Shown here: positions 1 through 64,000 of the stretch, piece after piece
Layout: the number at the start of each line of letters is the position of its first letter
Position numbering within the stretch: the first letter of the stretch is position 1
Assembly: GCF_003259185.1 (NCBI RefSeq)
Contig: NZ_QGMP01000001.1
Coordinates: 2,542,001-2,606,000 of the forward strand
Reading direction: 5' to 3'
Source: Isoalcanivorax indicus
GTDB taxonomy: Bacteria; Pseudomonadota; Gammaproteobacteria; Pseudomonadales; Alcanivoracaceae
Length of the DNA: 64,000 nt
Notes under the pieces: model-generated
What the model saw: only the letters and a program-made list of their open reading frames with translations
Told to the model about the DNA's origin: nothing
The model's database searches: none
Translations under genes and position numbers: made by a program

Positions 1-105
1 GCGCACCTCGCGCAGGGTGTCGCGGATGTTGTCCTCGGTGAGCTGGCTCTGGCCTGTCAGACCGCGCAGGGAATCGCCAAGGCGCTCGCTGAGATTCTCG
101 AACAT
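1..105 (-). CDS. ffh: Signal recognition particle protein Ffh, N-terminal fragment
   Basis: Only the first 35 codons are in the window; the gene runs off the left edge. The visible protein begins MFENLSERLGDSLRGL, the typical start of the Ffh N domain (four-helix bundle) that precedes the SRP GTPase and methionine-rich M domain. Ffh binds signal sequences at the ribosome and, with 4.5S RNA and FtsY, targets inner-membrane proteins. It is divergent from the ypjD-like gene at 302, as in many gammaproteobacteria (ffh | ypjD-corB), which supports the call. The shared 196-bp intergenic region should hold both promoters. Confidence 0.9.
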   Translation of the reverse strand, partial: MFENLSERLGDSLRGLTGQSQLTEDNIRDTLREVR

Positions 106-301
106 GACTGTCTCCGGGTAAGACCGTTTATCGCGGCCGCGCAGTATAGCGCGCTCCTGCCGTTCTGTGCAGGCATCCGACGCGGCGCGGGCATCCGGCA
201 TGGCGCCCGGGGCAACCGTTTCGCAGCGGCGAACGGCTCCCGCTTCAAAACCGCCCGCCGCTGTGACACACTTCGTCGGTTTCCCGCTAAAACAGACACT
301 T

Positions 302-1102
302 ATGGGCACTGCAACCTGGGCCGGGCTGGCCGCGATGACGCTGTATCTGGTCGCCTCCGTAGTGGTACTGCGGCGGCTGCGCGGCGCCGCCACCGATAAC
401 CGACGCCTGCTGCTGGTGCTTGGCCTGGCCGCCGTGACCCTGCATGCACTCTGCTTGTGGCTGACCATCGTCACCACCGACGGCGTGCATCTGGGCCTGT
501 TCCCCATGGCGTCGATGGTCACCGGCACCGGTGCCGCCCTGGTCGCCGTCACCAGCCTGTACCGACGGATCGAATGGGTCAGCGCGCTGGTCTTCCCTCT
601 CAGCGCCCTGAGCATTCCGCCACTGCTGTGGGCCGAATCCGGCTACCCGCCGCACCCGTTGGCCCATGGCATGGCCATCCACGTGCTGCTCTCGATTCTG
701 GCCTATGCCGTGCTGGCCATTGCCGCCGCCCAGTCGCTGCTGCTGCTGATCCAGCATCGGCAGCTCAAGAGCGGGCATATCCGCGGCGTGATGCGTGTTT
801 TTCCGCCCATTCAGGTCATGGAGACGATGCTGTTCGAGCTGCTCTGGGCCGGTGCGCTACTGCTCACCGCCGCCATGGTGGCCGGTTTCCTGTATGTCGA
901 TGACCTGCTCGCCCAGCGCGTCGCTCACAAGACGCTGCTCACCCTGCTGGCCTGGGCCCTGTTTGTCACCCTGCTGGCCGGACGGCACTTCCTGGGCTGG
1001 CGGGCCGTGACCGCTATCCGGCTGACACTGGCGGGATTTGTGCTGCTGGTGGTCGCCTTTTTCGGCTCGCAGCTGGTCATCGAGTACATCGTGCGTGGTT
1101 GA
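302..1102 (+). CDS. ypjD: YpjD/CcsA-type inner membrane protein
   Basis: 266 aa, almost entirely hydrophobic, with about eight predicted membrane segments from residue 6 onward. It belongs to the CcsA/CcmC-related cytochrome c assembly superfamily of which E. coli YpjD (about 263 aa) is a member; YpjD has been linked genetically to the CorC/CorB transport proteins. I start at the ATG at 302 (MGTATWAGLAAMT) because the upstream in-frame extension is polar and Ala/Pro rich. A CorB-type gene follows 74 bp downstream on the same strand, the conserved pairing. Family membership is clear; the biochemical role is not established. Confidence 0.85.
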   Translation: MGTATWAGLAAMTLYLVASVVVLRRLRGAATDNRRLLLVLGLAAVTLHALCLWLTIVTTDGVHLGLFPMASMVTGTGAALVAVTSLYRRIEWVSALVFPLSALSIPPLLWAESGYPPHPLAHGMAIHVLLSILAYAVLAIAAAQSLLLLIQHRQLKSGHIRGVMRVFPPIQVMETMLFELLWAGALLLTAAMVAGFLYVDDLLAQRVAHKTLLTLLAWALFVTLLAGRHFLGWRAVTAIRLTLAGFVLLVVAFFGSQLVIEYIVRG

Positions 1103-1176
1103 CACCCGGGAGTTGACACCCGGGAACACCGCTTCCCAGAATAGCTGTTCGTCCATAACCGGGGTCGGCCCCTGCC

Positions 1177-2439
1177 TTGAGTGATATTCCCGAAACCTTT
1201 CTGATCACCGCGTTGGTGATCCTGATCTTTGCTTCTGCATTTTTCTCCGGCAGCGAAACCGGCATGGTGGCGCTCAACCGCTATCGCCTGCGCCATCTGG
1301 CCCGCCATGGGCACAAGGGCGCGCGCCGGGTAGAGAAACTGCTCAAGCGCATGGACCGCTTGCTGGGCGTGATTCTGATCGGCAACAACTTCGTCAACAA
1401 CTACGCCGCCACCATCGCCGCACTGCTGGCACTGGCCTGGTTTGGCAATGCTGGCGCGGCGGTGGCGCCCATCGTCTTTACCATCGTCATGCTGGTGTTT
1501 GCCGAAGTCACACCCAAAACCTATGCGGCGCGCAAACCCGAGGGCCTGGCCTTTTTTGCCAGCCTGATACTGAAACCATTACAGGTCATCTTTGCACCGC
1601 TGGTGTGGGCGGTCAGTGGCATCAGCAATGGCATCCTGCGCCTGCTGGGTGTGCGCGAACCGGAAGACGGCGCTGACGACCTGAGCCCGGAAGAGCTGCG
1701 CACGGTGGTGAATGAAGCCGGCGGCCTGATTCCGAAACGACACCAGAAAATGTTGCTCAACATCCTTGATCTGGAAAAGGTAACGGTCGAGGACATCATG
1801 ATTCCGCGCAGCGAAATGGTGGGCATCGATCTGGATGCGGACATGAGCGACATCATCAGCATGCTGCGCAATTCCCAGCATACCCGCCTGCCGATCTACC
1901 GTGGCGACCCGAACCATATGCTCGGCGTGCTGCACCTGCGCAAGATCAACCGGCTGCTGATGCGCCAGGAGATCAACAAGGCCGAGCTGATGCAGTTTTC
2001 CGTGGAGCCCTATTACGTTCCTGAAGGCACGCCATTGCATCGCCAGTTGATCAACTTCCAGAACGCGCGCCGACGCATGGGCATCGTGGTCGATGAGTAC
2101 GGCGATGTGCTCGGCCTGATCACCCTGGAAGATATTCTGGAAGAGATCGTCGGTGAGTTCACCACCGACCTGGCCGCCAGCAGCCCCGACATACTGCCGC
2201 AGGAAGATGGCAGCTATGTCATCGACGGCAGCACCCACCTGCGCGAAATCAACCGCACCCTGCACTGGGAACTGCCCACCGACGGCCCCAAGACCCTGAA
2301 CGGCCTGATTCTGGAGCATCTGCAACAGATACCGGAAAGCAATACATCGCTACGGGTCGGCGACTACCTGATCGAGGTCATGCAGGTGAAGGACAACATG
2401 GTCAAGGCAACACGCATGCGGCATCGCAGTCAGGCCTGA
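1177..2439 (+). CDS. corB: HlyC/CorC (CNNM) family transporter
   Basis: 420 aa. An N-terminal CNNM/DUF21 membrane domain (about residues 1-190, including FFSGSETGMVALNRYRLRHL) is followed by a CBS pair (about 205-330, with IMIPRSEMVGID and VDEYGDVLGLITLEDILEE) and a CorC_HlyC C-terminal domain. This is the architecture of YfjD/CorB, implicated in Mg2+/Co2+ transport. The start is TTG at 1177; it begins just before the first hydrophobic helix and gives the usual family N-terminus, and no ATG lies further upstream. It sits behind ypjD as in E. coli, supporting a functional pair. Confidence 0.88.
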   Translation: MSDIPETFLITALVILIFASAFFSGSETGMVALNRYRLRHLARHGHKGARRVEKLLKRMDRLLGVILIGNNFVNNYAATIAALLALAWFGNAGAAVAPIVFTIVMLVFAEVTPKTYAARKPEGLAFFASLILKPLQVIFAPLVWAVSGISNGILRLLGVREPEDGADDLSPEELRTVVNEAGGLIPKRHQKMLLNILDLEKVTVEDIMIPRSEMVGIDLDADMSDIISMLRNSQHTRLPIYRGDPNHMLGVLHLRKINRLLMRQEINKAELMQFSVEPYYVPEGTPLHRQLINFQNARRRMGIVVDEYGDVLGLITLEDILEEIVGEFTTDLAASSPDILPQEDGSYVIDGSTHLREINRTLHWELPTDGPKTLNGLILEHLQQIPESNTSLRVGDYLIEVMQVKDNMVKATRMRHRSQA

Positions 2440-2461
2440 CCCGCACTCACAAGGCCAGACC

Positions 2462-3412
2462 TCAAAGACGGTCCATCAACCAGCGAATGCGCTCTGAGTA
2501 GGCGCGCACCAGACGACGACCTTCCTCGATGGCATCGCCGGCGCGATGAAAGTCCATCATGGCAAAATCTTCCAGCATCGGAATCAGGCTCAGCTCGGCG
2601 GGTTCGCCCGCCATACGGCTGCGGGTAATGCGGTCCTGCATGATATTGATACTGGCCCCCACAACATCGAAAAAGCCCGGCGCCGGCTCAGCCGTTTCAC
2701 CGGAGGAAAAGTAACTCATCATCTTGCCCCATACCGAACGCTCCTCTTCGGTAGTGGCCGCTTCCATATCGCGCACGTTGGCCTCGTCGCGACTCAGGTG
2801 GCGGCCGATAAGCTGGCCGTTCAGATTCACCGCGATCACCAGCTCCGCCCCCAGCGCACGGCACACGGACACCGGCACCGGGTTCACCAGGCCGCCATCC
2901 AGCATCCAGCGGCCGTCATGCTTGACCGGCGAAAACAGGCCCGGCAAGGCACAGGACGCCCGGGCGGCATCCAGAATCGGCCCTTCCTGAATCCAGACCT
3001 CGCGCCCGAACTGCATGTCCGTTGCCACGGTCGCAAAACGCTGATCGAGATCTTCGATACGGGGATTGAGATGCTGCTCGGAAAAGAAATTGAACAGGCG
3101 CTCGCCCTTGACGAAGCCACCGGAAAAAGAGATATCCAGGAAGCCAATGACATCGCGGAAGGTCAGTTTCGTGACCCATTTTTCGAAGGCATCCAGCTGA
3201 CCGGCCACATAGACACCGCCGACCAGTGCGCCAATGGACGTGCCCGCAACCACATCCGGGCGGATGCCCATGGCTTCCAGTTCCTGGATCACGCCGATAT
3301 GCGACCAGCCACGCGCAGAGCCACTGCCCAGGGCCAGACCCACGCGCGGCTTGCGCCCCGGTTGCGGCGGCGGGTTGGCATCACGCCCGGCGATATCCCC
3401 TGGTTCCGTCAT
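2462..3412 (-). CDS. rssA: Patatin-like phospholipase, RssA family
   Basis: 316 aa. Patatin features are present: the oxyanion glycines GLALGSGSARGWSHIG near residues 26-41, the nucleophile elbow GTSIG, and the DGG dyad in MLDGGLVNPVPVS. The core resembles E. coli RssA over its length, including the late segment around RMAGEP and DFHRAGDAI. Start ATG at 3412 (MTEPGDIAG); the upstream in-frame stretch overlaps the DUF1289 gene and is not conserved-looking. It probably cleaves acyl esters in the cytoplasm; the substrate is unknown. It is the last gene of a tight minus-strand run (nudL, yrdA, DUF1289, rssA). Confidence 0.88.
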   Translation of the reverse strand: MTEPGDIAGRDANPPPQPGRKPRVGLALGSGSARGWSHIGVIQELEAMGIRPDVVAGTSIGALVGGVYVAGQLDAFEKWVTKLTFRDVIGFLDISFSGGFVKGERLFNFFSEQHLNPRIEDLDQRFATVATDMQFGREVWIQEGPILDAARASCALPGLFSPVKHDGRWMLDGGLVNPVPVSVCRALGAELVIAVNLNGQLIGRHLSRDEANVRDMEAATTEEERSVWGKMMSYFSSGETAEPAPGFFDVVGASINIMQDRITRSRMAGEPAELSLIPMLEDFAMMDFHRAGDAIEEGRRLVRAYSERIRWLMDRL

Positions 3413-3414
3413 GC

Positions 3415-3630
3415 TCAACCTTGCTCCGCCAGTCGCGCTTCCGTGACCACGCACGGCGCCTGGGCGCCATACATGCGCTGCTGGCAGCGCATCAGCACCT
3501 CCCGCTGCCGCGACGCAGGCAGGCGTCCCCAGTAACTGATTTCCTGGCCGGTGCGGAAACAACCCACGCAGATGTCATCGCCATCCAGCGCGCAGATACT
3601 GACGCAGGGTGAGGCCACCATGTCACTCAT
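3415..3630 (-). CDS. DUF1289 small cysteine-rich protein
   Basis: 71 aa. It carries the DUF1289 pattern: SPCVSICALD, then DICVGCFRT, then EISYWGRL and a basic helical C-terminus. The four early cysteines suggest a metal-binding knuckle. Start chosen at ATG 3630 (MSDMVASP); a GTG at 3639 is also possible and would overlap the upstream yrdA stop. It lies 2 bp from rssA and a few bases from yrdA, so it is surely cotranscribed. The family has no established function. Confidence 0.8.
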   Translation of the reverse strand: MSDMVASPCVSICALDGDDICVGCFRTGQEISYWGRLPASRQREVLMRCQQRMYGAQAPCVVTEARLAEQG

Positions 3631-3635
3631 GCAGG

Positions 3636-4181
3636 TCACTCATGTTCGTCGTGAAACCGCGGATCGGGCTTGAGCTCCTTGGCAAAATGCTGGCCATGGG
3701 CCACATAGTGCATGCCACCCATAGTGATCATGGCCTTGTGGCCATCACCGATTTCCTTCACCACCTTGGCGGGCGAGCCCATGACCAGGGAATTGTCCGG
3801 AATCTCCATGCCCTCTGGCACCAGTGAATTGGCGCCGATAATGCAGTTGTTGCCAATCTTGACCCGGTTCAGGACCACAGCATTGATGCCGATCAGGCTG
3901 TTGTCGCCAATGGTGCAGCCATGCAGCATCACCTTGTGGCCCACGGTGACGCCCTTGCCGATGGTCAGCGGCACACCCGGATCAACGTGCAGCACGGCAC
4001 CGTCCTGGATATTGGTGTCATCACCGATGGTGATGGTGTCATTGTCAGCCCGCAGTACCGCGTTGAACCAGATGGTCGCGTTGTTGCCCAGCACCACAGA
4101 ACCGATCACGGTGGCGTTCGGCGCAATCCAGTAGCTGTCGCCCTTGAGCTCCAGCGCACGGCTGCCGATGGTATAGATCAT
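3636..4181 (-). CDS. yrdA: Gamma-carbonic anhydrase-like protein (YrdA/PaaY type)
   Basis: 181 aa built of left-handed beta-helix hexapeptide repeats (for example GSVVLGNNATIWFNAVLRAD and GDDTNIQDGAVLHVD). The three histidines that bind metal in this family are visible in LHVDPG, VGHKVMLHGCTIG. The protein should be a cytoplasmic trimer; gamma-class members hydrate CO2 or act as related hydrolases, and many YrdA proteins have unproven activity. Its ATG overlaps the stop of the upstream NUDIX gene by 4 bp, so the two are translationally coupled. Confidence 0.88.
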   Translation of the reverse strand: MIYTIGSRALELKGDSYWIAPNATVIGSVVLGNNATIWFNAVLRADNDTITIGDDTNIQDGAVLHVDPGVPLTIGKGVTVGHKVMLHGCTIGDNSLIGINAVVLNRVKIGNNCIIGANSLVPEGMEIPDNSLVMGSPAKVVKEIGDGHKAMITMGGMHYVAHGQHFAKELKPDPRFHDEHE

Positions 4182-4765
4182 GTGTTGCTCCCGTCGCCGA
4201 GGTCGTAATAAATGCCCGCATCGAAGGCATGGTTGAGCAGGTCAAGGATCATGAAGGCGGTCAGCCCCCAGATGCGCTTGTCCTCGTAATAATAACTGGG
4301 GATACACAGCTTGCGGCCGAAGAAGTCGATCGGGCTGGACATGTCCGGTGTGGAATCCAGAAAGAAGTGCAGCGGCACCCGGAAGATGCTGGCGATCTCG
4401 CCCGGTTCGGCAACCAGGTGCACATGGGGATCCACCACGCCGACAAAGGGCGTCACCTTCATGCCATAACGCGATGGCAACGGCGACAGTTGTCCCAGCA
4501 CCTGCACGTCATGGTGGGTCAGCCCCACTTCTTCGCGGGATTCACGCAGCGCGGTGGCCAGCAGGTTTTCATCCGCGGGATCACGCTTGCCGCCGGGAAA
4601 GGCCACTTCACCGGCATGCGTCGGCATGGCCGAGGAGCGCACCGTCAGGATCAGTTCCGGCTCCGGTTCATCGGTCACCGGCATCAGCACGGCCGCTTCC
4701 GGGAGCTGCAAGGGCAGGTCCCGCAACCGGTAGTCACGCAGTCGCTCTTCTATGGTCTTGATCAC
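4178..4765 (-). CDS. nudL: NUDIX hydrolase, CoA pyrophosphatase family (NudL-like)
   Basis: 195 aa. The NUDIX box runs from [12 protein letters not shown] to [10 protein letters not shown], preceded by [12 protein letters not shown], which is the extra upstream signature of the UPF0035/CoA pyrophosphatase subgroup. The predicted reaction is hydrolysis of CoA or its derivatives to 3',5'-ADP and phosphopantetheine. Start is GTG at 4765 ([11 protein letters not shown]), with AGGAG a suitable distance upstream; the longer reading frame runs into the divergent NUDIX gene and has no family resemblance. The promoter region is shared with the divergent NUDIX gene at 4884. Confidence 0.85.
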
Positions 4766-4883
4766 CCTGGGCTCCTGTGTATTCAAACGACAGTTTGAAC
4801 AGACCCTGAGAGGCAGGCAAGGACAAAAAAGTTCTGTTAGTCTCGCCAACAGTCCCTTCCAAAGGCCTCGATCTGGAATCCCG

Positions 4884-5426
4884 ATGAAATTCTGCAGCCA
4901 GTGCGGCAGCGACAAGCTACGCTTCGATGTGCCCGCCGGGGACAACCGGCCCCGCTACTGGTGCCCGGACTGCGGCACCATCCACTACCAGAACCCCAAG
5001 ATCGTGGTCGGCGCGCTGCCGGTATGGGAAGGCCGCATTCTGCTGTGCAAACGCGACATCCAGCCGCGCAAGGGCTACTGGACCCTGCCCGCCGGCTTCA
5101 TGGAGAACGGCGAGACCCTGCAGGAGGGCGCCGCCCGGGAAACCTGGGAAGAGGCCTGCGCCACGGTCAACATCAAGGATCTGTATACCGTGTTCAACCT
5201 GCCGCATATCTACCAGGTGTATGTGTTCTTTCTGGGGGAACTGGCGGACGGCAAGTACGGCGTGGGCGAGGAATCCTCGGATGCCGGGCTGTTCCTGCCC
5301 GAAGAAATTCCCTGGGATGAGTTGGCCTTCCCGACCATCAGCCGCACCCTGAAATACTACCTGCAGGACCTTGAGACCGGGGACTACCCCATCCGCGTCC
5401 AGGACATCGCGCCGCTGGGCGCCTGA
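4884..5426 (+). CDS. Zinc-ribbon NUDIX hydrolase
   Basis: 180 aa. An N-terminal zinc ribbon (MKFCSQCGS, then YWCPDCGT) precedes a NUDIX domain with the box from [17 protein letters not shown] to WEEACATV. The layout resembles a shortened NudC and is common in proteobacteria as an uncharacterised NUDIX family. Start ATG at 4884 puts the first CxxC at residues 4-7. It is divergent from nudL, with 118 bp between the starts. Substrate unknown; nucleotide-sugar or dinucleotide cleavage is only a guess. Confidence 0.85.
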
Positions 5427-5433
5427 GCCGGGC

Positions 5434-6396
5434 TCAACTCGACCCGGCCTCCAGCAGCGCCTCGCGGAAGCCCGCAGCGTCGGTAGCCGCCGGACAAATG
5501 ACCTGCAGGCGGTTTTCCGTCGCCTCCGGCAGGGGCGTCAGGCCGATGTCTCCCGCCACCGCATCCAGCCGCCAGCCGCCCCCGGGCGCCGCCAGCGTGC
5601 CCTTGATCCGCTCCCAGTCCCACCCCGCCAGCGCCCGGCGCAACGCCGCCTCATCAATGCACCAGTCGGCGGGCGGGTACCAGCTGAACGCCTGCCAGTC
5701 CGCCAGCCCCGCATGACCGTGAGCATGGCCGTGAGCATGGCCATGCTCGCATGCAGGCTCCGCAGCGCCGGCGCTGGGCGGCAAGGCGAGCCAGGCACTG
5801 TCGAGCCCGTCTGGCCCGCAACGGGTATAACGGGCCCCCGGCCAGCGCTGGCGCAAGGCCTCGAAATCCGCCTCTGCCTGCGTGTCCCACAGGTCCTGCT
5901 TGCTGCCCACCACCAGATCCGCCGCATCGAGCTGCGCTGGCCATAGCGGCGACGCCGCAAAACGCGGTTCACGCAAACGGCGCGGGTCGATCAGGCACAG
6001 GTGCGCAGCAGGGGTCAGCACGCCCTGATAATGCTCCGCACGCAGCAAGCGCAGTAATTCCGCCGGATGCCCCAGGCCGGTGGGCTCGATCAACAGCCGG
6101 TCGGGACGAGCCTCCCGTAGCAGGCGGTTCAGTTCCACCCGCAACGTCACCGCCGCCGTACAGCCCATGCAGCCTCCCTGGACTTCACGCACCGGCACAC
6201 CGCAGCCTCGCAGCCAGTCACCATCAAACCCGGCATCACCGAATTCGTTGACCAGCACCGCCCAGCGCTCACCCGCCGGGCGGTGCCGGATCAGGTTGCG
6301 CAGTAACGTGGTCTTGCCGGCGCCGAGCATGCCGGTGATCAGGTGAAAGGGAATCTGTTCGGCGCGCCAGCGGCGGCCCTGAGGCTCGTCGGTCAT
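5434..6396 (-). CDS. COG0523 (CobW/YjiA-type) GTPase with variant CxxC motif
   Basis: 320 aa. P-loop TGMLGAGKTT (residues 21-30) and later SKQD-type G4 motif identify a G3E GTPase of COG0523, a metallochaperone family. The usual CxCC metal site is replaced by CMGC (C76, C79). A His-rich run (EHGHAHGHAHGHAG, about residues 215-229) separates the GTPase part from the CobW C-terminal domain and could bind zinc. Its ATG overlaps the zur stop by 4 bp, so it is coupled to zur and is probably part of a zinc-starvation response. The role is inferred from context, not shown. Confidence 0.85.
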   Translation of the reverse strand: MTDEPQGRRWRAEQIPFHLITGMLGAGKTTLLRNLIRHRPAGERWAVLVNEFGDAGFDGDWLRGCGVPVREVQGGCMGCTAAVTLRVELNRLLREARPDRLLIEPTGLGHPAELLRLLRAEHYQGVLTPAAHLCLIDPRRLREPRFAASPLWPAQLDAADLVVGSKQDLWDTQAEADFEALRQRWPGARYTRCGPDGLDSAWLALPPSAGAAEPACEHGHAHGHAHGHAGLADWQAFSWYPPADWCIDEAALRRALAGWDWERIKGTLAAPGGGWRLDAVAGDIGLTPLPEATENRLQVICPAATDAAGFREALLEAGSS

Positions 6397-6884
6397 GCCT
6401 TGTCGTGACCGGCAATCTGGTCTGCACCCTGGCAATTGGCGCAAACACCATGCAGCTCCAGTGGCCGGGCCCCCACCTCGAACCCATGGCTACCGGCCTG
6501 CCGCGCCAGCGCGTCCCGCAGGGCACCGGGCAGCGGCACCTCACGGGCCTCGCCACAGCGGTCGCACAGCAGGAATTGCGGCCAGTGCTCGCCCTGCTCC
6601 CTATCACCGTGACAATGGGCATGATTGCAGGGCAGATAGCTGTTGGTGGACTCGATCCGGTGCACCAGTTCATTACGCATCAGGAAGTCCAGCGCCCGAT
6701 AGACGGTCGGCGGCTGGGCCCCGGGGTGCTCGTCGCGCAACTGATCCAGCAACTGGTATGCCGTCAGCGGCTGCGCCTCCCGCAACAGAATGCTGAGCAC
6801 ACGGCGCCGCGCCGGGGTAAAGCGGGCGCCGTGCGCCTCGCAATGCTCGGCAGCGTGGGAGAGCGCCTTGTCGATGGCCGTCAT
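6393..6884 (-). CDS. zur: Zinc uptake regulator Zur (Fur family)
   Basis: 163 aa. N-terminal winged helix (about 10-85, with RFTPARRRVLSILL and PTVYRALDFL) followed by a dimerisation/metal domain with HAHCHGD and two CxxC pairs (LLCDRCGE, GVCANCQG), the Zur pattern rather than Fur. With Zn2+ it should repress zinc-acquisition genes. It lies 69 bp downstream of the COG0523 gene at 6954-8171 and is coupled to a second COG0523 gene. I see no AT-rich palindrome directly upstream of zur; control may come from the box before the first gene. Confidence 0.92.
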   Translation of the reverse strand: MTAIDKALSHAAEHCEAHGARFTPARRRVLSILLREAQPLTAYQLLDQLRDEHPGAQPPTVYRALDFLMRNELVHRIESTNSYLPCNHAHCHGDREQGEHWPQFLLCDRCGEAREVPLPGALRDALARQAGSHGFEVGARPLELHGVCANCQGADQIAGHDKA

Positions 6885-6953
6885 TGCATCCGTCCTCTGC
6901 GTGTCTCGTGGTAACCGGCGGTCAAGGCCTGTGATTGTGGCGACAGCCCATGA

Positions 6954-8171
6954 TCATGTCGAGCCAACCGCCTCGGGTTCCTCGAACCAGGCCGGGAAGG
7001 GATCGGGCAGCGTGCGCCACATGGCCTGACCGGCCAGCAACTCCTCGTCCGTCAGCAGACAGGCGTCCAGCTCGGCACGCAACCGGGCAAAGTCGATATG
7101 CTGACCGATGAACACCAGTTCCTGACGCATATCGCCAAAGGGCTCTTCCCATTTCTCGCGAATCAGCGCCCGGGTTTCATCATCCTGCGGCCAGCGCGCC
7201 TCCGGCACCGCCTTCCAGAACATGCCCGCCGGCGAATGCCGGGCAATGCCCCCCGCCTGGCTCCACTGCCCGGCGAACTGCGGCCGCGTCGCCAGCCAGA
7301 ACCAGCCCTTGGAGCGCAGCAGGCGGCCGTTCTCCCAGGTCGCGTGCAGAAAGTCGAAGAACTTCTGCGGGTGGAACGGACGCCGCGCCAGGTAGGTATC
7401 GCTGGCGATGCCGTACTCCTCGGTCTCCGGCACATGCTCGCCCCGCATCTCCCGCAGCCAACCCGGCGCCAGCTGGGCGCGTTCGAAGCTGAAGCGACCG
7501 GTATCCAGCACCTTGTCCAGCGGCACCTGGCCCATCACCGCTGGCACGATGTCCGCCTCCGGATTCAGGCTGCGCAGAATACCCGTGAGTTCCTCCAGCT
7601 CCTCCGCACTGACCAGATCCGTCTTGCTCAGCACCAGCACATCACAGAACTCCACCTGGTCGGTCAGCAGGTCGGCCACATTGCGCTCATCGTCGTCTCC
7701 CAGCGACTCACCGGTTTCCAGCAAACTCCGCGCCGCATGGAAGTCACGCAGGAAATTGACCGCATCCACCACCGTCACCAGCGTATCCAGCCGCGCCACA
7801 TCGCCCAGGCTGCGGCCCTCTTCATCGGCGAACGTGAAGGTCTCGGCCACCGGCAAGGGCTCGGAAATACCGGTGGACTCGATCACCAGATAGTCGAATC
7901 GCCCTTCCCGGGCCAGCGCCGCCACCTCCTGCAGCAGATCCTCGCGCAGGGTGCAGCAGATACAGCCGTTGCTCATCTCCACCAGCTTCTCTTCGCTGCG
8001 GTTCAGGGCCACCTCGCCCTTGACGATGCCAGCGTCGATATTGACCTCACTCATGTCATTGACGATCACCGCCACACGACGGTGGTCACGGTTATTCAGG
8101 ATATGGCTCAGCAGGGTCGTCTTGCCGGCACCCAGAAAGCCGGACAGGACGGTAACGGGCAGGCGTTGCAT
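6954..8171 (-). CDS. COG0523 GTPase, ZigA-like zinc metallochaperone
   Basis: 405 aa. P-loop [12 protein letters not shown] (residues 10-21), metal motif [10 protein letters not shown] (C70, C72, C73) and SKTD nucleotide-specificity motif near residue 195 mark a canonical COG0523 protein with a full CobW C-terminal domain ([12 protein letters not shown] onward). ZigA-type members are induced by zinc limitation and are proposed to deliver zinc to client enzymes. Start ATG at 8171 ([12 protein letters not shown]); the in-frame extension upstream would cover the Zur box. A 13-bp palindrome at 8208-8220 places the gene under Zur with good confidence. Confidence 0.9.
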
Positions 8172-8207
8172 GGGCGAACTCCGGGGGTCAGGTCTCAAAA
8201 CCGATAC

Positions 8208-8220
8208 GTTATAACATAAC
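8208..8220. promoter_or_regulatory. Zur-type operator
   Basis: GTTATAACATAAC is a perfect 5-3-5 inverted repeat (GTTAT/ATAAC) in an otherwise G+C-rich area, 36 bp upstream of the COG0523 start codon. It matches the AT-rich GTTATAnnATAAC core of gammaproteobacterial Zur boxes. Presence of zur in the same cluster supports the assignment. It could also affect the divergent gene at 8433, which is about 210 bp away. Confidence 0.8.
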
Positions 8221-8432
8221 ATAATGACCTGAGTAAGTAGAGTTGCCTGTTCTGTACGCTTCGTTGCGCCTTTGTTCTGAAACTGTAGCGGCCGCTTGTG
8301 GAGTTAACAGCGTCTGGGCAAATAATCCGTTATGGGACGCCACAGCGATTGCGGCCCGACAGCGCGGGAAGGGGATACGCGCGCCCTTGCAGGATTTAGC
8401 CCACCTTTTTTTCGGGCACGACGGAGAAGACC

Positions 8433-8759
8433 ATGACGCTGTTTCAGGCTTTGAGATGGCTAGATGAACTCGAATATGTCATCGAAGCCCTGGCCCAGGA
8501 GGCCAATGCAGAGGCGCGCGCCACGCTGGTGGAACTGATTCTGGAAGCCGAATCCGACGCCCATCTGGACGTCAACGAACGCACCATGCTGCTGAATACC
8601 CTCGAGCGTGCTCGCCTGGCCCTGCTCGACAGTCAGGACACCGCACGCCAGAACAACAGAAGTGCCACCCACAACCCGGAGACCCCTGGACAGGCAGACC
8701 CCATGCCGGCCGCCATCCTCAGCGGCCTGACCCGTCGCCTGTGGCAACAGGTCCATTAG
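8433..8759 (+). CDS. Hypothetical protein
   Basis: 108 aa, not recognised. The first 70 residues look like two or three amphipathic, acidic helices (ALRWLDELEYVIEALAQEA, ARATLVELILEAES); the tail is polar and ends with a short helical segment. No signal peptide or membrane helix. A GGAG-like site precedes the ATG. It is divergent from the zinc GTPase gene and convergent with the NIF3-type gene, ending 1 bp from that gene's stop. Coding status rests on the ribosome-binding site and on the absence of a better frame. Confidence 0.55.
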   Translation: MTLFQALRWLDELEYVIEALAQEANAEARATLVELILEAESDAHLDVNERTMLLNTLERARLALLDSQDTARQNNRSATHNPETPGQADPMPAAILSGLTRRLWQQVH

Positions 8760-8760
8760 T

Positions 8761-9108
8761 TTACAGGCCGCTGATATCGATCAGCGGCCACACATCGACA
8801 GCAGGCTCCTCATAGGGATGCGCCTGGCGCAGCGCCGCAAGCGCGGCAGGCAGCCGGTGCCCCGGACACAACATCTCGACCCGGTACTCCGGCACCCGCT
8901 CCAGCTGATCCTGCTGGCCGATATGCGGCTGGCTGCCCGCCAGCGGCCGGAACTGCCCCTCGCCCGCCACCTGGAACGCACAACAGTCGTAATCGCCCTG
9001 ACGCCCGGCCCCGGCGGCGAACACCGCCGCCTTGACCGCCTCGGCATCCTCCCGGGGCACGTAGAAACACAGCTTGTAGGGCGTATCAGGATCAATACGC
9101 TGGCCCAT
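8761..9108 (-). CDS. NIF3-like (YqfO middle-domain) protein
   Basis: 115 aa. It resembles the CutA/PII-like middle domain of YqfO/NIF3 proteins, found alone in many gammaproteobacteria: YKLCFYVPREDAEAVKAAVF at the N-terminus, GDYDCCAF, and HPYEEPAVDVWPL at the C-terminus. Start ATG at 9108 (MGQRIDPDTPYK). It is 1 bp downstream of the thioesterase-like gene at 9110, so it is probably cotranscribed with it. The function of stand-alone versions is not established. Confidence 0.8.
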   Translation of the reverse strand: MGQRIDPDTPYKLCFYVPREDAEAVKAAVFAAGAGRQGDYDCCAFQVAGEGQFRPLAGSQPHIGQQDQLERVPEYRVEMLCPGHRLPAALAALRQAHPYEEPAVDVWPLIDISGL

Positions 9109-9109
9109 A

Positions 9110-9835
9110 TCAGCTCTCCTGTCTGCTCTCCGGCATGGCCTCGGCCAACGGCGCCACCGACGTGCGCGTCCGCACCGGACCATACTCGCCACGGGCACAA
9201 ATCCAGATCCCTTCGGCGGTCACCGTCGTCTCACCGTTAACGATAAAGCGCGCCTCGGCGATCAGCTTTCGCCCTTTGACCTCGCGCACCCGCGCTTCCA
9301 TATCAATCGGCGTTTTCAGCGGTGTACCGGCCACATAGCGCAAGCTCAATGTGCCGGTCATGCCGATGCCACCCACCAGATCCTGAGTCTTGGCCAGCAG
9401 GATATCCATCATCAGCGCAATGACGCCACCGTGCACCCGCCCCGGCGGCCCCTGCCATGCCAGGCCCAGCTCGGCGCGGCCACGGACGACGTCCCCGTCC
9501 AGCCACAGATCCAGTGGCGGCGCCAGCACCGAAGCCCGGCCGGTCATGATCTCGTGATCCATCAAGTCCAGCACATCCTGGTGGCTGCCCTGCCCGTCCA
9601 TCAGGCGCTGTAACAGGGCGCCCTGGGGGCGGCGCGGCCATGGTGCGATGTCGTCGCGCAGGCTGCGCAGGCGGGCGGCGTAGTCTTCCAGTTCGGCCTG
9701 GGGGGCATCCATGCGCACCAGGCGGTCGGTGATGGCGCGCAATGATTCGGCAATGTCGCGGCGCACGGCGCCTTCGGGGGTGGGCGGCCAGGGTTCGCCG
9801 ACCAGGATATCCTTGAATCCGTACTTCGTGGACAC
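9110..9835 (-). CDS. PaaI-type hotdog thioesterase family protein (paralogue 1)
   Basis: 241 aa. An N-terminal helical region (about 1-95) precedes a hotdog domain with GPPGRVHGGVIALMMDILLA, the PaaI/thioesterase signature with the HGG turn. The domain should hydrolyse acyl-CoA thioesters; the substrate is unknown. I choose GTG at 9835 (VSTKYGFKDI), preceded by AGGGGA at good spacing, over a TTG seven codons upstream. A related protein is encoded at 10405-11082, and a hairpin repeat lies between the two. Confidence 0.75.
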   Translation of the reverse strand: MSTKYGFKDILVGEPWPPTPEGAVRRDIAESLRAITDRLVRMDAPQAELEDYAARLRSLRDDIAPWPRRPQGALLQRLMDGQGSHQDVLDLMDHEIMTGRASVLAPPLDLWLDGDVVRGRAELGLAWQGPPGRVHGGVIALMMDILLAKTQDLVGGIGMTGTLSLRYVAGTPLKTPIDMEARVREVKGRKLIAEARFIVNGETTVTAEGIWICARGEYGPVRTRTSVAPLAEAMPESRQES

Positions 9836-9964
9836 GGGTCTGTCCCCTATCTGCAATCAACAAGGGCGACAGGCTACCGCGATCTGTCTACCGGCCCCAT
9901 GACCGGAAATGACTTCTGCCGCTCGGTGGCGGAAAGGTTCCATTCTTGCTGGCGTGGTGGTTGT

Positions 9965-10160
9965 GGCCCTCGGGGGGCGGGTAAAGGGTTTCTGGACACG
10001 CTGCAAGTCCCCTGCGGGCCCGGCCCGCCATCACAGATGGCGTGCGTTCGACTGCGCGCGACGCATGCGTCGCAAGACGCTTGTCTCACCCCTGTAAGCT
10101 CTCGTTCGGCATCCATGCCTCTCGAAGGTCCAGAAACCCTTTACCCGCCCCCCGAGGGCC
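9965..10160 (+). repeat. Hairpin element A1, expanded loop
   Basis: Perfect 33-bp inverted arms (9965-9997 and 10128-10160) enclose a 130-nt loop. The 3' part of the loop (about 10099-10127, containing CTCGTTCGGCATCCATGCC) matches element A2. The 5' part differs and carries its own small structures: a 7-bp hairpin at 10026-10042 and a perfect 16-bp palindrome, GCGACGCATGCGTCGC, at 10058-10073. Confidence 0.85.
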
Positions 10161-10256
10161 GTCACGTGCAGCCCGATTAACAACTTCCAGCCAACCGAAA
10201 GCCTGGTTCTGGCGACAAGCTACGACGTGCCAGCGGTGAAGTGACCTCTGAACTGA

Positions 10257-10369
10257 GGCCTCGGGGAGGGGTAAGCCCTTCCAGAAGTGTGTGAGGCAGG
10301 AAGCCGAACGCAAGCCTACAGGGACGTATTTACGGCGGCTTCTGGAAGGGCTTACCCCTCCCCGAGACC
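10257..10369 (-). repeat. Hairpin element B1
   Basis: 31-nt arms (10257-10287 and 10339-10369, 30 of 31 paired) with a 51-nt loop. Its loop, read on the minus strand, contains GCGTTCGGC and TGCCTCACAC, matching the core of the A elements, so B is the same family in reverse orientation. Confidence 0.85.
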
Positions 10370-10404
10370 GGGCTACGCAGTGCGCACCAACCGGAAAGGA
10401 TCCC

Positions 10405-11082
10405 TTACTTCTTGCCAAACCGGGGCTGAAAGAAAACACCTTCGGCAGCGACTGTTTGAGTGTCACCATCGAAGATAGCGCCTTCGATAAACATCTTGCG
10501 GCCGTCGATCTCGCGAATGCGCGCCGTACAACGCAGAGGGGTTTCGATGGGCGTGGCCGCCATGTAGCGGATATTGAGCGTGCCGGTGACACCGATCTTG
10601 AAGGCCGCATGCATGGCGCGCGACAGCACCGCATCGAGAATCCAGGCGATAACACCACCATGCACCCGCCCGGGCGGGCCCTGGTAATGCAGCCCCAGAC
10701 AGATTTCACCCTCGACACCGTCCTGGCTTTCGTTGCGCCATACCAGTTGCGGCGCAATCGGATTGGACAAGCCGCCCACCGGATCGAAATCCATCATGTC
10801 GAAAATATCGCGCGACGTTGCCTTGCCGCTGAACATGCGCCGGTTGGCATCACGGGTATCACGGCGTTCCGGCGTACCGACCTGCTCCACCAGCGATTCC
10901 AGCACTCCGGCCCAGTCCTCCAGCGCAGACTGATCCGCTTCCGCGCGAATCAGGCGCTCCGAAAGCTGCTGCATGGCCGCCGCGATGCGGCGGCGGGCGA
11001 TAAAGTCCGACGGGACCTCGCCCTTGTGCGCAGCGGTCAGCTCGAACGGGCCGAAGGTTTTTTCCTGTTCTGTTGTACTCAT
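10405..11082 (-). CDS. PaaI-type hotdog thioesterase family protein (paralogue 2)
   Basis: 225 aa, with the same layout as the gene at 9110: a helical N-terminal region with paired Arg/Glu-rich helices, then a hotdog domain with GPPGRVHGGVIAWILDAVLS, IGVTGTLNIRYMA and TPIETPLRC. The two share obvious local identity (GPPGRVHGGVIA, GVTGTL versus GMTGTL), so they are ancient paralogues. Start ATG at 11082 (MSTTEQEKTFGPF). It lies 17 bp downstream of purL on the same strand. Acyl-CoA thioesterase activity is likely, substrate unknown. Confidence 0.78.
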   Translation of the reverse strand: MSTTEQEKTFGPFELTAAHKGEVPSDFIARRRIAAAMQQLSERLIRAEADQSALEDWAGVLESLVEQVGTPERRDTRDANRRMFSGKATSRDIFDMMDFDPVGGLSNPIAPQLVWRNESQDGVEGEICLGLHYQGPPGRVHGGVIAWILDAVLSRAMHAAFKIGVTGTLNIRYMAATPIETPLRCTARIREIDGRKMFIEGAIFDGDTQTVAAEGVFFQPRFGKK

Positions 11083-11099
11083 TATGTTGTGCTCTTTTT

Positions 11100-14000
11100 T
11101 CAGCCCACCCACTTGCGGGCATTCTGGAACATGCGCAGCCAGGGGCCGTCTTCGAAGCCGCGCCAGTCGTCCGGGTACCAGCTGTTCTGCACCACGCGGA
11201 ACACACGTTCCGGGTGAGGCATCATGATGGTCACGCGACCGTCGCTGTTGGTGAAGCCGGTAACGCCCTGGGGCGAGCCGTTGGGGTTGGCCGGGTACTG
11301 TTCGGTGGGATTGCCCAGGCCGTCAACATAGCGGGCGGCGAGCAGACGCTGTTCGACGCAGCGTGCCAGGCTGTCGTCACTGATTTCGGCCTGGCCTTCG
11401 CCGTGCGCCACCGCAATCGGAATGCGCGTACCCGCCATGCCCTCGAAAAAGATCGACGGGGACGGGGTGATTTCCACCAGCGCGGTGCGAGCCTCGAACT
11501 GCTCGCTCTGGTTGCGCACGAAGCGCGGCCAGTGTTCGGTGCCAGGGATCAGACTTTTCAGGGCCGACAGCATCTGGCAACCGTTGCACACGCCCAGGGC
11601 GAAGGTGTCTTCGCGGAAGAAGAAGCGGTTGAAGGCATCGCGCAGGGCGTCGTTATACAAAATGGTCTTGGCCCAGCCCTCACCGGCACCGAGCACATCA
11701 CCGTAAGAGAAGCCGCCGCAGGCCACCAGGCCACGGAAGTCTTCCAGTTGCACGCGGCCTGCCAGCAGGTCGCTCATGTGGACGTCGATGGCGCTGAAAC
11801 CGGCGCGGTCGAAAGCCGCGGCCATTTCCATCTGGCCGTTGACACCCTGCTCGCGCAGGATAGCGACGCGCGGGCGCTCGCCTTTGGCCAGCATCGGGGC
11901 TGCCGGGTTATCGGTCATGTCGAAGGTCAGGCGGACATTCAGGCCCGGATCGATATTGCGCGGGATCGCATCGAATTCCTGACGGGCACAGGAGGGGTTG
12001 TCGCGCAGGGCCTGCATGCGGTAGCTGGTTTCTGCCCAGGTGCGGTGCAGTTCGCGGCGCGGGCCTTCCAGCAGGATGGCACCGCCCAGACGAAGGCGCA
12101 GCACATCGTCGGCGTTCGGTTCGCCAATGCGATGCACGCATTCACCCAGACCGGCTTCGGCGTACTCGGCAATCACATGGTCGGCCAGGTCAGCGCGCAC
12201 CTGCACCACGGCACCGGCTTCTTCGGCGAACAGGGCTTCCAGGGCTTCGTTGTGATCCCCGGCCACATGGTCGAGCACCAGGTCCACGCCGGTGCGCCCG
12301 GCAAAGGCCATTTCCAGCACGGTGACCAGCAGGCCGCCGTCGGAGCGGTCGTGATAAGCCAGCAGGGCCTCTTCCGCCAGCAGTTTCTGGGTCGTTTCAA
12401 AGAAGCGTTTCAGGCGACGCGGCTCGTCAATGTCCGGCGCCACGTCACCGACCTTGCCGAACACCTGGGCCAGGGCGGAACCGGCCAGGCGGTTCTGGCC
12501 GCAGCCCAGGTCCAGCAGCAACAGCACCGTGTCCGGTTCGCTGCGCAGTTGCGGGGTCACGGTCTTGCGGATATCGCTGACCGGGGCAAAGGCCGAGATC
12601 ACCAGCGACAGGGGCGCGGTGACTTTCTTGTCCAGGCCCTTGTCTTGCCACACCGTGCGCATGGACAGTGAGTCCTTGCCTACCGGGATATTGATGCCCA
12701 GCGCCGGGCACAACTCCATGCCCACCGCCTGCACGGTGTCGAACAGGTTCTGGTCTTCACCGGGGTGCCCGGCGGCCGCCATCCAGTTGGCGGACAGGCT
12801 GATCTGACCGATGTCGCCAATCAGGGTGCCAGCGATATTGGTCAGCGCTTCGGCCACCGCCATACGTCCGGAGGCGGTGGCATCCACCAGGGCCATCGGG
12901 GTGCGCTCGCCCATGCTCATGGCTTCGCCGGTGTAGTGGTCATAGCCTGCAGCGGTCACGGCGCAATCGGCCACCGGCACCTGCCACGGCCCCACCATCT
13001 GGTCACGGTGTACCAGGCCGGTAATGCTGCGGTCCCCAATGGTGATCAGGAAAGTCTTGGCGGCCACGGACGGCAGGCTCAGGACGCGCTGGATGGCGTC
13101 GCGCAGCTCGATGCCCTCGACATCAAACGGCTGGCGTTCGAAATCAGCGCGGTCGAATTCTCGCTGCATTTTCGGCGGCTTGCCGAACAGCACATCCATG
13201 GGCAAGTCCACCGGCGCTTCATTGAAGTGACTGTCGTCGACGCGCAGGTGCTCGTCTTCGGTGGCTTCGCCCAGCACGGCAAACGGCGCGCGCTCGCGTT
13301 CGCACAGGGCGGCGAAGCGCGCCAGATCCTGCGGCAGCACCGCCAGCACATAACGCTCCTGGGCTTCGTTGCACCAGATTTCCACCGGGCTCATGCCCGG
13401 CTCGTCGCAGGGGATGCCGCGCAGTTGCAGGGTCGCGCCCCGGTCAGCGTCGTGCACCAGCTCCGGCAAGGCGTTGGACAGACCACCGGCGCCGACATCG
13501 TGTACCGAGACGATCGGGTTACGCTCACCCAGCGCCCAGCAGCGGTCGATCACTTCCTGGCAGCGGCGTTCGATTTCCGGGTTGTCCCGTTGCACCGAAG
13601 CAAAATCCAGATCCTCGGCGCTCTCGCCAGAGGCCATGGACGAGGCGGCGCCGCCACCCAGACCAATCAGCAGTGCCGGGCCACCCAGCACAATGATCTT
13701 CGCCCCGGCGGGAATCGGTTCTTTCTGGACGTGGCCATCGCGGACACTGCCCAGGCCACCGGCAATCATGATCGGCTTGTGGTAGCCGCGCATCTCGTCG
13801 CCGCCGACACCCGGCGCCTCGATTTCCAGCGTGCGGAAATAGCCGCACAGATTCGGGCGGCCGAATTCATTGTTGAAAGCGGCGCCCCCGATCGGCCCTT
13901 CCAGCATGATGTCCAGCGCCGAGGCGATCCGCTCCGGTTTGCCGTAATCCCCTTCCCAGGGCTGTGCAAAGCCGGGGATCCTCAGGTTCGACACCGAGAA

Positions 14001-14984
14001 GCCGGTCAGGCCGGCTTTCGGCTTGCCGCCACGGCCGGTGGCGCCTTCATCACGGATCTCACCGCCCGCGCCCGTGGCCGCGCCAGGGTGCGGGGCGATG
14101 GCGGTGGGATGATTGTGGGTTTCCACCTTCATCAGGATATGCACCGGCTCTTCCACGGCCCGGTATTCACCGCTGTCCGGGTCGGGGAAAAAGCGGCTCG
14201 CTTCATGCCCGCGCATCACGGCGGCGTTGTCCTTGTAGGCCGACAGCACCTGCCCGGGATGCTTCTGAAAGGTATTGCGGATCATGCCGAACAGGCTGTG
14301 CGACTGGGCTTCGCCATCAATGGTCCAGTCGGCGTTGAAAATCTTGTGGCGGCAATGTTCGGAGTTCGCCTGGGCGAACATCATCAGTTCTGCGTCACTG
14401 GGATTGCGGCCCAGGCGGGTGAACTGGCCGACCAGGTAGTCGATCTCGTCCTCAGCCAGCGCCAGCCCCAGGTCGCTGTTGGCCGCTTCCAGCGCCTCGC
14501 GGCCGCCACCCAGTACATCGACCCGGCTCAGCGGACGTGGCGACTGGTGGCTGAACAGGCAGGACGCGCTGTCCAGATCGTCCAGCACGGCCTGGGTCAT
14601 GCGGTCATGCAGGGCGGCGCGCACGGCGGCCAGGGTCTCGGCGCTGTCATCACACGCCACCCGGTACTCAATACCCCGCTCCACGCGGCGCACCTGCGCC
14701 AGACCGGCGTTATGGCAGATATCCGTGGCCTTGGACGACCAGGGTGAAATCGTGCCGGGGCGCGGCACCACCAGGAACAGACGCCCTTCGGGCAGGGCCG
14801 TCGAGCCTGATGGCCCATAGGTCAGCAGCTTTTCCAGCACCGCCTGGGCGCGGCTGTCCAGGGTGCCTTCCACCTCGGCGAAGTGCACGAAACGCGCGCC
14901 CAGCGCGGTAACACCGGGCAAGGACTGCAGCAGTTTTTCCAGACGGAACGCAGACAGCGCGGAGGAACCGGGAAGTATCAGCAT
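11100..14984 (-). CDS. purL: Phosphoribosylformylglycinamidine synthase PurL
   Basis: 1294 aa, the length of the large gammaproteobacterial single-chain PurL. It converts FGAR, glutamine and ATP to FGAM in de novo purine synthesis. N-terminal PurS-like region, linker, two AIRS-type synthetase halves (for example [30 protein letters not shown]) and a C-terminal class I glutaminase with nucleophile in GVCNGCQML (about C1133), HGEG and PHPER. Start ATG at 14984 ([13 protein letters not shown]), matching E. coli. Long open frames on the opposite strand are by-products of G+C-rich codon usage. Confidence 0.97.
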
Positions 14985-15377
14985 GAGACGCCTTTTTTTC
15001 AGCTGTTGCCGGGAGGAACTGGGGGAGGCGCAATGATACGGGATTTGCCCGCTGATGGCAGCCGCCTTCACCCATTGAAGACGCCATAAGGCAGGTGCAG
15101 CAGACCCGGAAGGCGGCCTCAGCCACTATTCCGAGGCTGTGCCCCCGGCATCAGGCTGAAAATCGCCCAGGTGTTACCTATCGACACAATTGTCGGACAA
15201 ATACGGGTGAAATCCACCTTTTCGCCTGCTAGAGTCCGCGCCGAACTCGTGATACACATCACACAAGGCAGTGTGATTTCACGATGCTCCTGTTCAGCAC
15301 GCCTGTTCAGAGAGCAACGGTCGGAAGCGGCAGTACCGGCCTGTCACAGACATGATGACAGAGCAACGGACCAGGAT
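14985..15377. other. Intergenic region between purL and mltF
   Basis: 393 bp between divergent genes; it must hold both promoters. On the mltF side it is less G+C-rich around 15180-15290. I see no conserved PurR-type box. A CRP-like palindrome occurs at 15248-15263. No convincing small gene or structured RNA was recognised. Confidence 0.5.
15248..15263. promoter_or_regulatory. Possible CRP/Vfr-like site
   Basis: CGTGATACACATCACA fits TGTGA-N6-TCACA in nine of ten core positions, about 115 bp upstream of the mltF start. It is a single motif match, with no other support in the window beyond its intergenic location. Confidence 0.35.
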
Positions 15378-16784
15378 ATGAGCGCACTGATACGGCAACT
15401 GAAATACCTGCTGATCCCGGCAGTCTTGCTGGGCACCGTAGCCATCACCACCGCCATGCAGCCCACCCCCGGGCCGCTGGAACAGGTGCTGGCCCGCGGC
15501 GAACTGGTGGTGGCAACCCGTGCTGCCCCGACAACCTATTACATGGATCAGTACGGCGAGACAGGCCTCGACTACGAGCTGGTCGCGGGCTTTGCCCATG
15601 AACTCGGCGTCAGCCTGCGCGTTATCGAAGCCGATACACTGGATGAACTCTTCGCCCTGGTGCGCAGCGGCCGTGCTGACCTGGCCGCCGCAGGCCTGTC
15701 CATCACACCGAACCGCTCACGCCACTTCGATTTCTCAACGGCCTACCAGACCGTGGATGAAAAGGTCATCTACCGCATGGGCGGCGCACGCCCCCGCGAC
15801 ATCAGTGATCTGGCTGGCCTGCGCGGTGTGGTGCTGGCGGGCAGCAGCCATGCCGAGCGTCTGGACCTGATGGCCGCGGACATCGGTGATATGGAGGTCG
15901 TTGCGCTGGAGGGCGCCAGCGTCGAGCGCCTGCTGACGCTGGTCGATGAGGGCCACTTCGATTACACCCTGGTGGACTCCAACGCCTATGCCATCCACCG
16001 GGCGCTGTTCCCGGAACTGATTGCCGCCTTTGATGCTGGCCAGGCCCAGTTGGGCTGGGCCTTCCGCCGTGACAGCAATGGCCAGTTACGGCATGCCGCC
16101 CAGCGTTTTCTGACCCGGGCCAAGGCCAACGGCACCGTGGCGCGGCTGGAGCAGCGCTTCTACAGCCACGAAGAGCACTTCAACCTGTATGCGGCGCGCT
16201 CCTTCATCCAGCATCTGGATTCACGCCTGCCGCAGTACACCCAGGCCTTCATCGACGCCGGTGAAGCCACCGGCTTCGACTGGCGCCTGCTGGCAGCACT
16301 CGGTTACCAGGAATCCATGTGGGACGCCGAAGCCGTATCGCCCACCGGCGTGCGCGGGCTGATGATGCTCACCCAGCGCACCGCGCTGGAAATGGGCGTG
16401 GCTGATCGCACTGATCCGTACGAAAGCATTCACGCGGGCGCCGCCTACCTGCGCAAGATCTACGACCGTATCCCGGAACGCATCCCTGAGCCGGATCGCA
16501 CCTGGTTCGCCCTGGCGGCTTACAACGCCGGCTTCGGTCACATGGAAGATGCCCGCGTGCTGACCCAGCGCAAGGGCGGCAATCCGGATTCCTGGGAAGA
16601 CGTACAGCAGCATATGCCCAAGCTGCGCCAGGCGCGCTACTACCAGCACGCCCGCCACGGCTATGCCAGCGGCGGCGGCCAGGCGGTGATCTATGTGCGT
16701 GCCATTCGCGGCTACTACGACACCCTGGTCTGGGCCGGTTCTTCCGAGCGCCATACCCGCATGATGCTGGCGATGGTGGACTGA
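15378..16784 (+). CDS. mltF: Membrane-bound lytic transglycosylase F (MltF)
   Basis: 468 aa. N-terminal signal/anchor (about 8-27), then a family 3 solute-binding-like domain (about 30-265, GELVVATRAAPTTYYMD) and an SLT lytic transglycosylase domain (about 285-425) with catalytic Glu in GYQESMWDAEA (E312), TGVRGLMMLT and AYNAGFGH. MltF cleaves peptidoglycan to 1,6-anhydromuropeptides at the outer membrane face of the periplasm. Start ATG at 15378 is preceded by an AGGA; the upstream in-frame extension has no signal-peptide character. Confidence 0.93.
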   Translation: MSALIRQLKYLLIPAVLLGTVAITTAMQPTPGPLEQVLARGELVVATRAAPTTYYMDQYGETGLDYELVAGFAHELGVSLRVIEADTLDELFALVRSGRADLAAAGLSITPNRSRHFDFSTAYQTVDEKVIYRMGGARPRDISDLAGLRGVVLAGSSHAERLDLMAADIGDMEVVALEGASVERLLTLVDEGHFDYTLVDSNAYAIHRALFPELIAAFDAGQAQLGWAFRRDSNGQLRHAAQRFLTRAKANGTVARLEQRFYSHEEHFNLYAARSFIQHLDSRLPQYTQAFIDAGEATGFDWRLLAALGYQESMWDAEAVSPTGVRGLMMLTQRTALEMGVADRTDPYESIHAGAAYLRKIYDRIPERIPEPDRTWFALAAYNAGFGHMEDARVLTQRKGGNPDSWEDVQQHMPKLRQARYYQHARHGYASGGGQAVIYVRAIRGYYDTLVWAGSSERHTRMMLAMVD

Positions 16785-16796
16785 ACCGCGACCGGT

Positions 16797-17273
16797 CTAG
16801 CGACGTTTGCCCGCAAAGAAGCCGCGCAACAGCGCGGCGCTGTCTTCTGCCAGCACCCCACCCGTTACCGCCACCCGATGATTGTAGAAGGTCTGCTCCG
16901 GCAGCCGCAGCTGGCTGACACAGGTGCCAGCCCGCGGCTCGGTGGCGCCATACACCAGCCGGGCAATACGCGCATGCATCAGCGCGCCGAAGCACATGGT
17001 GCAGGGCTCTATGGTCACGTACAGGGTAGCCCCGGTCAGTCGATAGTTGCCCAACCGCGTCGCGGCATCACGCATCGCCACCACCTCCGCATGCGCGGTG
17101 GGATCATGGCCGCTGATCGGCTGGTTCCAGCCCTGGCCGATGATCTCGCCATCGCGCACCACCAGCGCCCCCACCGGCACCTCGCCCACCTCGGCGCCAC
17201 GCGCCGCCAGCACCAGTGCCTGGCGCATCCAGTGTTCATCGGTGTGCTGATCGCTGTGGTCGCTGACGGTCAT
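16797..17273 (-). CDS. tadA: tRNA-specific adenosine deaminase TadA
   Basis: 158 aa. It carries the zinc site of cytidine/deoxycytidylate deaminases: HAE (in DPTAHAEVVAM) and PCTMC (in TIEPCTMCFGAL), and an N-terminal helix DEHWMRQALVLA typical of TadA. It converts the wobble adenosine 34 of tRNA-Arg(ACG) to inosine. It is convergent with mltF (12 bp between stops) and divergent from purT. Confidence 0.94.
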   Translation of the reverse strand: MTVSDHSDQHTDEHWMRQALVLAARGAEVGEVPVGALVVRDGEIIGQGWNQPISGHDPTAHAEVVAMRDAATRLGNYRLTGATLYVTIEPCTMCFGALMHARIARLVYGATEPRAGTCVSQLRLPEQTFYNHRVAVTGGVLAEDSAALLRGFFAGKRR

Positions 17274-17387
17274 GCTCGCTCCTCAAAGCCCGCCGCAAAG
17301 TGTAGGCAAGGCCACCACACATCACCAGCAGGGATGCGGTAAACTGCGCCGATCCCCAAACAGCGCAACAGCTCAGGAGCAACCGGC

Positions 17388-18575
17388 ATGACCTCTGCAA
17401 CACTTGGCACCCCGCTTTCGCCAACGGCCACCCGTGTGCTGCTGCTGGGCAGTGGCGAGCTGGGCAAGGAAGTGGTCATCGCGCTGCAACGGCTGGGCTG
17501 CGAAGTGATTGCCGTGGACCGTTATGCCAACGCCCCCGCCATGCAGGTTGCCCACCGCAGTCACGTCATCAGCATGCTCGACGGCGATGCCCTGCGCGCC
17601 GTGGTGGAACAGGAGCAGCCCCATCTGATCGTGCCGGAGATCGAGGCCATTGCCACGGAAACCCTGGTCGCGCTGGAGCAGGAAGGCTTCCGCGTGGTCC
17701 CCACAGCCCGCGCTGCACGGCTGACCATGAACCGTGAAGGGATTCGCCGCCTGGCCGCCGAGGAGCTGGGCCTGAGCACCTCTCCCTATCGTTTTGCCGA
17801 AACCGAAGCGGAGTACCGTGCCGCCGTGGCGGAGGTCGGCATGCCCTGCGTGGTCAAGCCCGTCATGTCATCCTCTGGCAAAGGCCAGAGCACAGTGAAA
17901 ACCGAAGCCGACATCGCCGCTGCCTGGGACTATGCGCAGTCCGGCGGCCGCGCCGGCAAGGGCCGTGTCATTGTGGAAGGCTTTGTCGATTTCGATTACG
18001 AGATCACACTGCTGACGGTACGCCACATTGACGGCACTACTTTCTGCGCCCCCATTGGCCACCGCCAGGAAAAAGGCGACTACCGCGAATCCTGGCAGCC
18101 ACAGCCCATGTCTGACACTGCGCTGGGCGAAGCAGAGAAGATCGCGGGCGCGATCACCGAAGCCCTGGGCGGGCACGGGCTGTTCGGCGTCGAGCTGTTC
18201 GTGAAAGGCGACACCGTGTATTTCAGCGAAGTGTCACCGCGCCCGCACGACACCGGCATGGTCACGCTGATCTCCCAGAACCTGTCCGAATTCGAACTGC
18301 ACGCTCGCGCCATTCTCGGCCTGCCCATCCCGCTGATCCGTCAATACGGCCCGAGCGCTTCGGCCGTGTTGCTGGTGGAGGGGGATTCCGACCGCATGCA
18401 GTACGGCAACCTGGCTGCCGCCCTGGCGGAACCTGACACCGACTTGCGCCTGTTCGGCAAACCGGACGTGCACGGCGAGCGTCGCCTTGGGGTGGCGCTG
18501 GCGCGCGCTGACAATATTGACGACGCCATACAGAAAGCGCTGCGCAGCGCCCGCGCCATTGAGGTCACACTCTGA
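17388..18575 (+). CDS. purT: Formate-dependent GAR transformylase PurT
   Basis: 395 aa, ATP-grasp enzyme that makes formyl-GAR from GAR, formate and ATP, the folate-independent route for the third purine step. Features: the [17 protein letters not shown] nucleotide fold at residues 22-38, [17 protein letters not shown] loop, and [13 protein letters not shown] near residue 285. Its stop overlaps the ATG of the TM2 gene (TGATG), so the two are coupled. PurN is not seen in this window. Confidence 0.96.
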
Positions 18576-18985
18576 TGAACAGCAACGACACCCACAGCAA
18601 GGTCATCGGCTATCTGCTCTGGCTGTTCGGCTTTCTTGGCGCGCACCGTTTCTATTATGGCAAGCCGATTACCGGCACCATCTGGTTCTTCACGCTAGGG
18701 CTTTTCTTTATCGGCTGGATTATCGACCTGTTTCTGATTCCGTCCATGGACCGACAGGCAGACCACCGATTCCAGAGCGGACAGATCCATTACAGCCTGA
18801 CCTGGATACTGCTGACCTTTCTCGGCATTTTCGGCATCCATCGCATGTACATGGGCAAGTGGATCACCGGCATCCTCTACTTGCTGACGTTAGGCCTGCT
18901 GGGCCTGGGCTACCTGTATGACCTGTGGACGCTGAACAGTCAGATTTCCGAACGCAACCGGATTCTTGCCCGGCGCAGTTACTGA
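18575..18985 (+). CDS. Tandem TM2-domain membrane protein
   Basis: 136 aa with two TM2 domains in one chain: residues about 8-58 (LLWLFGFLGAHRFYYGKPIT, IGWIIDLFLIP) and 74-122 (LLTFLGIFGIHRMYMGKWIT, LGYLYDLWTLN). Each has the GxHRxYxGK turn between two membrane helices. TM2 proteins are widespread and functionally undefined. It overlaps the purT stop by 1 bp and is surely cotranscribed with it. Confidence 0.85.
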   Translation: MNSNDTHSKVIGYLLWLFGFLGAHRFYYGKPITGTIWFFTLGLFFIGWIIDLFLIPSMDRQADHRFQSGQIHYSLTWILLTFLGIFGIHRMYMGKWITGILYLLTLGLLGLGYLYDLWTLNSQISERNRILARRSY

Positions 18986-19047
18986 GAGACCGCCAACAAA
19001 TCAGAAGAAGCCACGAAAATATAACAAACCACAGGGAAGGGAAGACA

Positions 19048-20616
19048 ATGGGAAGCAGGGGCAATCATGTTCAGACATACCTGAAAAACGTCATTCTATC
19101 TTTGCTATGCCTGACAGCTTTTATCATCAGCGGCTGCGCCCGACAGCAAAGCCCCATTTATCAACATTCTTTTACCGAAACAGGCCAAGACTGCCCCACC
19201 TGGAGGCATGGCGAGATACGTCATACCCGTCGTTTGGAAGACCACATAATCCGGATCAATCCAGACGGCCTTATGCTTCACCCCCGAACCGGTGAAATCC
19301 TTGACCCACACGGCACAGGTGAGGCTTTCCTTCGTCATATCTTCTGCGAAGCAGAGCAGCTTTCAAGAAAACGGGGCAGTGACAAGATCAGGGTCCTGTT
19401 TTACGTCCATGGTGGTCTTAACAGTTTCCAAAGCACCGATCGGAAAATTGAGAATGGGCAAGCGCTCGATATCATGATCGATGATGAGCACTGGCATTAC
19501 CCCGTCTATATTTCATGGAACTCGGGACCGATTTCGACCTGGGCTGAACACATCACTCGTTTACGCGAGGGGAACAAAACCAACCTGGGCATCGGCTATT
19601 CCACAGCTGGCGTTATTTTCGCATCTGATCTACTTACTTCTCTGGGTCACCTCCCCGCCACTGTCTACTATCAGGGCAGCAACGAGAAGGATCGGCTCGC
19701 CTCCGCATATAAAAGCAGCTGGCTTTCAGGCGCCTGGAAGAATGCGCAAACCCGTTTCGCGCACGACGACGGAAATCATCCGGCCGAGGCACTTTATTAC
19801 GGCGAGCATTCTGGTCTGGTCGCCAACCTCAGCGGTTACAAGACAAACCGATGGCGCCGTGCAGGGCGAGGCCTGGTTCAGACGATCACCTTCCCTGTGC
19901 GCTACACCGTTGGCAGCCTTTGGCATAGCACATTTTCATCTTCTTCGTGGGATGTGATGAAGAGGCGCACACAAACCGGTTTTGCTCCTCCCTCTTACTT
20001 CGACGGTCGCTGGCCATCCGGGATGCCGGGCAGCGCCGTCTTCCCGTGGCTGTTTTCCGACCACACTCCTCGCAGTCGCGAGTATGAGATCACCCTGGTC
20101 GGTCATAGCATGGGCACAATGTTCCTCAATCGTGCCCTGACGGAATATCAGGACGAATGGCTACGGACCGGGGTGCTGAAAAATATCGTTTATATGGCAG
20201 CCGCTGCCGACATTGAGAGTTCACTGGCAGCCATCGCTCCCGTCATTCGTCTGTCATCCTCGTCTGATCACGATGGCCAGCCGGTAAACTTCTACAACCT
20301 CACACTGAATCGCGTGGCGGAGGTATCAGAAGTGCATGTAGCCGGCCTCATTCCAACAGGCTCCTTGCTGATATCCATAGACCAACACCACGAACGGCCC
20401 GAACACCCCCTGCGACGCACCATGGGTTCGGAGGTCAACGTGCTGTCATCCATCGCCATCATTGACAGAGCTTTCCGAGGTGCCCAGGGCAACATCGTAT
20501 TCAAGTCTTTTGACCGCGAGGACGGCAGCAGCCCCCGGCAGCATGGTGATTTCGGACGTATTCCCTTCTGGCGGCCGACCATTTGGCAGCTGGACGCATC
20601 GGGATATCCGGAATAG
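19048..20616 (+). CDS. Lipoprotein with alpha/beta-hydrolase fold, likely acquired
   Basis: 522 aa. Signal peptide and lipobox: hydrophobic stretch from about residue 15 ending in FIISGC, Cys at about 30. The body has FYVHGGLNS (possible oxyanion region) and the nucleophile elbow VGHSMGTM near residue 355, as in esterase/lipase alpha/beta hydrolases; a late conserved His is plausible but not identified. G+C content is visibly lower than its neighbours (near 50% in places), pointing to transfer. Start ATG at 19048 has a strong purine-rich site upstream. Substrate unknown; outer-membrane or periplasmic location inferred from the lipobox. Confidence 0.7.
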   Translation: MGSRGNHVQTYLKNVILSLLCLTAFIISGCARQQSPIYQHSFTETGQDCPTWRHGEIRHTRRLEDHIIRINPDGLMLHPRTGEILDPHGTGEAFLRHIFCEAEQLSRKRGSDKIRVLFYVHGGLNSFQSTDRKIENGQALDIMIDDEHWHYPVYISWNSGPISTWAEHITRLREGNKTNLGIGYSTAGVIFASDLLTSLGHLPATVYYQGSNEKDRLASAYKSSWLSGAWKNAQTRFAHDDGNHPAEALYYGEHSGLVANLSGYKTNRWRRAGRGLVQTITFPVRYTVGSLWHSTFSSSSWDVMKRRTQTGFAPPSYFDGRWPSGMPGSAVFPWLFSDHTPRSREYEITLVGHSMGTMFLNRALTEYQDEWLRTGVLKNIVYMAAAADIESSLAAIAPVIRLSSSSDHDGQPVNFYNLTLNRVAEVSEVHVAGLIPTGSLLISIDQHHERPEHPLRRTMGSEVNVLSSIAIIDRAFRGAQGNIVFKSFDREDGSSPRQHGDFGRIPFWRPTIWQLDASGYPE

Positions 20617-20624
20617 CACCCAGG

Positions 20625-21665
20625 CTAGGGGGGCGTCTCTTGCAGGCGCCCCTCCTCAACACTGAAGCGATCGAGGGGACGCAGCATGTGGAAGGCGCGG
20701 TCGTGTTCGCGGCTGTGGCGCTTCAGGCCCTCCATCGCGCCGTGGAAGTTGTCCAGCAAGGGGCCCAGGGGGTGGGTGTCGTGGTCGAGCACGGTGAAGA
20801 AATCATCCCAGTGCATGGGAATGACCGTATGCGCGCCGGTGGTGAGCACCATTTCCTCGAAGTAGCGGCGCTGATAATCGTCTGACTGACGGCCCAGTGA
20901 ACCGGTGGAGAGCAGGGCGATATCCGCTGACTGCCCTTGCAGTTCACCGCCGACAAATCCGGCACTGCCCTGAATCAGCAGGTTGCCCTGTGGATGACGC
21001 AACATCAGCGCGTAACTCTGGCCTTCTTTCCAGGCAGAAATCGATGCCGGGGGCACCAGCGGTTCATCAATGGTTTTGCCATGGCCGGTCAGGCGCGCCA
21101 CCATAGGCAGCATGGGCACGTGCGCAGAAGGCACCAGTTCCAGTTCGAAATGTCCGAAGCGCAGCACCTCGCCGACGTCCGGCACATGAATGGATGACTC
21201 GGGCAAACGCCAGCCGCGACCGACGTTGGCGGTGCTTTCCGAGCCCACCAGCAACGCGCCCGTGCGGCGCGCCACTTCCGGTGCATCCATGGCGTGATCG
21301 TAATGCGAGTGGAGCACCACCACGGCATCGAGCTGCTGGACACCGGCCGTCTCCAGGCCCTCCCCGATACGCTCCAGATCCGGTTCGACAGGACCGCTCG
21401 CCACGCTCAGCAACGACTGCCGGGAAAAGAAACCATCGGTCATGATGGCGTTTTCGCCATCCGTCACCAGCACCGTGGCGGTACCCAGCCAGGTCACCTG
21501 CAAAGGCGCGGGCGGCGCCTCGAGAATACGAAAGGGCTCCCAGCGATCCAGAGAGGGCTGCCAGTGCAACAGCACCACAAAGACGGTCAGCGGCAGCACG
21601 AGAAGCGACACAGCCAGCCATAATCGCCAACGATGGCGAGCGGGGGTCATCCTGCGGATGGTCAT
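20625..21665 (-). CDS. Metallo-beta-lactamase-fold protein, UlaG/NAPE-PLD-like
   Basis: 346 aa. One N-terminal membrane segment (about residues 13-34), then a metallo-beta-lactamase fold with VTWLGTATVLV, the zinc motif HSHYDHAMDAP and later histidines (PSAHVPML, IPMHWDDFFTV). The spacing suits the UlaG/RomA-type lactonase or phosphodiesterase group. It is convergent with the lipoprotein hydrolase, 8 bp apart. Membrane-anchored and probably periplasmic; the substrate cannot be told. Confidence 0.78.
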   Translation of the reverse strand: MTIRRMTPARHRWRLWLAVSLLVLPLTVFVVLLHWQPSLDRWEPFRILEAPPAPLQVTWLGTATVLVTDGENAIMTDGFFSRQSLLSVASGPVEPDLERIGEGLETAGVQQLDAVVVLHSHYDHAMDAPEVARRTGALLVGSESTANVGRGWRLPESSIHVPDVGEVLRFGHFELELVPSAHVPMLPMVARLTGHGKTIDEPLVPPASISAWKEGQSYALMLRHPQGNLLIQGSAGFVGGELQGQSADIALLSTGSLGRQSDDYQRRYFEEMVLTTGAHTVIPMHWDDFFTVLDHDTHPLGPLLDNFHGAMEGLKRHSREHDRAFHMLRPLDRFSVEEGRLQETPP

Positions 21666-21819
21666 GCGCGAGTCCTTGCGTGGCGAGTCCGGTCGACCCT
21701 GTGCCGACAGCTCCCTGAGCCGGAAAGTGTCGCCCCGCGACGCCCGTCAAACAACCCTCATTTCAAGCCAGTTTGCGGGAGGCGCCAGCGCCCGCCTTCA
21801 GGGCGGGGCGGCCGCTGAT

Positions 21820-22143
21820 TCAGCGCTCCACCCATTGCCCTTCCGGTGTGCGTACCCAGGTGCCCGGTTCCGCGCGGCTGATGGCACGCTGCCCCGCCAT
21901 ATTGGCCACCTGCTCGATGGTGATGCCGTTCTCCCGGGCGATGCGCTCATAGGCCTGGCGCCGCCGGGTGTTGATGTCCTGGGCCAGCTCTACCGCTTCC
22001 GGTGTCGCCTTGACCACACCGAGGTAACCGTTGGGCTGCTCGCCCACCAGTCCCTGCGCCTTGGCGCTGTCCAGATCCAGAGCCAGCACCGCCGAGCTCA
22101 GTGCCAGCATGGCCACAACTATCATGCCTGCAATACGTTTCAT
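21820..22143 (-). CDS. ydbL: YdbL family (DUF1318) periplasmic protein
   Basis: 107 aa with a cleavable signal (MKRIAGMIVVAMLALSSAVLA). The rest has DUF1318 features: LVGEQPNGYLGVV, DINTRRRQAYERIA and an ending with PEGQWVER. YdbL works with the lipoprotein YnbE and the AsmA-like bridge protein YdbH in phospholipid transport to the outer membrane. It is third in the conserved ydbH-ynbE-ydbL operon. Confidence 0.88.
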   Translation of the reverse strand: MKRIAGMIVVAMLALSSAVLALDLDSAKAQGLVGEQPNGYLGVVKATPEAVELAQDINTRRRQAYERIARENGITIEQVANMAGQRAISRAEPGTWVRTPEGQWVER

Positions 22144-22161
22144 GGTGCGCTCTCCCCGCTG

Positions 22162-22359
22162 TCAGAACAGGTCACTGTCATCGCTGAACAGTTCATCCAG
22201 ATCCCGCTCCACCCGCAGGCGGATTTCGTGATCGATCTTGACGTTCAGATTGATGGTAATGGGCTCCTTCGGCGCCTCCAGCGCCAATCGGGGTGTACAG
22301 GCCGTGGTCAGTGCCAGCAGCACCGGCAGGGCCAGCAGCGTAAAACCTGATCGCGTCAT
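22162..22359 (-). CDS. ynbE: YnbE family outer-membrane lipoprotein
   Basis: 65 aa. Lipobox LTTAC (Cys at about 21) after a short signal peptide, then the YnbE core EPITINLNVKIDHEIRLRVE. In E. coli YnbE pairs with the C-terminus of YdbH by beta-strand stacking to complete a lipid bridge. Only 2 bp separate it from ydbH, so coupling is strong. Confidence 0.9.
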   Translation of the reverse strand: MTRSGFTLLALPVLLALTTACTPRLALEAPKEPITINLNVKIDHEIRLRVERDLDELFSDDSDLF

Positions 22360-22361
22360 CT

Positions 22362-24962
22362 TCAGTTGCTCCGTTGCTGCTGCATGAACTGGCGCTGGAT
22401 GTCGTCGCCAATACGCAGGCTGCGCAGCAACGCCAGAATATTTTCCTGATGTGTGTAGTTGAAAATTACCGGCAGCCGCTGCTGCGGGTTATTGCCATGT
22501 ATCGTGACTGCCGCATCCAGCCAGCCGTCAGCCGACATGCTCAGCCGCGCCTGGAAGGTACTGATCAGCATGGTGCCCAGTGCGTCGAGCGCTATCTGCA
22601 CGGCACGGTTTGCACCTGCCATCGCCTGCACACCGGAGCCGGGCATGATCATCATCGACAGCATCTCTTCATTGGCCAGACGCCCCTCTTTCACGGCGAC
22701 AAAATCACGGCCCAGCATGATCGGCAAATAGCCACCCACGCGCCCCGACAGCTGCACCGCGGGATCCGGTTGCAGCGCAGCCACTCGATCCAGATCAATA
22801 CGGGTCAGCACAATCGGCTCGTAGATCTGCGATGGCCAGTGCAGTCGCGGCGCCAGGATGTCACCGCCGAAGGCTTCGGCACGGATATCCGTTAGACGCC
22901 AGTCGTCGAGATTGGTGCCGACCTGAGCCTGAATATTGCGCAGCGGCGCGCCCACGTCCAGCTCGGCCAGTTTCAGCGGTCCGACGCTCTCCAGCCACAG
23001 GTCGTCACCGTGCCAGCGCAGGCGCATCCGGCCGTCGCCGCCGCGCGCCCGGATGCCGCCGAAATCCGCCGTCAGCCTGGCCACCGTCATCTCGCCATCC
23101 ACCCGCAGCAGATCGTGCCAGCGCCAGTCGGCCCAGGCCTCCACCTGGCCACGCTCCAGCGTGGCCGGCAAGCCGCGACTCATCGGCGCCGACAAGGGCG
23201 TCGACAGCCGTACCGTGCCCTGCGCACCCGCGTCATCCCGCCGCACCGACAGCGCCATGCTGCTCTGCCAGGCCGGTATGCGCAGGTCCGCCGAGGCAGA
23301 CTGCCCGGCCAGGGTGATCGGCCCTTCCACCGGCGGCAGAATCCAGCGCGCTGCGGTCAGCCCCTCGCTACGCGCCTGCAGGCGCCCCTGCACTCCCTCG
23401 GCATCCAGTCGCAGGGGCGTGCTGGCCAGAAGGTGTAGTGGCCGGATCAGCACGGCCTCCACCAGGCCCTGGGCAACGCGCACCTCACTGCCCTGGTCGA
23501 GCACGAAGTCACCGGCAAACCGCCACGGCAGCCGGACATCCACCTCACCACCACTGTCGTAGAAGGGCAACCGCGACCGCAGTCTGGCTTCGCCGCGCCA
23601 GTCGCCGCTGGCCTGGGAGGCGGTTGCCGTGCCGGAAAACGGCGTCTGCTGCCAGGCGCCCTCGAAGGTCGCCCGGGTGGACCAGGCCGGCGCGCGCATG
23701 GCGGTCACGGGTACGCTGGCCCGCAACGACAGATCATCGCCCTGCACCGACAGCTGCAGCGGCTCACCCGACAGCCCTTGCATCGTGACACCGCCGCGCC
23801 AGTGTCCGCGCAGACGATAACCGGCCTGCTCGCCCTCCAGCGCAAGCGCTCCTTGCCAGGCCCACTCCGCCCCCTGCCACTGCAGCACACTGTCCCGGGC
23901 CGTTATCTGCACCCCCTCATGCTCCACCGTCAGCGGCAACCGGGCTTCACCCCGAGCCGCCAGCGGCACTGTCAGGGCTGACGTCCAACGCACCTGCGTC
24001 GTCGCGTAGCGCACCTCGGCGGGCGCCAGTGTCAGCTCACCTCCTGACCAGCGCAGGGGTATCTCACCCGCCAGCGACGGGCCACGCAGTTGCATACGGC
24101 CATGCCCGGCCAGCAGATCGTCCGGTTCAGCCTGCAGCGCCAGCGCCACTTCGCCCGGCGGCCCGGACGCGGTGGCCTGCCATGTCAGTTCGTCAACGCT
24201 GTCCAGATCGCCCGCCGCACGCAACGGCTGTTGTGCCGCCAGGGTCCAGTCGGCGCCCAGGGCCAGAGGGGCGTCCAGCATGGCCTCCAGGGTCCAGCGC
24301 GTCTGTGCCAGCGTGAGCCGGGCACTGGCGCTGGCACGCTGCGGTTGCGCGGCATGGCCCAGCGCATGGCCGGTTACGGCCAGATCGCCCGACCAGTGCT
24401 CCTCCCCCAGTTCACCCGCGCCCTCCAGATCGATACGCCCCAGCAGCGCCTCGTCCCAGTCCGGCAGATACAACTGACCCCTGAGCTGCCAGCCAGACGC
24501 GTGCTGATCGTGGACCAGCGCCATCTGACTGCGCCCCTGGCGGGCAGCCAGTTGCCACACCCCGTCCGCCTGGGTCATCTGCACTGCCAGGGGCGGCAGC
24601 GTCATGACATGCAGGGCATGGATATCCAGTGTCAGCGCGGGCAGGTCGGGGAGCGCCAGGCCGGGCGTGAGGGGCGCCGCATCGTCCGCCGGGCAAGGGG
24701 TCACCCGGACGTCTGCCACGCTGATCGTCACAGGACGCCAGCCGCGCAGGCGCAGCGACTCAGCCCGCAGCAGGGTGCAGGCATCCTGTTGCCAGCGCAG
24801 TTGTGCCACCTGGAGGCCCTCGGCGCGGCTCCAGCTGACCCCCTGCACCGCCAGGCCCGCAGGCCAGAGACGCCACACCACCAGCGCCGCCAGCACCATG
24901 AGGGCCAGCAACAGCAGCAGCGCACGCAAGGCGATCACAGGGAATCGACGAGAAGCTGACAT
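22362..24962 (-). CDS. ydbH: YdbH family AsmA-like intermembrane lipid-transport protein
   Basis: 866 aa (E. coli YdbH is about 879). One N-terminal membrane anchor (about residues 6-33), then a long repetitive beta-rich region typical of AsmA/TamB-like bridge proteins, ending in the dicarboxylate/DUF748-like tail with RLPVIFNYTHQENILALLRS. It should span the periplasm and carry phospholipids to the outer membrane, redundantly with TamB and YhdP. Start ATG at 24962 (MSASRRFPV), preceded by GGAGCAGGA. First gene of the ydbH-ynbE-ydbL operon; the promoter should lie in the 289-bp gap before rnk. Confidence 0.88.
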   Translation of the reverse strand: MSASRRFPVIALRALLLLLALMVLAALVVWRLWPAGLAVQGVSWSRAEGLQVAQLRWQQDACTLLRAESLRLRGWRPVTISVADVRVTPCPADDAAPLTPGLALPDLPALTLDIHALHVMTLPPLAVQMTQADGVWQLAARQGRSQMALVHDQHASGWQLRGQLYLPDWDEALLGRIDLEGAGELGEEHWSGDLAVTGHALGHAAQPQRASASARLTLAQTRWTLEAMLDAPLALGADWTLAAQQPLRAAGDLDSVDELTWQATASGPPGEVALALQAEPDDLLAGHGRMQLRGPSLAGEIPLRWSGGELTLAPAEVRYATTQVRWTSALTVPLAARGEARLPLTVEHEGVQITARDSVLQWQGAEWAWQGALALEGEQAGYRLRGHWRGGVTMQGLSGEPLQLSVQGDDLSLRASVPVTAMRAPAWSTRATFEGAWQQTPFSGTATASQASGDWRGEARLRSRLPFYDSGGEVDVRLPWRFAGDFVLDQGSEVRVAQGLVEAVLIRPLHLLASTPLRLDAEGVQGRLQARSEGLTAARWILPPVEGPITLAGQSASADLRIPAWQSSMALSVRRDDAGAQGTVRLSTPLSAPMSRGLPATLERGQVEAWADWRWHDLLRVDGEMTVARLTADFGGIRARGGDGRMRLRWHGDDLWLESVGPLKLAELDVGAPLRNIQAQVGTNLDDWRLTDIRAEAFGGDILAPRLHWPSQIYEPIVLTRIDLDRVAALQPDPAVQLSGRVGGYLPIMLGRDFVAVKEGRLANEEMLSMMIMPGSGVQAMAGANRAVQIALDALGTMLISTFQARLSMSADGWLDAAVTIHGNNPQQRLPVIFNYTHQENILALLRSLRIGDDIQRQFMQQQRSN

Positions 24963-25251
24963 GGCATCCTGCTCCGGAAAATCAGTGTCATCATACGGGT
25001 GTGCCACCACTCATGGCCAAACATCGGGCAAGCGCCTACACTTCTGGCCATGAACACTCTCCTTCTCGCTCACGGTCACCCCTTGGTCCGCGCCGCCCTG
25101 CGCGGCGCGCTGGTGTGCGCCTTGTGCGCGCCGCTCGCGCCCTTCCATTCCTGAGCCGGTCCCCGTCGTTGTTCTACCCGGGGCCCGGCGCCCCGCACAG
25201 CAACCCGATAACACGACGCATCACCTGACGCACAGATTATGGAGAACGACC

Positions 25252-25656
25252 ATGCCTGCACCGGAACAACCCGGCTTGCCCGCCATCACCGTATCCACCC
25301 GGGACAGCGACCGGCTTTACGCCCTGCTGGATCGCCTGGATGAGCCCGCCGACGTTATCGAGGCGCTGTACGGCGAGCTGGAACGCGCCCGAACGCTCCT
25401 GCCGGAAGAAATGCCCGACGATGTTGTGACACTGGGGTCGCGGGCGCGGTTCGAAAATGAAACCACCGGCAAGGTACAGACCCTGACCCTGCTGCTACCC
25501 GCCGAGCTGGATGGCAGCCCGGGGCAAGTCTCGGTACTGGCCCCTGCGGGCGCCGCACTGCTCGGCCTGCGGGTCGGCGACAGGATTGACTGGCCCTCTG
25601 GCCATCGCACCCTGCGCCTGCACCTGGTCGAGGTGGCCCAACCGCCGCATTCTTGA
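25252..25656 (+). CDS. rnk: Nucleoside diphosphate kinase regulator Rnk
   Basis: 134 aa. N-terminal coiled-coil-like part (DRLYALLDRLDEPADVIEAL) and a GreA/GreB C-terminal FKBP-like domain (MPDDVVTLGSRARFEN, VSVLAPAGAALLGLRVGD). Rnk proteins bind RNA polymerase in the secondary channel region. The stop codon overlaps the FNR/Anr box that serves the nap operon downstream. Confidence 0.9.
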   Translation: MPAPEQPGLPAITVSTRDSDRLYALLDRLDEPADVIEALYGELERARTLLPEEMPDDVVTLGSRARFENETTGKVQTLTLLLPAELDGSPGQVSVLAPAGAALLGLRVGDRIDWPSGHRTLRLHLVEVAQPPHS

Positions 25657-25666
25657 TCCAGATCAA
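25653..25666. promoter_or_regulatory. FNR/Anr binding site for nap
   Basis: TTGATCCAGATCAA is an exact match to the FNR/Anr consensus TTGAT-N4-ATCAA. It lies 77 bp upstream of napE, overlapping the end of rnk. The distance allows class II activation (centre near -41.5, start site near 25701). Oxygen-limited induction of nap follows as the simplest reading. Confidence 0.85.
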
Positions 25667-25742
25667 TAAACGGCAGACTGGGGCTTGCACTGTCGTGGGG
25701 CATCGTTAGCGTGAAAGATCTATTCACACGCAGGGAGGCCCC

Positions 25743-25901
25743 ATGGCAGACGATATGCCCCGCGACAACGGGACGCCGCGTCGGCGACGTGAATTACTCA
25801 CCTTCCTGTTCCTGTGTGTGGTGCTGTTTCCCGCGCTCAGTATCGCCCTGATCGGCAGCTACGGGCTGGCGGTCTGGATCAGCCACGCCATGGGGGGTTG
25901 A
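25743..25901 (+). CDS. napE: Periplasmic nitrate reductase subunit NapE
   Basis: 52 aa, a short gene. Basic N-terminus ([12 protein letters not shown]) then one membrane helix ending in [13 protein letters not shown], the NapE pattern. NapE is a small inner-membrane protein of unknown role, first gene in nap operons of pseudomonads and relatives. It is 4 bp from napA. Confidence 0.88.
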
Positions 25902-25905
25902 TACG

Positions 25906-28467
25906 ATGCCGGCCAACGACACCACACGGATTCCCTCCCGCACCACCACAACACCCGATCCGGGCATGGACCGGCGCGCCTTCCTGCGCCTGCAACTGGC
26001 CGCGCTGGCGGCGGCGGGCATCCCGCTGCCCGCGAGGGTCGAGGCTCAGGCGCTGCCGGAGGATCTCACCGGCATCACCTGGCACAAGGCCCCCTGCCGC
26101 TTCTGCGGCGTGGGCTGCGGCATGCAGATCGGCGTACGCGGCGGTCGCGTGGTGGCCGCCACCGGCGATCCGGAGGTGGACGTCAACCGGGGGCTGGCCT
26201 GCGTCAAAGGCTACTCGCTGCCGGGCATTCTCTACGGTGGCGACAGGCTGACCCGGCCACTGCTGCGCCTGCGCAATGGCGAGTATCACAAGCAGGGCAC
26301 CCTGACCCCGGTGAGCTGGGACCGGGCGCTGGACATCATGACGGAAAAATTCCGCGAGGCCCTGCGCACAGGCGGCCCGGACAGCATTGCCATGTTCGGT
26401 TCCGGCCAATGGACCATCTGGGAAGGTTACGCCGCCAACAAGTTCATGAAAGCCGGCCTGCGCAGCAACAATCTGGATCCGAATGCACGCCATTGCATGG
26501 CCTCGGCGGTCATGGGCTTCATGCGCACCTTCGGCATGGATGAACCGCCCGGTTGCTATGACGACATCGAACACGCCGATGCTTTCGTGCTGTGGGGCGC
26601 CAACATGGCCGAAATGCACCCGATCCTGTGGACACGGGTGATCGCGCGTTGCCGCGAAGCGGGGGCGAAGCTGCTGGTGCTGTCCACCCTGCAGAACATG
26701 TCCTGTGATCTTGCCGATCGGGCCATGATCTTCAAACCACAGACCGACCTGATCATTCTCAACTACATTGCCCATTATCTGATCGAGGAAGACAAGGTCG
26801 ATCACGACTTCCTGCGCCGTCACGCGCGTTTCAGGCGCGGCAATACGGACATCGGTTACGGCCTGCGCCCTGAAGATCCACGCCAGAAGTCAGCCCGCCA
26901 TGCGGATGATCCGGGCGGCGGCGAGGACATTGATTTCGAAGCCTTCCGCGAATTTCTCAAGCCCTATACGCTGGCACGCACGGCGCGGGAATCGGGCCTG
27001 CGCGAGGTCGAACTGAAAGCCCTGGCCGAAGCCTATGCCGACCCGGACACCCGGGTCATGTCGTTCTGGACCATGGGCTTCAACCAGCACACCCGTGGTG
27101 TCTGGTGCAACAACATGATCTATAACCTGCACCTGCTCACCGGCAAGATTTCCACCCCGGGCAACAGCCCTTTTTCCCTGACCGGGCAACCGTCCGCGTG
27201 TGGCACCGCCCGCGAGGTCGGCACCTTTGCCCACCGGCTACCGGCAGACAAGTTGCTGGCCAATCCGGAGCACCGCGCCTTTGCCGAAAACATCTGGAAA
27301 CTGCCTGCGGGCACCCTGCGTGCAGAGGCCGGGCTGGATGCCGTCGCCCAGAGCCGTGCGCTGAAGGACGGCAAACTGAAGGTCTACTGGACCCAGGTCA
27401 CCAACAACATGCAGGCCGGGCCGAACGTCAGCCAGGAGATCCTGCCCGGCTGGCGCAACCCCGAGGCCTTCATCATCGTCTCGGACATCTATCCGACACT
27501 GTCGGCCCAGGCCGCCGATCTGGTGCTGCCGGCCGCCAGCTGGGTGGAAAAGGAAGGCGCCTTCGGCAACTCCGAGCGCCGCACCCAGTTCTGGCATCAA
27601 CTGGTCTCTCCCCCCGGTGAGGCGCGCTCTGACCTGTGGCAGATCATCGCCCTGTCGCGGCGGCTGAAGGTGGCCGATGCCTGGCCCGAGGCACTGCTCG
27701 CCAAGGCGCCTGCACTGCGTGACAAGACCCTGTTTGACCTGCTTTTCGCCAATGGCCAGGTGGACGCCTTCCCGCCGGACGAGGACCACCCCAACGACGA
27801 GAGCAGCCAGCTCGGCTTCTACCTGCAGAAAGGCCTGTTCGAGGAATACGCCCGCTTTGGACGTGGGCTGGCCCATGACCTGGCGCCGTTCGAGGTGTAT
27901 CACGCCACGCGCGGCGGCATGCGCTGGCCGGTGGTGGACGGCGAGGAAACGCGCTGGCGCTATCATCGCGACCATGATCCCTATGTGGCACAACACAGCG
28001 ATGCCGAAGACGGTGACTTTGCCTTCTACGGGCACCGCGACAACCGGGCCATTATCTTTGCCCTGCCCTACGAACCGGCGCCGGAACTGCCCGATGACGA
28101 CTACCCCTTCTGGCTCAACACCGGGCGCGTGCTGGAGCACTGGCACAGCGGCACCATGACCCAGCGCGTGCCGGCCCTGCATCGGGCCGTACCGCAGGCA
28201 CTGTGCTACATGCATCCGGACGATGCCCACGAACTGGCGCTGCGCCGTGGCAGTGAAGTGGAAATTCGCTCGCGCCGCGGCCACATGCGCGCCCGGGTGG
28301 AAACCCAGGGCCGCAATCGCCCGCCCCGCGGCATGGTGTTCGTGCCCTTTTTTGACATCAACCGTCTGGTGAATGCCTGCACGCTGGACGCCACAGACCC
28401 GATTTCCCGGCAAACGGATTTCAAGAAATGTGCCGTGCGCATCGTGCCGGTCAGGGGGGCCGTATGA
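25906..28467 (+). CDS. napA: Periplasmic nitrate reductase catalytic subunit NapA
   Basis: 853 aa. Twin-arginine signal ([13 protein letters not shown], about 22-34), 4Fe-4S ligands C64, C67, C71 and C99, and the molybdenum Cys in NARHCMAS (C197). It reduces nitrate to nitrite in the periplasm with bis-MGD. The C-terminal molybdopterin dinucleotide domain is complete ([17 protein letters not shown]). NapA normally needs the Tat chaperone NapD, which is absent from this operon. The ATG of napB overlaps its stop. Confidence 0.96.
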
Positions 28468-28895
28468 TGATGACGCGCTTGCTGTGCGCCCTGCTGATCG
28501 CCCTGGCCAGCCTGATCGCCCAGGCGGAGGACCCCGCCAGGCATCTTGACCAGCCCGGCCCGACCCCGATGATGGGCCCCGAAGAAGATCGCGACCATTC
28601 ACGCCTGCCCGGTGACAACCCGCTTGGCGCGCCGACCATTCCGCACCGCATCACCGGCCACCAGATGGATCGCCAGTTCAACCGCTGCCTGAGTTGCCAT
28701 GGCCGCGATGCGCCGCCACAACTTGGTGCCAGCCCGATGCCCGATTCCCATTACCAGGACCGCGATGGCAAACAGCACAGCCAGGGGGCGGCCAACCGCA
28801 TCCCCTGCACCGCCTGCCATGTCCCGCAGATGCGCGGCAGCGGCGCGCCACTGGGACACTTACCGGCACACACACCGGCTTACGGGGAGCCCTGA
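28464..28895 (+). CDS. napB: Periplasmic nitrate reductase diheme cytochrome NapB
   Basis: 143 aa. Cleavable signal (about 1-23) and two c-type heme sites, CLSCH and CTACH, with the NapB-type core between them ([12 protein letters not shown]). It passes electrons from NapC to NapA. Start ATG at 28464 overlaps the napA stop by 4 bp. Confidence 0.94.
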
Positions 28896-28937
28896 CATGC
28901 ACATGCTGAACCGACGTTCTGTCGACATGGAGGTATC

Positions 28938-29543
28938 ATGCGCCGCTGGCTGAGCCGCTACTGGCATGTTTTCCGCAGCCCGAGCCTGCATTTTTCCCTG
29001 GGCTTTCTGGTGCTGGGCGGCTTCGTTGCCGGGATCATTTTCTGGGGCGGCTTCAACACGGCCATGGAATACACCAACACCGAATCCTTCTGCATCAGTT
29101 GCCACGAAATGCAGGACAACGTGTACGCGGAACTCAAGTACACGGTGCACTACCACAATCGTTCCGGCGTGCGCGCCACCTGCTCCGACTGCCATGTGCC
29201 GCACGAGTGGGGCAACAAGATGGGCCGCAAGATGGAAGCCTCGAAAGAAGTCTGGGGCAAGATTTTCGGCACCATCAATACGCCGGAGAAGTTCGCCGAC
29301 AAGCGCCTGGAAATGGCGGAACGGGAGTGGCGGCGCCTGAAGGCCAACGACTCGCTGGAATGCCGCAACTGCCATGAATTCGAGTACATGGATTTCAGTC
29401 GCCAGACGCCGGTGGCCCAGCGCATGCACGAGAAAGCCTTCAGTGGCGAGATCGAGGCCACCTGCATTGATTGCCACAAGGGGATCGCCCACCGCTTGCC
29501 CGACATGAGCAATGTCCCTCTGTGGCCGGAGACAACGCCCTAG
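28938..29543 (+). CDS. napC: Tetraheme quinol dehydrogenase NapC
   Basis: 201 aa. One N-terminal membrane anchor (about 18-40) and four CxxCH sites (CISCH, CSDCH, CRNCH, CIDCH) as in the NapC/NirT family. It oxidises membrane quinol and reduces NapB. It follows napB by 42 bp and ends in the hexamer repeat shared with the convergent mtfA. Confidence 0.95.
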
Positions 29544-29576
29544 ACCTGGACCTGGATCTAGACCTGGGCCTGGGCC
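29541..29576. repeat. Degenerate hexanucleotide repeat between napC and mtfA
   Basis: Six units of the form TRGRYC (TAGACC, TGGACC, TGGATC, TAGACC, TGGGCC, TGGGCC) run through the napC stop codon and the mtfA stop codon. In mtfA they encode the terminal Ala-Gln-Ala-Gln-Val. It is a short minisatellite, so the length of the mtfA tail may vary between strains. Confidence 0.7.
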
Positions 29577-30355
29577 TCGCCCCGCCCCCAGGCCTGCAAC
29601 GGGTCCTGCCGATAGAACAGCGCCAGCTGCGCATAAACGTCCGGCCAGTGGCTGGCCAGGTGCCCGGGAGCATCAAAGAAACATTCCGACAGCACGGCAA
29701 AGAACTCGCCGGCATCCTCCAGCCCATAGGGGTCCAGCGGCAAGGGGGTACCGCTGGCCTCGGCACGCTCCAGTTCATTCCAGGCGGTCTGCATGACATC
29801 GTGCCAGCGCTTCGGGTCCATACCGCGATGCAGCGGCGGCGCGCCATTGGCACCGCCGGGGCCGCACATGTCGAGCTTGTGGGCCATTTCGTGAATCACC
29901 ACGTTGTAGCCCGCGTTGTCCGGCTCGTCGCTGGCCAGCACGTCTTCCCATGACAGGATCACCGGCCCTTGCATCCAGGCTTCACCGGTCAGGGGTGCAT
30001 CACTGACATGCACCACCCCCGTCTCATCCTGCCAGTCATGGCCGGGAATGAAGGCGCCCTCGTACAACACCACAGCATTCCAGTCGCGATACCAGTGCAA
30101 GCCCAGCTCCAGCACCGGCACCACCGCCAGGGCGGCCACATGCATGCGCATGCCCTCGGTGACGGCAAACCCCGCGCCCCCCAGCATGTGCTTGCGCACC
30201 ATGAAGCGCTGCGCCATGGCCCCTATTCTTGCCCGCTGCGCCTCACCATAACGCTGCAGCCAGGCCATCTGCGGGACCTGCCTCTGCCATAGCGCCTCCA
30301 GCCCGCGTTGGCGGATACGGCGCTGATCGTGCCACTCGCGGATACGTCCGATCAT
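29558..30355 (-). CDS. mtfA: MtfA-type zinc peptidase
   Basis: 265 aa, the family's usual length. HEMAHKLD gives the HExxH zinc motif, with a downstream Glu in GEFFAVLSECFFD as the likely third ligand. E. coli MtfA is an aminopeptidase/protease that binds the repressor Mlc and so affects ptsG; other roles are likely in bacteria lacking that system. Convergent with napC. Its last residues fall inside a hexamer repeat. Confidence 0.88.
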   Translation of the reverse strand: MIGRIREWHDQRRIRQRGLEALWQRQVPQMAWLQRYGEAQRARIGAMAQRFMVRKHMLGGAGFAVTEGMRMHVAALAVVPVLELGLHWYRDWNAVVLYEGAFIPGHDWQDETGVVHVSDAPLTGEAWMQGPVILSWEDVLASDEPDNAGYNVVIHEMAHKLDMCGPGGANGAPPLHRGMDPKRWHDVMQTAWNELERAEASGTPLPLDPYGLEDAGEFFAVLSECFFDAPGHLASHWPDVYAQLALFYRQDPLQAWGRGEAQAQV

Positions 30356-30446
30356 GTTGCCTCGCCCGGCGCTGACGGCATCTTGCCCCAGCGGTCTGCT
30401 ACACTCGAAGCATCAGTATAGAGGTTAATCCAACGGGAGAGATTGC

Positions 30447-30998
30447 ATGGCATTGACGCCCTCCACCATGGTCGAACTGGGCCGCCCGCTACCCGCCTTC
30501 CGCCTGCCCGACGCGCGCGGCACCCTGTTCGACTCCGCCGACCTGGCCGATGCGCCAGTGCTGGTCGCCTTCATCTGCAACCATTGCCCTTACGTCAAAC
30601 ACATCGCCACGGTCTTTTCGGCCCTGGCGCGCGAGCTCACCGAGCAGGGGTTGGCCGTGGTGGCCATCAACAGCAATGACTGGGACAAGCACCCCGACGA
30701 CGCCCCGGAAAAGATGCGCGCAGAAATCCTGGCACGCGATTATGTGTTCCCGTATCTGGCCGATGCCGAACAGGATGTCGCCCGCGCCTTCGATGCGGCC
30801 TGCACCCCGGATTTCTTTCTCTACGACAAGGGGCACCGGCTGGTCTGGCGTGGCCAGTTCGATGACAGCCGCCCGGGCAACGAGATACCGGTAACCGGCA
30901 AGGATCTGCGCGATGCGGCCAGGGCCGTGCTCGCCGGGCGCGCGCCGGAGGGCGAGCAGCAGCCCTCTATCGGCTGCAATATCAAATGGCGCGTCTGA
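30447..30998 (+). CDS. Thioredoxin-like (AhpC/TSA-fold) protein
   Basis: 183 aa. Thioredoxin-fold protein with FICNHCPYVKH (CxxC-type active site, residues about 45-48), INSNDWDKHPDD and a conserved tail PSIGCNIKW. No signal peptide, so cytoplasmic. The family is widespread in proteobacteria, annotated as thioredoxin family or redoxin-domain proteins; its partner is unknown. Confidence 0.82.
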   Translation: MALTPSTMVELGRPLPAFRLPDARGTLFDSADLADAPVLVAFICNHCPYVKHIATVFSALARELTEQGLAVVAINSNDWDKHPDDAPEKMRAEILARDYVFPYLADAEQDVARAFDAACTPDFFLYDKGHRLVWRGQFDDSRPGNEIPVTGKDLRDAARAVLAGRAPEGEQQPSIGCNIKWRV

Positions 30999-31060
30999 AT
31001 CGTGCAAATACCGTGGAACCCGCGCCTTGCCGTGCCACTCACAGGAGCATGCTGAAACTG

Positions 31061-31070
31061 TAACGCGTTA
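31061..31070. promoter_or_regulatory. Palindrome upstream of the RND operon
   Basis: TAACGCGTTA, a perfect 10-bp palindrome, 40 bp before the efflux operon start codon. It may be an operator for a regulator encoded elsewhere. It is short and could be chance. Confidence 0.3.
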
Positions 31071-31109
31071 TCATTACGCTCCCTCCCCATCCTCTTTTCG
31101 GAGACAGGC

Positions 31110-32201
31110 ATGAAGAAGCAAGCGGGTATCGCCACACTGGTGCTGCTGTGCGGCGGCATTGGCGCATATCTGCTCAGCCCGGCGGGTCGTGAAGAGGCCC
31201 CGGCAGGCGCCCGGCCGCATACGCCGGTGAACGTGGCAGAGCCGCGCGTCGGCCAGGTTCGCGATCGCGTCAGTGCGGTGGCAACGACAGCCGCCCGGGA
31301 CGCGATCGACATCACCAGCGAAGTGGACGGGCGCGTGTTGCGGCTGCATTTCCGGGAAGGTCAGCGGGTCGAGGCCGGGCAACCGCTGGTCGAACTGGAT
31401 GACCGCCAGGCACGCGCCGACCTGCGCGCGGCCGAAGCGCAGTTGCGCGACGCCAGAGCCAAATCAGATCGCGCCACCCGATTACCCAGCCAGAGCATTT
31501 CCCGCGCAGATGTGGAAGAGCTGCAAGCCGCCAGAGAGGTCGCCGAGGCGCGACTGCTGTCAGCCCGCACCGTGCTCGACAACCACACCATTATCGCGCC
31601 GTTTGAAGGGGCCCTGGGCCTGCGCTATATCAGCCAGGGCGCCTTCGTCCGCGCTGGCGACCGGATCACTACTCTGGACAGCATTTCTCCCATCGAAGTG
31701 GTGTTTTCAGTGCCCGAGCGTTACCTGGCCGAGCTGGAAGCCGGCCAGAGCGTCACCGCGCTCAACGATGCCTTTCCGGGGCACGAGTTCAATGGCACCG
31801 TCACCGAACTGGGCACACGGGTGGACCCGATCAGCCGCTCACTGCAGGTCAAGGCGGCACTGGATAACGAGGAGGGCCGTCTGCGCCCGGGGCAGTTCAT
31901 GTCGGTGGTGCTGACCTTCCGCGAGCGCGACGCCCTGCTGGTGCCCGAGGAAGCGCTGATGAGCCAGGGCTCCGAGCAGTATGTGTTTGTCGTGGTCGAG
32001 GACAACGAAGTCGAACGCCGCAGCCTGCGCCTTGGGCAGCGTCTGGTTGGCGAAGCGGAAGTGCTGGAAGGTCTGGCCGAAGGTGAGCGTGTTGTGATTA
32101 CCGGGCAGACGCGCCTGAGCGCCGGTGACCGGGTTAACGTGCTGGACGACCCGGATGCCCGCGTCTCGGTACGCGCCAGCCAGCAGGGCCACCGCCAATG
32201 A
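31110..32201 (+). CDS. RND efflux periplasmic adaptor protein
   Basis: 363 aa. N-terminal signal/anchor (about 5-24), barrel-sandwich lipoyl half-motif (SEVDGRVLRLHFREGQRVEAGQPL), a short coiled-coil hairpin (about 95-150) and a beta-barrel with GTVTELGTRVDPISRSL. It links an inner-membrane RND pump to an outer-membrane channel. Its stop overlaps the pump's ATG by 4 bp. No outer-membrane factor gene is present here, so TolC or another porin must serve. The MexC/VexAB-like substrate range is unknown. Confidence 0.93.
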   Translation: MKKQAGIATLVLLCGGIGAYLLSPAGREEAPAGARPHTPVNVAEPRVGQVRDRVSAVATTAARDAIDITSEVDGRVLRLHFREGQRVEAGQPLVELDDRQARADLRAAEAQLRDARAKSDRATRLPSQSISRADVEELQAAREVAEARLLSARTVLDNHTIIAPFEGALGLRYISQGAFVRAGDRITTLDSISPIEVVFSVPERYLAELEAGQSVTALNDAFPGHEFNGTVTELGTRVDPISRSLQVKAALDNEEGRLRPGQFMSVVLTFRERDALLVPEEALMSQGSEQYVFVVVEDNEVERRSLRLGQRLVGEAEVLEGLAEGERVVITGQTRLSAGDRVNVLDDPDARVSVRASQQGHRQ

Positions 32202-35200
32202 TCCTGTCGGATACCTCGATTAAACGGCCCGTCTTCGCGACGGTCCTCAGCCTGCTGATTGTTGTCTTCGGTATCGCCGCTGCCCTGCAGCTGCCGATCA
32301 GGGAATACCCGGACATCGATCCCCCCGAGGTCTCCATTGCCACCAGTTACGAGGGCGCGGCCCCCGAGGTCATCGATTCACAGATTACCCAGCTGATCGA
32401 GGGCGCCATCAGCTCTGTCGACGGCATCCGCTCCATGGAGTCCCGCAGCCGCATCGGCTCAAGTCGCACCACGGTGGAATTCGAGCCCGACCGCGACGTG
32501 GACAATGCCGCCAACGATATCCGTGACGCCATCGCCAACATCCTCGACCGGCTGCCGGATGAAGCCGACCCGCCGATTGTGGCCAAGGCGAACGCGGACG
32601 CCCGCCCCATGATGTGGGTCACCATGGCCAGCGACCGCATGAGCCCGGACCAGTTGACCGATTATGCAGAGCGCAATCTGGTTGACCGCCTGTCGGTGCT
32701 GTCAGGCGTTGCGGAGGTCATGATCGGCGGCCAGCGCCGCTTTGCCATGCGTGTCTGGCTGGACCCGGATCGCATGGCCAGCCGTCAGGTCACCGTGCCG
32801 GACATCGAAAATGCGCTGCGGGCCAACAACATCGAACTGCCAGCCGGTCGCGTGGAATCCACCAGCCGCGAGCTGTCAGTGCGCGCGGACAACCGCCTTC
32901 AGGACCCGGCCGATTTTGCCCGCATCACCATCCGCCGCGAAGGGGATTACCCGATTCGCATCGGCGACGTCGCCCGGGTCGAGCGTGGCGTGGAAGATGA
33001 TCGCAGCCGCCTCTCCACCAACGGCCAGCAAGCCATTGGCCTGGGCATCATCCGTCAGTCGCAATCCAATGTGGTGGCGATTTCGGATCTGGTGCAAGCC
33101 GAACTGGACGCCATTCGCGAAAACCTGCCCGCCGGTATCTCACTGGCGGTGAACTACGATGAATCCATCTTCATTCGTGCCTCGATCCGCGAGGTCCTGA
33201 TTACCCTGGCGATTGCGATGTCACTGGTGATTCTGGTGATTTTCGTCTTCCTGCGTTCCGTCCGCGCCACCCTGATCCCGGCCGTGACCATCCCGGTATC
33301 CGTGATCGGCGCCTTCATCGCCCTGGGCATGTTCGACTTCTCGATCAACGTCTTGACACTGCTGGCGCTGATTCTGGCCATCGGCCTGGTGGTGGATGAT
33401 GCCATCGTCATGCTGGAGAACATCCAGCGGCGCATCGACGACGGCGAGCCTCCGCTGGTGGCCGCCTATCGCGGCGCCCGGCAGGTCGCCTTTGCCGTGG
33501 TCGCCACCACCCTGACGCTGGTGGCGGTGTTCGTGCCGCTGTCGTTCATGGGCGGCAACATCGGGCGGCTGTTTACCGAATTCGGTTTTACTCTGGCCGC
33601 TGCCGTGATCGTGTCCAGCTTTGTCGCCCTGACCCTGGCACCGATGCTGTGCTCCAAATGGCTGCATCCGGCCAAGGATGACGAGGGCAAGCATTCGGCG
33701 CTGTGGGAATGGACCGAACGGGGCTTCGAGAAACTCAACAGCAGTTACCGCACCCTGCTCCTGAAAGCGCTGGGCGCACCGCTGATCGTGCTTGCCGTGG
33801 GGATGACCGGTATTTTCATGGCCGTCGCCATTTTCCCGCAGTTGCCGCAGGAACTGGCGCCGATCGAGGATCGCGGCGTGTTTATTGTGCCCAGCCGCGC
33901 ACCGGAAGGCGCCAGCATTGATTACACCGACCACCATACGCGCAAGCTGCAAGACATCCTGCAACCCCTGGTGGACAACGGCGAGGCCCAGCGCGTGCTG
34001 TCCATCGTCGGCTTCCGCGGCGAAGTCGAGCGCGGCTTCACCATTGTCCGCCTCAAGCCCTGGGGTGAGCGGGACCGTTCCCAGCAGCAGATTGTCGCGG
34101 AAATCATGCCGCAACTGCCGCAGGTACCCGGCCTGCGTTCCTTTGCAGTGAACCCGCCCGGCCTCGGCCAGAGCGGCTTCAACGAAGCCCTGCAATTTGT
34201 GATTGGCGGCCCGGACTATGAGTCTGTGGAGGAATGGGCACGCATCATGCTGGCGCGCGCCGAAGCCAACCCCAACCTGTTGCGTCCCGACATCAACTAT
34301 GAAGTCACGCAGCCGCAACTGGGGGTCGACATGAACCGCGATCGCGCCGCTGACCTGTCGATCAACGCCAGCGATGTCGGCACGACCCTGCAATCCATGG
34401 TCGCCTCACGGGTGGTGACCCGTTATCAGGATCGCGGCCGGGAATATGACGTGGTGGTCCAGGCCGAGGAAGGCAAACGCGCCACACCCGGCAACCTGCA
34501 CAACTATTTCCTGCGCACCGGCGCCGGGGATCTGGTACCCCTGAGCGCCGTTGCCGAGTTGCGCGAGTTCGGTGCCGCCCCGGAGCTGCGCCGCGTGGAC
34601 CGCCTGCCTGCGATTACCCTGAGCGCCACATTGGGTGAAGGCTATGACATGGGGGCGGCTCTGGCCTACCTGAACGCTGAAGCCCGCGAGCACCTGCCAG
34701 GCGATGCACGTATCAGCTACCGCGGCGTCAGCCGGGAGTTCGTGGAAACCTCATCGGCCATCTATATCACCTTCGGCCTCGCCTTCCTGATCGTGTTCCT
34801 GGTGCTCGCGGCCCAGTTCGAGAGCTGGATACATCCGATGATCATCATGCTGTCGGTGCCGCTGGCGATCACCGGCGCCCTGCTGGCGCTGTACTTCTCC
34901 GGTATTTCGCTGAATATCTACAGCCAGATCGGGATGATCATGCTGTTGGGGCTGATGGCCAAGAACGGCATTCTGATCGTCGAGTTCGCCAACCAGATGC
35001 GCGATCAGGGCCTTGCTGTGCGCGAGGCCATCATCGAAGGCGCCACCCTGCGCTTCCGGCCGGTGCTGATGACCACCATCTCCACCATCTTCGGCGCCAT
35101 CCCGCTGGTGCTGGCCACCGGCGCTGGCGCCGAAAGCCGTGCCGCCATCGGCACCGTAATCCTTGGCGGACTGCTGTTTGCCACCGTGCTGACACTGTTC

Positions 35201-35341
35201 ATCATTCCGGTGCTGTACAACCTGCTGGCCCGATTTGCCGGGTCCGTCAACAAGGTCAGCCTGCAGCTGGAAGCGCAGACAGCGCACCACGAAGCCCGTG
35301 CCGGTGGGGGTGCAGCAGGGGTCAATCGCAAGGCGCCCTGA
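32198..35341 (+). CDS. RND efflux pump inner-membrane subunit (HAE1-like)
   Basis: 1047 aa, full length. Twelve membrane helices in the RND pattern, with two large periplasmic loops. Helix 4 carries GLVVDDAIVMLENI, the proton-relay acidic pair typical of AcrB-type pumps. Sequence features resemble the subfamily paired with short adaptor proteins (MexK/VexF-like), but substrate is not predictable. It forms a two-gene operon with the adaptor and is convergent with the deacetylase-caspase gene, 22 bp away. Confidence 0.93.
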   Translation: MILSDTSIKRPVFATVLSLLIVVFGIAAALQLPIREYPDIDPPEVSIATSYEGAAPEVIDSQITQLIEGAISSVDGIRSMESRSRIGSSRTTVEFEPDRDVDNAANDIRDAIANILDRLPDEADPPIVAKANADARPMMWVTMASDRMSPDQLTDYAERNLVDRLSVLSGVAEVMIGGQRRFAMRVWLDPDRMASRQVTVPDIENALRANNIELPAGRVESTSRELSVRADNRLQDPADFARITIRREGDYPIRIGDVARVERGVEDDRSRLSTNGQQAIGLGIIRQSQSNVVAISDLVQAELDAIRENLPAGISLAVNYDESIFIRASIREVLITLAIAMSLVILVIFVFLRSVRATLIPAVTIPVSVIGAFIALGMFDFSINVLTLLALILAIGLVVDDAIVMLENIQRRIDDGEPPLVAAYRGARQVAFAVVATTLTLVAVFVPLSFMGGNIGRLFTEFGFTLAAAVIVSSFVALTLAPMLCSKWLHPAKDDEGKHSALWEWTERGFEKLNSSYRTLLLKALGAPLIVLAVGMTGIFMAVAIFPQLPQELAPIEDRGVFIVPSRAPEGASIDYTDHHTRKLQDILQPLVDNGEAQRVLSIVGFRGEVERGFTIVRLKPWGERDRSQQQIVAEIMPQLPQVPGLRSFAVNPPGLGQSGFNEALQFVIGGPDYESVEEWARIMLARAEANPNLLRPDINYEVTQPQLGVDMNRDRAADLSINASDVGTTLQSMVASRVVTRYQDRGREYDVVVQAEEGKRATPGNLHNYFLRTGAGDLVPLSAVAELREFGAAPELRRVDRLPAITLSATLGEGYDMGAALAYLNAEAREHLPGDARISYRGVSREFVETSSAIYITFGLAFLIVFLVLAAQFESWIHPMIIMLSVPLAITGALLALYFSGISLNIYSQIGMIMLLGLMAKNGILIVEFANQMRDQGLAVREAIIEGATLRFRPVLMTTISTIFGAIPLVLATGAGAESRAAIGTVILGGLLFATVLTLFIIPVLYNLLARFAGSVNKVSLQLEAQTAHHEARAGGGAAGVNRKAP

Positions 35342-35363
35342 ACGGCGCCCTGCAGACATCGAC

Positions 35364-38009
35364 TCAGCTTTCCTGGTCCGCCAGCGCCTCTATGGTCTTG
35401 CGCAGCTCGTCAGCCTTGTCATAGGACGGATACAGGTGCAGGTAGCGCTCATAGTAGGGAATCGCTTCCCGATAGCGCCCGAGCTTGACCATGACATCGC
35501 CCAGATTCAGATACAGAGGAATCCGTCGGGGGGACAATTCCACCGTGCGGAAGTACCACACCAGCGCTTCTTCATACTCGCCGAGGTTGTACAGCACATA
35601 GCCGTAATTGTTGACGATAGTGGGATTGAACGGATTCAGCCGCACCGCCTCTTCCCATTCACGGCGCGCCTCCTCCAGCCGTCCTTCCTGAAAGAACTCC
35701 AGGGCCGAGGCGTTGTAACGTCGCGCTTCGCGAATGCGATCCGCATCTGCGGCGGCATCCGTCGGTGCGACGGCCAGCGCATCCGGGTCCCGCTCCAGCG
35801 CCACCTGCAGATCAAGTCGGCGCCGCATGTCAGATTGCGTATCGCGGCGCAGCGCCTGCATCTGTTGTTCGACCTGCTCGGCTTCCCGCGACAGGGCCTG
35901 GCTCACTTCGGCCACTGCATGGGCTTCCAGGCGAAAAACAAAATCTCCGCCCTGGCTGCCCACCAGATTACCGAACACCGGGGTCTGGCTGGCATAGCTC
36001 GACACCACCGGCGCCAGGTACGTCCCCAGTTCCGAGGCGGTGACATAGCCGTTGTCGTCGGTATCGGCCAACCCCATCAGCCCCTGCAACAACGTCCAGG
36101 TAAAGATCGAATGGCCACCGGGCCCGCCGTCAGCCACTTCTTCATCAGCGCCACCGGCCGTAAGTATCTGCCGCGCACGGCGCTGGGTAATCCGCTCCAG
36201 ATACCCCTGACTCTGGCCTGTCGTCACCCCCGCCCGCGTCAGCGCCAGGCCGCTGTAACAACTGTCCATAACGAAAAACACATGCTTGGCTGGAATCGAC
36301 GCTGAAAAATCATCCAGTTCGCTCATGCTGATGCCACGAATCTGGTAGCGCTGCAGGTCGGCATCTGCCGGAATGATATAGCCCAGCGAGCCGCCATCCG
36401 GCATGGACCGGGTTGTGCCATGTCCGGCGAAAAAAACGAACACCCGGTCGTTTTCACCAACCCGTTCCGGGTCCGACAAGTGATACCCCAGCGCTTCGAT
36501 AATACGCTCCCGGGTCGCCTCAGCATCGTACAACCGAATGATATTCTGCTCAGGAAAGCCGAGCTTGGCGGCCAGCATGTCACCGACCGCACGTGCGTCG
36601 TTGACGGCATACTGCAAGCGCGGCCAGTGCTGATAATCGTTGATGCCGATGACCACCGCCCAGCTGTTGGCGTAAAGACGCTCATCGCGCACCGGCAACG
36701 TCAGGGCACCACCGGTGACTTCGTTGAACGGTTGGCCATCAAGAGCCACCACACGATAACCACGCTGGGCCAACGCCGTGAGAATGGTCGGTAACGCCTC
36801 AACGGTCTGGCGATGTATGTCATGAAACAGCAGGATGCCACTACCACGCTGATCAAGGGCCCTCAGCGTGCGGTCAGCGATGGATTCCGGGATCGGATCC
36901 GCCCAGTCCATCGAGTCGATGTTCCACATGATGGAGGCCATGCCCTTGCGGGCGGCCAACGCGTCGAGATCCTTGTCCTTGACGCCGTAGGGCGGCCGGA
37001 ACAGTGTGTTTTCCTCACCACCGATCGCCGAGATCAGCTGATTGGTCTTGCTCAACTCCCGTGCCCGCTCGTCCTCTGACAGGCGCGAAAACGCACGATG
37101 GCTGAAGCTGTGATTGGCCAGCACGTGCCCGTCTTCAACGATACGGCGCGCCGTGGCAGACGCATTCCCCAGAGTCACGACTCCCTCATCACTGACGCTG
37201 CCCAGCTTCTGGCCAAGGGTAAAAAAGTAGGCCGTGGCATCATATTCAGCGAGGATATCCAGAACGCGATTGGTACGCAGGGCATGCGGACCATCATCAA
37301 AGCTGAGCACCACTGTTTTTTCCGGCAACCCACCCCCCCATATGACCTGGGGAGCGCCCTGCACCGGAGCGGGGGAAGCCTCCTGGTCTGCCGCCATGGC
37401 TTCCAGTCGTTGCACCATCACCTCATCAGGCACTGATGCCAGCAGTTCCGGGAACGGATACCGGACGCTGATGGCGGCAATGTAGTGGTCCCAGCTTTCC
37501 CGCGCCCCTTCACCGCGCGTTATCAACTGGCTCATGGCACGGGTGTACTCTTCCCGATAGCTGCCAAGCACGGCGGCAATGCGCTCGTGCAGCTGTCGCA
37601 CCGGGGCCAGCCGGGGGCCATCGCCCACACGGAACTGCTCCAGCGCCAGTAACTCGTCCACCAGCCCGCCCAGTGCCAGCAAATCACCGTCACGCAGATC
37701 ATCGCGGCTGGCAATATGGTCCAGCAACGCCAGTGTCTGGGCGGTCAATCGACTTGACGGCGTCAGGACAGCATCGCGCTGCGCGCGACCGAGACTGGCC
37801 TCGACCAGCTCATGCTGGCGGGAATAATGAAAGCGTGCCACCGCCACAGCGCGCGTCTGTTGCGCCGGCTCCCATGACCCGCGCGCCGCACCATCGGCCA
37901 GAATAATCATCTTGCGATAGGCCGAGATGATGTCATCAAACGGCTCGGCAGCCGCCACCACCGGCACCCCGACCAGCAGGCACACGAGGGCTGTCACCCA
38001 ACGGAACAT
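35364..38009 (-). CDS. Secreted polysaccharide deacetylase-caspase-TPR fusion
   Basis: 881 aa. Signal peptide (about 1-21), a helical region, then a NodB/CE4 deacetylase (about 228-430): SFDDGPH (D238, D239), HSFSH (300-304), RPPYG (338-342), FHDIH (about 395). Next a C14 caspase-like domain (about 448-695): VVIGINDYQ, FAGHG with His530, VMDSCYSG with Cys584. An EF-hand-like loop DTDDNGYVTASE (649-660) lies within it. Three TPRs fill about 765-875. Start ATG at 38009 has GGGGGA upstream; a TTG two codons before is less likely. Divergent from the sortase-substrate operon. Predicted periplasmic or cell-surface; the joint role is unknown. Confidence 0.85.
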   Translation of the reverse strand: MFRWVTALVCLLVGVPVVAAAEPFDDIISAYRKMIILADGAARGSWEPAQQTRAVAVARFHYSRQHELVEASLGRAQRDAVLTPSSRLTAQTLALLDHIASRDDLRDGDLLALGGLVDELLALEQFRVGDGPRLAPVRQLHERIAAVLGSYREEYTRAMSQLITRGEGARESWDHYIAAISVRYPFPELLASVPDEVMVQRLEAMAADQEASPAPVQGAPQVIWGGGLPEKTVVLSFDDGPHALRTNRVLDILAEYDATAYFFTLGQKLGSVSDEGVVTLGNASATARRIVEDGHVLANHSFSHRAFSRLSEDERARELSKTNQLISAIGGEENTLFRPPYGVKDKDLDALAARKGMASIMWNIDSMDWADPIPESIADRTLRALDQRGSGILLFHDIHRQTVEALPTILTALAQRGYRVVALDGQPFNEVTGGALTLPVRDERLYANSWAVVIGINDYQHWPRLQYAVNDARAVGDMLAAKLGFPEQNIIRLYDAEATRERIIEALGYHLSDPERVGENDRVFVFFAGHGTTRSMPDGGSLGYIIPADADLQRYQIRGISMSELDDFSASIPAKHVFFVMDSCYSGLALTRAGVTTGQSQGYLERITQRRARQILTAGGADEEVADGGPGGHSIFTWTLLQGLMGLADTDDNGYVTASELGTYLAPVVSSYASQTPVFGNLVGSQGGDFVFRLEAHAVAEVSQALSREAEQVEQQMQALRRDTQSDMRRRLDLQVALERDPDALAVAPTDAAADADRIREARRYNASALEFFQEGRLEEARREWEEAVRLNPFNPTIVNNYGYVLYNLGEYEEALVWYFRTVELSPRRIPLYLNLGDVMVKLGRYREAIPYYERYLHLYPSYDKADELRKTIEALADQES

Positions 38010-38167
38010 GGTCAATCCCCCAAGACAATCCTGTCGTTCCCCAGCAGGAAGGATAACGGCTGCTTCCCCGGGAAGGAACCGCCCTCACAGAACGCCCACA
38101 TGGCGCACATGCTGCCCCCATGCGCACACCGCAGACTGCACCTTCAACCACTTACCGGGAGACGCCC

Positions 38168-40204
38168 ATGATACGGCTTGCTCATATCACCCTGTGGCTG
38201 CTGGTCGCCTCACTGGCGCATGCCGACAGCCGCACACGCTGGCTCAACGAAGCCGAAACCGGCCAGCTACTGTTCCATGACGCCGAAAACGGGCGCTATC
38301 AGAGCGCGCTGCTGCAACAGAGTGATGTGCTCGTCCAGGTCAGCGGGCCGGTAGCCCACGTCACCCTGACACAGCATTTTCATAATCAGGGCCGGGAATT
38401 CGGTGAAGCACTCTATGTCTTTCCGCTGCCTGAGAGTGCGGCCATTCATCACATGGAAATTCAGGTGGGCGAGCGCCGTATCACAGGCGAAATAAAGGAA
38501 CGTGCCGAGGCGCGCGCCCGCTACCAGCAAGCACGCGCCGAGGGCCGCCATGCCGGCCTCACCGAACAGCTACGCCCCAACCTGTTCACCACCAGCGTTG
38601 CCAACATTGCCGGCGGCGAAACCGTCAGCGTGACACTCCGCTACTCGCAGGTCCTGACACGAGATGGCGCCAGCTTCAGCCTGCGTCTGCCGCTGACCGT
38701 GACGCCCCGCTACCAGCCATTGATGCGCACACACCCGCTGGATGACGTGACCGGACACAATGATCACCATGGCCATCCGGTGACACTGCCTCTGGATATA
38801 CACGAGATGGCAGACGCCACGGCACGGATGTCCGCCCGCGCCCAACAGGCCACCATCGCCGTTCATGTGGATGCCGGATTGCCCATCAGCAATCTGCACA
38901 GCTCAAGTCATGACGTTCGCCAGACCTTCGACGGCAACGGCTACCTGGTGGCCCTTGAACAGGAACAGACCCCCATGGATCGTGACTTCCTGCTCTCCTG
39001 GACACTGGAAGCGGGCGCCCGGAGCGAAGCCGCCCTGTTCACGGAAACCGTGAACGACGCCCATTACGGTCTGCTGATGCTGATGCCGCCCGCCCCTGCA
39101 ACTCTGGAGCGCTTGCCACGCGAACAATTGCTGATCGTCGATACGTCCGGCTCCATGCACGGCCAGCGCATGCAACAGGCGCGGGAAAGCCTGGAGTACG
39201 CGCTCGCGCGCCTGACCCCGGGTGACCGGTTCAACGTACTCGAGTTCAACCATGTTCACCGCAGTCTCTTTCCTGAGCCGATGCCGGTCACTGCCGAGAA
39301 CCTTGCCCTGGCCCGAGGCTTCATCAACGGCCTGCGTGCTGGCGGCGGCACGGAAATGCTGCCGGTACTGCGCACCGCCCTGAACATGCCGACCTCTGCC
39401 GAACACCTGCGGCAAATTCTGTTCATCACCGACGGTGCCGTCTCGAATGAACATGCCGTGCTGGCGCTGGTGCGCCAGCGCATCGGTGAGGCACGTTTCT
39501 TCAGTGTCGGTATTGGCGCCGCGCCGAACAGTTTCCTGATGCGCGAGCTGGCCTCTGCCGGGCGCGGCACCTATACCTATATCCACAACACCTCGGAAGT
39601 GCGTGCCCGGATGAACCGTCTGCTGGACAAGGTCGCACACCCGGTCATTCGCGATATCACGCTGACACTCCCGGAAGGCATCGAGTGGTCGCTGGCCGCC
39701 GACGAGATACCCGACCTGTATCTGGGCGAACCGGTCATGCTCAGCTTGCGCATGGACAAACTGCCGTCGTCTCTGACTGTTCGCGGCCAAACGCCTGAAC
39801 CCTGGGCACGCGTGGTGACACGCACCCCGATACCCCATGCCGGCATCGGCAGTCTCTGGGCACGGGAACGGCTGCGCACACTGATGGCGCAGCAAGGCCC
39901 TGGCCAGATCGACAGCCGCCTGCGTGACGACATTGTGGATGTCGCTCTGACACACCGTCTGGTCAGTCGGTACACCAGCTTTGTTGCCGTCGATGACACC
40001 CCGGTGCGCGATCCCGATACGCCGCTGGAGAGCGGCCATATTTCGGCCCGCCTGCCCGTGGACATGGCCACCGCCGATCACACCCATGTTCCGTATCCGG
40101 CAACGTCACTAGGGTTGAAATCGCGACGGAACCTGGCCCTGGCCCTGCTGCTGCTCGGTGTGCTACTGCACCTGACCACCCGGAAACAGGCTCATGCGCG
40201 CTAA
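38168..40204 (+). CDS. VIT/VWA protein, marine proteobacterial sortase target family
   Basis: 678 aa. Signal peptide (1-19), VIT domain (about 35-165), VWA domain with the metal-ion site DTSGSMHG (325-332), then beta-rich region and a C-terminal sorting signal: YPATS (643-647), basic residues, a hydrophobic helix and a basic tail. Architecture matches the inter-alpha-trypsin-inhibitor-like proteins that are the sole dedicated targets of class GN sortases in Gram-negative marine bacteria. The next gene, overlapping by 11 bp, is that sortase. Function of the family is unknown; surface or envelope display inferred. Confidence 0.9.
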   Translation: MIRLAHITLWLLVASLAHADSRTRWLNEAETGQLLFHDAENGRYQSALLQQSDVLVQVSGPVAHVTLTQHFHNQGREFGEALYVFPLPESAAIHHMEIQVGERRITGEIKERAEARARYQQARAEGRHAGLTEQLRPNLFTTSVANIAGGETVSVTLRYSQVLTRDGASFSLRLPLTVTPRYQPLMRTHPLDDVTGHNDHHGHPVTLPLDIHEMADATARMSARAQQATIAVHVDAGLPISNLHSSSHDVRQTFDGNGYLVALEQEQTPMDRDFLLSWTLEAGARSEAALFTETVNDAHYGLLMLMPPAPATLERLPREQLLIVDTSGSMHGQRMQQARESLEYALARLTPGDRFNVLEFNHVHRSLFPEPMPVTAENLALARGFINGLRAGGGTEMLPVLRTALNMPTSAEHLRQILFITDGAVSNEHAVLALVRQRIGEARFFSVGIGAAPNSFLMRELASAGRGTYTYIHNTSEVRARMNRLLDKVAHPVIRDITLTLPEGIEWSLAADEIPDLYLGEPVMLSLRMDKLPSSLTVRGQTPEPWARVVTRTPIPHAGIGSLWARERLRTLMAQQGPGQIDSRLRDDIVDVALTHRLVSRYTSFVAVDDTPVRDPDTPLESGHISARLPVDMATADHTHVPYPATSLGLKSRRNLALALLLLGVLLHLTTRKQAHAR

Positions 40205-40754
40205 CCGGCTGCTGGCTATCGGCCTGCTGATCTGCGCTGCGCTGCTGCTGGGCCAGAACGGCTGGCTGCATGCCAAGGCCTGGCTGGCCGGGCAACTGAT
40301 CGAGGCCGCCTGGGCCAGAACACTGCAAGGCGATGACGCCGTGCGCCCCTGGCCGTGGGCAGACACCTGGCCAGTCGCCCGCCTGACGCTGCCCGGCGGC
40401 CGCCACCACATCGTGCTGCACGATGCCTCGGGCCAGAGCCTGGCTTTCGGCCCCGGGCTGCTCCCCGGCAGCACCCCGGCGGGCACACCCGGCACGCTGG
40501 CCATCGCCGGCCATCAGGACACCGTCTTCCGGGCACTGGAAAACATATCCATGGATGATCTGCTGCATATTCAGCGCCGCAGCGGCGACATGCTGGCCTA
40601 CCGGGTGACCCGTATCGACATCGTGGACAGCCGCACACAGATGGCCGTGCTCTCCCCGGCGAGCGACACCCTGATGCTGGTCACCTGCTATCCTTTCGGG
40701 GCACCGGCGGGCACACCGTGGCGTTACGTGATTCATGCCCAACGGGATATTTGA
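40194..40754 (+). CDS. Class GN sortase
   Basis: 186 aa. One N-terminal membrane anchor (about 5-22) and the sortase triad in AGHQDTVFR (H107), LVTCYPFG (C165) and WRYVIHA (R177). It should cleave the C-terminal signal of the VIT/VWA protein encoded just upstream and transfer it to an envelope acceptor. Gram-negative GN sortases typically have this single paired substrate. The start overlaps the substrate's stop by 11 bp, and creB follows closely. Confidence 0.92.
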   Translation: MRANRLLAIGLLICAALLLGQNGWLHAKAWLAGQLIEAAWARTLQGDDAVRPWPWADTWPVARLTLPGGRHHIVLHDASGQSLAFGPGLLPGSTPAGTPGTLAIAGHQDTVFRALENISMDDLLHIQRRSGDMLAYRVTRIDIVDSRTQMAVLSPASDTLMLVTCYPFGAPAGTPWRYVIHAQRDI

Positions 40755-40826
40755 AGTATGCTGTCAAACCTGAATCCCTTCAGCACAGGCGCTCCCCCTA
40801 CCCACCCAGGCAAGGACGCAACAGGC

Positions 40827-41525
40827 ATGCCCGAAACAATACTGCTGGTTGAAGACGAAACTGCCATCGCCGATACCCTGGTCTACGCCCTGGAAAGCGA
40901 GGGCTTCACCGTAGTGTGGCGACGACTGGCAGGCGAAGGCCTGAACTATCTGGCCTCTGCTCACGCCGATCTGGTCATTCTGGATGTGGGCCTGCCCGAC
41001 GAGAACGGCTTTGATGTCTGCCGCCGCCTGCGCCAGCAATGGTCCATGCCGGTGATTTTCCTCACTGCGCGCAAGGAGGAAGTGGATCGTATCGTCGGCC
41101 TGGAGATCGGTGCCGATGACTATGTCACCAAGCCATTCAGCCCCCGCGAGGTGGCCGCGCGCGTACGTGCGGTGCTGCGCCGCACGTTGCACCAGGCTGT
41201 CTCACCTGCAGAAAGCGGTAAGCCGCACACGGCGTTCGCTCTGGACGACGATGGCAAACGCATCGCTTTTCGAGGTCGATGGCTGGACCTGACGCGCTAC
41301 GAATACCAGGTACTGCGCGTACTGGCCGAGCGCCCCGGCCGCGTATTCAGCCGCGCCCAGTTGATGGACCAGGCCTGGGAAGACCCGGCACAGAGTTTTG
41401 ATCGCGCCGTCGACACCCATATCAAGACGCTGCGCGCCAAGTTGCGGCAGATCGACCCGGACTGCAACCCCATCCGGACCCATAGAGGCCTGGGTTACAG
41501 CGTCGCCAGCGAGCCCTCCGCATGA
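40827..41525 (+). CDS. creB: Response regulator CreB
   Basis: 232 aa, OmpR family. Receiver with phospho-acceptor D53 (ILDVGLPDENGF) and K102; winged-helix output with ARPGRVFSR-like helix region and DTHIKTLRAKLR. It shares long runs with E. coli CreB (EETIADTLVY-type start, GLEIGADDYV, KPFSPREV, THRGLGYS). I use ATG at 40827 (MPETILLVEDE); an earlier ATG at 40758 adds 23 residues without family support. creC overlaps its stop by 4 bp. Confidence 0.88.
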   Translation: MPETILLVEDETAIADTLVYALESEGFTVVWRRLAGEGLNYLASAHADLVILDVGLPDENGFDVCRRLRQQWSMPVIFLTARKEEVDRIVGLEIGADDYVTKPFSPREVAARVRAVLRRTLHQAVSPAESGKPHTAFALDDDGKRIAFRGRWLDLTRYEYQVLRVLAERPGRVFSRAQLMDQAWEDPAQSFDRAVDTHIKTLRAKLRQIDPDCNPIRTHRGLGYSVASEPSA

Positions 41526-42970
41526 CACTGAGCCTGCGCATATTCATCGGATATTTTCTGCTGGTCGGGCTGGGCATGATGGTCTTCCTGTACAGCACCT
41601 ACGATCAGCTTCACCCTGTGTTGCGCCAGGCCAGCGAGGAAACCCTGGTCGACACCGCCAACCTGCTGGCCGAGTTCGCACCAGCGGCCCTGGCCGAAGA
41701 CGACCCGGCCAGCAGCGCCTTCGCCTCCACCATCGAACGCTATACACAGCGGCCCCTCAATGCGCGCATCTGGTTGCGGGAGAAAACCACCCCCGGTATC
41801 GATGTCTACCTGACCGATGCGCAAGGCCGGGTGGTATTTCATACGCGCCCGGAAGAAACCGGGGCCGACTACGGACGCTGGCGCGACGTCAGCCTGACGC
41901 TGGCAGGTGAGTACGGCGCGCGCACCACCCGCCTCGACCCCGACGACGAACTCACCAGCGTCATGTACGTTGCCGCCCCGGTCCGGCGTGACGGCGAGAT
42001 CATCGGCGTACTCACCGTGGCCCAGCCGAATCTGAACATCCAGCCCTTCCTTGACTATGCACGACGGCAGATCCTGCAGCTGGGCAGCGGCATCCTGTTG
42101 GTGTCGCTTTTGCTTGGCGGGGTCATCTCGGTGTGGCTGACCCGCTCGATACGCCAGCTGGTGCAATACGTGGAGCGCGCTGGCCGCGGCGACAAGGTAC
42201 AACCCCCCATTCTGCGCGAAACGTCCCTGGCGCGGCTGGCCGCCTCCACCGAGCGCATGCGGCGAGAGATCGAGGGTAAAGCCTACGTAGAGCGCTATGT
42301 CGAGAATCTGGCGCATGAAATGAAATCACCGCTGTCAGCCATTCGCGGCGCTGTGGAGATTCTCCAGGAACCCGATACCGGCGCAAGAAACCGGGAGCGC
42401 TTCCTGGATAACATTGATCTGGAGTCACGGCGCATGCAGCGCCTGATCGATCGCCTGCTGTCACTGGCAGCACTGGAGAACCGGCATACCCTGAATGCGG
42501 TGGAAACCGTGGATATGGCCACATTGGTCCGCGATGAGATCACACGACGGGCGCCCCATACCGAAGCCCGACAGATTCAGGTACTGGTCTCCACCAGCGG
42601 CTCCCCCCGGCTTGAGGGCGAGCGCTTCCTGCTCGCCCAAGCCGTCAGCAACCTGCTCGACAACGCCCTGGACTTCTGCCCGCCCGGGGGCACCGTCATG
42701 CTTCACCTGGCCCGGCGTGGGGATGAGCTGGTCCTGAGCCTGCACAATGACGGCGACCCGATCCCCGACTATGCCCGCCCCCGGGTATTCGAGCGCTTCT
42801 ACTCCCTGAGCCGCCCGGACAGCGACCGCCGCAGTACGGGCCTGGGTCTGAGCTTCGTCCGCGAGATCGCCGAGCTGCATCAGGGCCGGATAGCGCTGGA
42901 CAATGCCGTCGGCGGCGGGGTGATTGCTGTCCTGACGCTACCGGCACTAGCGGAAGGTCGGGTGCAGTAA
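41522..42970 (+). CDS. creC: Sensor histidine kinase CreC
   Basis: 482 aa. Two membrane helices (about 7-25 and 183-206) flank a periplasmic sensor region with VYLTDAQGRVVFHT and DELTSVMYVAAPV, as in E. coli CreC; HAMP-like linker, HisKA with phospho-acceptor H265 (LAHEMKSPLSAIRG) and a HATPase with NLLDNALDF and TGLGLSFV. With CreB it forms the carbon-source/envelope-responsive Cre system. The usual target gene creD is not in the window. Confidence 0.88.
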   Translation: MTLSLRIFIGYFLLVGLGMMVFLYSTYDQLHPVLRQASEETLVDTANLLAEFAPAALAEDDPASSAFASTIERYTQRPLNARIWLREKTTPGIDVYLTDAQGRVVFHTRPEETGADYGRWRDVSLTLAGEYGARTTRLDPDDELTSVMYVAAPVRRDGEIIGVLTVAQPNLNIQPFLDYARRQILQLGSGILLVSLLLGGVISVWLTRSIRQLVQYVERAGRGDKVQPPILRETSLARLAASTERMRREIEGKAYVERYVENLAHEMKSPLSAIRGAVEILQEPDTGARNRERFLDNIDLESRRMQRLIDRLLSLAALENRHTLNAVETVDMATLVRDEITRRAPHTEARQIQVLVSTSGSPRLEGERFLLAQAVSNLLDNALDFCPPGGTVMLHLARRGDELVLSLHNDGDPIPDYARPRVFERFYSLSRPDSDRRSTGLGLSFVREIAELHQGRIALDNAVGGGVIAVLTLPALAEGRVQ

Positions 42971-42971
42971 C

Positions 42972-42998
42972 GGCGCGGGGTTGCTATAATCCCGCGCC
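42972..42998 (+). promoter_or_regulatory. ppa promoter with extended -10 inside a hairpin
   Basis: TGCTATAAT (42982-42990) is an extended -10 element about 38 bp upstream of the ppa ATG. It sits in the loop of an 8-bp inverted repeat (GGCGCGGG at 42972-42979, CCCGCGCC at 42991-42998). No good -35 hexamer is seen at 17 bp. The G+C-rich discriminator after the -10 would favour growth-rate or stringent control. Confidence 0.6.
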
Positions 42999-43027
42999 AT
43001 CCGCAACTGCATCGGACTCGACCCATC

Positions 43028-43561
43028 ATGGATTTTGCAAAAGTGCCTGCTGGCAAGGACATTCCCAACGATATCAACGTCGTCATCGAAATTCCGGCCA
43101 ATGCCTCCCCGATCAAGTACGAGATCGACAAGGACAGCAACGCCATCGTGGTAGATCGCTTCATGGCAACGCCGATGTTCTACCCGGCCAACTACGGCTA
43201 TATCCCCAACACCCTGTCCGAGGACGGTGACCCGCTGGACGTACTGGTGGTGACCCCCTACCCGGTGGTGCCCGGTGCCGTGATCCGCTGCCGCCCGGTG
43301 GGTGTGCTCAACATGAGCGACGAATCCGGCCAGGACGCCAAGCTGATTGCTGTGCCCCACGACAAGCTGACCAGCCTCTACAAGGACGTGCAGGAATACA
43401 CCGACCTGCCGACCCTGCTGATCCAGCAGATCGAGCACTTCTTCGAGAACTACAAGGATCTGGAAGCAGGCAAATGGGTGAAGGTAGACGGCTGGGACAA
43501 TGCCGAGGCCGCCCGCAAGGAAGTCATCAAATCCGTCGACGCCTACAAGAACGACCAGTAA
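43028..43561 (+). CDS. ppa: Inorganic pyrophosphatase
   Basis: 177 aa, class I soluble pyrophosphatase. Signature [12 protein letters not shown] (family D-[SGDN]-D-[PE]-[LIVMF]-D), the metal-binding aspartates in the same region, and FFENYKDLE with VDGWDN near the C-terminus. It hydrolyses PPi in the cytoplasm and drives biosynthetic reactions. The preceding 57 bp contain its own promoter. Confidence 0.97.
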
Positions 43562-43571
43562 GGCCGACCCG

Positions 43572-43595
43572 CCGGCCCGGCGCTGCCCGGGCCGG
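43572..43595. terminator. Hairpin between convergent ppa and DUF2333 gene
   Basis: A 9-bp G+C inverted repeat (CCGGCCCGG/CCGGGCCGG) with a 6-nt loop, immediately after the ppa stop and before the stop of the opposing gene. No T run follows on either side, so it may be a bidirectional transcription-end signal of the weaker type. Confidence 0.45.
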
Positions 43596-43617
43596 TGCTG
43601 CCACCCGCGCCACCGCG

Positions 43618-44613
43618 CTATTCCTGCTGTACCTGCACATCAACCTGATACAGGCTCGCCCTGAGCTCCTGCAATGACAGGTTGGCCCCGGCAATATGGT
43701 TGGCCATCACCAGGGAATGATTGGCAAACAGGCCGAAACCCCGCCCGTTGAGGATCACCGGGCTGCGTACCGGCGCCTGGGTGTACTCCAGCTGATGAAT
43801 GACCCGCCGCAGGTGGACGCGCCCCGAGGGGGTCAACTGCCGACCGAAATCCTGCTCGGCACCGCGCATCAGATGCAGCAGGGCCCAGGTGCTGCCACGG
43901 GCCTGATAGAAGACGTCATCCACCTGAAAGCGCGGTGTGCGGGACAGCGGCACCGATTCATCGTCCAGCAGACCGGCGTCGGGCAGCGGCCGCCCCACAC
44001 TGCCCGAAAGCTCTCTGCTCAGGGCTTTCAGGCGGTCGTGCACCTCGGCCAGCCAGAAATCGAGCGCCGCCGGATCCAGGTGAAAGCTGGCTGGCACCTC
44101 GGCCTCCTGGCCCTCACGCCGCCGCACCAGATAGCGCTCCAGCGCACGAATGCCGCGCCGGTATTCCCGCTCGGCCGACGGGAACGCCCAGCTCTTGTGG
44201 TCAAACGCCAGTTGCGGGGCGGCGACCCTCAGATCCGGGTCCTCAACCAGCGTTACGCCGCGCGGACGGCCCAGCTCCTTCTGCAGTGCCCGGCTCAGGT
44301 CACGGGCCTGGGTCAGTGCCCCGTATTCCCAGTTGGGCATGTTATCCAGCCACAGGCGGTGCGGCAGAATATCGTTGCTCAGGTAGCCACCCGGCTTCTC
44401 CAGCAGCGTCGTCATCACGTTGATCAATGCCTGGGTCGTGGCCTCCCCGGGCACCGGCTGCGCCGCCACAATCAGGTCCGGCTGGGCCGGTTCACGGCTC
44501 CAGTGCCAGCCCATGAGAATATTCAGCGACAAGAGCCCGCCCAGCACAGCGGGGATCAGCACGCGACCCCGGTCACGGGCCTGGTACAGCAGGGGTTGCA
44601 GGCGGTCAGGCAT
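43618..44613 (-). CDS. DUF2333 family membrane-anchored protein
   Basis: 331 aa. One N-terminal membrane helix (about residues 18-34, VLIPAVLGGLLSLNILMGW) and a soluble domain that matches DUF2333: GGYLSNDILPHRLWLDNMPN, NWEYGALTQARDLSRAL and the late HSLVMANHIAGANLSL. Start ATG at 44613 with AAGGA upstream. The family is common in gammaproteobacteria without an established function. Confidence 0.82.
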   Translation of the reverse strand: MPDRLQPLLYQARDRGRVLIPAVLGGLLSLNILMGWHWSREPAQPDLIVAAQPVPGEATTQALINVMTTLLEKPGGYLSNDILPHRLWLDNMPNWEYGALTQARDLSRALQKELGRPRGVTLVEDPDLRVAAPQLAFDHKSWAFPSAEREYRRGIRALERYLVRRREGQEAEVPASFHLDPAALDFWLAEVHDRLKALSRELSGSVGRPLPDAGLLDDESVPLSRTPRFQVDDVFYQARGSTWALLHLMRGAEQDFGRQLTPSGRVHLRRVIHQLEYTQAPVRSPVILNGRGFGLFANHSLVMANHIAGANLSLQELRASLYQVDVQVQQE

Positions 44614-44802
44614 CTCGAATCCTTGTAAGCCACCGGGGGCGTGCCCCCCGACTATCATGCCCCCCGACTATAGAGGAACACCGTGACCAGACAAAACCGG
44701 TGCGGCAGATCACCGCAGAGCGCGCCCCTGCCGACTCTGGTATCCTGAGCGCGCCGTGCGAGGCGCTGAACTTTCTCGCCGAGGGGAATTCCAAAGACCG
44801 CC

Positions 44803-46722
44803 ATGACCCGACTTCATACCATGCTCGTCACAGTGCTGCTGGTCGCCCTGAGCCTGCCCGCGCAGGCCCTGCTGGGCCGTTCAGACAGCGGCAGCAGCCT
44901 GCTTGGCGGCAGCAGTCAGCAGGACCTGCCACGCCCGGAAGAGGCCATCAGTATCCAGGCCGAACCGGACCTGCCCGAGCAGGCCATCACCCTGACCTTC
45001 CGCATGATCCCCGAGGTGTTCCTCTACGAGCATGGCTTCGGCTTTCGCCTGCGCGATACACACGGCAACCTGATCAGCGATTTCAGCGACTTTCGCGTGC
45101 CCGAGGGCGAGCACAAGGACGACGAGCTGTTCGGCCCGGTGCAGGTGTACTACGACACCCTGACCCTGTCGCTGCCGCTGGATTCCGTGCCGCTGACGCC
45201 CACCGTGCTGGAGGTCGATTATCAGGGCTGCATTGAGGATGTGCTCTGTTACCCGCCCTTGACGCGCGACGTGCCGCTGACGTTCGTCAGTGCCGAGGAA
45301 CTGTCCTTTGCCGCGCCGGCGGACCGCCCCGGAGACAGCCAGGAGCGCGGCGGCTTCTTCAGCACCCTGGGCTCGGAAGACGCCAATGCCTTTTCCCGCT
45401 GGATGGGCGAGCAGAATCTGGCCATGGTGGTCACGCTGTTCTTCGCTGGCGGGCTGCTGCTGGCGTTCACCCCCTGCGTATTTCCCATGGTGCCTATCCT
45501 GTCAGGCATCATTGCTGGCCAGAGCCACCCCACTGCCCGGCGCGGCTTCATGCTCAGCAGCGCCTATGTGCTCGGCATGGCGGTGCCCTACACGGTGGCA
45601 GGCTTGCTGGTGGCGGTGTTCGGCGCGCGGCTGAACCTGCAATACCTGCTCCAGCAACCGGCGGCCATCATCACCTCGGCCAGCATCTTTGTCATTCTGG
45701 CGCTCGGCATGTTCGGCCTGTTTACCCTGCAATTGCCGGAGAAACTCCGCAGCCGCCTGGCCAACGCCGGTAGCCACCGCCGGGAAGGCTCACTCAGCGG
45801 TGCCGCGCTGCTGGGCCTGATCTCAGGGCTGGTGGTATCGCCCTGCGTCACACCGATCCTTGCAGGCGCCCTGCTCTACGTGGCGGGCAGTGGCGATGCC
45901 GCCACCGGTGGTCTGTCGCTGTTTGCCCTGGCGCTGGGCATGGGGGTGCCGCTGATCGTTTTCGGCACCGGTGGCAGCCACCTGCTGCCCCGTGCAGGCA
46001 CCTGGATGGAAGGCATCAAGCACTTCTTCGGCGTGGTGATGCTCGGCGTCGCCATCTGGCTGCTCGATCGCATCATTGCCGACAGCGTGACCCTGGCGCT
46101 CTACGGGCTGCTGCTGGCCGTCTACGGCATCCAGCTCGGCGCCTTGCAGCCGACGCTGGACACCAGCCGCCTGAAGCGCGGCGTGGCGATGGTGCTGGCA
46201 TTGTACGGGGCCATCATGGTGATCGGCGCTGCCGCCGGAGGCACCGACCCCTGGCAACCGTTGGTAACGCAGGAACGGCAGGCCGGCACGGGGAGCCCAC
46301 GTGGCGCCGACACCGGGGCCGTACAGCGGCCTGCTGAAGGGGTTTACGATTTCATCGACGTCACCGGGCGTGAGCCGCTGCAAGCACTGCTGGCCGAGGC
46401 GCGCGACAGCGGTCAGCCGGTCCTGGTGGATTTCTTTGCCGAATGGTGTGTCGCCTGCAAGGTGCTGGAAGAGACCACGCTGAGCGACGCCGCGGTACTG
46501 CAAGCCATGCAGGATCGTGACCTGATGCTGGTGCGCGCTGACGTCACGCGCATCACCCGCGATAATCAGGCGATCATGGCGGATTATGGTATTTTCGGCC
46601 TGCCCAGCCTGATCTTCATCGATCCCCGGGGGGAGGAGATCGCAGATAGCCGGGTACTCGGCGAAATGAGCCCGGAGCGCTTCCTGAATCACCTGAAAAC
46701 GCGGGTATTTCCGTCGATATGA
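44803..46722 (+). CDS. dsbD: Thiol:disulfide interchange protein DsbD
   Basis: 639 aa, three-domain DsbD: signal peptide then nDsbD with C143/C149 (GCIEDVLCYPP), an eight-helix beta domain with FTPCVFPMVPI (C225) and SPCVTPIL, and a C-terminal thioredoxin domain with EWCVACK. It moves electrons from cytoplasmic thioredoxin to periplasmic DsbC and cytochrome c maturation thioredoxins, which suits a cell making several c-type cytochromes (NapB, NapC). Divergent from the DUF2333 gene. Confidence 0.95.
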   Translation: MTRLHTMLVTVLLVALSLPAQALLGRSDSGSSLLGGSSQQDLPRPEEAISIQAEPDLPEQAITLTFRMIPEVFLYEHGFGFRLRDTHGNLISDFSDFRVPEGEHKDDELFGPVQVYYDTLTLSLPLDSVPLTPTVLEVDYQGCIEDVLCYPPLTRDVPLTFVSAEELSFAAPADRPGDSQERGGFFSTLGSEDANAFSRWMGEQNLAMVVTLFFAGGLLLAFTPCVFPMVPILSGIIAGQSHPTARRGFMLSSAYVLGMAVPYTVAGLLVAVFGARLNLQYLLQQPAAIITSASIFVILALGMFGLFTLQLPEKLRSRLANAGSHRREGSLSGAALLGLISGLVVSPCVTPILAGALLYVAGSGDAATGGLSLFALALGMGVPLIVFGTGGSHLLPRAGTWMEGIKHFFGVVMLGVAIWLLDRIIADSVTLALYGLLLAVYGIQLGALQPTLDTSRLKRGVAMVLALYGAIMVIGAAAGGTDPWQPLVTQERQAGTGSPRGADTGAVQRPAEGVYDFIDVTGREPLQALLAEARDSGQPVLVDFFAEWCVACKVLEETTLSDAAVLQAMQDRDLMLVRADVTRITRDNQAIMADYGIFGLPSLIFIDPRGEEIADSRVLGEMSPERFLNHLKTRVFPSI

Positions 46723-46834
46723 CAGGGAAAAGACCATGACCGCCCAGTCAGAGATGTAAGTAAAGGTGTAAACCTCTTTCCAGCCCCGTTTTTTCCCCCT
46801 AGTATTGGGCAGCATTGAGCCAGAACTGCAACAG

Positions 46835-46855
46835 CCGCCTGATTGGGCGGTTTTT
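46835..46855 (+). terminator. Intrinsic terminator after dsbD
   Basis: CCGCC and GGCGG (46835-46839, 46846-46850) form a stem with a 6-nt loop, followed directly by TTTTT. It lies 110 bp past the dsbD stop and 63 bp before aroQ, so it should end dsbD transcription; it might also attenuate an aroQ leader. Confidence 0.65.
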
Positions 46856-46917
46856 GCCGTCCAGTTCACAACTTTTCACTGCTTTTCGCTGACAGGTTTG
46901 TTCCACAGGAGATCCAC

Positions 46918-47376
46918 GTGGCTTCCATTCTGGTACTGCATGGCCCCAATCTGAATCTGCTGGGCACACGGGAACCCGAGACCTACGGCCACACGACCCT
47001 TGATGACATCAACCTGCGTCTGCAAGCGCTGGCCCAGGACAACGGCCATCACCTGCAGTGGCTGCAAAGCAACGCCGAGTATGAACTGATCGAGCGCATC
47101 CACAGCGCCCGTGTCGAAGGCATCGACTTCATCATCATCAACCCGGCCGCGTTCACGCACACCAGCGTGGCGCTGCGGGATGCCCTGCTGGGCGTGAACA
47201 TTCCGTTCATCGAAGTGCACCTGTCGAACACCCATCGCCGCGAAGCCTTCCGCCAGCATTCCTATTTTTCCGACATCGCCACGGGCGTGATTCTGGGGCT
47301 GGGCGCAGAGGGTTACCGCCTGGCACTGGAGGCGGCCATGGCCCACCTGAATCCTGATCCGACTGAGAAGAAGTAA
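46918..47376 (+). CDS. aroQ: 3-dehydroquinate dehydratase, type II
   Basis: 152 aa, the type II size. [14 protein letters not shown] near the N-terminus contains the catalytic Tyr/Arg lid region (YGHTTLDDI), and [17 protein letters not shown] and [10 protein letters not shown] are conserved. It removes water from 3-dehydroquinate in the shikimate pathway. Start is GTG at 46918 with AGGAG at 6 nt. It leads aroQ-accB-accC-prmA, a classic gammaproteobacterial order. Confidence 0.96.
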
Positions 47377-47388
47377 AGGACACCATTT

Positions 47389-47859
47389 ATGGATATTCGC
47401 AAGGTCAAGAAACTGATCGAGCTGCTTGAGGAATCCGGTATCGACGAACTGGAGATCCACGAGGGCGAGGAATCCGTGCGCATCAGCCGCAACAGCCGCA
47501 ATGCAGCACCTGCGCCGCAGATGTATGCCGCCCCTGCGCCCGCACCGGCACCAGCGCCCGCTGCAGCGGCTGCACCGCCCAGCGCAGGCAGCAAGGAAAA
47601 GACCGGTGACGATGCATTGCCCCCCGGACATATCGTGCGCTCGCCGATGGTCGGCACTTTCTATCGTGCCTCTTCTCCCGGCGCCGCCAACTTCACGGAA
47701 GTCGGCCAGCAGGTCAAGGCCGGCGACGTCCTGTGCATCATCGAAGCCATGAAGATGATGAACCAGATCGAAGCCGACAAATCCGGCACCATTGAAGCCG
47801 TACTGGTGGAAAACGGTGAACCAGTGGAATACGACCAGCCAATGTTCGTCATTGGCTAG
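47389..47859 (+). CDS. accB: Biotin carboxyl carrier protein of acetyl-CoA carboxylase
   Basis: 156 aa. N-terminal dimerisation region ([20 protein letters not shown]), an Ala/Pro-rich flexible linker (about 40-70) and a biotinyl domain with EAMKMMNQ, biotinylated Lys at 122. It carries carboxybiotin between biotin carboxylase and the transferase in fatty-acid synthesis. 29 bp separate it from accC. Confidence 0.97.
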
Positions 47860-47888
47860 GCCCTGTTCGCCCAGGAGAATCCGACACC

Positions 47889-49232
47889 ATGCTACGAAAA
47901 GTTGTCATCGCCAATCGGGGCGAAATTGCACTGCGTATCCTGCGCGCCTGCAAGGAACTCGGCATTCGCACCGTTGCGGTCTACTCCAAGGCCGACCGGG
48001 AGCTGATGCACGTGCGCCTGGCCGACGAGTCGGTGTGCATCGGCCCGGCCCCGTCTGGCGAATCCTATCTGAACATTCCGGCCATCATCAGCGCGGCGGA
48101 AGTCACCGACGCCGATGCCATCCACCCCGGCTACGGGTTTCTGGCTGAGAACGCCGATTTCGCCGAATGCGTTGAGCGCTCCGGCTTCATCTTCATCGGC
48201 CCGAAAGCCGACACCATTCGCCTGATGGGCAACAAGGTCTCCGCCATCAATGCCATGAAAGAAGCGGGCGTGCCCACCGTGCCCGGCTCGAACGGCCCGG
48301 TCGGCGAAGACAGCGACGAGGCCCTGCGTCTGGCAGAAATGATCGGCTTCCCGGTGATCATCAAGGCGGCCGCCGGGGGTGGCGGGCGCGGCATGCGCGT
48401 GGTGGAGAAATCCGCCGCCCTGCTCAACGCCATCACGCTGACCCGTTCGGAGGCCAAGAATGCCTTCGGCGACGATACGGTCTATATGGAGAAGTTTCTC
48501 CAGCATCCCCGCCATGTGGAAATCCAGGTGCTGGCCGATGGTCAGGGCAATGCGATCCATCTGGGTGATCGCGACTGCTCGCTGCAGCGTCGCCACCAGA
48601 AGGTGGTCGAGGAAGCCCCGGCACCGGGCATCCCGGATGATATCCGCAACGAAGTGGCAGAGCGTTGTGTTCGCGCCTGTATCGAGATCGGTTATCGCGG
48701 CGCCGGCACCTTCGAGTTCCTGTATGAAGACGGCCAGTTCTACTTCATCGAGATGAACACCCGCGTGCAGGTGGAGCACCCGGTGACCGAAATGGTCACG
48801 GGGGTCGATATCGTCAAGGAACAGCTGCGCATCGCCGCGGGCGAGCCGCTGTCGCTGCGCCAGAGCGATATCCAGATCAACGGCCATGCCATTGAAGTAC
48901 GGATCAACGCTGAACACCCGGAGCGCTTCACACCCTGCCCCGGCACTATCCGCTATTTCCATGCCCCTGGCGGCAACGGCGTGCGGGTGGATTCGCACAT
49001 CTACGGCGGCTACACCGTACCGCCCTACTACGATTCGCTGGTGGCCAAGATCATCACCTGGGGCCCGGACCGTGCCAACGCCTTTGTGCGCATGCGCAAC
49101 GCCCTCGACGAAGTGGTGATCGACGGCATCGACACCAATGTGCCGTTGCACCGCGAAAAGATCTTCCGCGACAAGGCCTTTGAAGCGGGTGGCGTGGACA
49201 TCCACCACCTCGAATCGAAGCTGCGCAACTGA
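47889..49232 (+). CDS. accC: Biotin carboxylase subunit of acetyl-CoA carboxylase
   Basis: 447 aa, ATP-grasp biotin carboxylase: N-terminal [15 protein letters not shown], glycine-rich ATP loop [23 protein letters not shown] and the active site [16 protein letters not shown]. It carboxylates biotin on AccB using ATP and bicarbonate. Its stop overlaps the prmA ATG by 1 bp. Confidence 0.97.
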
Positions 49233-50110
49233 TGGCCTGGCTGCAAGTGCACATTCCTTCCACCGCCTCACAAGCCGAAGCGGTGGAGGATGCCCTGCTG
49301 GCACTGGGTGCGCAGGCGGTCACGCTGGCGGATGCGGCTGACCAGCCCTTGTTCGAACCGCCGCTGGGCGCCACGCCCCTGTGGCGGGAAACCATTATCA
49401 GTGCCCTGTTCGATGCCGACACGGATACCGATGCACTGCTGACGGGCCTGACCGCGCAACTGGGTGAGGCGCCCGCTGATTACCGCATGGAGCAACTCGC
49501 CGACCAGGCCTGGGAACGGGCCTGGATGGACGACTTCAAACCCATGCAGTTTGGCGAGCGGCTGTGGATCGTGCCCAGCTGGGCGGAACCGATAAGCGGC
49601 GACGCCGTCAATCTGCGCCTTGACCCCGGCCTGGCCTTCGGCACCGGCACCCACGAAACCACCGCCATGTGCCTGCGCTGGCTGGACGGCGCCGACCTCA
49701 CCGGCAAGACCGTGCTGGATTTCGGCTGCGGCTCCGGCGTGCTGGCAATCGCGGCACTGCTACTCGGCGCCGAACGGGTGCTGGCCTGTGACATTGATCC
49801 CCAGGCACTGATGGCCACCCGGGAGAACGCCGCCCTGAACGGCGTCGCGCATCGCCTGGACGCCTGCCTGCCCGGGGACCTGCCCACCAGCGCCACCTTT
49901 GATCTGGTCATTGCCAACATCCTTGCTGGCCCGCTGGTGGAACTGGCTCCGCAATTGCTCGGCTTCTGCGGACCCGGCAGCGAGTTGGTGCTGTCCGGCA
50001 TTCTGGCCGAACAGGCCGATAACGTAGAGGCTGCCTACACCCCCTCGATCCGCTTTGCAGCGCGTGGGCGTGACGGCGACTGGGTGCGCCTGGCAGGGCG
50101 CCATTCGTAA
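49232..50110 (+). CDS. prmA: Ribosomal protein L11 methyltransferase
   Basis: 292 aa. N-terminal L11-recognition domain (about 1-55), linker, and a class I SAM methyltransferase with DPGLAFGTGTHETT and VLDFGCGSGVLAIAA (motif I). It trimethylates L11. End of the aroQ-accBC-prmA run. Confidence 0.94.
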   Translation: MAWLQVHIPSTASQAEAVEDALLALGAQAVTLADAADQPLFEPPLGATPLWRETIISALFDADTDTDALLTGLTAQLGEAPADYRMEQLADQAWERAWMDDFKPMQFGERLWIVPSWAEPISGDAVNLRLDPGLAFGTGTHETTAMCLRWLDGADLTGKTVLDFGCGSGVLAIAALLLGAERVLACDIDPQALMATRENAALNGVAHRLDACLPGDLPTSATFDLVIANILAGPLVELAPQLLGFCGPGSELVLSGILAEQADNVEAAYTPSIRFAARGRDGDWVRLAGRHS

Positions 50111-50192
50111 GGCACCGTGACGCAAGCCCTTGCCAGAACCCCGGTGTTTCCGTAAAACCACACAGACAATGCCCGCGCGCTGACGGATTCCC

Positions 50193-51503
50193 ATGGCAAC
50201 TCAGTACAAGACGCAATGCCCGCACTGCGGCGCCCAGTTCAAGATTGGTGAACAACACCTCCGCCAGGCCCGGGGCGCCGTGCGCTGTGGCAGTTGCCTG
50301 CAGGTCTTCCAGGCCACAGACCATCTGATCGAAGCGCCCGCCCCGACGGCCGCGCCAGCGGCGCCCTCTCCGGCAAGCCCTCCGGCGAGGAAGAAACGGG
50401 CCACGGATGACGAATCCTGGGCCGAAGATCTGCTCGCCAGCGAAACGCCTCCCCCCGCACCCGCGCCCCCCCAGGCCCCGGCCCGGCAGTGGACACTGGA
50501 CGACGATGCGCCCCCTGCGGCTGCCGCGCCGGGCGAGAGCAAGCCATCGCTGGATGACGACCGTAACGATACCCGTGTCTCTCTGGGCGGGCGTCTTGAA
50601 CTGAGTGATTCCTTCCTGTCGCTTGATGAAGACAGTGCCGACGGCCTCGGCGATGAAGACTTTTCCGACATGAGCGGCGCCGGACGCAGCACTCAGGGCC
50701 AGGGCTCGGACGAATCCTGGGCCGAAGCCCTGCTTCAGGAACTGGAGGAAGAAGACGCCCCGCCCCCGCCGCCCCGCTCCGCTGCGGAGATGCGTCTCGA
50801 CGGCGATACGCCGCCTTCTCGCCAGCGTGCGTCGAAGGCACGCGCGAAAAAAGAAGATGATCTGTTCGAGGACAATTTCGACCTGTTCGGCGGGTCCGGG
50901 GATGACGACCTCGACGCACTGGCCCTGGAGGAGCTGGATGAGCCGCCCGTCCGAAAGGCGCCCCGCGGCGAACCGCTGTTCGCCCGTGAGCGACTCGATA
51001 TCGGCCAGGCGATAAAATGGACCACCCTGTCACTGGCCGCATTGCTGGTGCTCACTACCCAGTATCTGGTGTTCAACCACGACCGGCTGGCGCGCACACC
51101 GCAGTGGCGGCCACTGTACGCCACAGCCTGCGACCTGTTTGGCTGCAGCCTGCCCAATCCCTCGGACGTGCGCACGTTGCGCGGCGCCAATCTGGTGGTG
51201 CGCAGCCACCCCGATGTCGCTGACGCGCTGGTGGTGGACGCCATCCTGTTCAACCACGCCGACTATGAGCAGCCCTTCCCGATTCTGGAGTTGAGTTTCA
51301 GCTCGTTGCGCGGGCAGCCGGTGGCCAGCCGGCGCTTCCTGCCACAGGAGTACCTGCGCGGAGAACTGCTCGGCATGCAGACCATGCCCAGGGACGTGCC
51401 GATCCGGGTGTCCTTCGAAATCATGAATCCCGGCGAGCAAGCCGAGAACTACCGCCTCTACTTCCACCCCAACAACGGCCAGGCGAACCACCCCGGGGCC
51501 TGA
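50193..51503 (+). CDS. Zinc-ribbon DUF3426 membrane protein
   Basis: 436 aa. N-terminal MJ0042-type zinc ribbon (QCPHCGAQFKIG, VRCGSCLQVFQA), a long acidic, low-complexity region (about 45-265), one membrane helix (about 278-292) and a C-terminal DUF3426 beta domain (about 325-435). Such proteins are regularly found beside prmA and dusB-fis. Function unknown; cytoplasmic zinc finger and periplasmic C-terminus predicted. Confidence 0.85.
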   Translation: MATQYKTQCPHCGAQFKIGEQHLRQARGAVRCGSCLQVFQATDHLIEAPAPTAAPAAPSPASPPARKKRATDDESWAEDLLASETPPPAPAPPQAPARQWTLDDDAPPAAAAPGESKPSLDDDRNDTRVSLGGRLELSDSFLSLDEDSADGLGDEDFSDMSGAGRSTQGQGSDESWAEALLQELEEEDAPPPPPRSAAEMRLDGDTPPSRQRASKARAKKEDDLFEDNFDLFGGSGDDDLDALALEELDEPPVRKAPRGEPLFARERLDIGQAIKWTTLSLAALLVLTTQYLVFNHDRLARTPQWRPLYATACDLFGCSLPNPSDVRTLRGANLVVRSHPDVADALVVDAILFNHADYEQPFPILELSFSSLRGQPVASRRFLPQEYLRGELLGMQTMPRDVPIRVSFEIMNPGEQAENYRLYFHPNNGQANHPGA

Positions 51504-51507
51504 ATCC

Positions 51508-51524
51508 GGCCCCTTCGGGCCTTT
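51508..51524 (+). terminator. Hairpin after the DUF3426 gene
   Basis: GGCCC-CTTC-GGGCC followed by TTT, 4 bp past the stop of the upstream gene. It is a short intrinsic-terminator candidate separating that gene from dusB-fis. Confidence 0.5.
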
Positions 51525-51607
51525 CCCCCGGCCGGGCACAGCACTATCATGTGCGCCCTCGCCCTGCCGCCCCCTCGCGCAGGGCGATCCCGGCCCCGGA
51601 GGCGACC

Positions 51608-52663
51608 GTGCAGATCGGCCCCTACACACTCGACAACCCGCTGGTGCTGGCCCCCATGGCCGGCGTCACCGACCGCCCGTTCCGGCAACTGTGCCGTGAC
51701 CTGGGCGCCGGGCTGGTGGTGTCCGAGATGGTGACCGCCGACACCCGCCTGTGGCAGTCGCGCAAGAGCCGCACCCGCCTTCCCCATGCCGATGAACCGG
51801 GCCCGGTGTCGGTACAGATCGCTGGCGCAGACCCGGCCATGCTGGCGGATGCAGCACGCGCCAATGTGGACCTGGGCGCGCAGATCATCGACATCAACAT
51901 GGGCTGCCCGGCAAAAAAAGTCTGCCGCAAGGCGGCGGGCTCGGCATTGCTGCGCGACGAAGCGCTGGTCGCGGACATCCTGCAGGCGGTGGTACGGGCG
52001 GTAACGGTGCCGGTAACACTGAAAATCCGCACCGGCTGGAGTCCCGACGAACGCAATGCGCTGACCATCGCACGCATTGCCGAAGACGCAGGAATTCAGG
52101 CACTTGCCGTTCATGGTCGCACCCGCGCCTGCCGTTTCAACGGCCACGCCGAGTACGACACGATCGCCCGGGTCGCTGCGGCGGTGCGCATCCCGGTACT
52201 CGCCAATGGTGATATCGATTCACCGGAAAAAGCCAAACGGGTACTGGAAACCACCGGCGCCAGTGGTATCATGATCGGCCGCGCTGCTCAGGGTAACCCC
52301 TGGATCTTCCGCGACACGTTGCACTACCTCGCCCATGGCGAGTTACCGCCGTCGCCGGAAGTCGGAGATGCCGCCCACCGGGTGCTGGGCCATCTCGGGG
52401 CGTTACACCAGTTGTACGGCGAGGATGCCGGCGTACGCATCGCACGGAAGCATCTGGGCTGGTACACGCAGTCCCTGCCCGGGGGCGAAACGTTCCGGCA
52501 AGGATTCAACCGACTGGATAGCGCCGCTGCACAGCGGCATGCGATTGAGCAGTATTTCCACAATCTTGAACAGCACACTGACCGTATCCCCATTGGTCAG
52601 TACAGAGTGTCTGCCGCCGACACCGGGGAAGGCGTTGCGCAACACGGAGACATGGCCGCATGA
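51608..52663 (+). CDS. dusB: tRNA-dihydrouridine synthase B
   Basis: 351 aa FMN enzyme. [35 protein letters not shown] (catalytic Cys in the first motif) and [20 protein letters not shown] and [15 protein letters not shown] are Dus signatures; KKVCRKAAG indicates DusB. It reduces uridine in the tRNA D-loop. Start is GTG at 51608 with GGAGG at 6 nt. Forms the conserved dusB-fis operon. Confidence 0.94.
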
Positions 52664-52974
52664 CCAGCACAGCTGCATGGACACTGATTGACATGAACAC
52701 CGCTGAAGACCGTACACCCCACCTGACACTGGCCCAGACCGACAGTCAGGATACGCTGCGCAATTGCGTGCGCCGCTCGCTGATCGAATACTTCAACAAT
52801 CTGGAAGGCGAATCCGTCAACGACCTGTATCAGATGGTCCTGGCCGAAATGGAGATCCCCCTTCTGGAGAAAGTGCTGGAGTACACCCGCGGCAACCAGA
52901 CCCGGGCCGCCGAGATGCTCGGCCTGAACCGGGGCACCCTGCGCAAGAAACTCAAACAGTACGGCCTGCTCTGA
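52660..52974 (+). CDS. fis: DNA-binding protein Fis
   Basis: 104 aa. The C-terminal half is the Fis fold: [20 protein letters not shown] then the helix-turn-helix [20 protein letters not shown]. The N-terminal arm is slightly longer than in E. coli (98 aa); ATG at 52693 is an alternative start. Fis is a growth-phase-controlled nucleoid protein and activator of stable RNA genes. ATG overlaps the dusB stop; an intrinsic terminator follows. Confidence 0.95.
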
Positions 52975-52991
52975 CCTGCAGGCCTGACCGA

Positions 52992-53019
52992 GAAGGGCAG
53001 TCATGGCTGCCCTTTTTTA
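52992..53019 (+). terminator. Intrinsic terminator of dusB-fis
   Basis: AGGGCAG/CTGCCCT stem (52994-53000 and 53007-53013), 6-nt loop, then a T-rich tail of six Ts. It lies 18 bp after the fis stop and before purH. Confidence 0.85.
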
Positions 53020-53053
53020 TTCGTAACACGTTCAGCACGAAGGTAGACAAGGC

Positions 53054-54616
53054 ATGAGCACAGCCGTCCAGCGCGCCCTCATCAGCGTTTCCGACAAGAC
53101 CGGCGTGGTCGATTTCGCCCGCGCCCTGCAACAGCGTGGCATCGAACTCCTTTCCACCGGCGGTACCTTCCGCGCCCTGTCCGAGGCCGGCATCCCGGTG
53201 CGCGAAGTGTCCGACTACACCGGTTTCCCGGAGATGATGGACGGCCGGGTCAAGACCCTGCACCCGAAAATCCACGGCGGCATCCTCGCCCGCCGCGGCC
53301 AGGACGACGCCGTGATGGCCGACAGCGACATCCAGCGCATCGACCTGGTGGTGGTCAACCTGTACCCCTTCGAACAGACCGTGGCGAACCCGGACTGCTC
53401 CCTGGAAGACGCCATCGAGAACATCGATATCGGCGGCCCGACCATGGTCCGCGCCGCCGCCAAGAACAACGCCCATGTCGGCATCGTCACGGACCCGAAG
53501 GACTACGCCCAGGTCCTGGCCGAGCTGGACCAGCACGAGGGCGCCCTGAGCGACGCCTTCCGCTTTGACCTGGCAATCCGCGCCTTCGAGCATACCGCCG
53601 CCTACGACAGCGCCATCGCCAACTATTTCGGCCAGCGCGTCGGCAACGGCAACGACCCCTTCCCGCGCACCCTGAACCTGAACTTCGTCAAGGCGCAGGA
53701 CATGCGCTACGGCGAAAACCCGCATCAGCGCTCTGCCTTCTACACCGAGCGCCACCCGCAGGAAGCATCCATCGCCACCGCCAGCCAGTTGCAGGGCAAG
53801 GCGCTGTCGTACAACAACATTGCCGATACCGACGCCGCCCTGGAGTGCGTCAAGCAGTTCGTCGAGCCCGCCTGTGTCATCGTCAAGCACGCCAACCCCT
53901 GCGGTGTGGCCGTGGCCGACAACATCCTGGCGGCCTATGACCTGGCCTTTCACACCGACCAGGAATCCGCCTTCGGCGGCATCATCGCATTCAACCGCGA
54001 ACTGGATGAAACCACCGCGCGCGCCATCGTCGACCGTCAGTTCGTTGAAGTGATCATCGCACCGTCGGCCACCGAGAAAGCGGTGACCACCGTGGCCGAG
54101 AAGAAGAATGTGCGCCTGCTGGTGTGCGGCGAATGGGACCGCAACCTGCCTGCCTTCGACTACAAGCGTGTCAACGGCGGCCTGCTGGTGCAGGATCGCG
54201 ACCTGGGCATGGTCGGCGCCGCTGACCTCAAGGTGGTCACCAAGCGTCAGCCTGATGAGCAGGAGATCCGCGATCTGCTGTTTGCCTGGCAAGTGGCCAA
54301 GTTCGTCAAGTCCAACGCCATTGTCTATGCCCGCGACGGCCGCACCATCGGCGTCGGCGCCGGCCAGATGAGCCGCGTCAATTCGGCCCGCATCGCCGCC
54401 ATCAAGGCCGAGCATGCCGACCTGCAGGTCCAGGGTGCCGTGATGGCCTCCGATGCCTTCTTCCCGTTCCGCGACGGCATCGACAATGCCGCCAAGGCAG
54501 GCATCCGCTGCGTCATCCAGCCCGGCGGCTCGATCCGCGACGAGGAAGTGATTGCCGCCGCCGACGAGGCCGACATGGCCATGGTATTCACCGGCATGCG
54601 CCACTTCCGCCACTGA
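53054..54616 (+). CDS. purH: Bifunctional AICAR transformylase/IMP cyclohydrolase
   Basis: 520 aa. N-terminal IMP cyclohydrolase with [16 protein letters not shown] and STGGTF, and C-terminal AICAR transformylase with [10 protein letters not shown] (Lys-His active site), AFGGIIAFN and [10 protein letters not shown]. It makes IMP in the last two steps of purine synthesis. It is the first gene of purH-purD. Confidence 0.97.
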
Positions 54617-54650
54617 GCCGAAGACTGGATAGCACCACAGGAGACATCCC

Positions 54651-55934
54651 ATGAAAGTGCTGATTATCGGCAACGGTGGCCGCGAGCATGCGCTGGCCTG
54701 GAAAGTGGCCTGCTCGGAAGCTGTGGAGCAGGTGTTTGTGGCCCCCGGCAATGCCGGCACCGCCCGTGAAGCGAAAGTGGAAAACATCGCCATCGCCGCC
54801 ACCGACAAACAGGCCCTGGCCGACTTTGCCGAGCAGAACGGCGTCGCCCTGACCATCGTCGGCCCCGAAGCGCCGCTGGTGGATGGCGTCGTGGACCTGT
54901 TCCAGTCGCGCGGCCTGCGCTGCTTCGGCCCGACAGCCGGCGCGGCACAACTGGAGGGCTCCAAGGCCTTCACCAAGGATTTCCTGGCCCGCCACCAGAT
55001 TCCTACTGCCGCCTACGGCAACTTCACTGATCTCGACGCCGCGCTGGCCTATCTGCGTGAGCAAGGCGCTCCCATTGTGGTCAAGGCCGACGGCCTGGCG
55101 GCGGGCAAGGGCGTCATCGTCGCCATGACCCTGGAAGAGGCCGAAGCGGCCGTACGCGACATGCTTGACGGCAATCGCTTCGGCGACGCGGGCCACCGCG
55201 TGGTCATCGAGGAGTTCCTGGAAGGCGAAGAAGCCAGTTTCATTGTCATGGTCGATGGCGAGCATGTACTGCCGATGGCCACCAGCCAGGACCACAAGCG
55301 CGTCGGCGACGGCGACAGCGGCCCCAACACCGGCGGCATGGGCGCCTACTCCCCGGCGCCGGTGGTCACCCCCAGTGTACACCAGCGCATCATGAACGAG
55401 GTTATCCTGCCCACCGTGCGCGGCATGGCGGCGGAAGGCCATCCGTATACCGGCTTCCTGTATGCCGGTCTGATGATCGATGCCAGCGGCACGCCGAAGG
55501 TGATCGAATACAACTGCCGCTTCGGCGATCCGGAAACCCAGCCGATCATGCTGCGCCTGCAAAGCGATCTGGCCAGCCTGTGCCTGCTGGCCCTGGACGG
55601 TGAGCTGGATCAGGCCGACGCTGAGTGGGACCCGCGCCCGGCGCTGGGTGTGGTCCTGGCGGCAGGTGGCTACCCGGGCGACTATCGCCAGGGCGATGTC
55701 ATCCGCGGTCTGGACCAGGTGGATGCGTCTGACCTGAAGGTCTTCCACGCCGGTACCGCCGAGCAGGACGGCCAGGTGGTCACCCGGGGCGGCCGCGTCC
55801 TCTGCGTCACCGCCCTGGGCGACTCTGTCGCTGCGGCCCAGACCCGCGCCTACCAGGGCGTCGAGCAGATCCGCTGGGACGACGTCTACTACCGCACCGA
55901 CATCGGCTACCGCGCCATCGCTCGCGAAGCCTGA
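54651..55934 (+). CDS. purD: Phosphoribosylamine-glycine ligase
   Basis: 427 aa ATP-grasp enzyme. N-terminal [12 protein letters not shown], then [12 protein letters not shown] and [21 protein letters not shown]. It joins glycine to phosphoribosylamine, the second purine step. 34 bp after purH, with GGAG upstream; purH-purD operon. The downstream 610 bp carries the second composite repeat. Confidence 0.97.
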
Positions 55935-56016
55935 CCTGCTTGCCTGCTCTCACCGGAGCGGGCCCCGTCCCCCCCCTGGGCGCGTGGTTGCCATTCTTTG
56001 ACGGTTTGGTGGTTGT

Positions 56017-56135
56017 GGCCCTCGGGGGGCGGGTAAGGGTTTTCTGGACACGCCGTGAACCCGTCCCTGGGGGCTCTCGTTCGGCATCCATGCCTCTCGA
56101 AGGTCCAGAAAACCCTTACCCGCCCCCCGAGGGCC
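56017..56135 (+). repeat. Hairpin element A2
   Basis: Perfect 33-bp arms (56017-56049 and 56103-56135) with a 53-nt loop. Two arm positions differ from A1 and both changes are matched on the opposite arm. The loop (GTGAACCCGTCC, then CGTTCGGCATCC) matches element B2 read on the other strand. Confidence 0.87.
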
Positions 56136-56198
56136 GTCACGCGCAGCCCGGTTAACAACTTCAAGCCAACCGAAAGTCTGGTTCCTCCAGAAAGTCTC

Positions 56199-56228
56199 GT
56201 AGGCTGGGCTGAGCGCAGCCCAGCCTAC
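56199..56228. repeat. Short perfect hairpin within copy 2 spacer
   Basis: GTAGGCTGGGCT and AGCCCAGCCTAC form a perfect 12-bp stem with loop GAGCGC. It is absent from copy 1, so it looks like an insertion of a separate small intergenic palindrome. Confidence 0.8.
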
Positions 56229-56277
56229 AAGCTACGAAGTGCCGCACGTGCCGCACGTGCCGCTGGCACTGAACTGA

Positions 56278-56390
56278 GGCCTTGGTGCGGGGTAACCCCT
56301 TCCAGAAGTGTGTGAGGCAGGATGCCGAACGCAAGCCCCCATGGACGGGTTCACGGCGGCTTCTGGAAGGGGTTACCCCGTACCGAGGCC
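56278..56390 (-). repeat. Hairpin element B2
   Basis: 31-nt arms (56278-56308 and 56360-56390): 29 Watson-Crick pairs and two positions that would be G-U in RNA read from the plus strand. 51-nt loop, same length as B1. Relative to B1, three arm positions have changed on both sides so as to keep pairing. Confidence 0.87.
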
Positions 56391-57547
56391 GGGCTACGAA
56401 GCCCCCAACTGTGAGGGCCCTCACCAGAGGCGTGCGTTCGCTCCCCGGATTGGCACAAGCGCCCGCTCACATGTCATAATAAATTCGTACCCGTAACACA
56501 CAGAGGTGCCCGCAGGCACCCATCCCCCGGGGAGAGCGCCCAACATGACCGATACCACCATCGACCTGGACAAACTCAAGCACTTCATACCGTTCGACAG
56601 CCTCAGCGACTCCCACCTGGAGGAGATCCGCAGCCGCCTGTCCGTCGAAACCGTGCTGCCCGGCCGTCTGGTGTTCAAACGCGGCGAACAGGACCCCCGC
56701 GCCTGGTTCCTCATTGATGGCGCCGTCGACCTTACCGATGCCAGTTTCCAGGTCCGGCACTTCCCCGCCGACGACGACGAAAATTATCTCGCCCTGGACA
56801 ACTATTCCCAACACACCGTGAACCTGATCACCACGGAAAAAACCACTTTCTATACGATGGACCGTAATCACCTGGACCTGCTGATGACCTGGACCCAGGC
56901 CGCAGAATCCATGCTTGATGAAGGCGAAGACCGGCATCAGGGTGACTGGATGGATGCACTGCTGGAATCCGAGTTGTTCTCGCAAGTGCCCCCCGCCAAG
57001 ATCCAGTCGCTGTTCGTTCAGTTCGAGGAACGTGAGGTGGCCCTGGGGGATATCATCGTGCGCGAGGGCGAAGCGGGTGATACCTTTTATGTGATCAAGC
57101 AGGGCAAGGCCATGGTGACCCGCAAGCAGAGCGGTCGCAGTGAAACCCTGGCCGCCCTGACCGCCGGTGATTTTTTCGGTGAGGACGCGCTGATTTCCGA
57201 TGCGCCACGCAACGCCACTGTCACCATGACCAGTGATGGCACTTTGATGTGTCTTGGCCAGCAGGATTTTCGCGATATATTACAGCAGTCAGTGATTCGC
57301 CGGGTGACGGCGGAAGCGATGAATGCCATGAGCGAGGAAGGCGACAGAGCCTGTGTATTGCTGGATGTCCGTCTGCCCATGGAGTTCAAACACGACCGCA
57401 CGCCGGGTGCACGCAACCTGCCGCTGACCGAGTTACGCCGCGACGTGCGCAATCTGGAAAAGGATTTTGTCTATGTGGTCTGCTGTGACGGAGGACGCCG
57501 GAGCGAACTGGGCGCCTACCTGCTCTCCGAAGCCGGCTTCGACGCCT

Positions 57548-60427
<2,880 letters not shown>

Positions 60428-61393
60428 AGGAGCTCTGTTCGGCGAAGCCCAGCAGCAGTGCAATCTCGGTCAGGCTCAGCCGTGCATCGCGCAGGTAGAT
60501 CTCGGCCAGTGACCGGCGCAGGCCATCCAGCACTTCCTGAAAGCTCACCCCCTGACGTCGCAGGCGCGCCTGCAGGGTGCGCACGGCCAGCCCCATGCGC
60601 TGCGCCACACCCTCGATGCCCGGCTCGCCATCCGCCAGCATGCGGTACAGCTGGCTGCGCACGGCGTTGACCAGATTGGTGCCGATATCGTAGTCCGCCA
60701 GCAGGGCGCTGGCTTCGCGCTCCATCAGGCCGGACAGTCCCGGATCGGCATTGGTCAGGGGGAGCGCCATCAGCGCGCTGTCGAACTCGACGCCGTCAAA
60801 ATCTGCCGCAAAGACCACCGGGCAGCCGTAGGCATCACGGTAGCGGTCCTGGTCCTGCGGCGCCTCGTGCCGAAAACAGACCCGTTGCGGGGCCACCTGG
60901 ACGTCCACCAGTTGCTGACCAAGCGTCACCCAGCCGGTAATGGCGGCTTCCGTGATGAAACGCTGCGGCGCACCCGCCAGGGGGCAATGCCAGTGCAGAC
61001 ACACGCTGTCACCCTCACGACGCATCTCGGTACGGCCCACATTGCCGGCCAGCTTCTCGAAACGCAGCAGGCGCTCCACCGCCTCGCCCAGGGTGGCGCT
61101 GGACAGTACGGCATAGCCAAGCACCTGATAGGAACGCGGCCGCACCCGGCGGCCGATCTCGAAGCCCAGCCCGGCGTCCCCGGTACGCTCCAGCACCACG
61201 AGAAACAGGCGCAGGGCATCCAGCAGCGGCAACAGGGCGTCGCTGCGCTGCAACAGCGCCGGATCAATGCCGGCCTGGGCCAGCACCGCCGCCTGATCCA
61301 GCCCATAGTGCTGCAACACCTCAGGCAGCACCGAAGCCAGATAGGCCGCCGACAGACTCTGCGGCTGGCCCGCCAGGGACGGATCGATCTGCA

Positions 61394-62878
61394 TCATTCC
61401 GCCGGTACCGCGCGGCCGTGGCACCAGGCCCGCAAGGCCTCAAGCCGCTCCGACATGGTCACAGACAGGGGCACCGTGCTGCGAATCTCATCCAGCAGAT
61501 GGGCGCCGGTCAATGGCTGCTCCTGAGCCCTGGCGCTGTAGAGACCCGCGACGATGGCCTGTTCGATCTCGGCCCCGGTAAAGCCGTCACAGGCCGCCGC
61601 CAGGGCGGGCAGGTCGAACAGCGCCGGGTCCTGATCGCGACGCGCCAGATGGATACGCAGGATGACTTCGCGGGTCTCCGCCCCGGGCAGGTCAACAAAG
61701 AACAATTCGTCGATCCGGCCCTTGCGGATCAGTTCCGGCGGCAACTGGTCGATCTCGTTGGCGGTGGCCACCATGAACACGGGCGCCTTGCGCTCGGCCA
61801 TCCAGGTCAGCAGGGTGCCGAGCAGGCGCCGTGAGGTGCCGCCATCGTTGTCGGCCGTCGCCAGGCCCTTCTCGATCTCGTCCAGCCACAGCACGCAGGG
61901 CGCCATGGTTTCCGCCATTTTCAGCGCCTCGCGCAGGTTCCGCTCCGATTCGCCGATGTACTTGTTGAACACGGCCCCCATGTCCAGGCGCAGCAACGGC
62001 AACTGCCAGAGCCCGGCCACTGCCTTGGCGGCCAGCGACTTGCCGCCGCCCTGCACGCCCACCAGCAGGATGCCCTTGGGGGTATCCGCCGTCACACCCC
62101 CCTGGGCGGCGCCCATGAAGGCGCTCTCGCGCCGGGCCAGCCACGCCTTCAGACGGCCCAGCCCGCCCACCTGGGCGAAGTTGGCGGTGTCATACTCGAA
62201 GCTGAGCACGCCGTCCATGTCCAGCAACCGGAACTTGGCCTTGTTGACCTCGGGCAGGTCGTCCTCGGTGATGGCGCCGTCGTGGATGATCGCGCCCCGG
62301 GCCAGACGCCGGGCATCTTCCTTGGTCAGGCCACGCAGGTTGCGCACCAGCTTGTCCAGCACCTCGCGGCCAGTGCGCACCCGGTCCCCCCGCTCCCGGG
62401 CAAAGGCGCGGGCTTCCTCCTGGACAATGTTCAGCAATTGATCCTCGTCAGGGAGGCTCAACTCGAAGCGGGCACAATAGCGGCTCAGTTCCGGCGGAAT
62501 GGTCAGCGCATGGCTGATGAATACCAGTGTATGGGGTACCACATCGTGACGCAGGGCGATGTCCTTGATCAGGCGCACCACCTTGGGGGCATTGACCAGA
62601 TAGGGGTGGAAGTCACACAGGGCATAGATACCCGCTTCGGCATTGCTGCGGATCTGCCCCAGCGCCGCATCCGGCTCGATGGTATGCCGCTGGCCGCTGG
62701 CATCGGCGAGTTCCAGCCGCTTGAGCCCTTCGGTGATGGTCCAGCTAAATACCGGCAGCGCCTTGCGCATGCCGATACGCTTGAGCAGCTCCAGGGCGCG
62801 CCGCTCTTCCCAGGTCTCGATGACGATGACCGGATAGCGCGACATCACCATCAGCCGCAGGTCCTGCAGATCCTTCAT
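61394..62878 (-). CDS. AAA ATPase, Ycf46-like
   Basis: 494 aa. N-terminal domain (about 1-215) of the Ycf46 type, then an AAA module: Walker A GVQGGGKS (274-281), Walker B LWLDEIE (330-336), sensor ATANEID and an arginine finger region RKGRIDELF. Ycf46-like proteins are found in cyanobacteria and many proteobacteria, with links to inorganic carbon use in cyanobacteria but no known role here. Coupled by overlap to the AraC gene. Confidence 0.85.
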   Translation of the reverse strand: MKDLQDLRLMVMSRYPVIVIETWEERRALELLKRIGMRKALPVFSWTITEGLKRLELADASGQRHTIEPDAALGQIRSNAEAGIYALCDFHPYLVNAPKVVRLIKDIALRHDVVPHTLVFISHALTIPPELSRYCARFELSLPDEDQLLNIVQEEARAFARERGDRVRTGREVLDKLVRNLRGLTKEDARRLARGAIIHDGAITEDDLPEVNKAKFRLLDMDGVLSFEYDTANFAQVGGLGRLKAWLARRESAFMGAAQGGVTADTPKGILLVGVQGGGKSLAAKAVAGLWQLPLLRLDMGAVFNKYIGESERNLREALKMAETMAPCVLWLDEIEKGLATADNDGGTSRRLLGTLLTWMAERKAPVFMVATANEIDQLPPELIRKGRIDELFFVDLPGAETREVILRIHLARRDQDPALFDLPALAAACDGFTGAEIEQAIVAGLYSARAQEQPLTGAHLLDEIRSTVPLSVTMSERLEALRAWCHGRAVPAE

Positions 62879-62958
62879 GCCTTGCCCCCGTACCCTTGTT
62901 ATCCCCGTTGTGCGGCAAGGTTATCATGACATTCACCTGACCGTGGTAGACTGACACC

Positions 62959-63636
62959 ATGACCGAATCACACTCCCGACACGCGCCGCCACAGCGCCGC
63001 CTGAGCCCGCTCGACCAGCTGTTGTCGCGGGCCGACAACGCCCTGCGCACCCTGACCCCCGGCAGCACCCGGGGCGAGCGCCCCAGCCCGGCACAGCACG
63101 CCACCGTCAGCAGCACACCGGCCGACCCGCACCAGGCACGCCATCTGGCCGGGCTGATGCGTATCAACCACACCGGTGAAGTGTGCGCCCAGGCGCTGTA
63201 TCAGGGCCAGGCCACCACGGCGGGGCTGCCCCATGTGCGACGTGCCATGGAAGAAGCCGCCCGCGAGGAAGAGGACCACCTGGCCTGGTGCGAAGACCGG
63301 ATCCGCGAACTGGGCAGTGTACCCAGCCGCCTGAACCCCCTTTTCTATGCCATGTCCTTCAGCATCGGCGCCCTCGCCGGGCTGGCCGGAGACCGCTGGA
63401 GCCTGGGATTCGTCAGCGAAACCGAGAAGCAGGTGGTGCGGCATCTGGACAGCCACCTGGCCCAGGTGCCGCTGGAAGATGAGCGTACCCGCGCCATCCT
63501 GGAACAGATGCGTGATGACGAGTTGCGCCATGCGGTCACCGCCGAGGAGGCTGGTGGCGCCCCGCTGCCGCCCCCGGTGCGCCGATTGATGACGCTGATG
63601 AGTCAGGTGATGACCTTCAGCACCTATCGCGTCTGA
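62959..63636 (+). CDS. coq7: Demethoxyubiquinone hydroxylase Coq7
   Basis: 225 aa diiron protein. Metal ligands are visible in [30 protein letters not shown], and the second half's VVRHLDSHL and [12 protein letters not shown]. It hydroxylates demethoxyubiquinol in aerobic ubiquinone synthesis, at the inner membrane. The N-terminal 45 residues are polar and variable in the family. Confidence 0.94.
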
Positions 63637-63648
63637 GCGCGCCGCCGG

Positions 63649-64000
63649 TCAGCGCTCGAAATCGCCGCTGTCACGGAACAGCGGCATGTCGTTCATGAAG
63701 GGCACCTCCTCCGCGACATGGCAGGCCATGCAGGCATCACGGGCGTCCAGAAACGCGGACTGCACCGTATCGCGGTCTTCCTCCTGCAGTGCCCTGTCCA
63801 GTGCCTCCCAGGCCCCCTCCAGGAACATTGCCTCGGCATTGTGCTGGCGCCCCGGGCGCTTCATGTAGCCGTTTTCAATGGCACCGCGCAGTTTGCCCCA
63901 ATGGTAGTCCGCCAGCGCCAGGTTGCCGTCGACAATCGCATCCCGGGTGCCCTGATAGCGGTACCCGGTTTCCCACATGGCCGATGAGAAGCCACCCAGA
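63649..64000 (-). CDS. Cytochrome c domain protein, partial
   Basis: The gene continues past the right edge; 116 in-frame codons to the stop are visible. One heme site CMACH (in RDACMACHVAEEVPF) lies near the C-terminus, with helices before it (WGKLRGAIENGYMKR, WEALDRALQ). The ATG at 63978 is internal because the frame stays open to the edge (LGGFSSAMWETGYRYQG). It is convergent with coq7. Probably a periplasmic monoheme cytochrome of the c' or class II type, fold not certain. Confidence 0.75.
   Translation of the reverse strand, partial: LGGFSSAMWETGYRYQGTRDAIVDGNLALADYHWGKLRGAIENGYMKRPGRQHNAEAMFLEGAWEALDRALQEEDRDTVQSAFLDARDACMACHVAEEVPFMNDMPLFRDSGDFER

Follow-up and report, generated by a model that had tools for sequence, protein, structure and literature searches.

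A stretch of 64,000 nucleotides of Isoalcanivorax indicus, referred to below as the window, encodes a protein that joins a NodB-type polysaccharide deacetylase (CE4), a caspase-like C14 peptidase and tetratricopeptide repeats (TPRs) in one chain. This fusion is real, intact, widespread and already described. The new part is its neighbourhood in the lineage of the window, where the gene lies in a five-gene insertion together with a class GN sortase, a VIT-vWA sortase target and the CreBC two-component system. From the observed domains, their conservation, a structure model and the insertion we infer, with a probability of about one half, that the protein is an exported peptidoglycan deacetylase with a calcium-dependent, Arg/Lys-specific metacaspase that cuts itself at R592, that its TPRs bind partners and that it acts in envelope stress with the CreBC set.

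Domains, conservation and distribution of the fusion protein

The gene occupies positions 35364-38009 on the minus strand, from the ATG at 38009 to the stop at 35364, and was delimited by its open reading frame and Pfam matches. Its product has 881 amino acids, and all features named in this paragraph are encoded on the same strand. A putative signal peptide of about residues 1-21 (37947-38009) was read by eye from the translation and supports the likely export of the chain, which the sequence-only reading had called secreted. Behind it follow a helical N-terminal domain (residues 24-206, 37392-37940), seen in the structure model and with no Pfam family above cut-off, the NodB/CE4 deacetylase (residues 228-424, 36738-37328; Pfam, structure matches and a 49-row alignment), the C14 metacaspase-like domain (residues 446-693, 35931-36674; Pfam, structure and sequence matches) and the TPR region (residues 752-880, 35370-35756; Pfam and structure model). 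Inside the peptidase domain we located the catalytic His530 (36420-36422) and Cys584 (36258-36260) by residue numbering and the 49-row alignment, and an EF-hand-like loop at residues 649-660 (36030-36065) by motif pattern and alignment. The Pfam matches were well above cut-off for Polysacc_deac_1 (residues 228-358, 1.6e-28), Peptidase_C14 (residues 450-648, 1.8e-17) and TPR_2 (three stretches, 1.7e-15), and under the cut-offs for the EF-hand models (E of only 0.034 and 0.093). The earlier claim that deacetylase, caspase-like domain with an EF-like loop inside it, and TPRs follow one another in one chain is thus borne out by open reading frame, Pfam and alignment. Searches of the organism's own genome gave three C14 matches and two deacetylase matches, and the fusion was the sole locus common to both lists.

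The five NodB motif regions, which had been described as intact, could all be read from the translation: FDDGPH (237-242), NHSFSH (299-304), RPPYG (338-342), DSMDWAD (365-371) and LLFHD (393-397). The C terminus, read in the same way, ends in ...YPSYDKADELRKTIEALADQES and has no sorting signal with a hydrophobic helix, so the fusion protein is not expected to be a substrate of the class GN sortase. Judged from its sequence, it is most likely exported and soluble in the lineage of the window; some relatives are apparently lipoproteins.

In order to assess conservation we used a wide scan, which found 350 relatives in 360 stretches and of which the best 80 were kept, and an earlier alignment of ten full-length sequences that match end to end. 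The final alignment of 49 full-length rows is a chosen subset among 91 full-length sequences and holds the window protein, 42 of the 80 homologues from the wide scan and 6 of 10 other homologues. D238, D239, H300, H304, H396, H530 and C584 are invariant in all 49 rows, the window's included. The protein of the window has the complete CE4 set, and its His530/Cys584 dyad had been numbered correctly. We take the CE4 residues to be, in this order, the catalytic Asp, the Asp-His-His metal triad and the catalytic His. The assignment agrees with the description of Bdellovibrio Bd3279 in the available part of its report (PMC4876506). D471, D582 and R592 are likewise invariant in 49 of 49 rows, as are D649 and E660 of the EF-like loop, in which every row has D or N at positions 651 and 653.

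The wide scan selected on two motifs, around D365-D371 and C584, and the conservation of these two therefore follows from the selection. The EF-like loop and R592 lie outside it: among the best 80 of the 350 relatives the loop pattern was found in 80 of 80, in line with the earlier report of a loop within the peptidase domain, and an Arg stands at the 592 position in 80 of 80. In all of these 80 an open reading frame extends over the match, and 79 cover at least 780 query residues. Strict patterns failed in a few of the 80 (HxxxH in 3, DSxDW in 1, NDA in 1); the five rows concerned are part of the 49-row alignment and have the residues there. An intact protease is fused to an intact deacetylase in every one of the 49 rows checked.

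The window protein belongs to the Xanthomonas-type metacaspases, an architecture that is widespread and was described in 2012 as polysaccharide deacetylase, metacaspase and one to three TPRs (PMC3501461). The two share the domains (PF01522, C14 and TPR), their order and the His/Cys dyad. According to the accessible text of that survey, the type is conserved in Xanthomonas, Xylella, Stenotrophomonas and two Acidobacteria, that is in Gammaproteobacteria and Acidobacteria, and all 17 Cys-His dyads are conserved. For the first three genera, the Acidobacteria not being included, trmE is reported as an operon neighbour, whereas the window gene adjoins an RND permease gene and the VIT-vWA gene; this is a difference in context and not in the protein. 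The sequence-only reading had known of no characterised protein with this order and had proposed an architecture search as a check. CE4, C14 and TPR in one chain prove not to be unreported, given the published type and the 80 relatives kept as the best of 350, so the statement fails for the architecture. It stands as far as characterisation is concerned, as the biochemical evidence cited in the accessible text is antibody cross-reaction (PMC3501461), and we found no biochemistry of a purified family member in the open-licence literature.

The best 80 of the 350 relatives come mostly from Burkholderiales (Proteobacteria) and further from Gammaproteobacteria, Acidobacteriota and Myxococcota, and two rows are titled Bacteroidota MAGs. 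Full-length homologues were found in 1 of 56 other genomes among the window's relatives, in 0 of 35 other genomes of its family, in 5 of 389 other genomes of its order, in 2 of 368 genomes of its class and in 5 of 397 genomes of its phylum, these draws overlapping. The phylum draw also held one broken copy (L051:54-2547, genome G825), in which the homologue runs over two frames and the first stretch contains a TAG; this may reflect a sequencing error or a gene that is really broken. Two further observations concern the labels of assemblies. The fusions from a Methylotenera MAG and from Roseateles puraquae (L113 and L093) hardly differ, with branches of about 0.005, an indication of a binning error. 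The sequence from a MAG titled Rhodospirillaceae (L056) falls among gammaproteobacterial ones with full support, by transfer or because the MAG is mislabelled.

Predicted activities of the catalytic domains

The AlphaFold2 model computed from the 49-row alignment has a mean pLDDT of 86.4 and a pTM of 0.60, the latter meaning that the relative placement of the domains is uncertain. It took the place of a first model from 10 sequences (pLDDT 72.6, pTM 0.39), which was weak and was set aside. We compared the model with solved structures using Foldseek and VIA-align. The CE4 domain matches solved CE4 enzymes with Z up to 25.7, the nearest being BA3943 mutants, Bc1960 and Bd3279 (Z 25-26). The C14 domain matches metacaspases and the paracaspase MALT1 with Z up to 22.7, the value for AtMC4, which was also matched in sequence (E 3e-5). 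Structure prediction had been proposed as a check on whether both sites are formed, and in the predicted structure both catalytic domains do match solved folds, CE4 on the one side and metacaspase/paracaspase on the other.

Among CE4 entries pneumococcal PgdA, which deacetylates peptidoglycan GlcNAc, gives the best sequence match. The structural alignment with Bd3279 (5jp6) comprises 299 residues between model positions 20 and 427 at an rmsd of 4.2 and thus partly crosses the N-terminal domain; the comparison was made with the whole-chain model, and helical bundles match easily. The sequence-profile match to 5jp6 is limited to the CE4 domain. Like the window protein Bd3279 has a CE4 domain and a helical N-terminal domain; unlike it, Bd3279 has neither C14 nor TPR. 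According to the available part of its report, Bd3279 has been demonstrated to deacetylate peptidoglycan GlcNAc, and its helical cap comprises about 100 residues and is confined to Bdellovibrio and relatives (PMC4876506). The helical N-terminal domain and the CE4 domain of the window protein together would most likely deacetylate the GlcNAc of peptidoglycan. The CE4 domain is nearly as similar to chitin deacetylases and xylan esterases (Z 22-25), and to our knowledge CE4 specificity cannot be read from motifs. The enzyme might accordingly act on exopolysaccharide, chitin or xylan, with the protease attached, rather than on peptidoglycan. We consider this unlikely in view of the better matches, the N-terminal overlap with Bd3279 and the wall-related neighbours in two clades.

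The C14 domain has the caspase fold, the His/Cys dyad and the acidic S1 residues that define C14B peptidases, and these it shares with AtMC4 and yeast Mca1. The latter two are eukaryotic and have no CE4 domain, and AtMC4 carries a large linker domain. D471 and D582 align by motif with Asp95 and Asp211 of TbMCA2, given in the available description as the acids of the metacaspase S1 pocket. Their presence leads us to expect cleavage after Arg or Lys rather than after DEVD. The same acids were found in 12 of 12 other C14 matches checked and are therefore not special to the CE4-C14-TPR family. The domain is most likely a calcium-dependent protease that would cut after Arg or Lys.

R592 (36234-36236, minus strand) lies eight residues past C584 in a disordered loop, residues 591-601 having a pLDDT below 50. 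For C14 relatives without CE4 the comparison comprised 11 covered rows, one further row spanning 448-587 only and L001 giving no match; in the covered rows the 592 position holds Arg or Lys in 6 and another residue or a gap in 5. On the strength of its conservation and of the loop, R592 is a candidate self-cleavage site, and no more than that. The C14 domain would first cut its own L2-type loop there, and the TPRs would hold partners or substrates. The available account of AtMC4 describes its activation by calcium through cuts in the linker. Gating by calcium, as well as a coupling of proteolysis to deacetylation, is plausible for the window protein. The evidence for the EF-like loop is a motif match, and we do not equate the loop with the calcium site of AtMC4 or yeast Mca1. 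We also considered whether the loop distinguishes the fusion and rejected this: D649 and E660 are both present in 5 of the 11 covered C14 relatives without CE4 and not in the other 6, so the loop is not unique to the family.

For the Xanthomonas homologue the accessible text reports a size mismatch, 55 versus about 100 kDa, with self-processing offered as a possible cause (PMC3501461). A cut at R592 would fit processing in general, though the predicted fragments of about 62 and 32 kDa, estimated from residue counts, differ from 55 kDa. It has been proposed for Xanthomonas that the caspase-like domain kills the cell, which would make the fusion an executor of programmed cell death. A homologous product of X. 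campestris pv. glycines cross-reacted with caspase and PARP antibodies (PMC3501461), and dying Xanthomonas cells are described as showing caspase-3-like (DEVD) activity (PMC4006831). The latter activity is not linked to the fusion gene in the text available, from which the words 'deacetylase' and 'metacaspase' are absent. The export signal and the S1 acids, which predict a basic residue and not Asp at P1, also speak against an executor of death, and we regard this explanation as improbable.

The five-gene insertion and its counterparts in relatives

Next to the fusion gene four genes follow on the plus strand. They encode a VIT-vWA protein and sortase target (38168-40204; TIGR03788, 659 bits), a class GN sortase (40194-40754; TIGR03784, 183 bits), the response regulator CreB (40758-41525, start codon uncertain; NF008296, 348 bits) and the histidine kinase CreC (41522-42970; NF008312, 583 bits), all above cut-off. 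Three congeners (G005, G001 and G003) lack the segment 35317-42953, whose right edge lies in the last codons of creC, at this site. In them the RND permease gene and the gene at 43028, which we recognised by eye as an inorganic pyrophosphatase, stand 63-89 bp apart; the flanking DNA of the window is 84% identical to that of G005. The segment of about 7.64 kb contains exactly the five genes. G005 (92% complete) gave no match to the fusion, the GN sortase or CreC. In G001 VIT, sortase, CreB and CreC stand at another site without the fusion (L170:3543-8546), and their proteins are 48-58% identical to those of the window versus 86% for the RND permease, which suggests that they were acquired separately. 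In G003 a GN sortase and CreC are present away from this site. The simplest interpretation is an insertion in the lineage of the window; the alternative would be a loss in the three congeners. The composition of the segment is unremarkable (GC 0.60-0.66 versus 0.57-0.67 in the flanks shown), and no repeat flanking both of its edges was found.

The sortase and its VIT-vWA target correspond to the class GN sortase system (TIGR03784/TIGR03788), the dedicated proteobacterial one. The regulators dedicated to that system, TIGR03787 and TIGR03785, are below cut-off in the window, where CreBC stands instead, and the fusion is an extra gene relative to it. A single DNA block that unites the fusion with sortase, target and CreBC looks new. 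We found no paper joining CE4-C14-TPR with a sortase in the open-licence literature searched, which is not a claim of absence.

In the 49-row tree the window protein groups with L055 (Cellvibrio), L056, L042 (genome G370) and L041 (genome G036) with a support of 100/100. Within this clade of five rows CreBC adjoins the fusion in four and the sortase pair does so in three of those, the gene orders differing. In the window the fusion is divergent from VIT-sortase-CreB-CreC; in L042 it follows the same four genes convergently; in L055 all five genes are on one strand with 81 bp from creC to the fusion. L056 has creB-creC-creD-fusion on one strand without a sortase (L056:4558-16239), and 5 bp past the fusion begins a bacterial alpha-2-macroglobulin gene, which is followed by an overlapping gene for a bifunctional penicillin-binding protein. 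L041 has none of the CreBC and sortase-set genes nearby; G036 has no CreC above threshold, and its GN sortase is on another contig.

The search for CreC covered 26 carriers of the fusion and three non-carriers. CreC was above cut-off in 14 of the 26 carriers and adjacent in 4, so the linkage is confined to the clade of the window. Six of the 26 have a GN sortase above cut-off: in 3 it is adjacent, in G036 it is on another contig, and in L057 and L064 the fusion contigs of 6.2 and 3.4 kb are too short for linkage to be judged. We also studied 20 other GN-sortase loci taken from 82 matching genomes. A CreB-like regulator at 34-39% identity was present in 10 of them, none was detected in 9 and one was of the CreBC type; the fusion was found in 0 of 20.

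In the sister clade of Reinekea and Colwellia 9 of 9 loci, from 6 distinct genomes, have a gene for a small protein immediately upstream of the fusion (for instance L043:8287-8814); both copies scanned with Pfam contain a 3D domain. We rejected a cell-wall theme across all carriers: outside the two clades, 20 of 30 neighbouring open reading frames (15 loci) were scanned and yielded one wall enzyme (GH25), the rest being mostly unrelated. A neighbour cluster of 12 loci was also dropped, as it includes frames antisense to the fusion gene itself (L048, L069). Separately, 9 of the best 80 of 350 relatives, which are 9 of the 13 titled Janthinobacterium, have a DUF4284/Imm22-like gene after the fusion. 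This gene lies 1 and 3 bp from the fusion in L134 (10548-10925) and L085, the two loci on which Pfam was run.

For the regulation by CreB we take the consensus of its box to be TTCAC-N6-TTCAC. With up to 2 mismatches the window holds 33 sites versus 32.4 expected, and the box is not significant upstream of genes in the window, L042, L055 or L170. Of 134 loci, 2 have an exact box: L056, where it stands between creC and creD, and L055, where it lies inside an open reading frame. The window thus gives no support for control by CreB through the known box. CreBC is activated on loss of penicillin-binding protein 4 in P. aeruginosa, according to the accessible part of the report (PMC2654508), and this response ties the neighbour genes of the lineage to the cell wall.

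Possible joint function and significance

The five genes may have come together by coincidence of a transferred segment, the fusion being unrelated to sortase or CreBC. Most carriers lack the linkage, the 20 other sortase loci lack the fusion, the congener G001 keeps VIT-sortase-CreBC without it and the published box is not significant upstream of the window genes. Against this, the genes stay adjacent despite differing orders in the window, G370 and Cellvibrio, and the insertion consists of exactly these five. Weighing both, we hold coincidence to be a serious possibility that falls somewhat short of even odds.

We prefer the reading in which the gene, as it travels with GN sortase, VIT-vWA target and CreBC, probably serves an envelope-stress response in the lineage of the window. 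A more specific proposal is that the five genes form a transferable envelope-surveillance module. CreBC would sense wall damage and induce the VIT-vWA protein, anchored at the surface by the sortase, and the fusion; the deacetylase would mark damaged peptidoglycan, and the calcium-gated metacaspase, released by the cut at R592, would process a partner, for example the VIT-vWA protein. In this detailed form we think the proposal improbable. If it were true, the module would be a case of a bacterial metacaspase in wall remodelling, distinct from cell death. Bacterial metacaspases are described in the available part of the 2012 survey as a largely uncharted field (PMC3501461). Most of them are without known substrates, and the lineage of the window offers a short list of partners and a candidate cleavage site.
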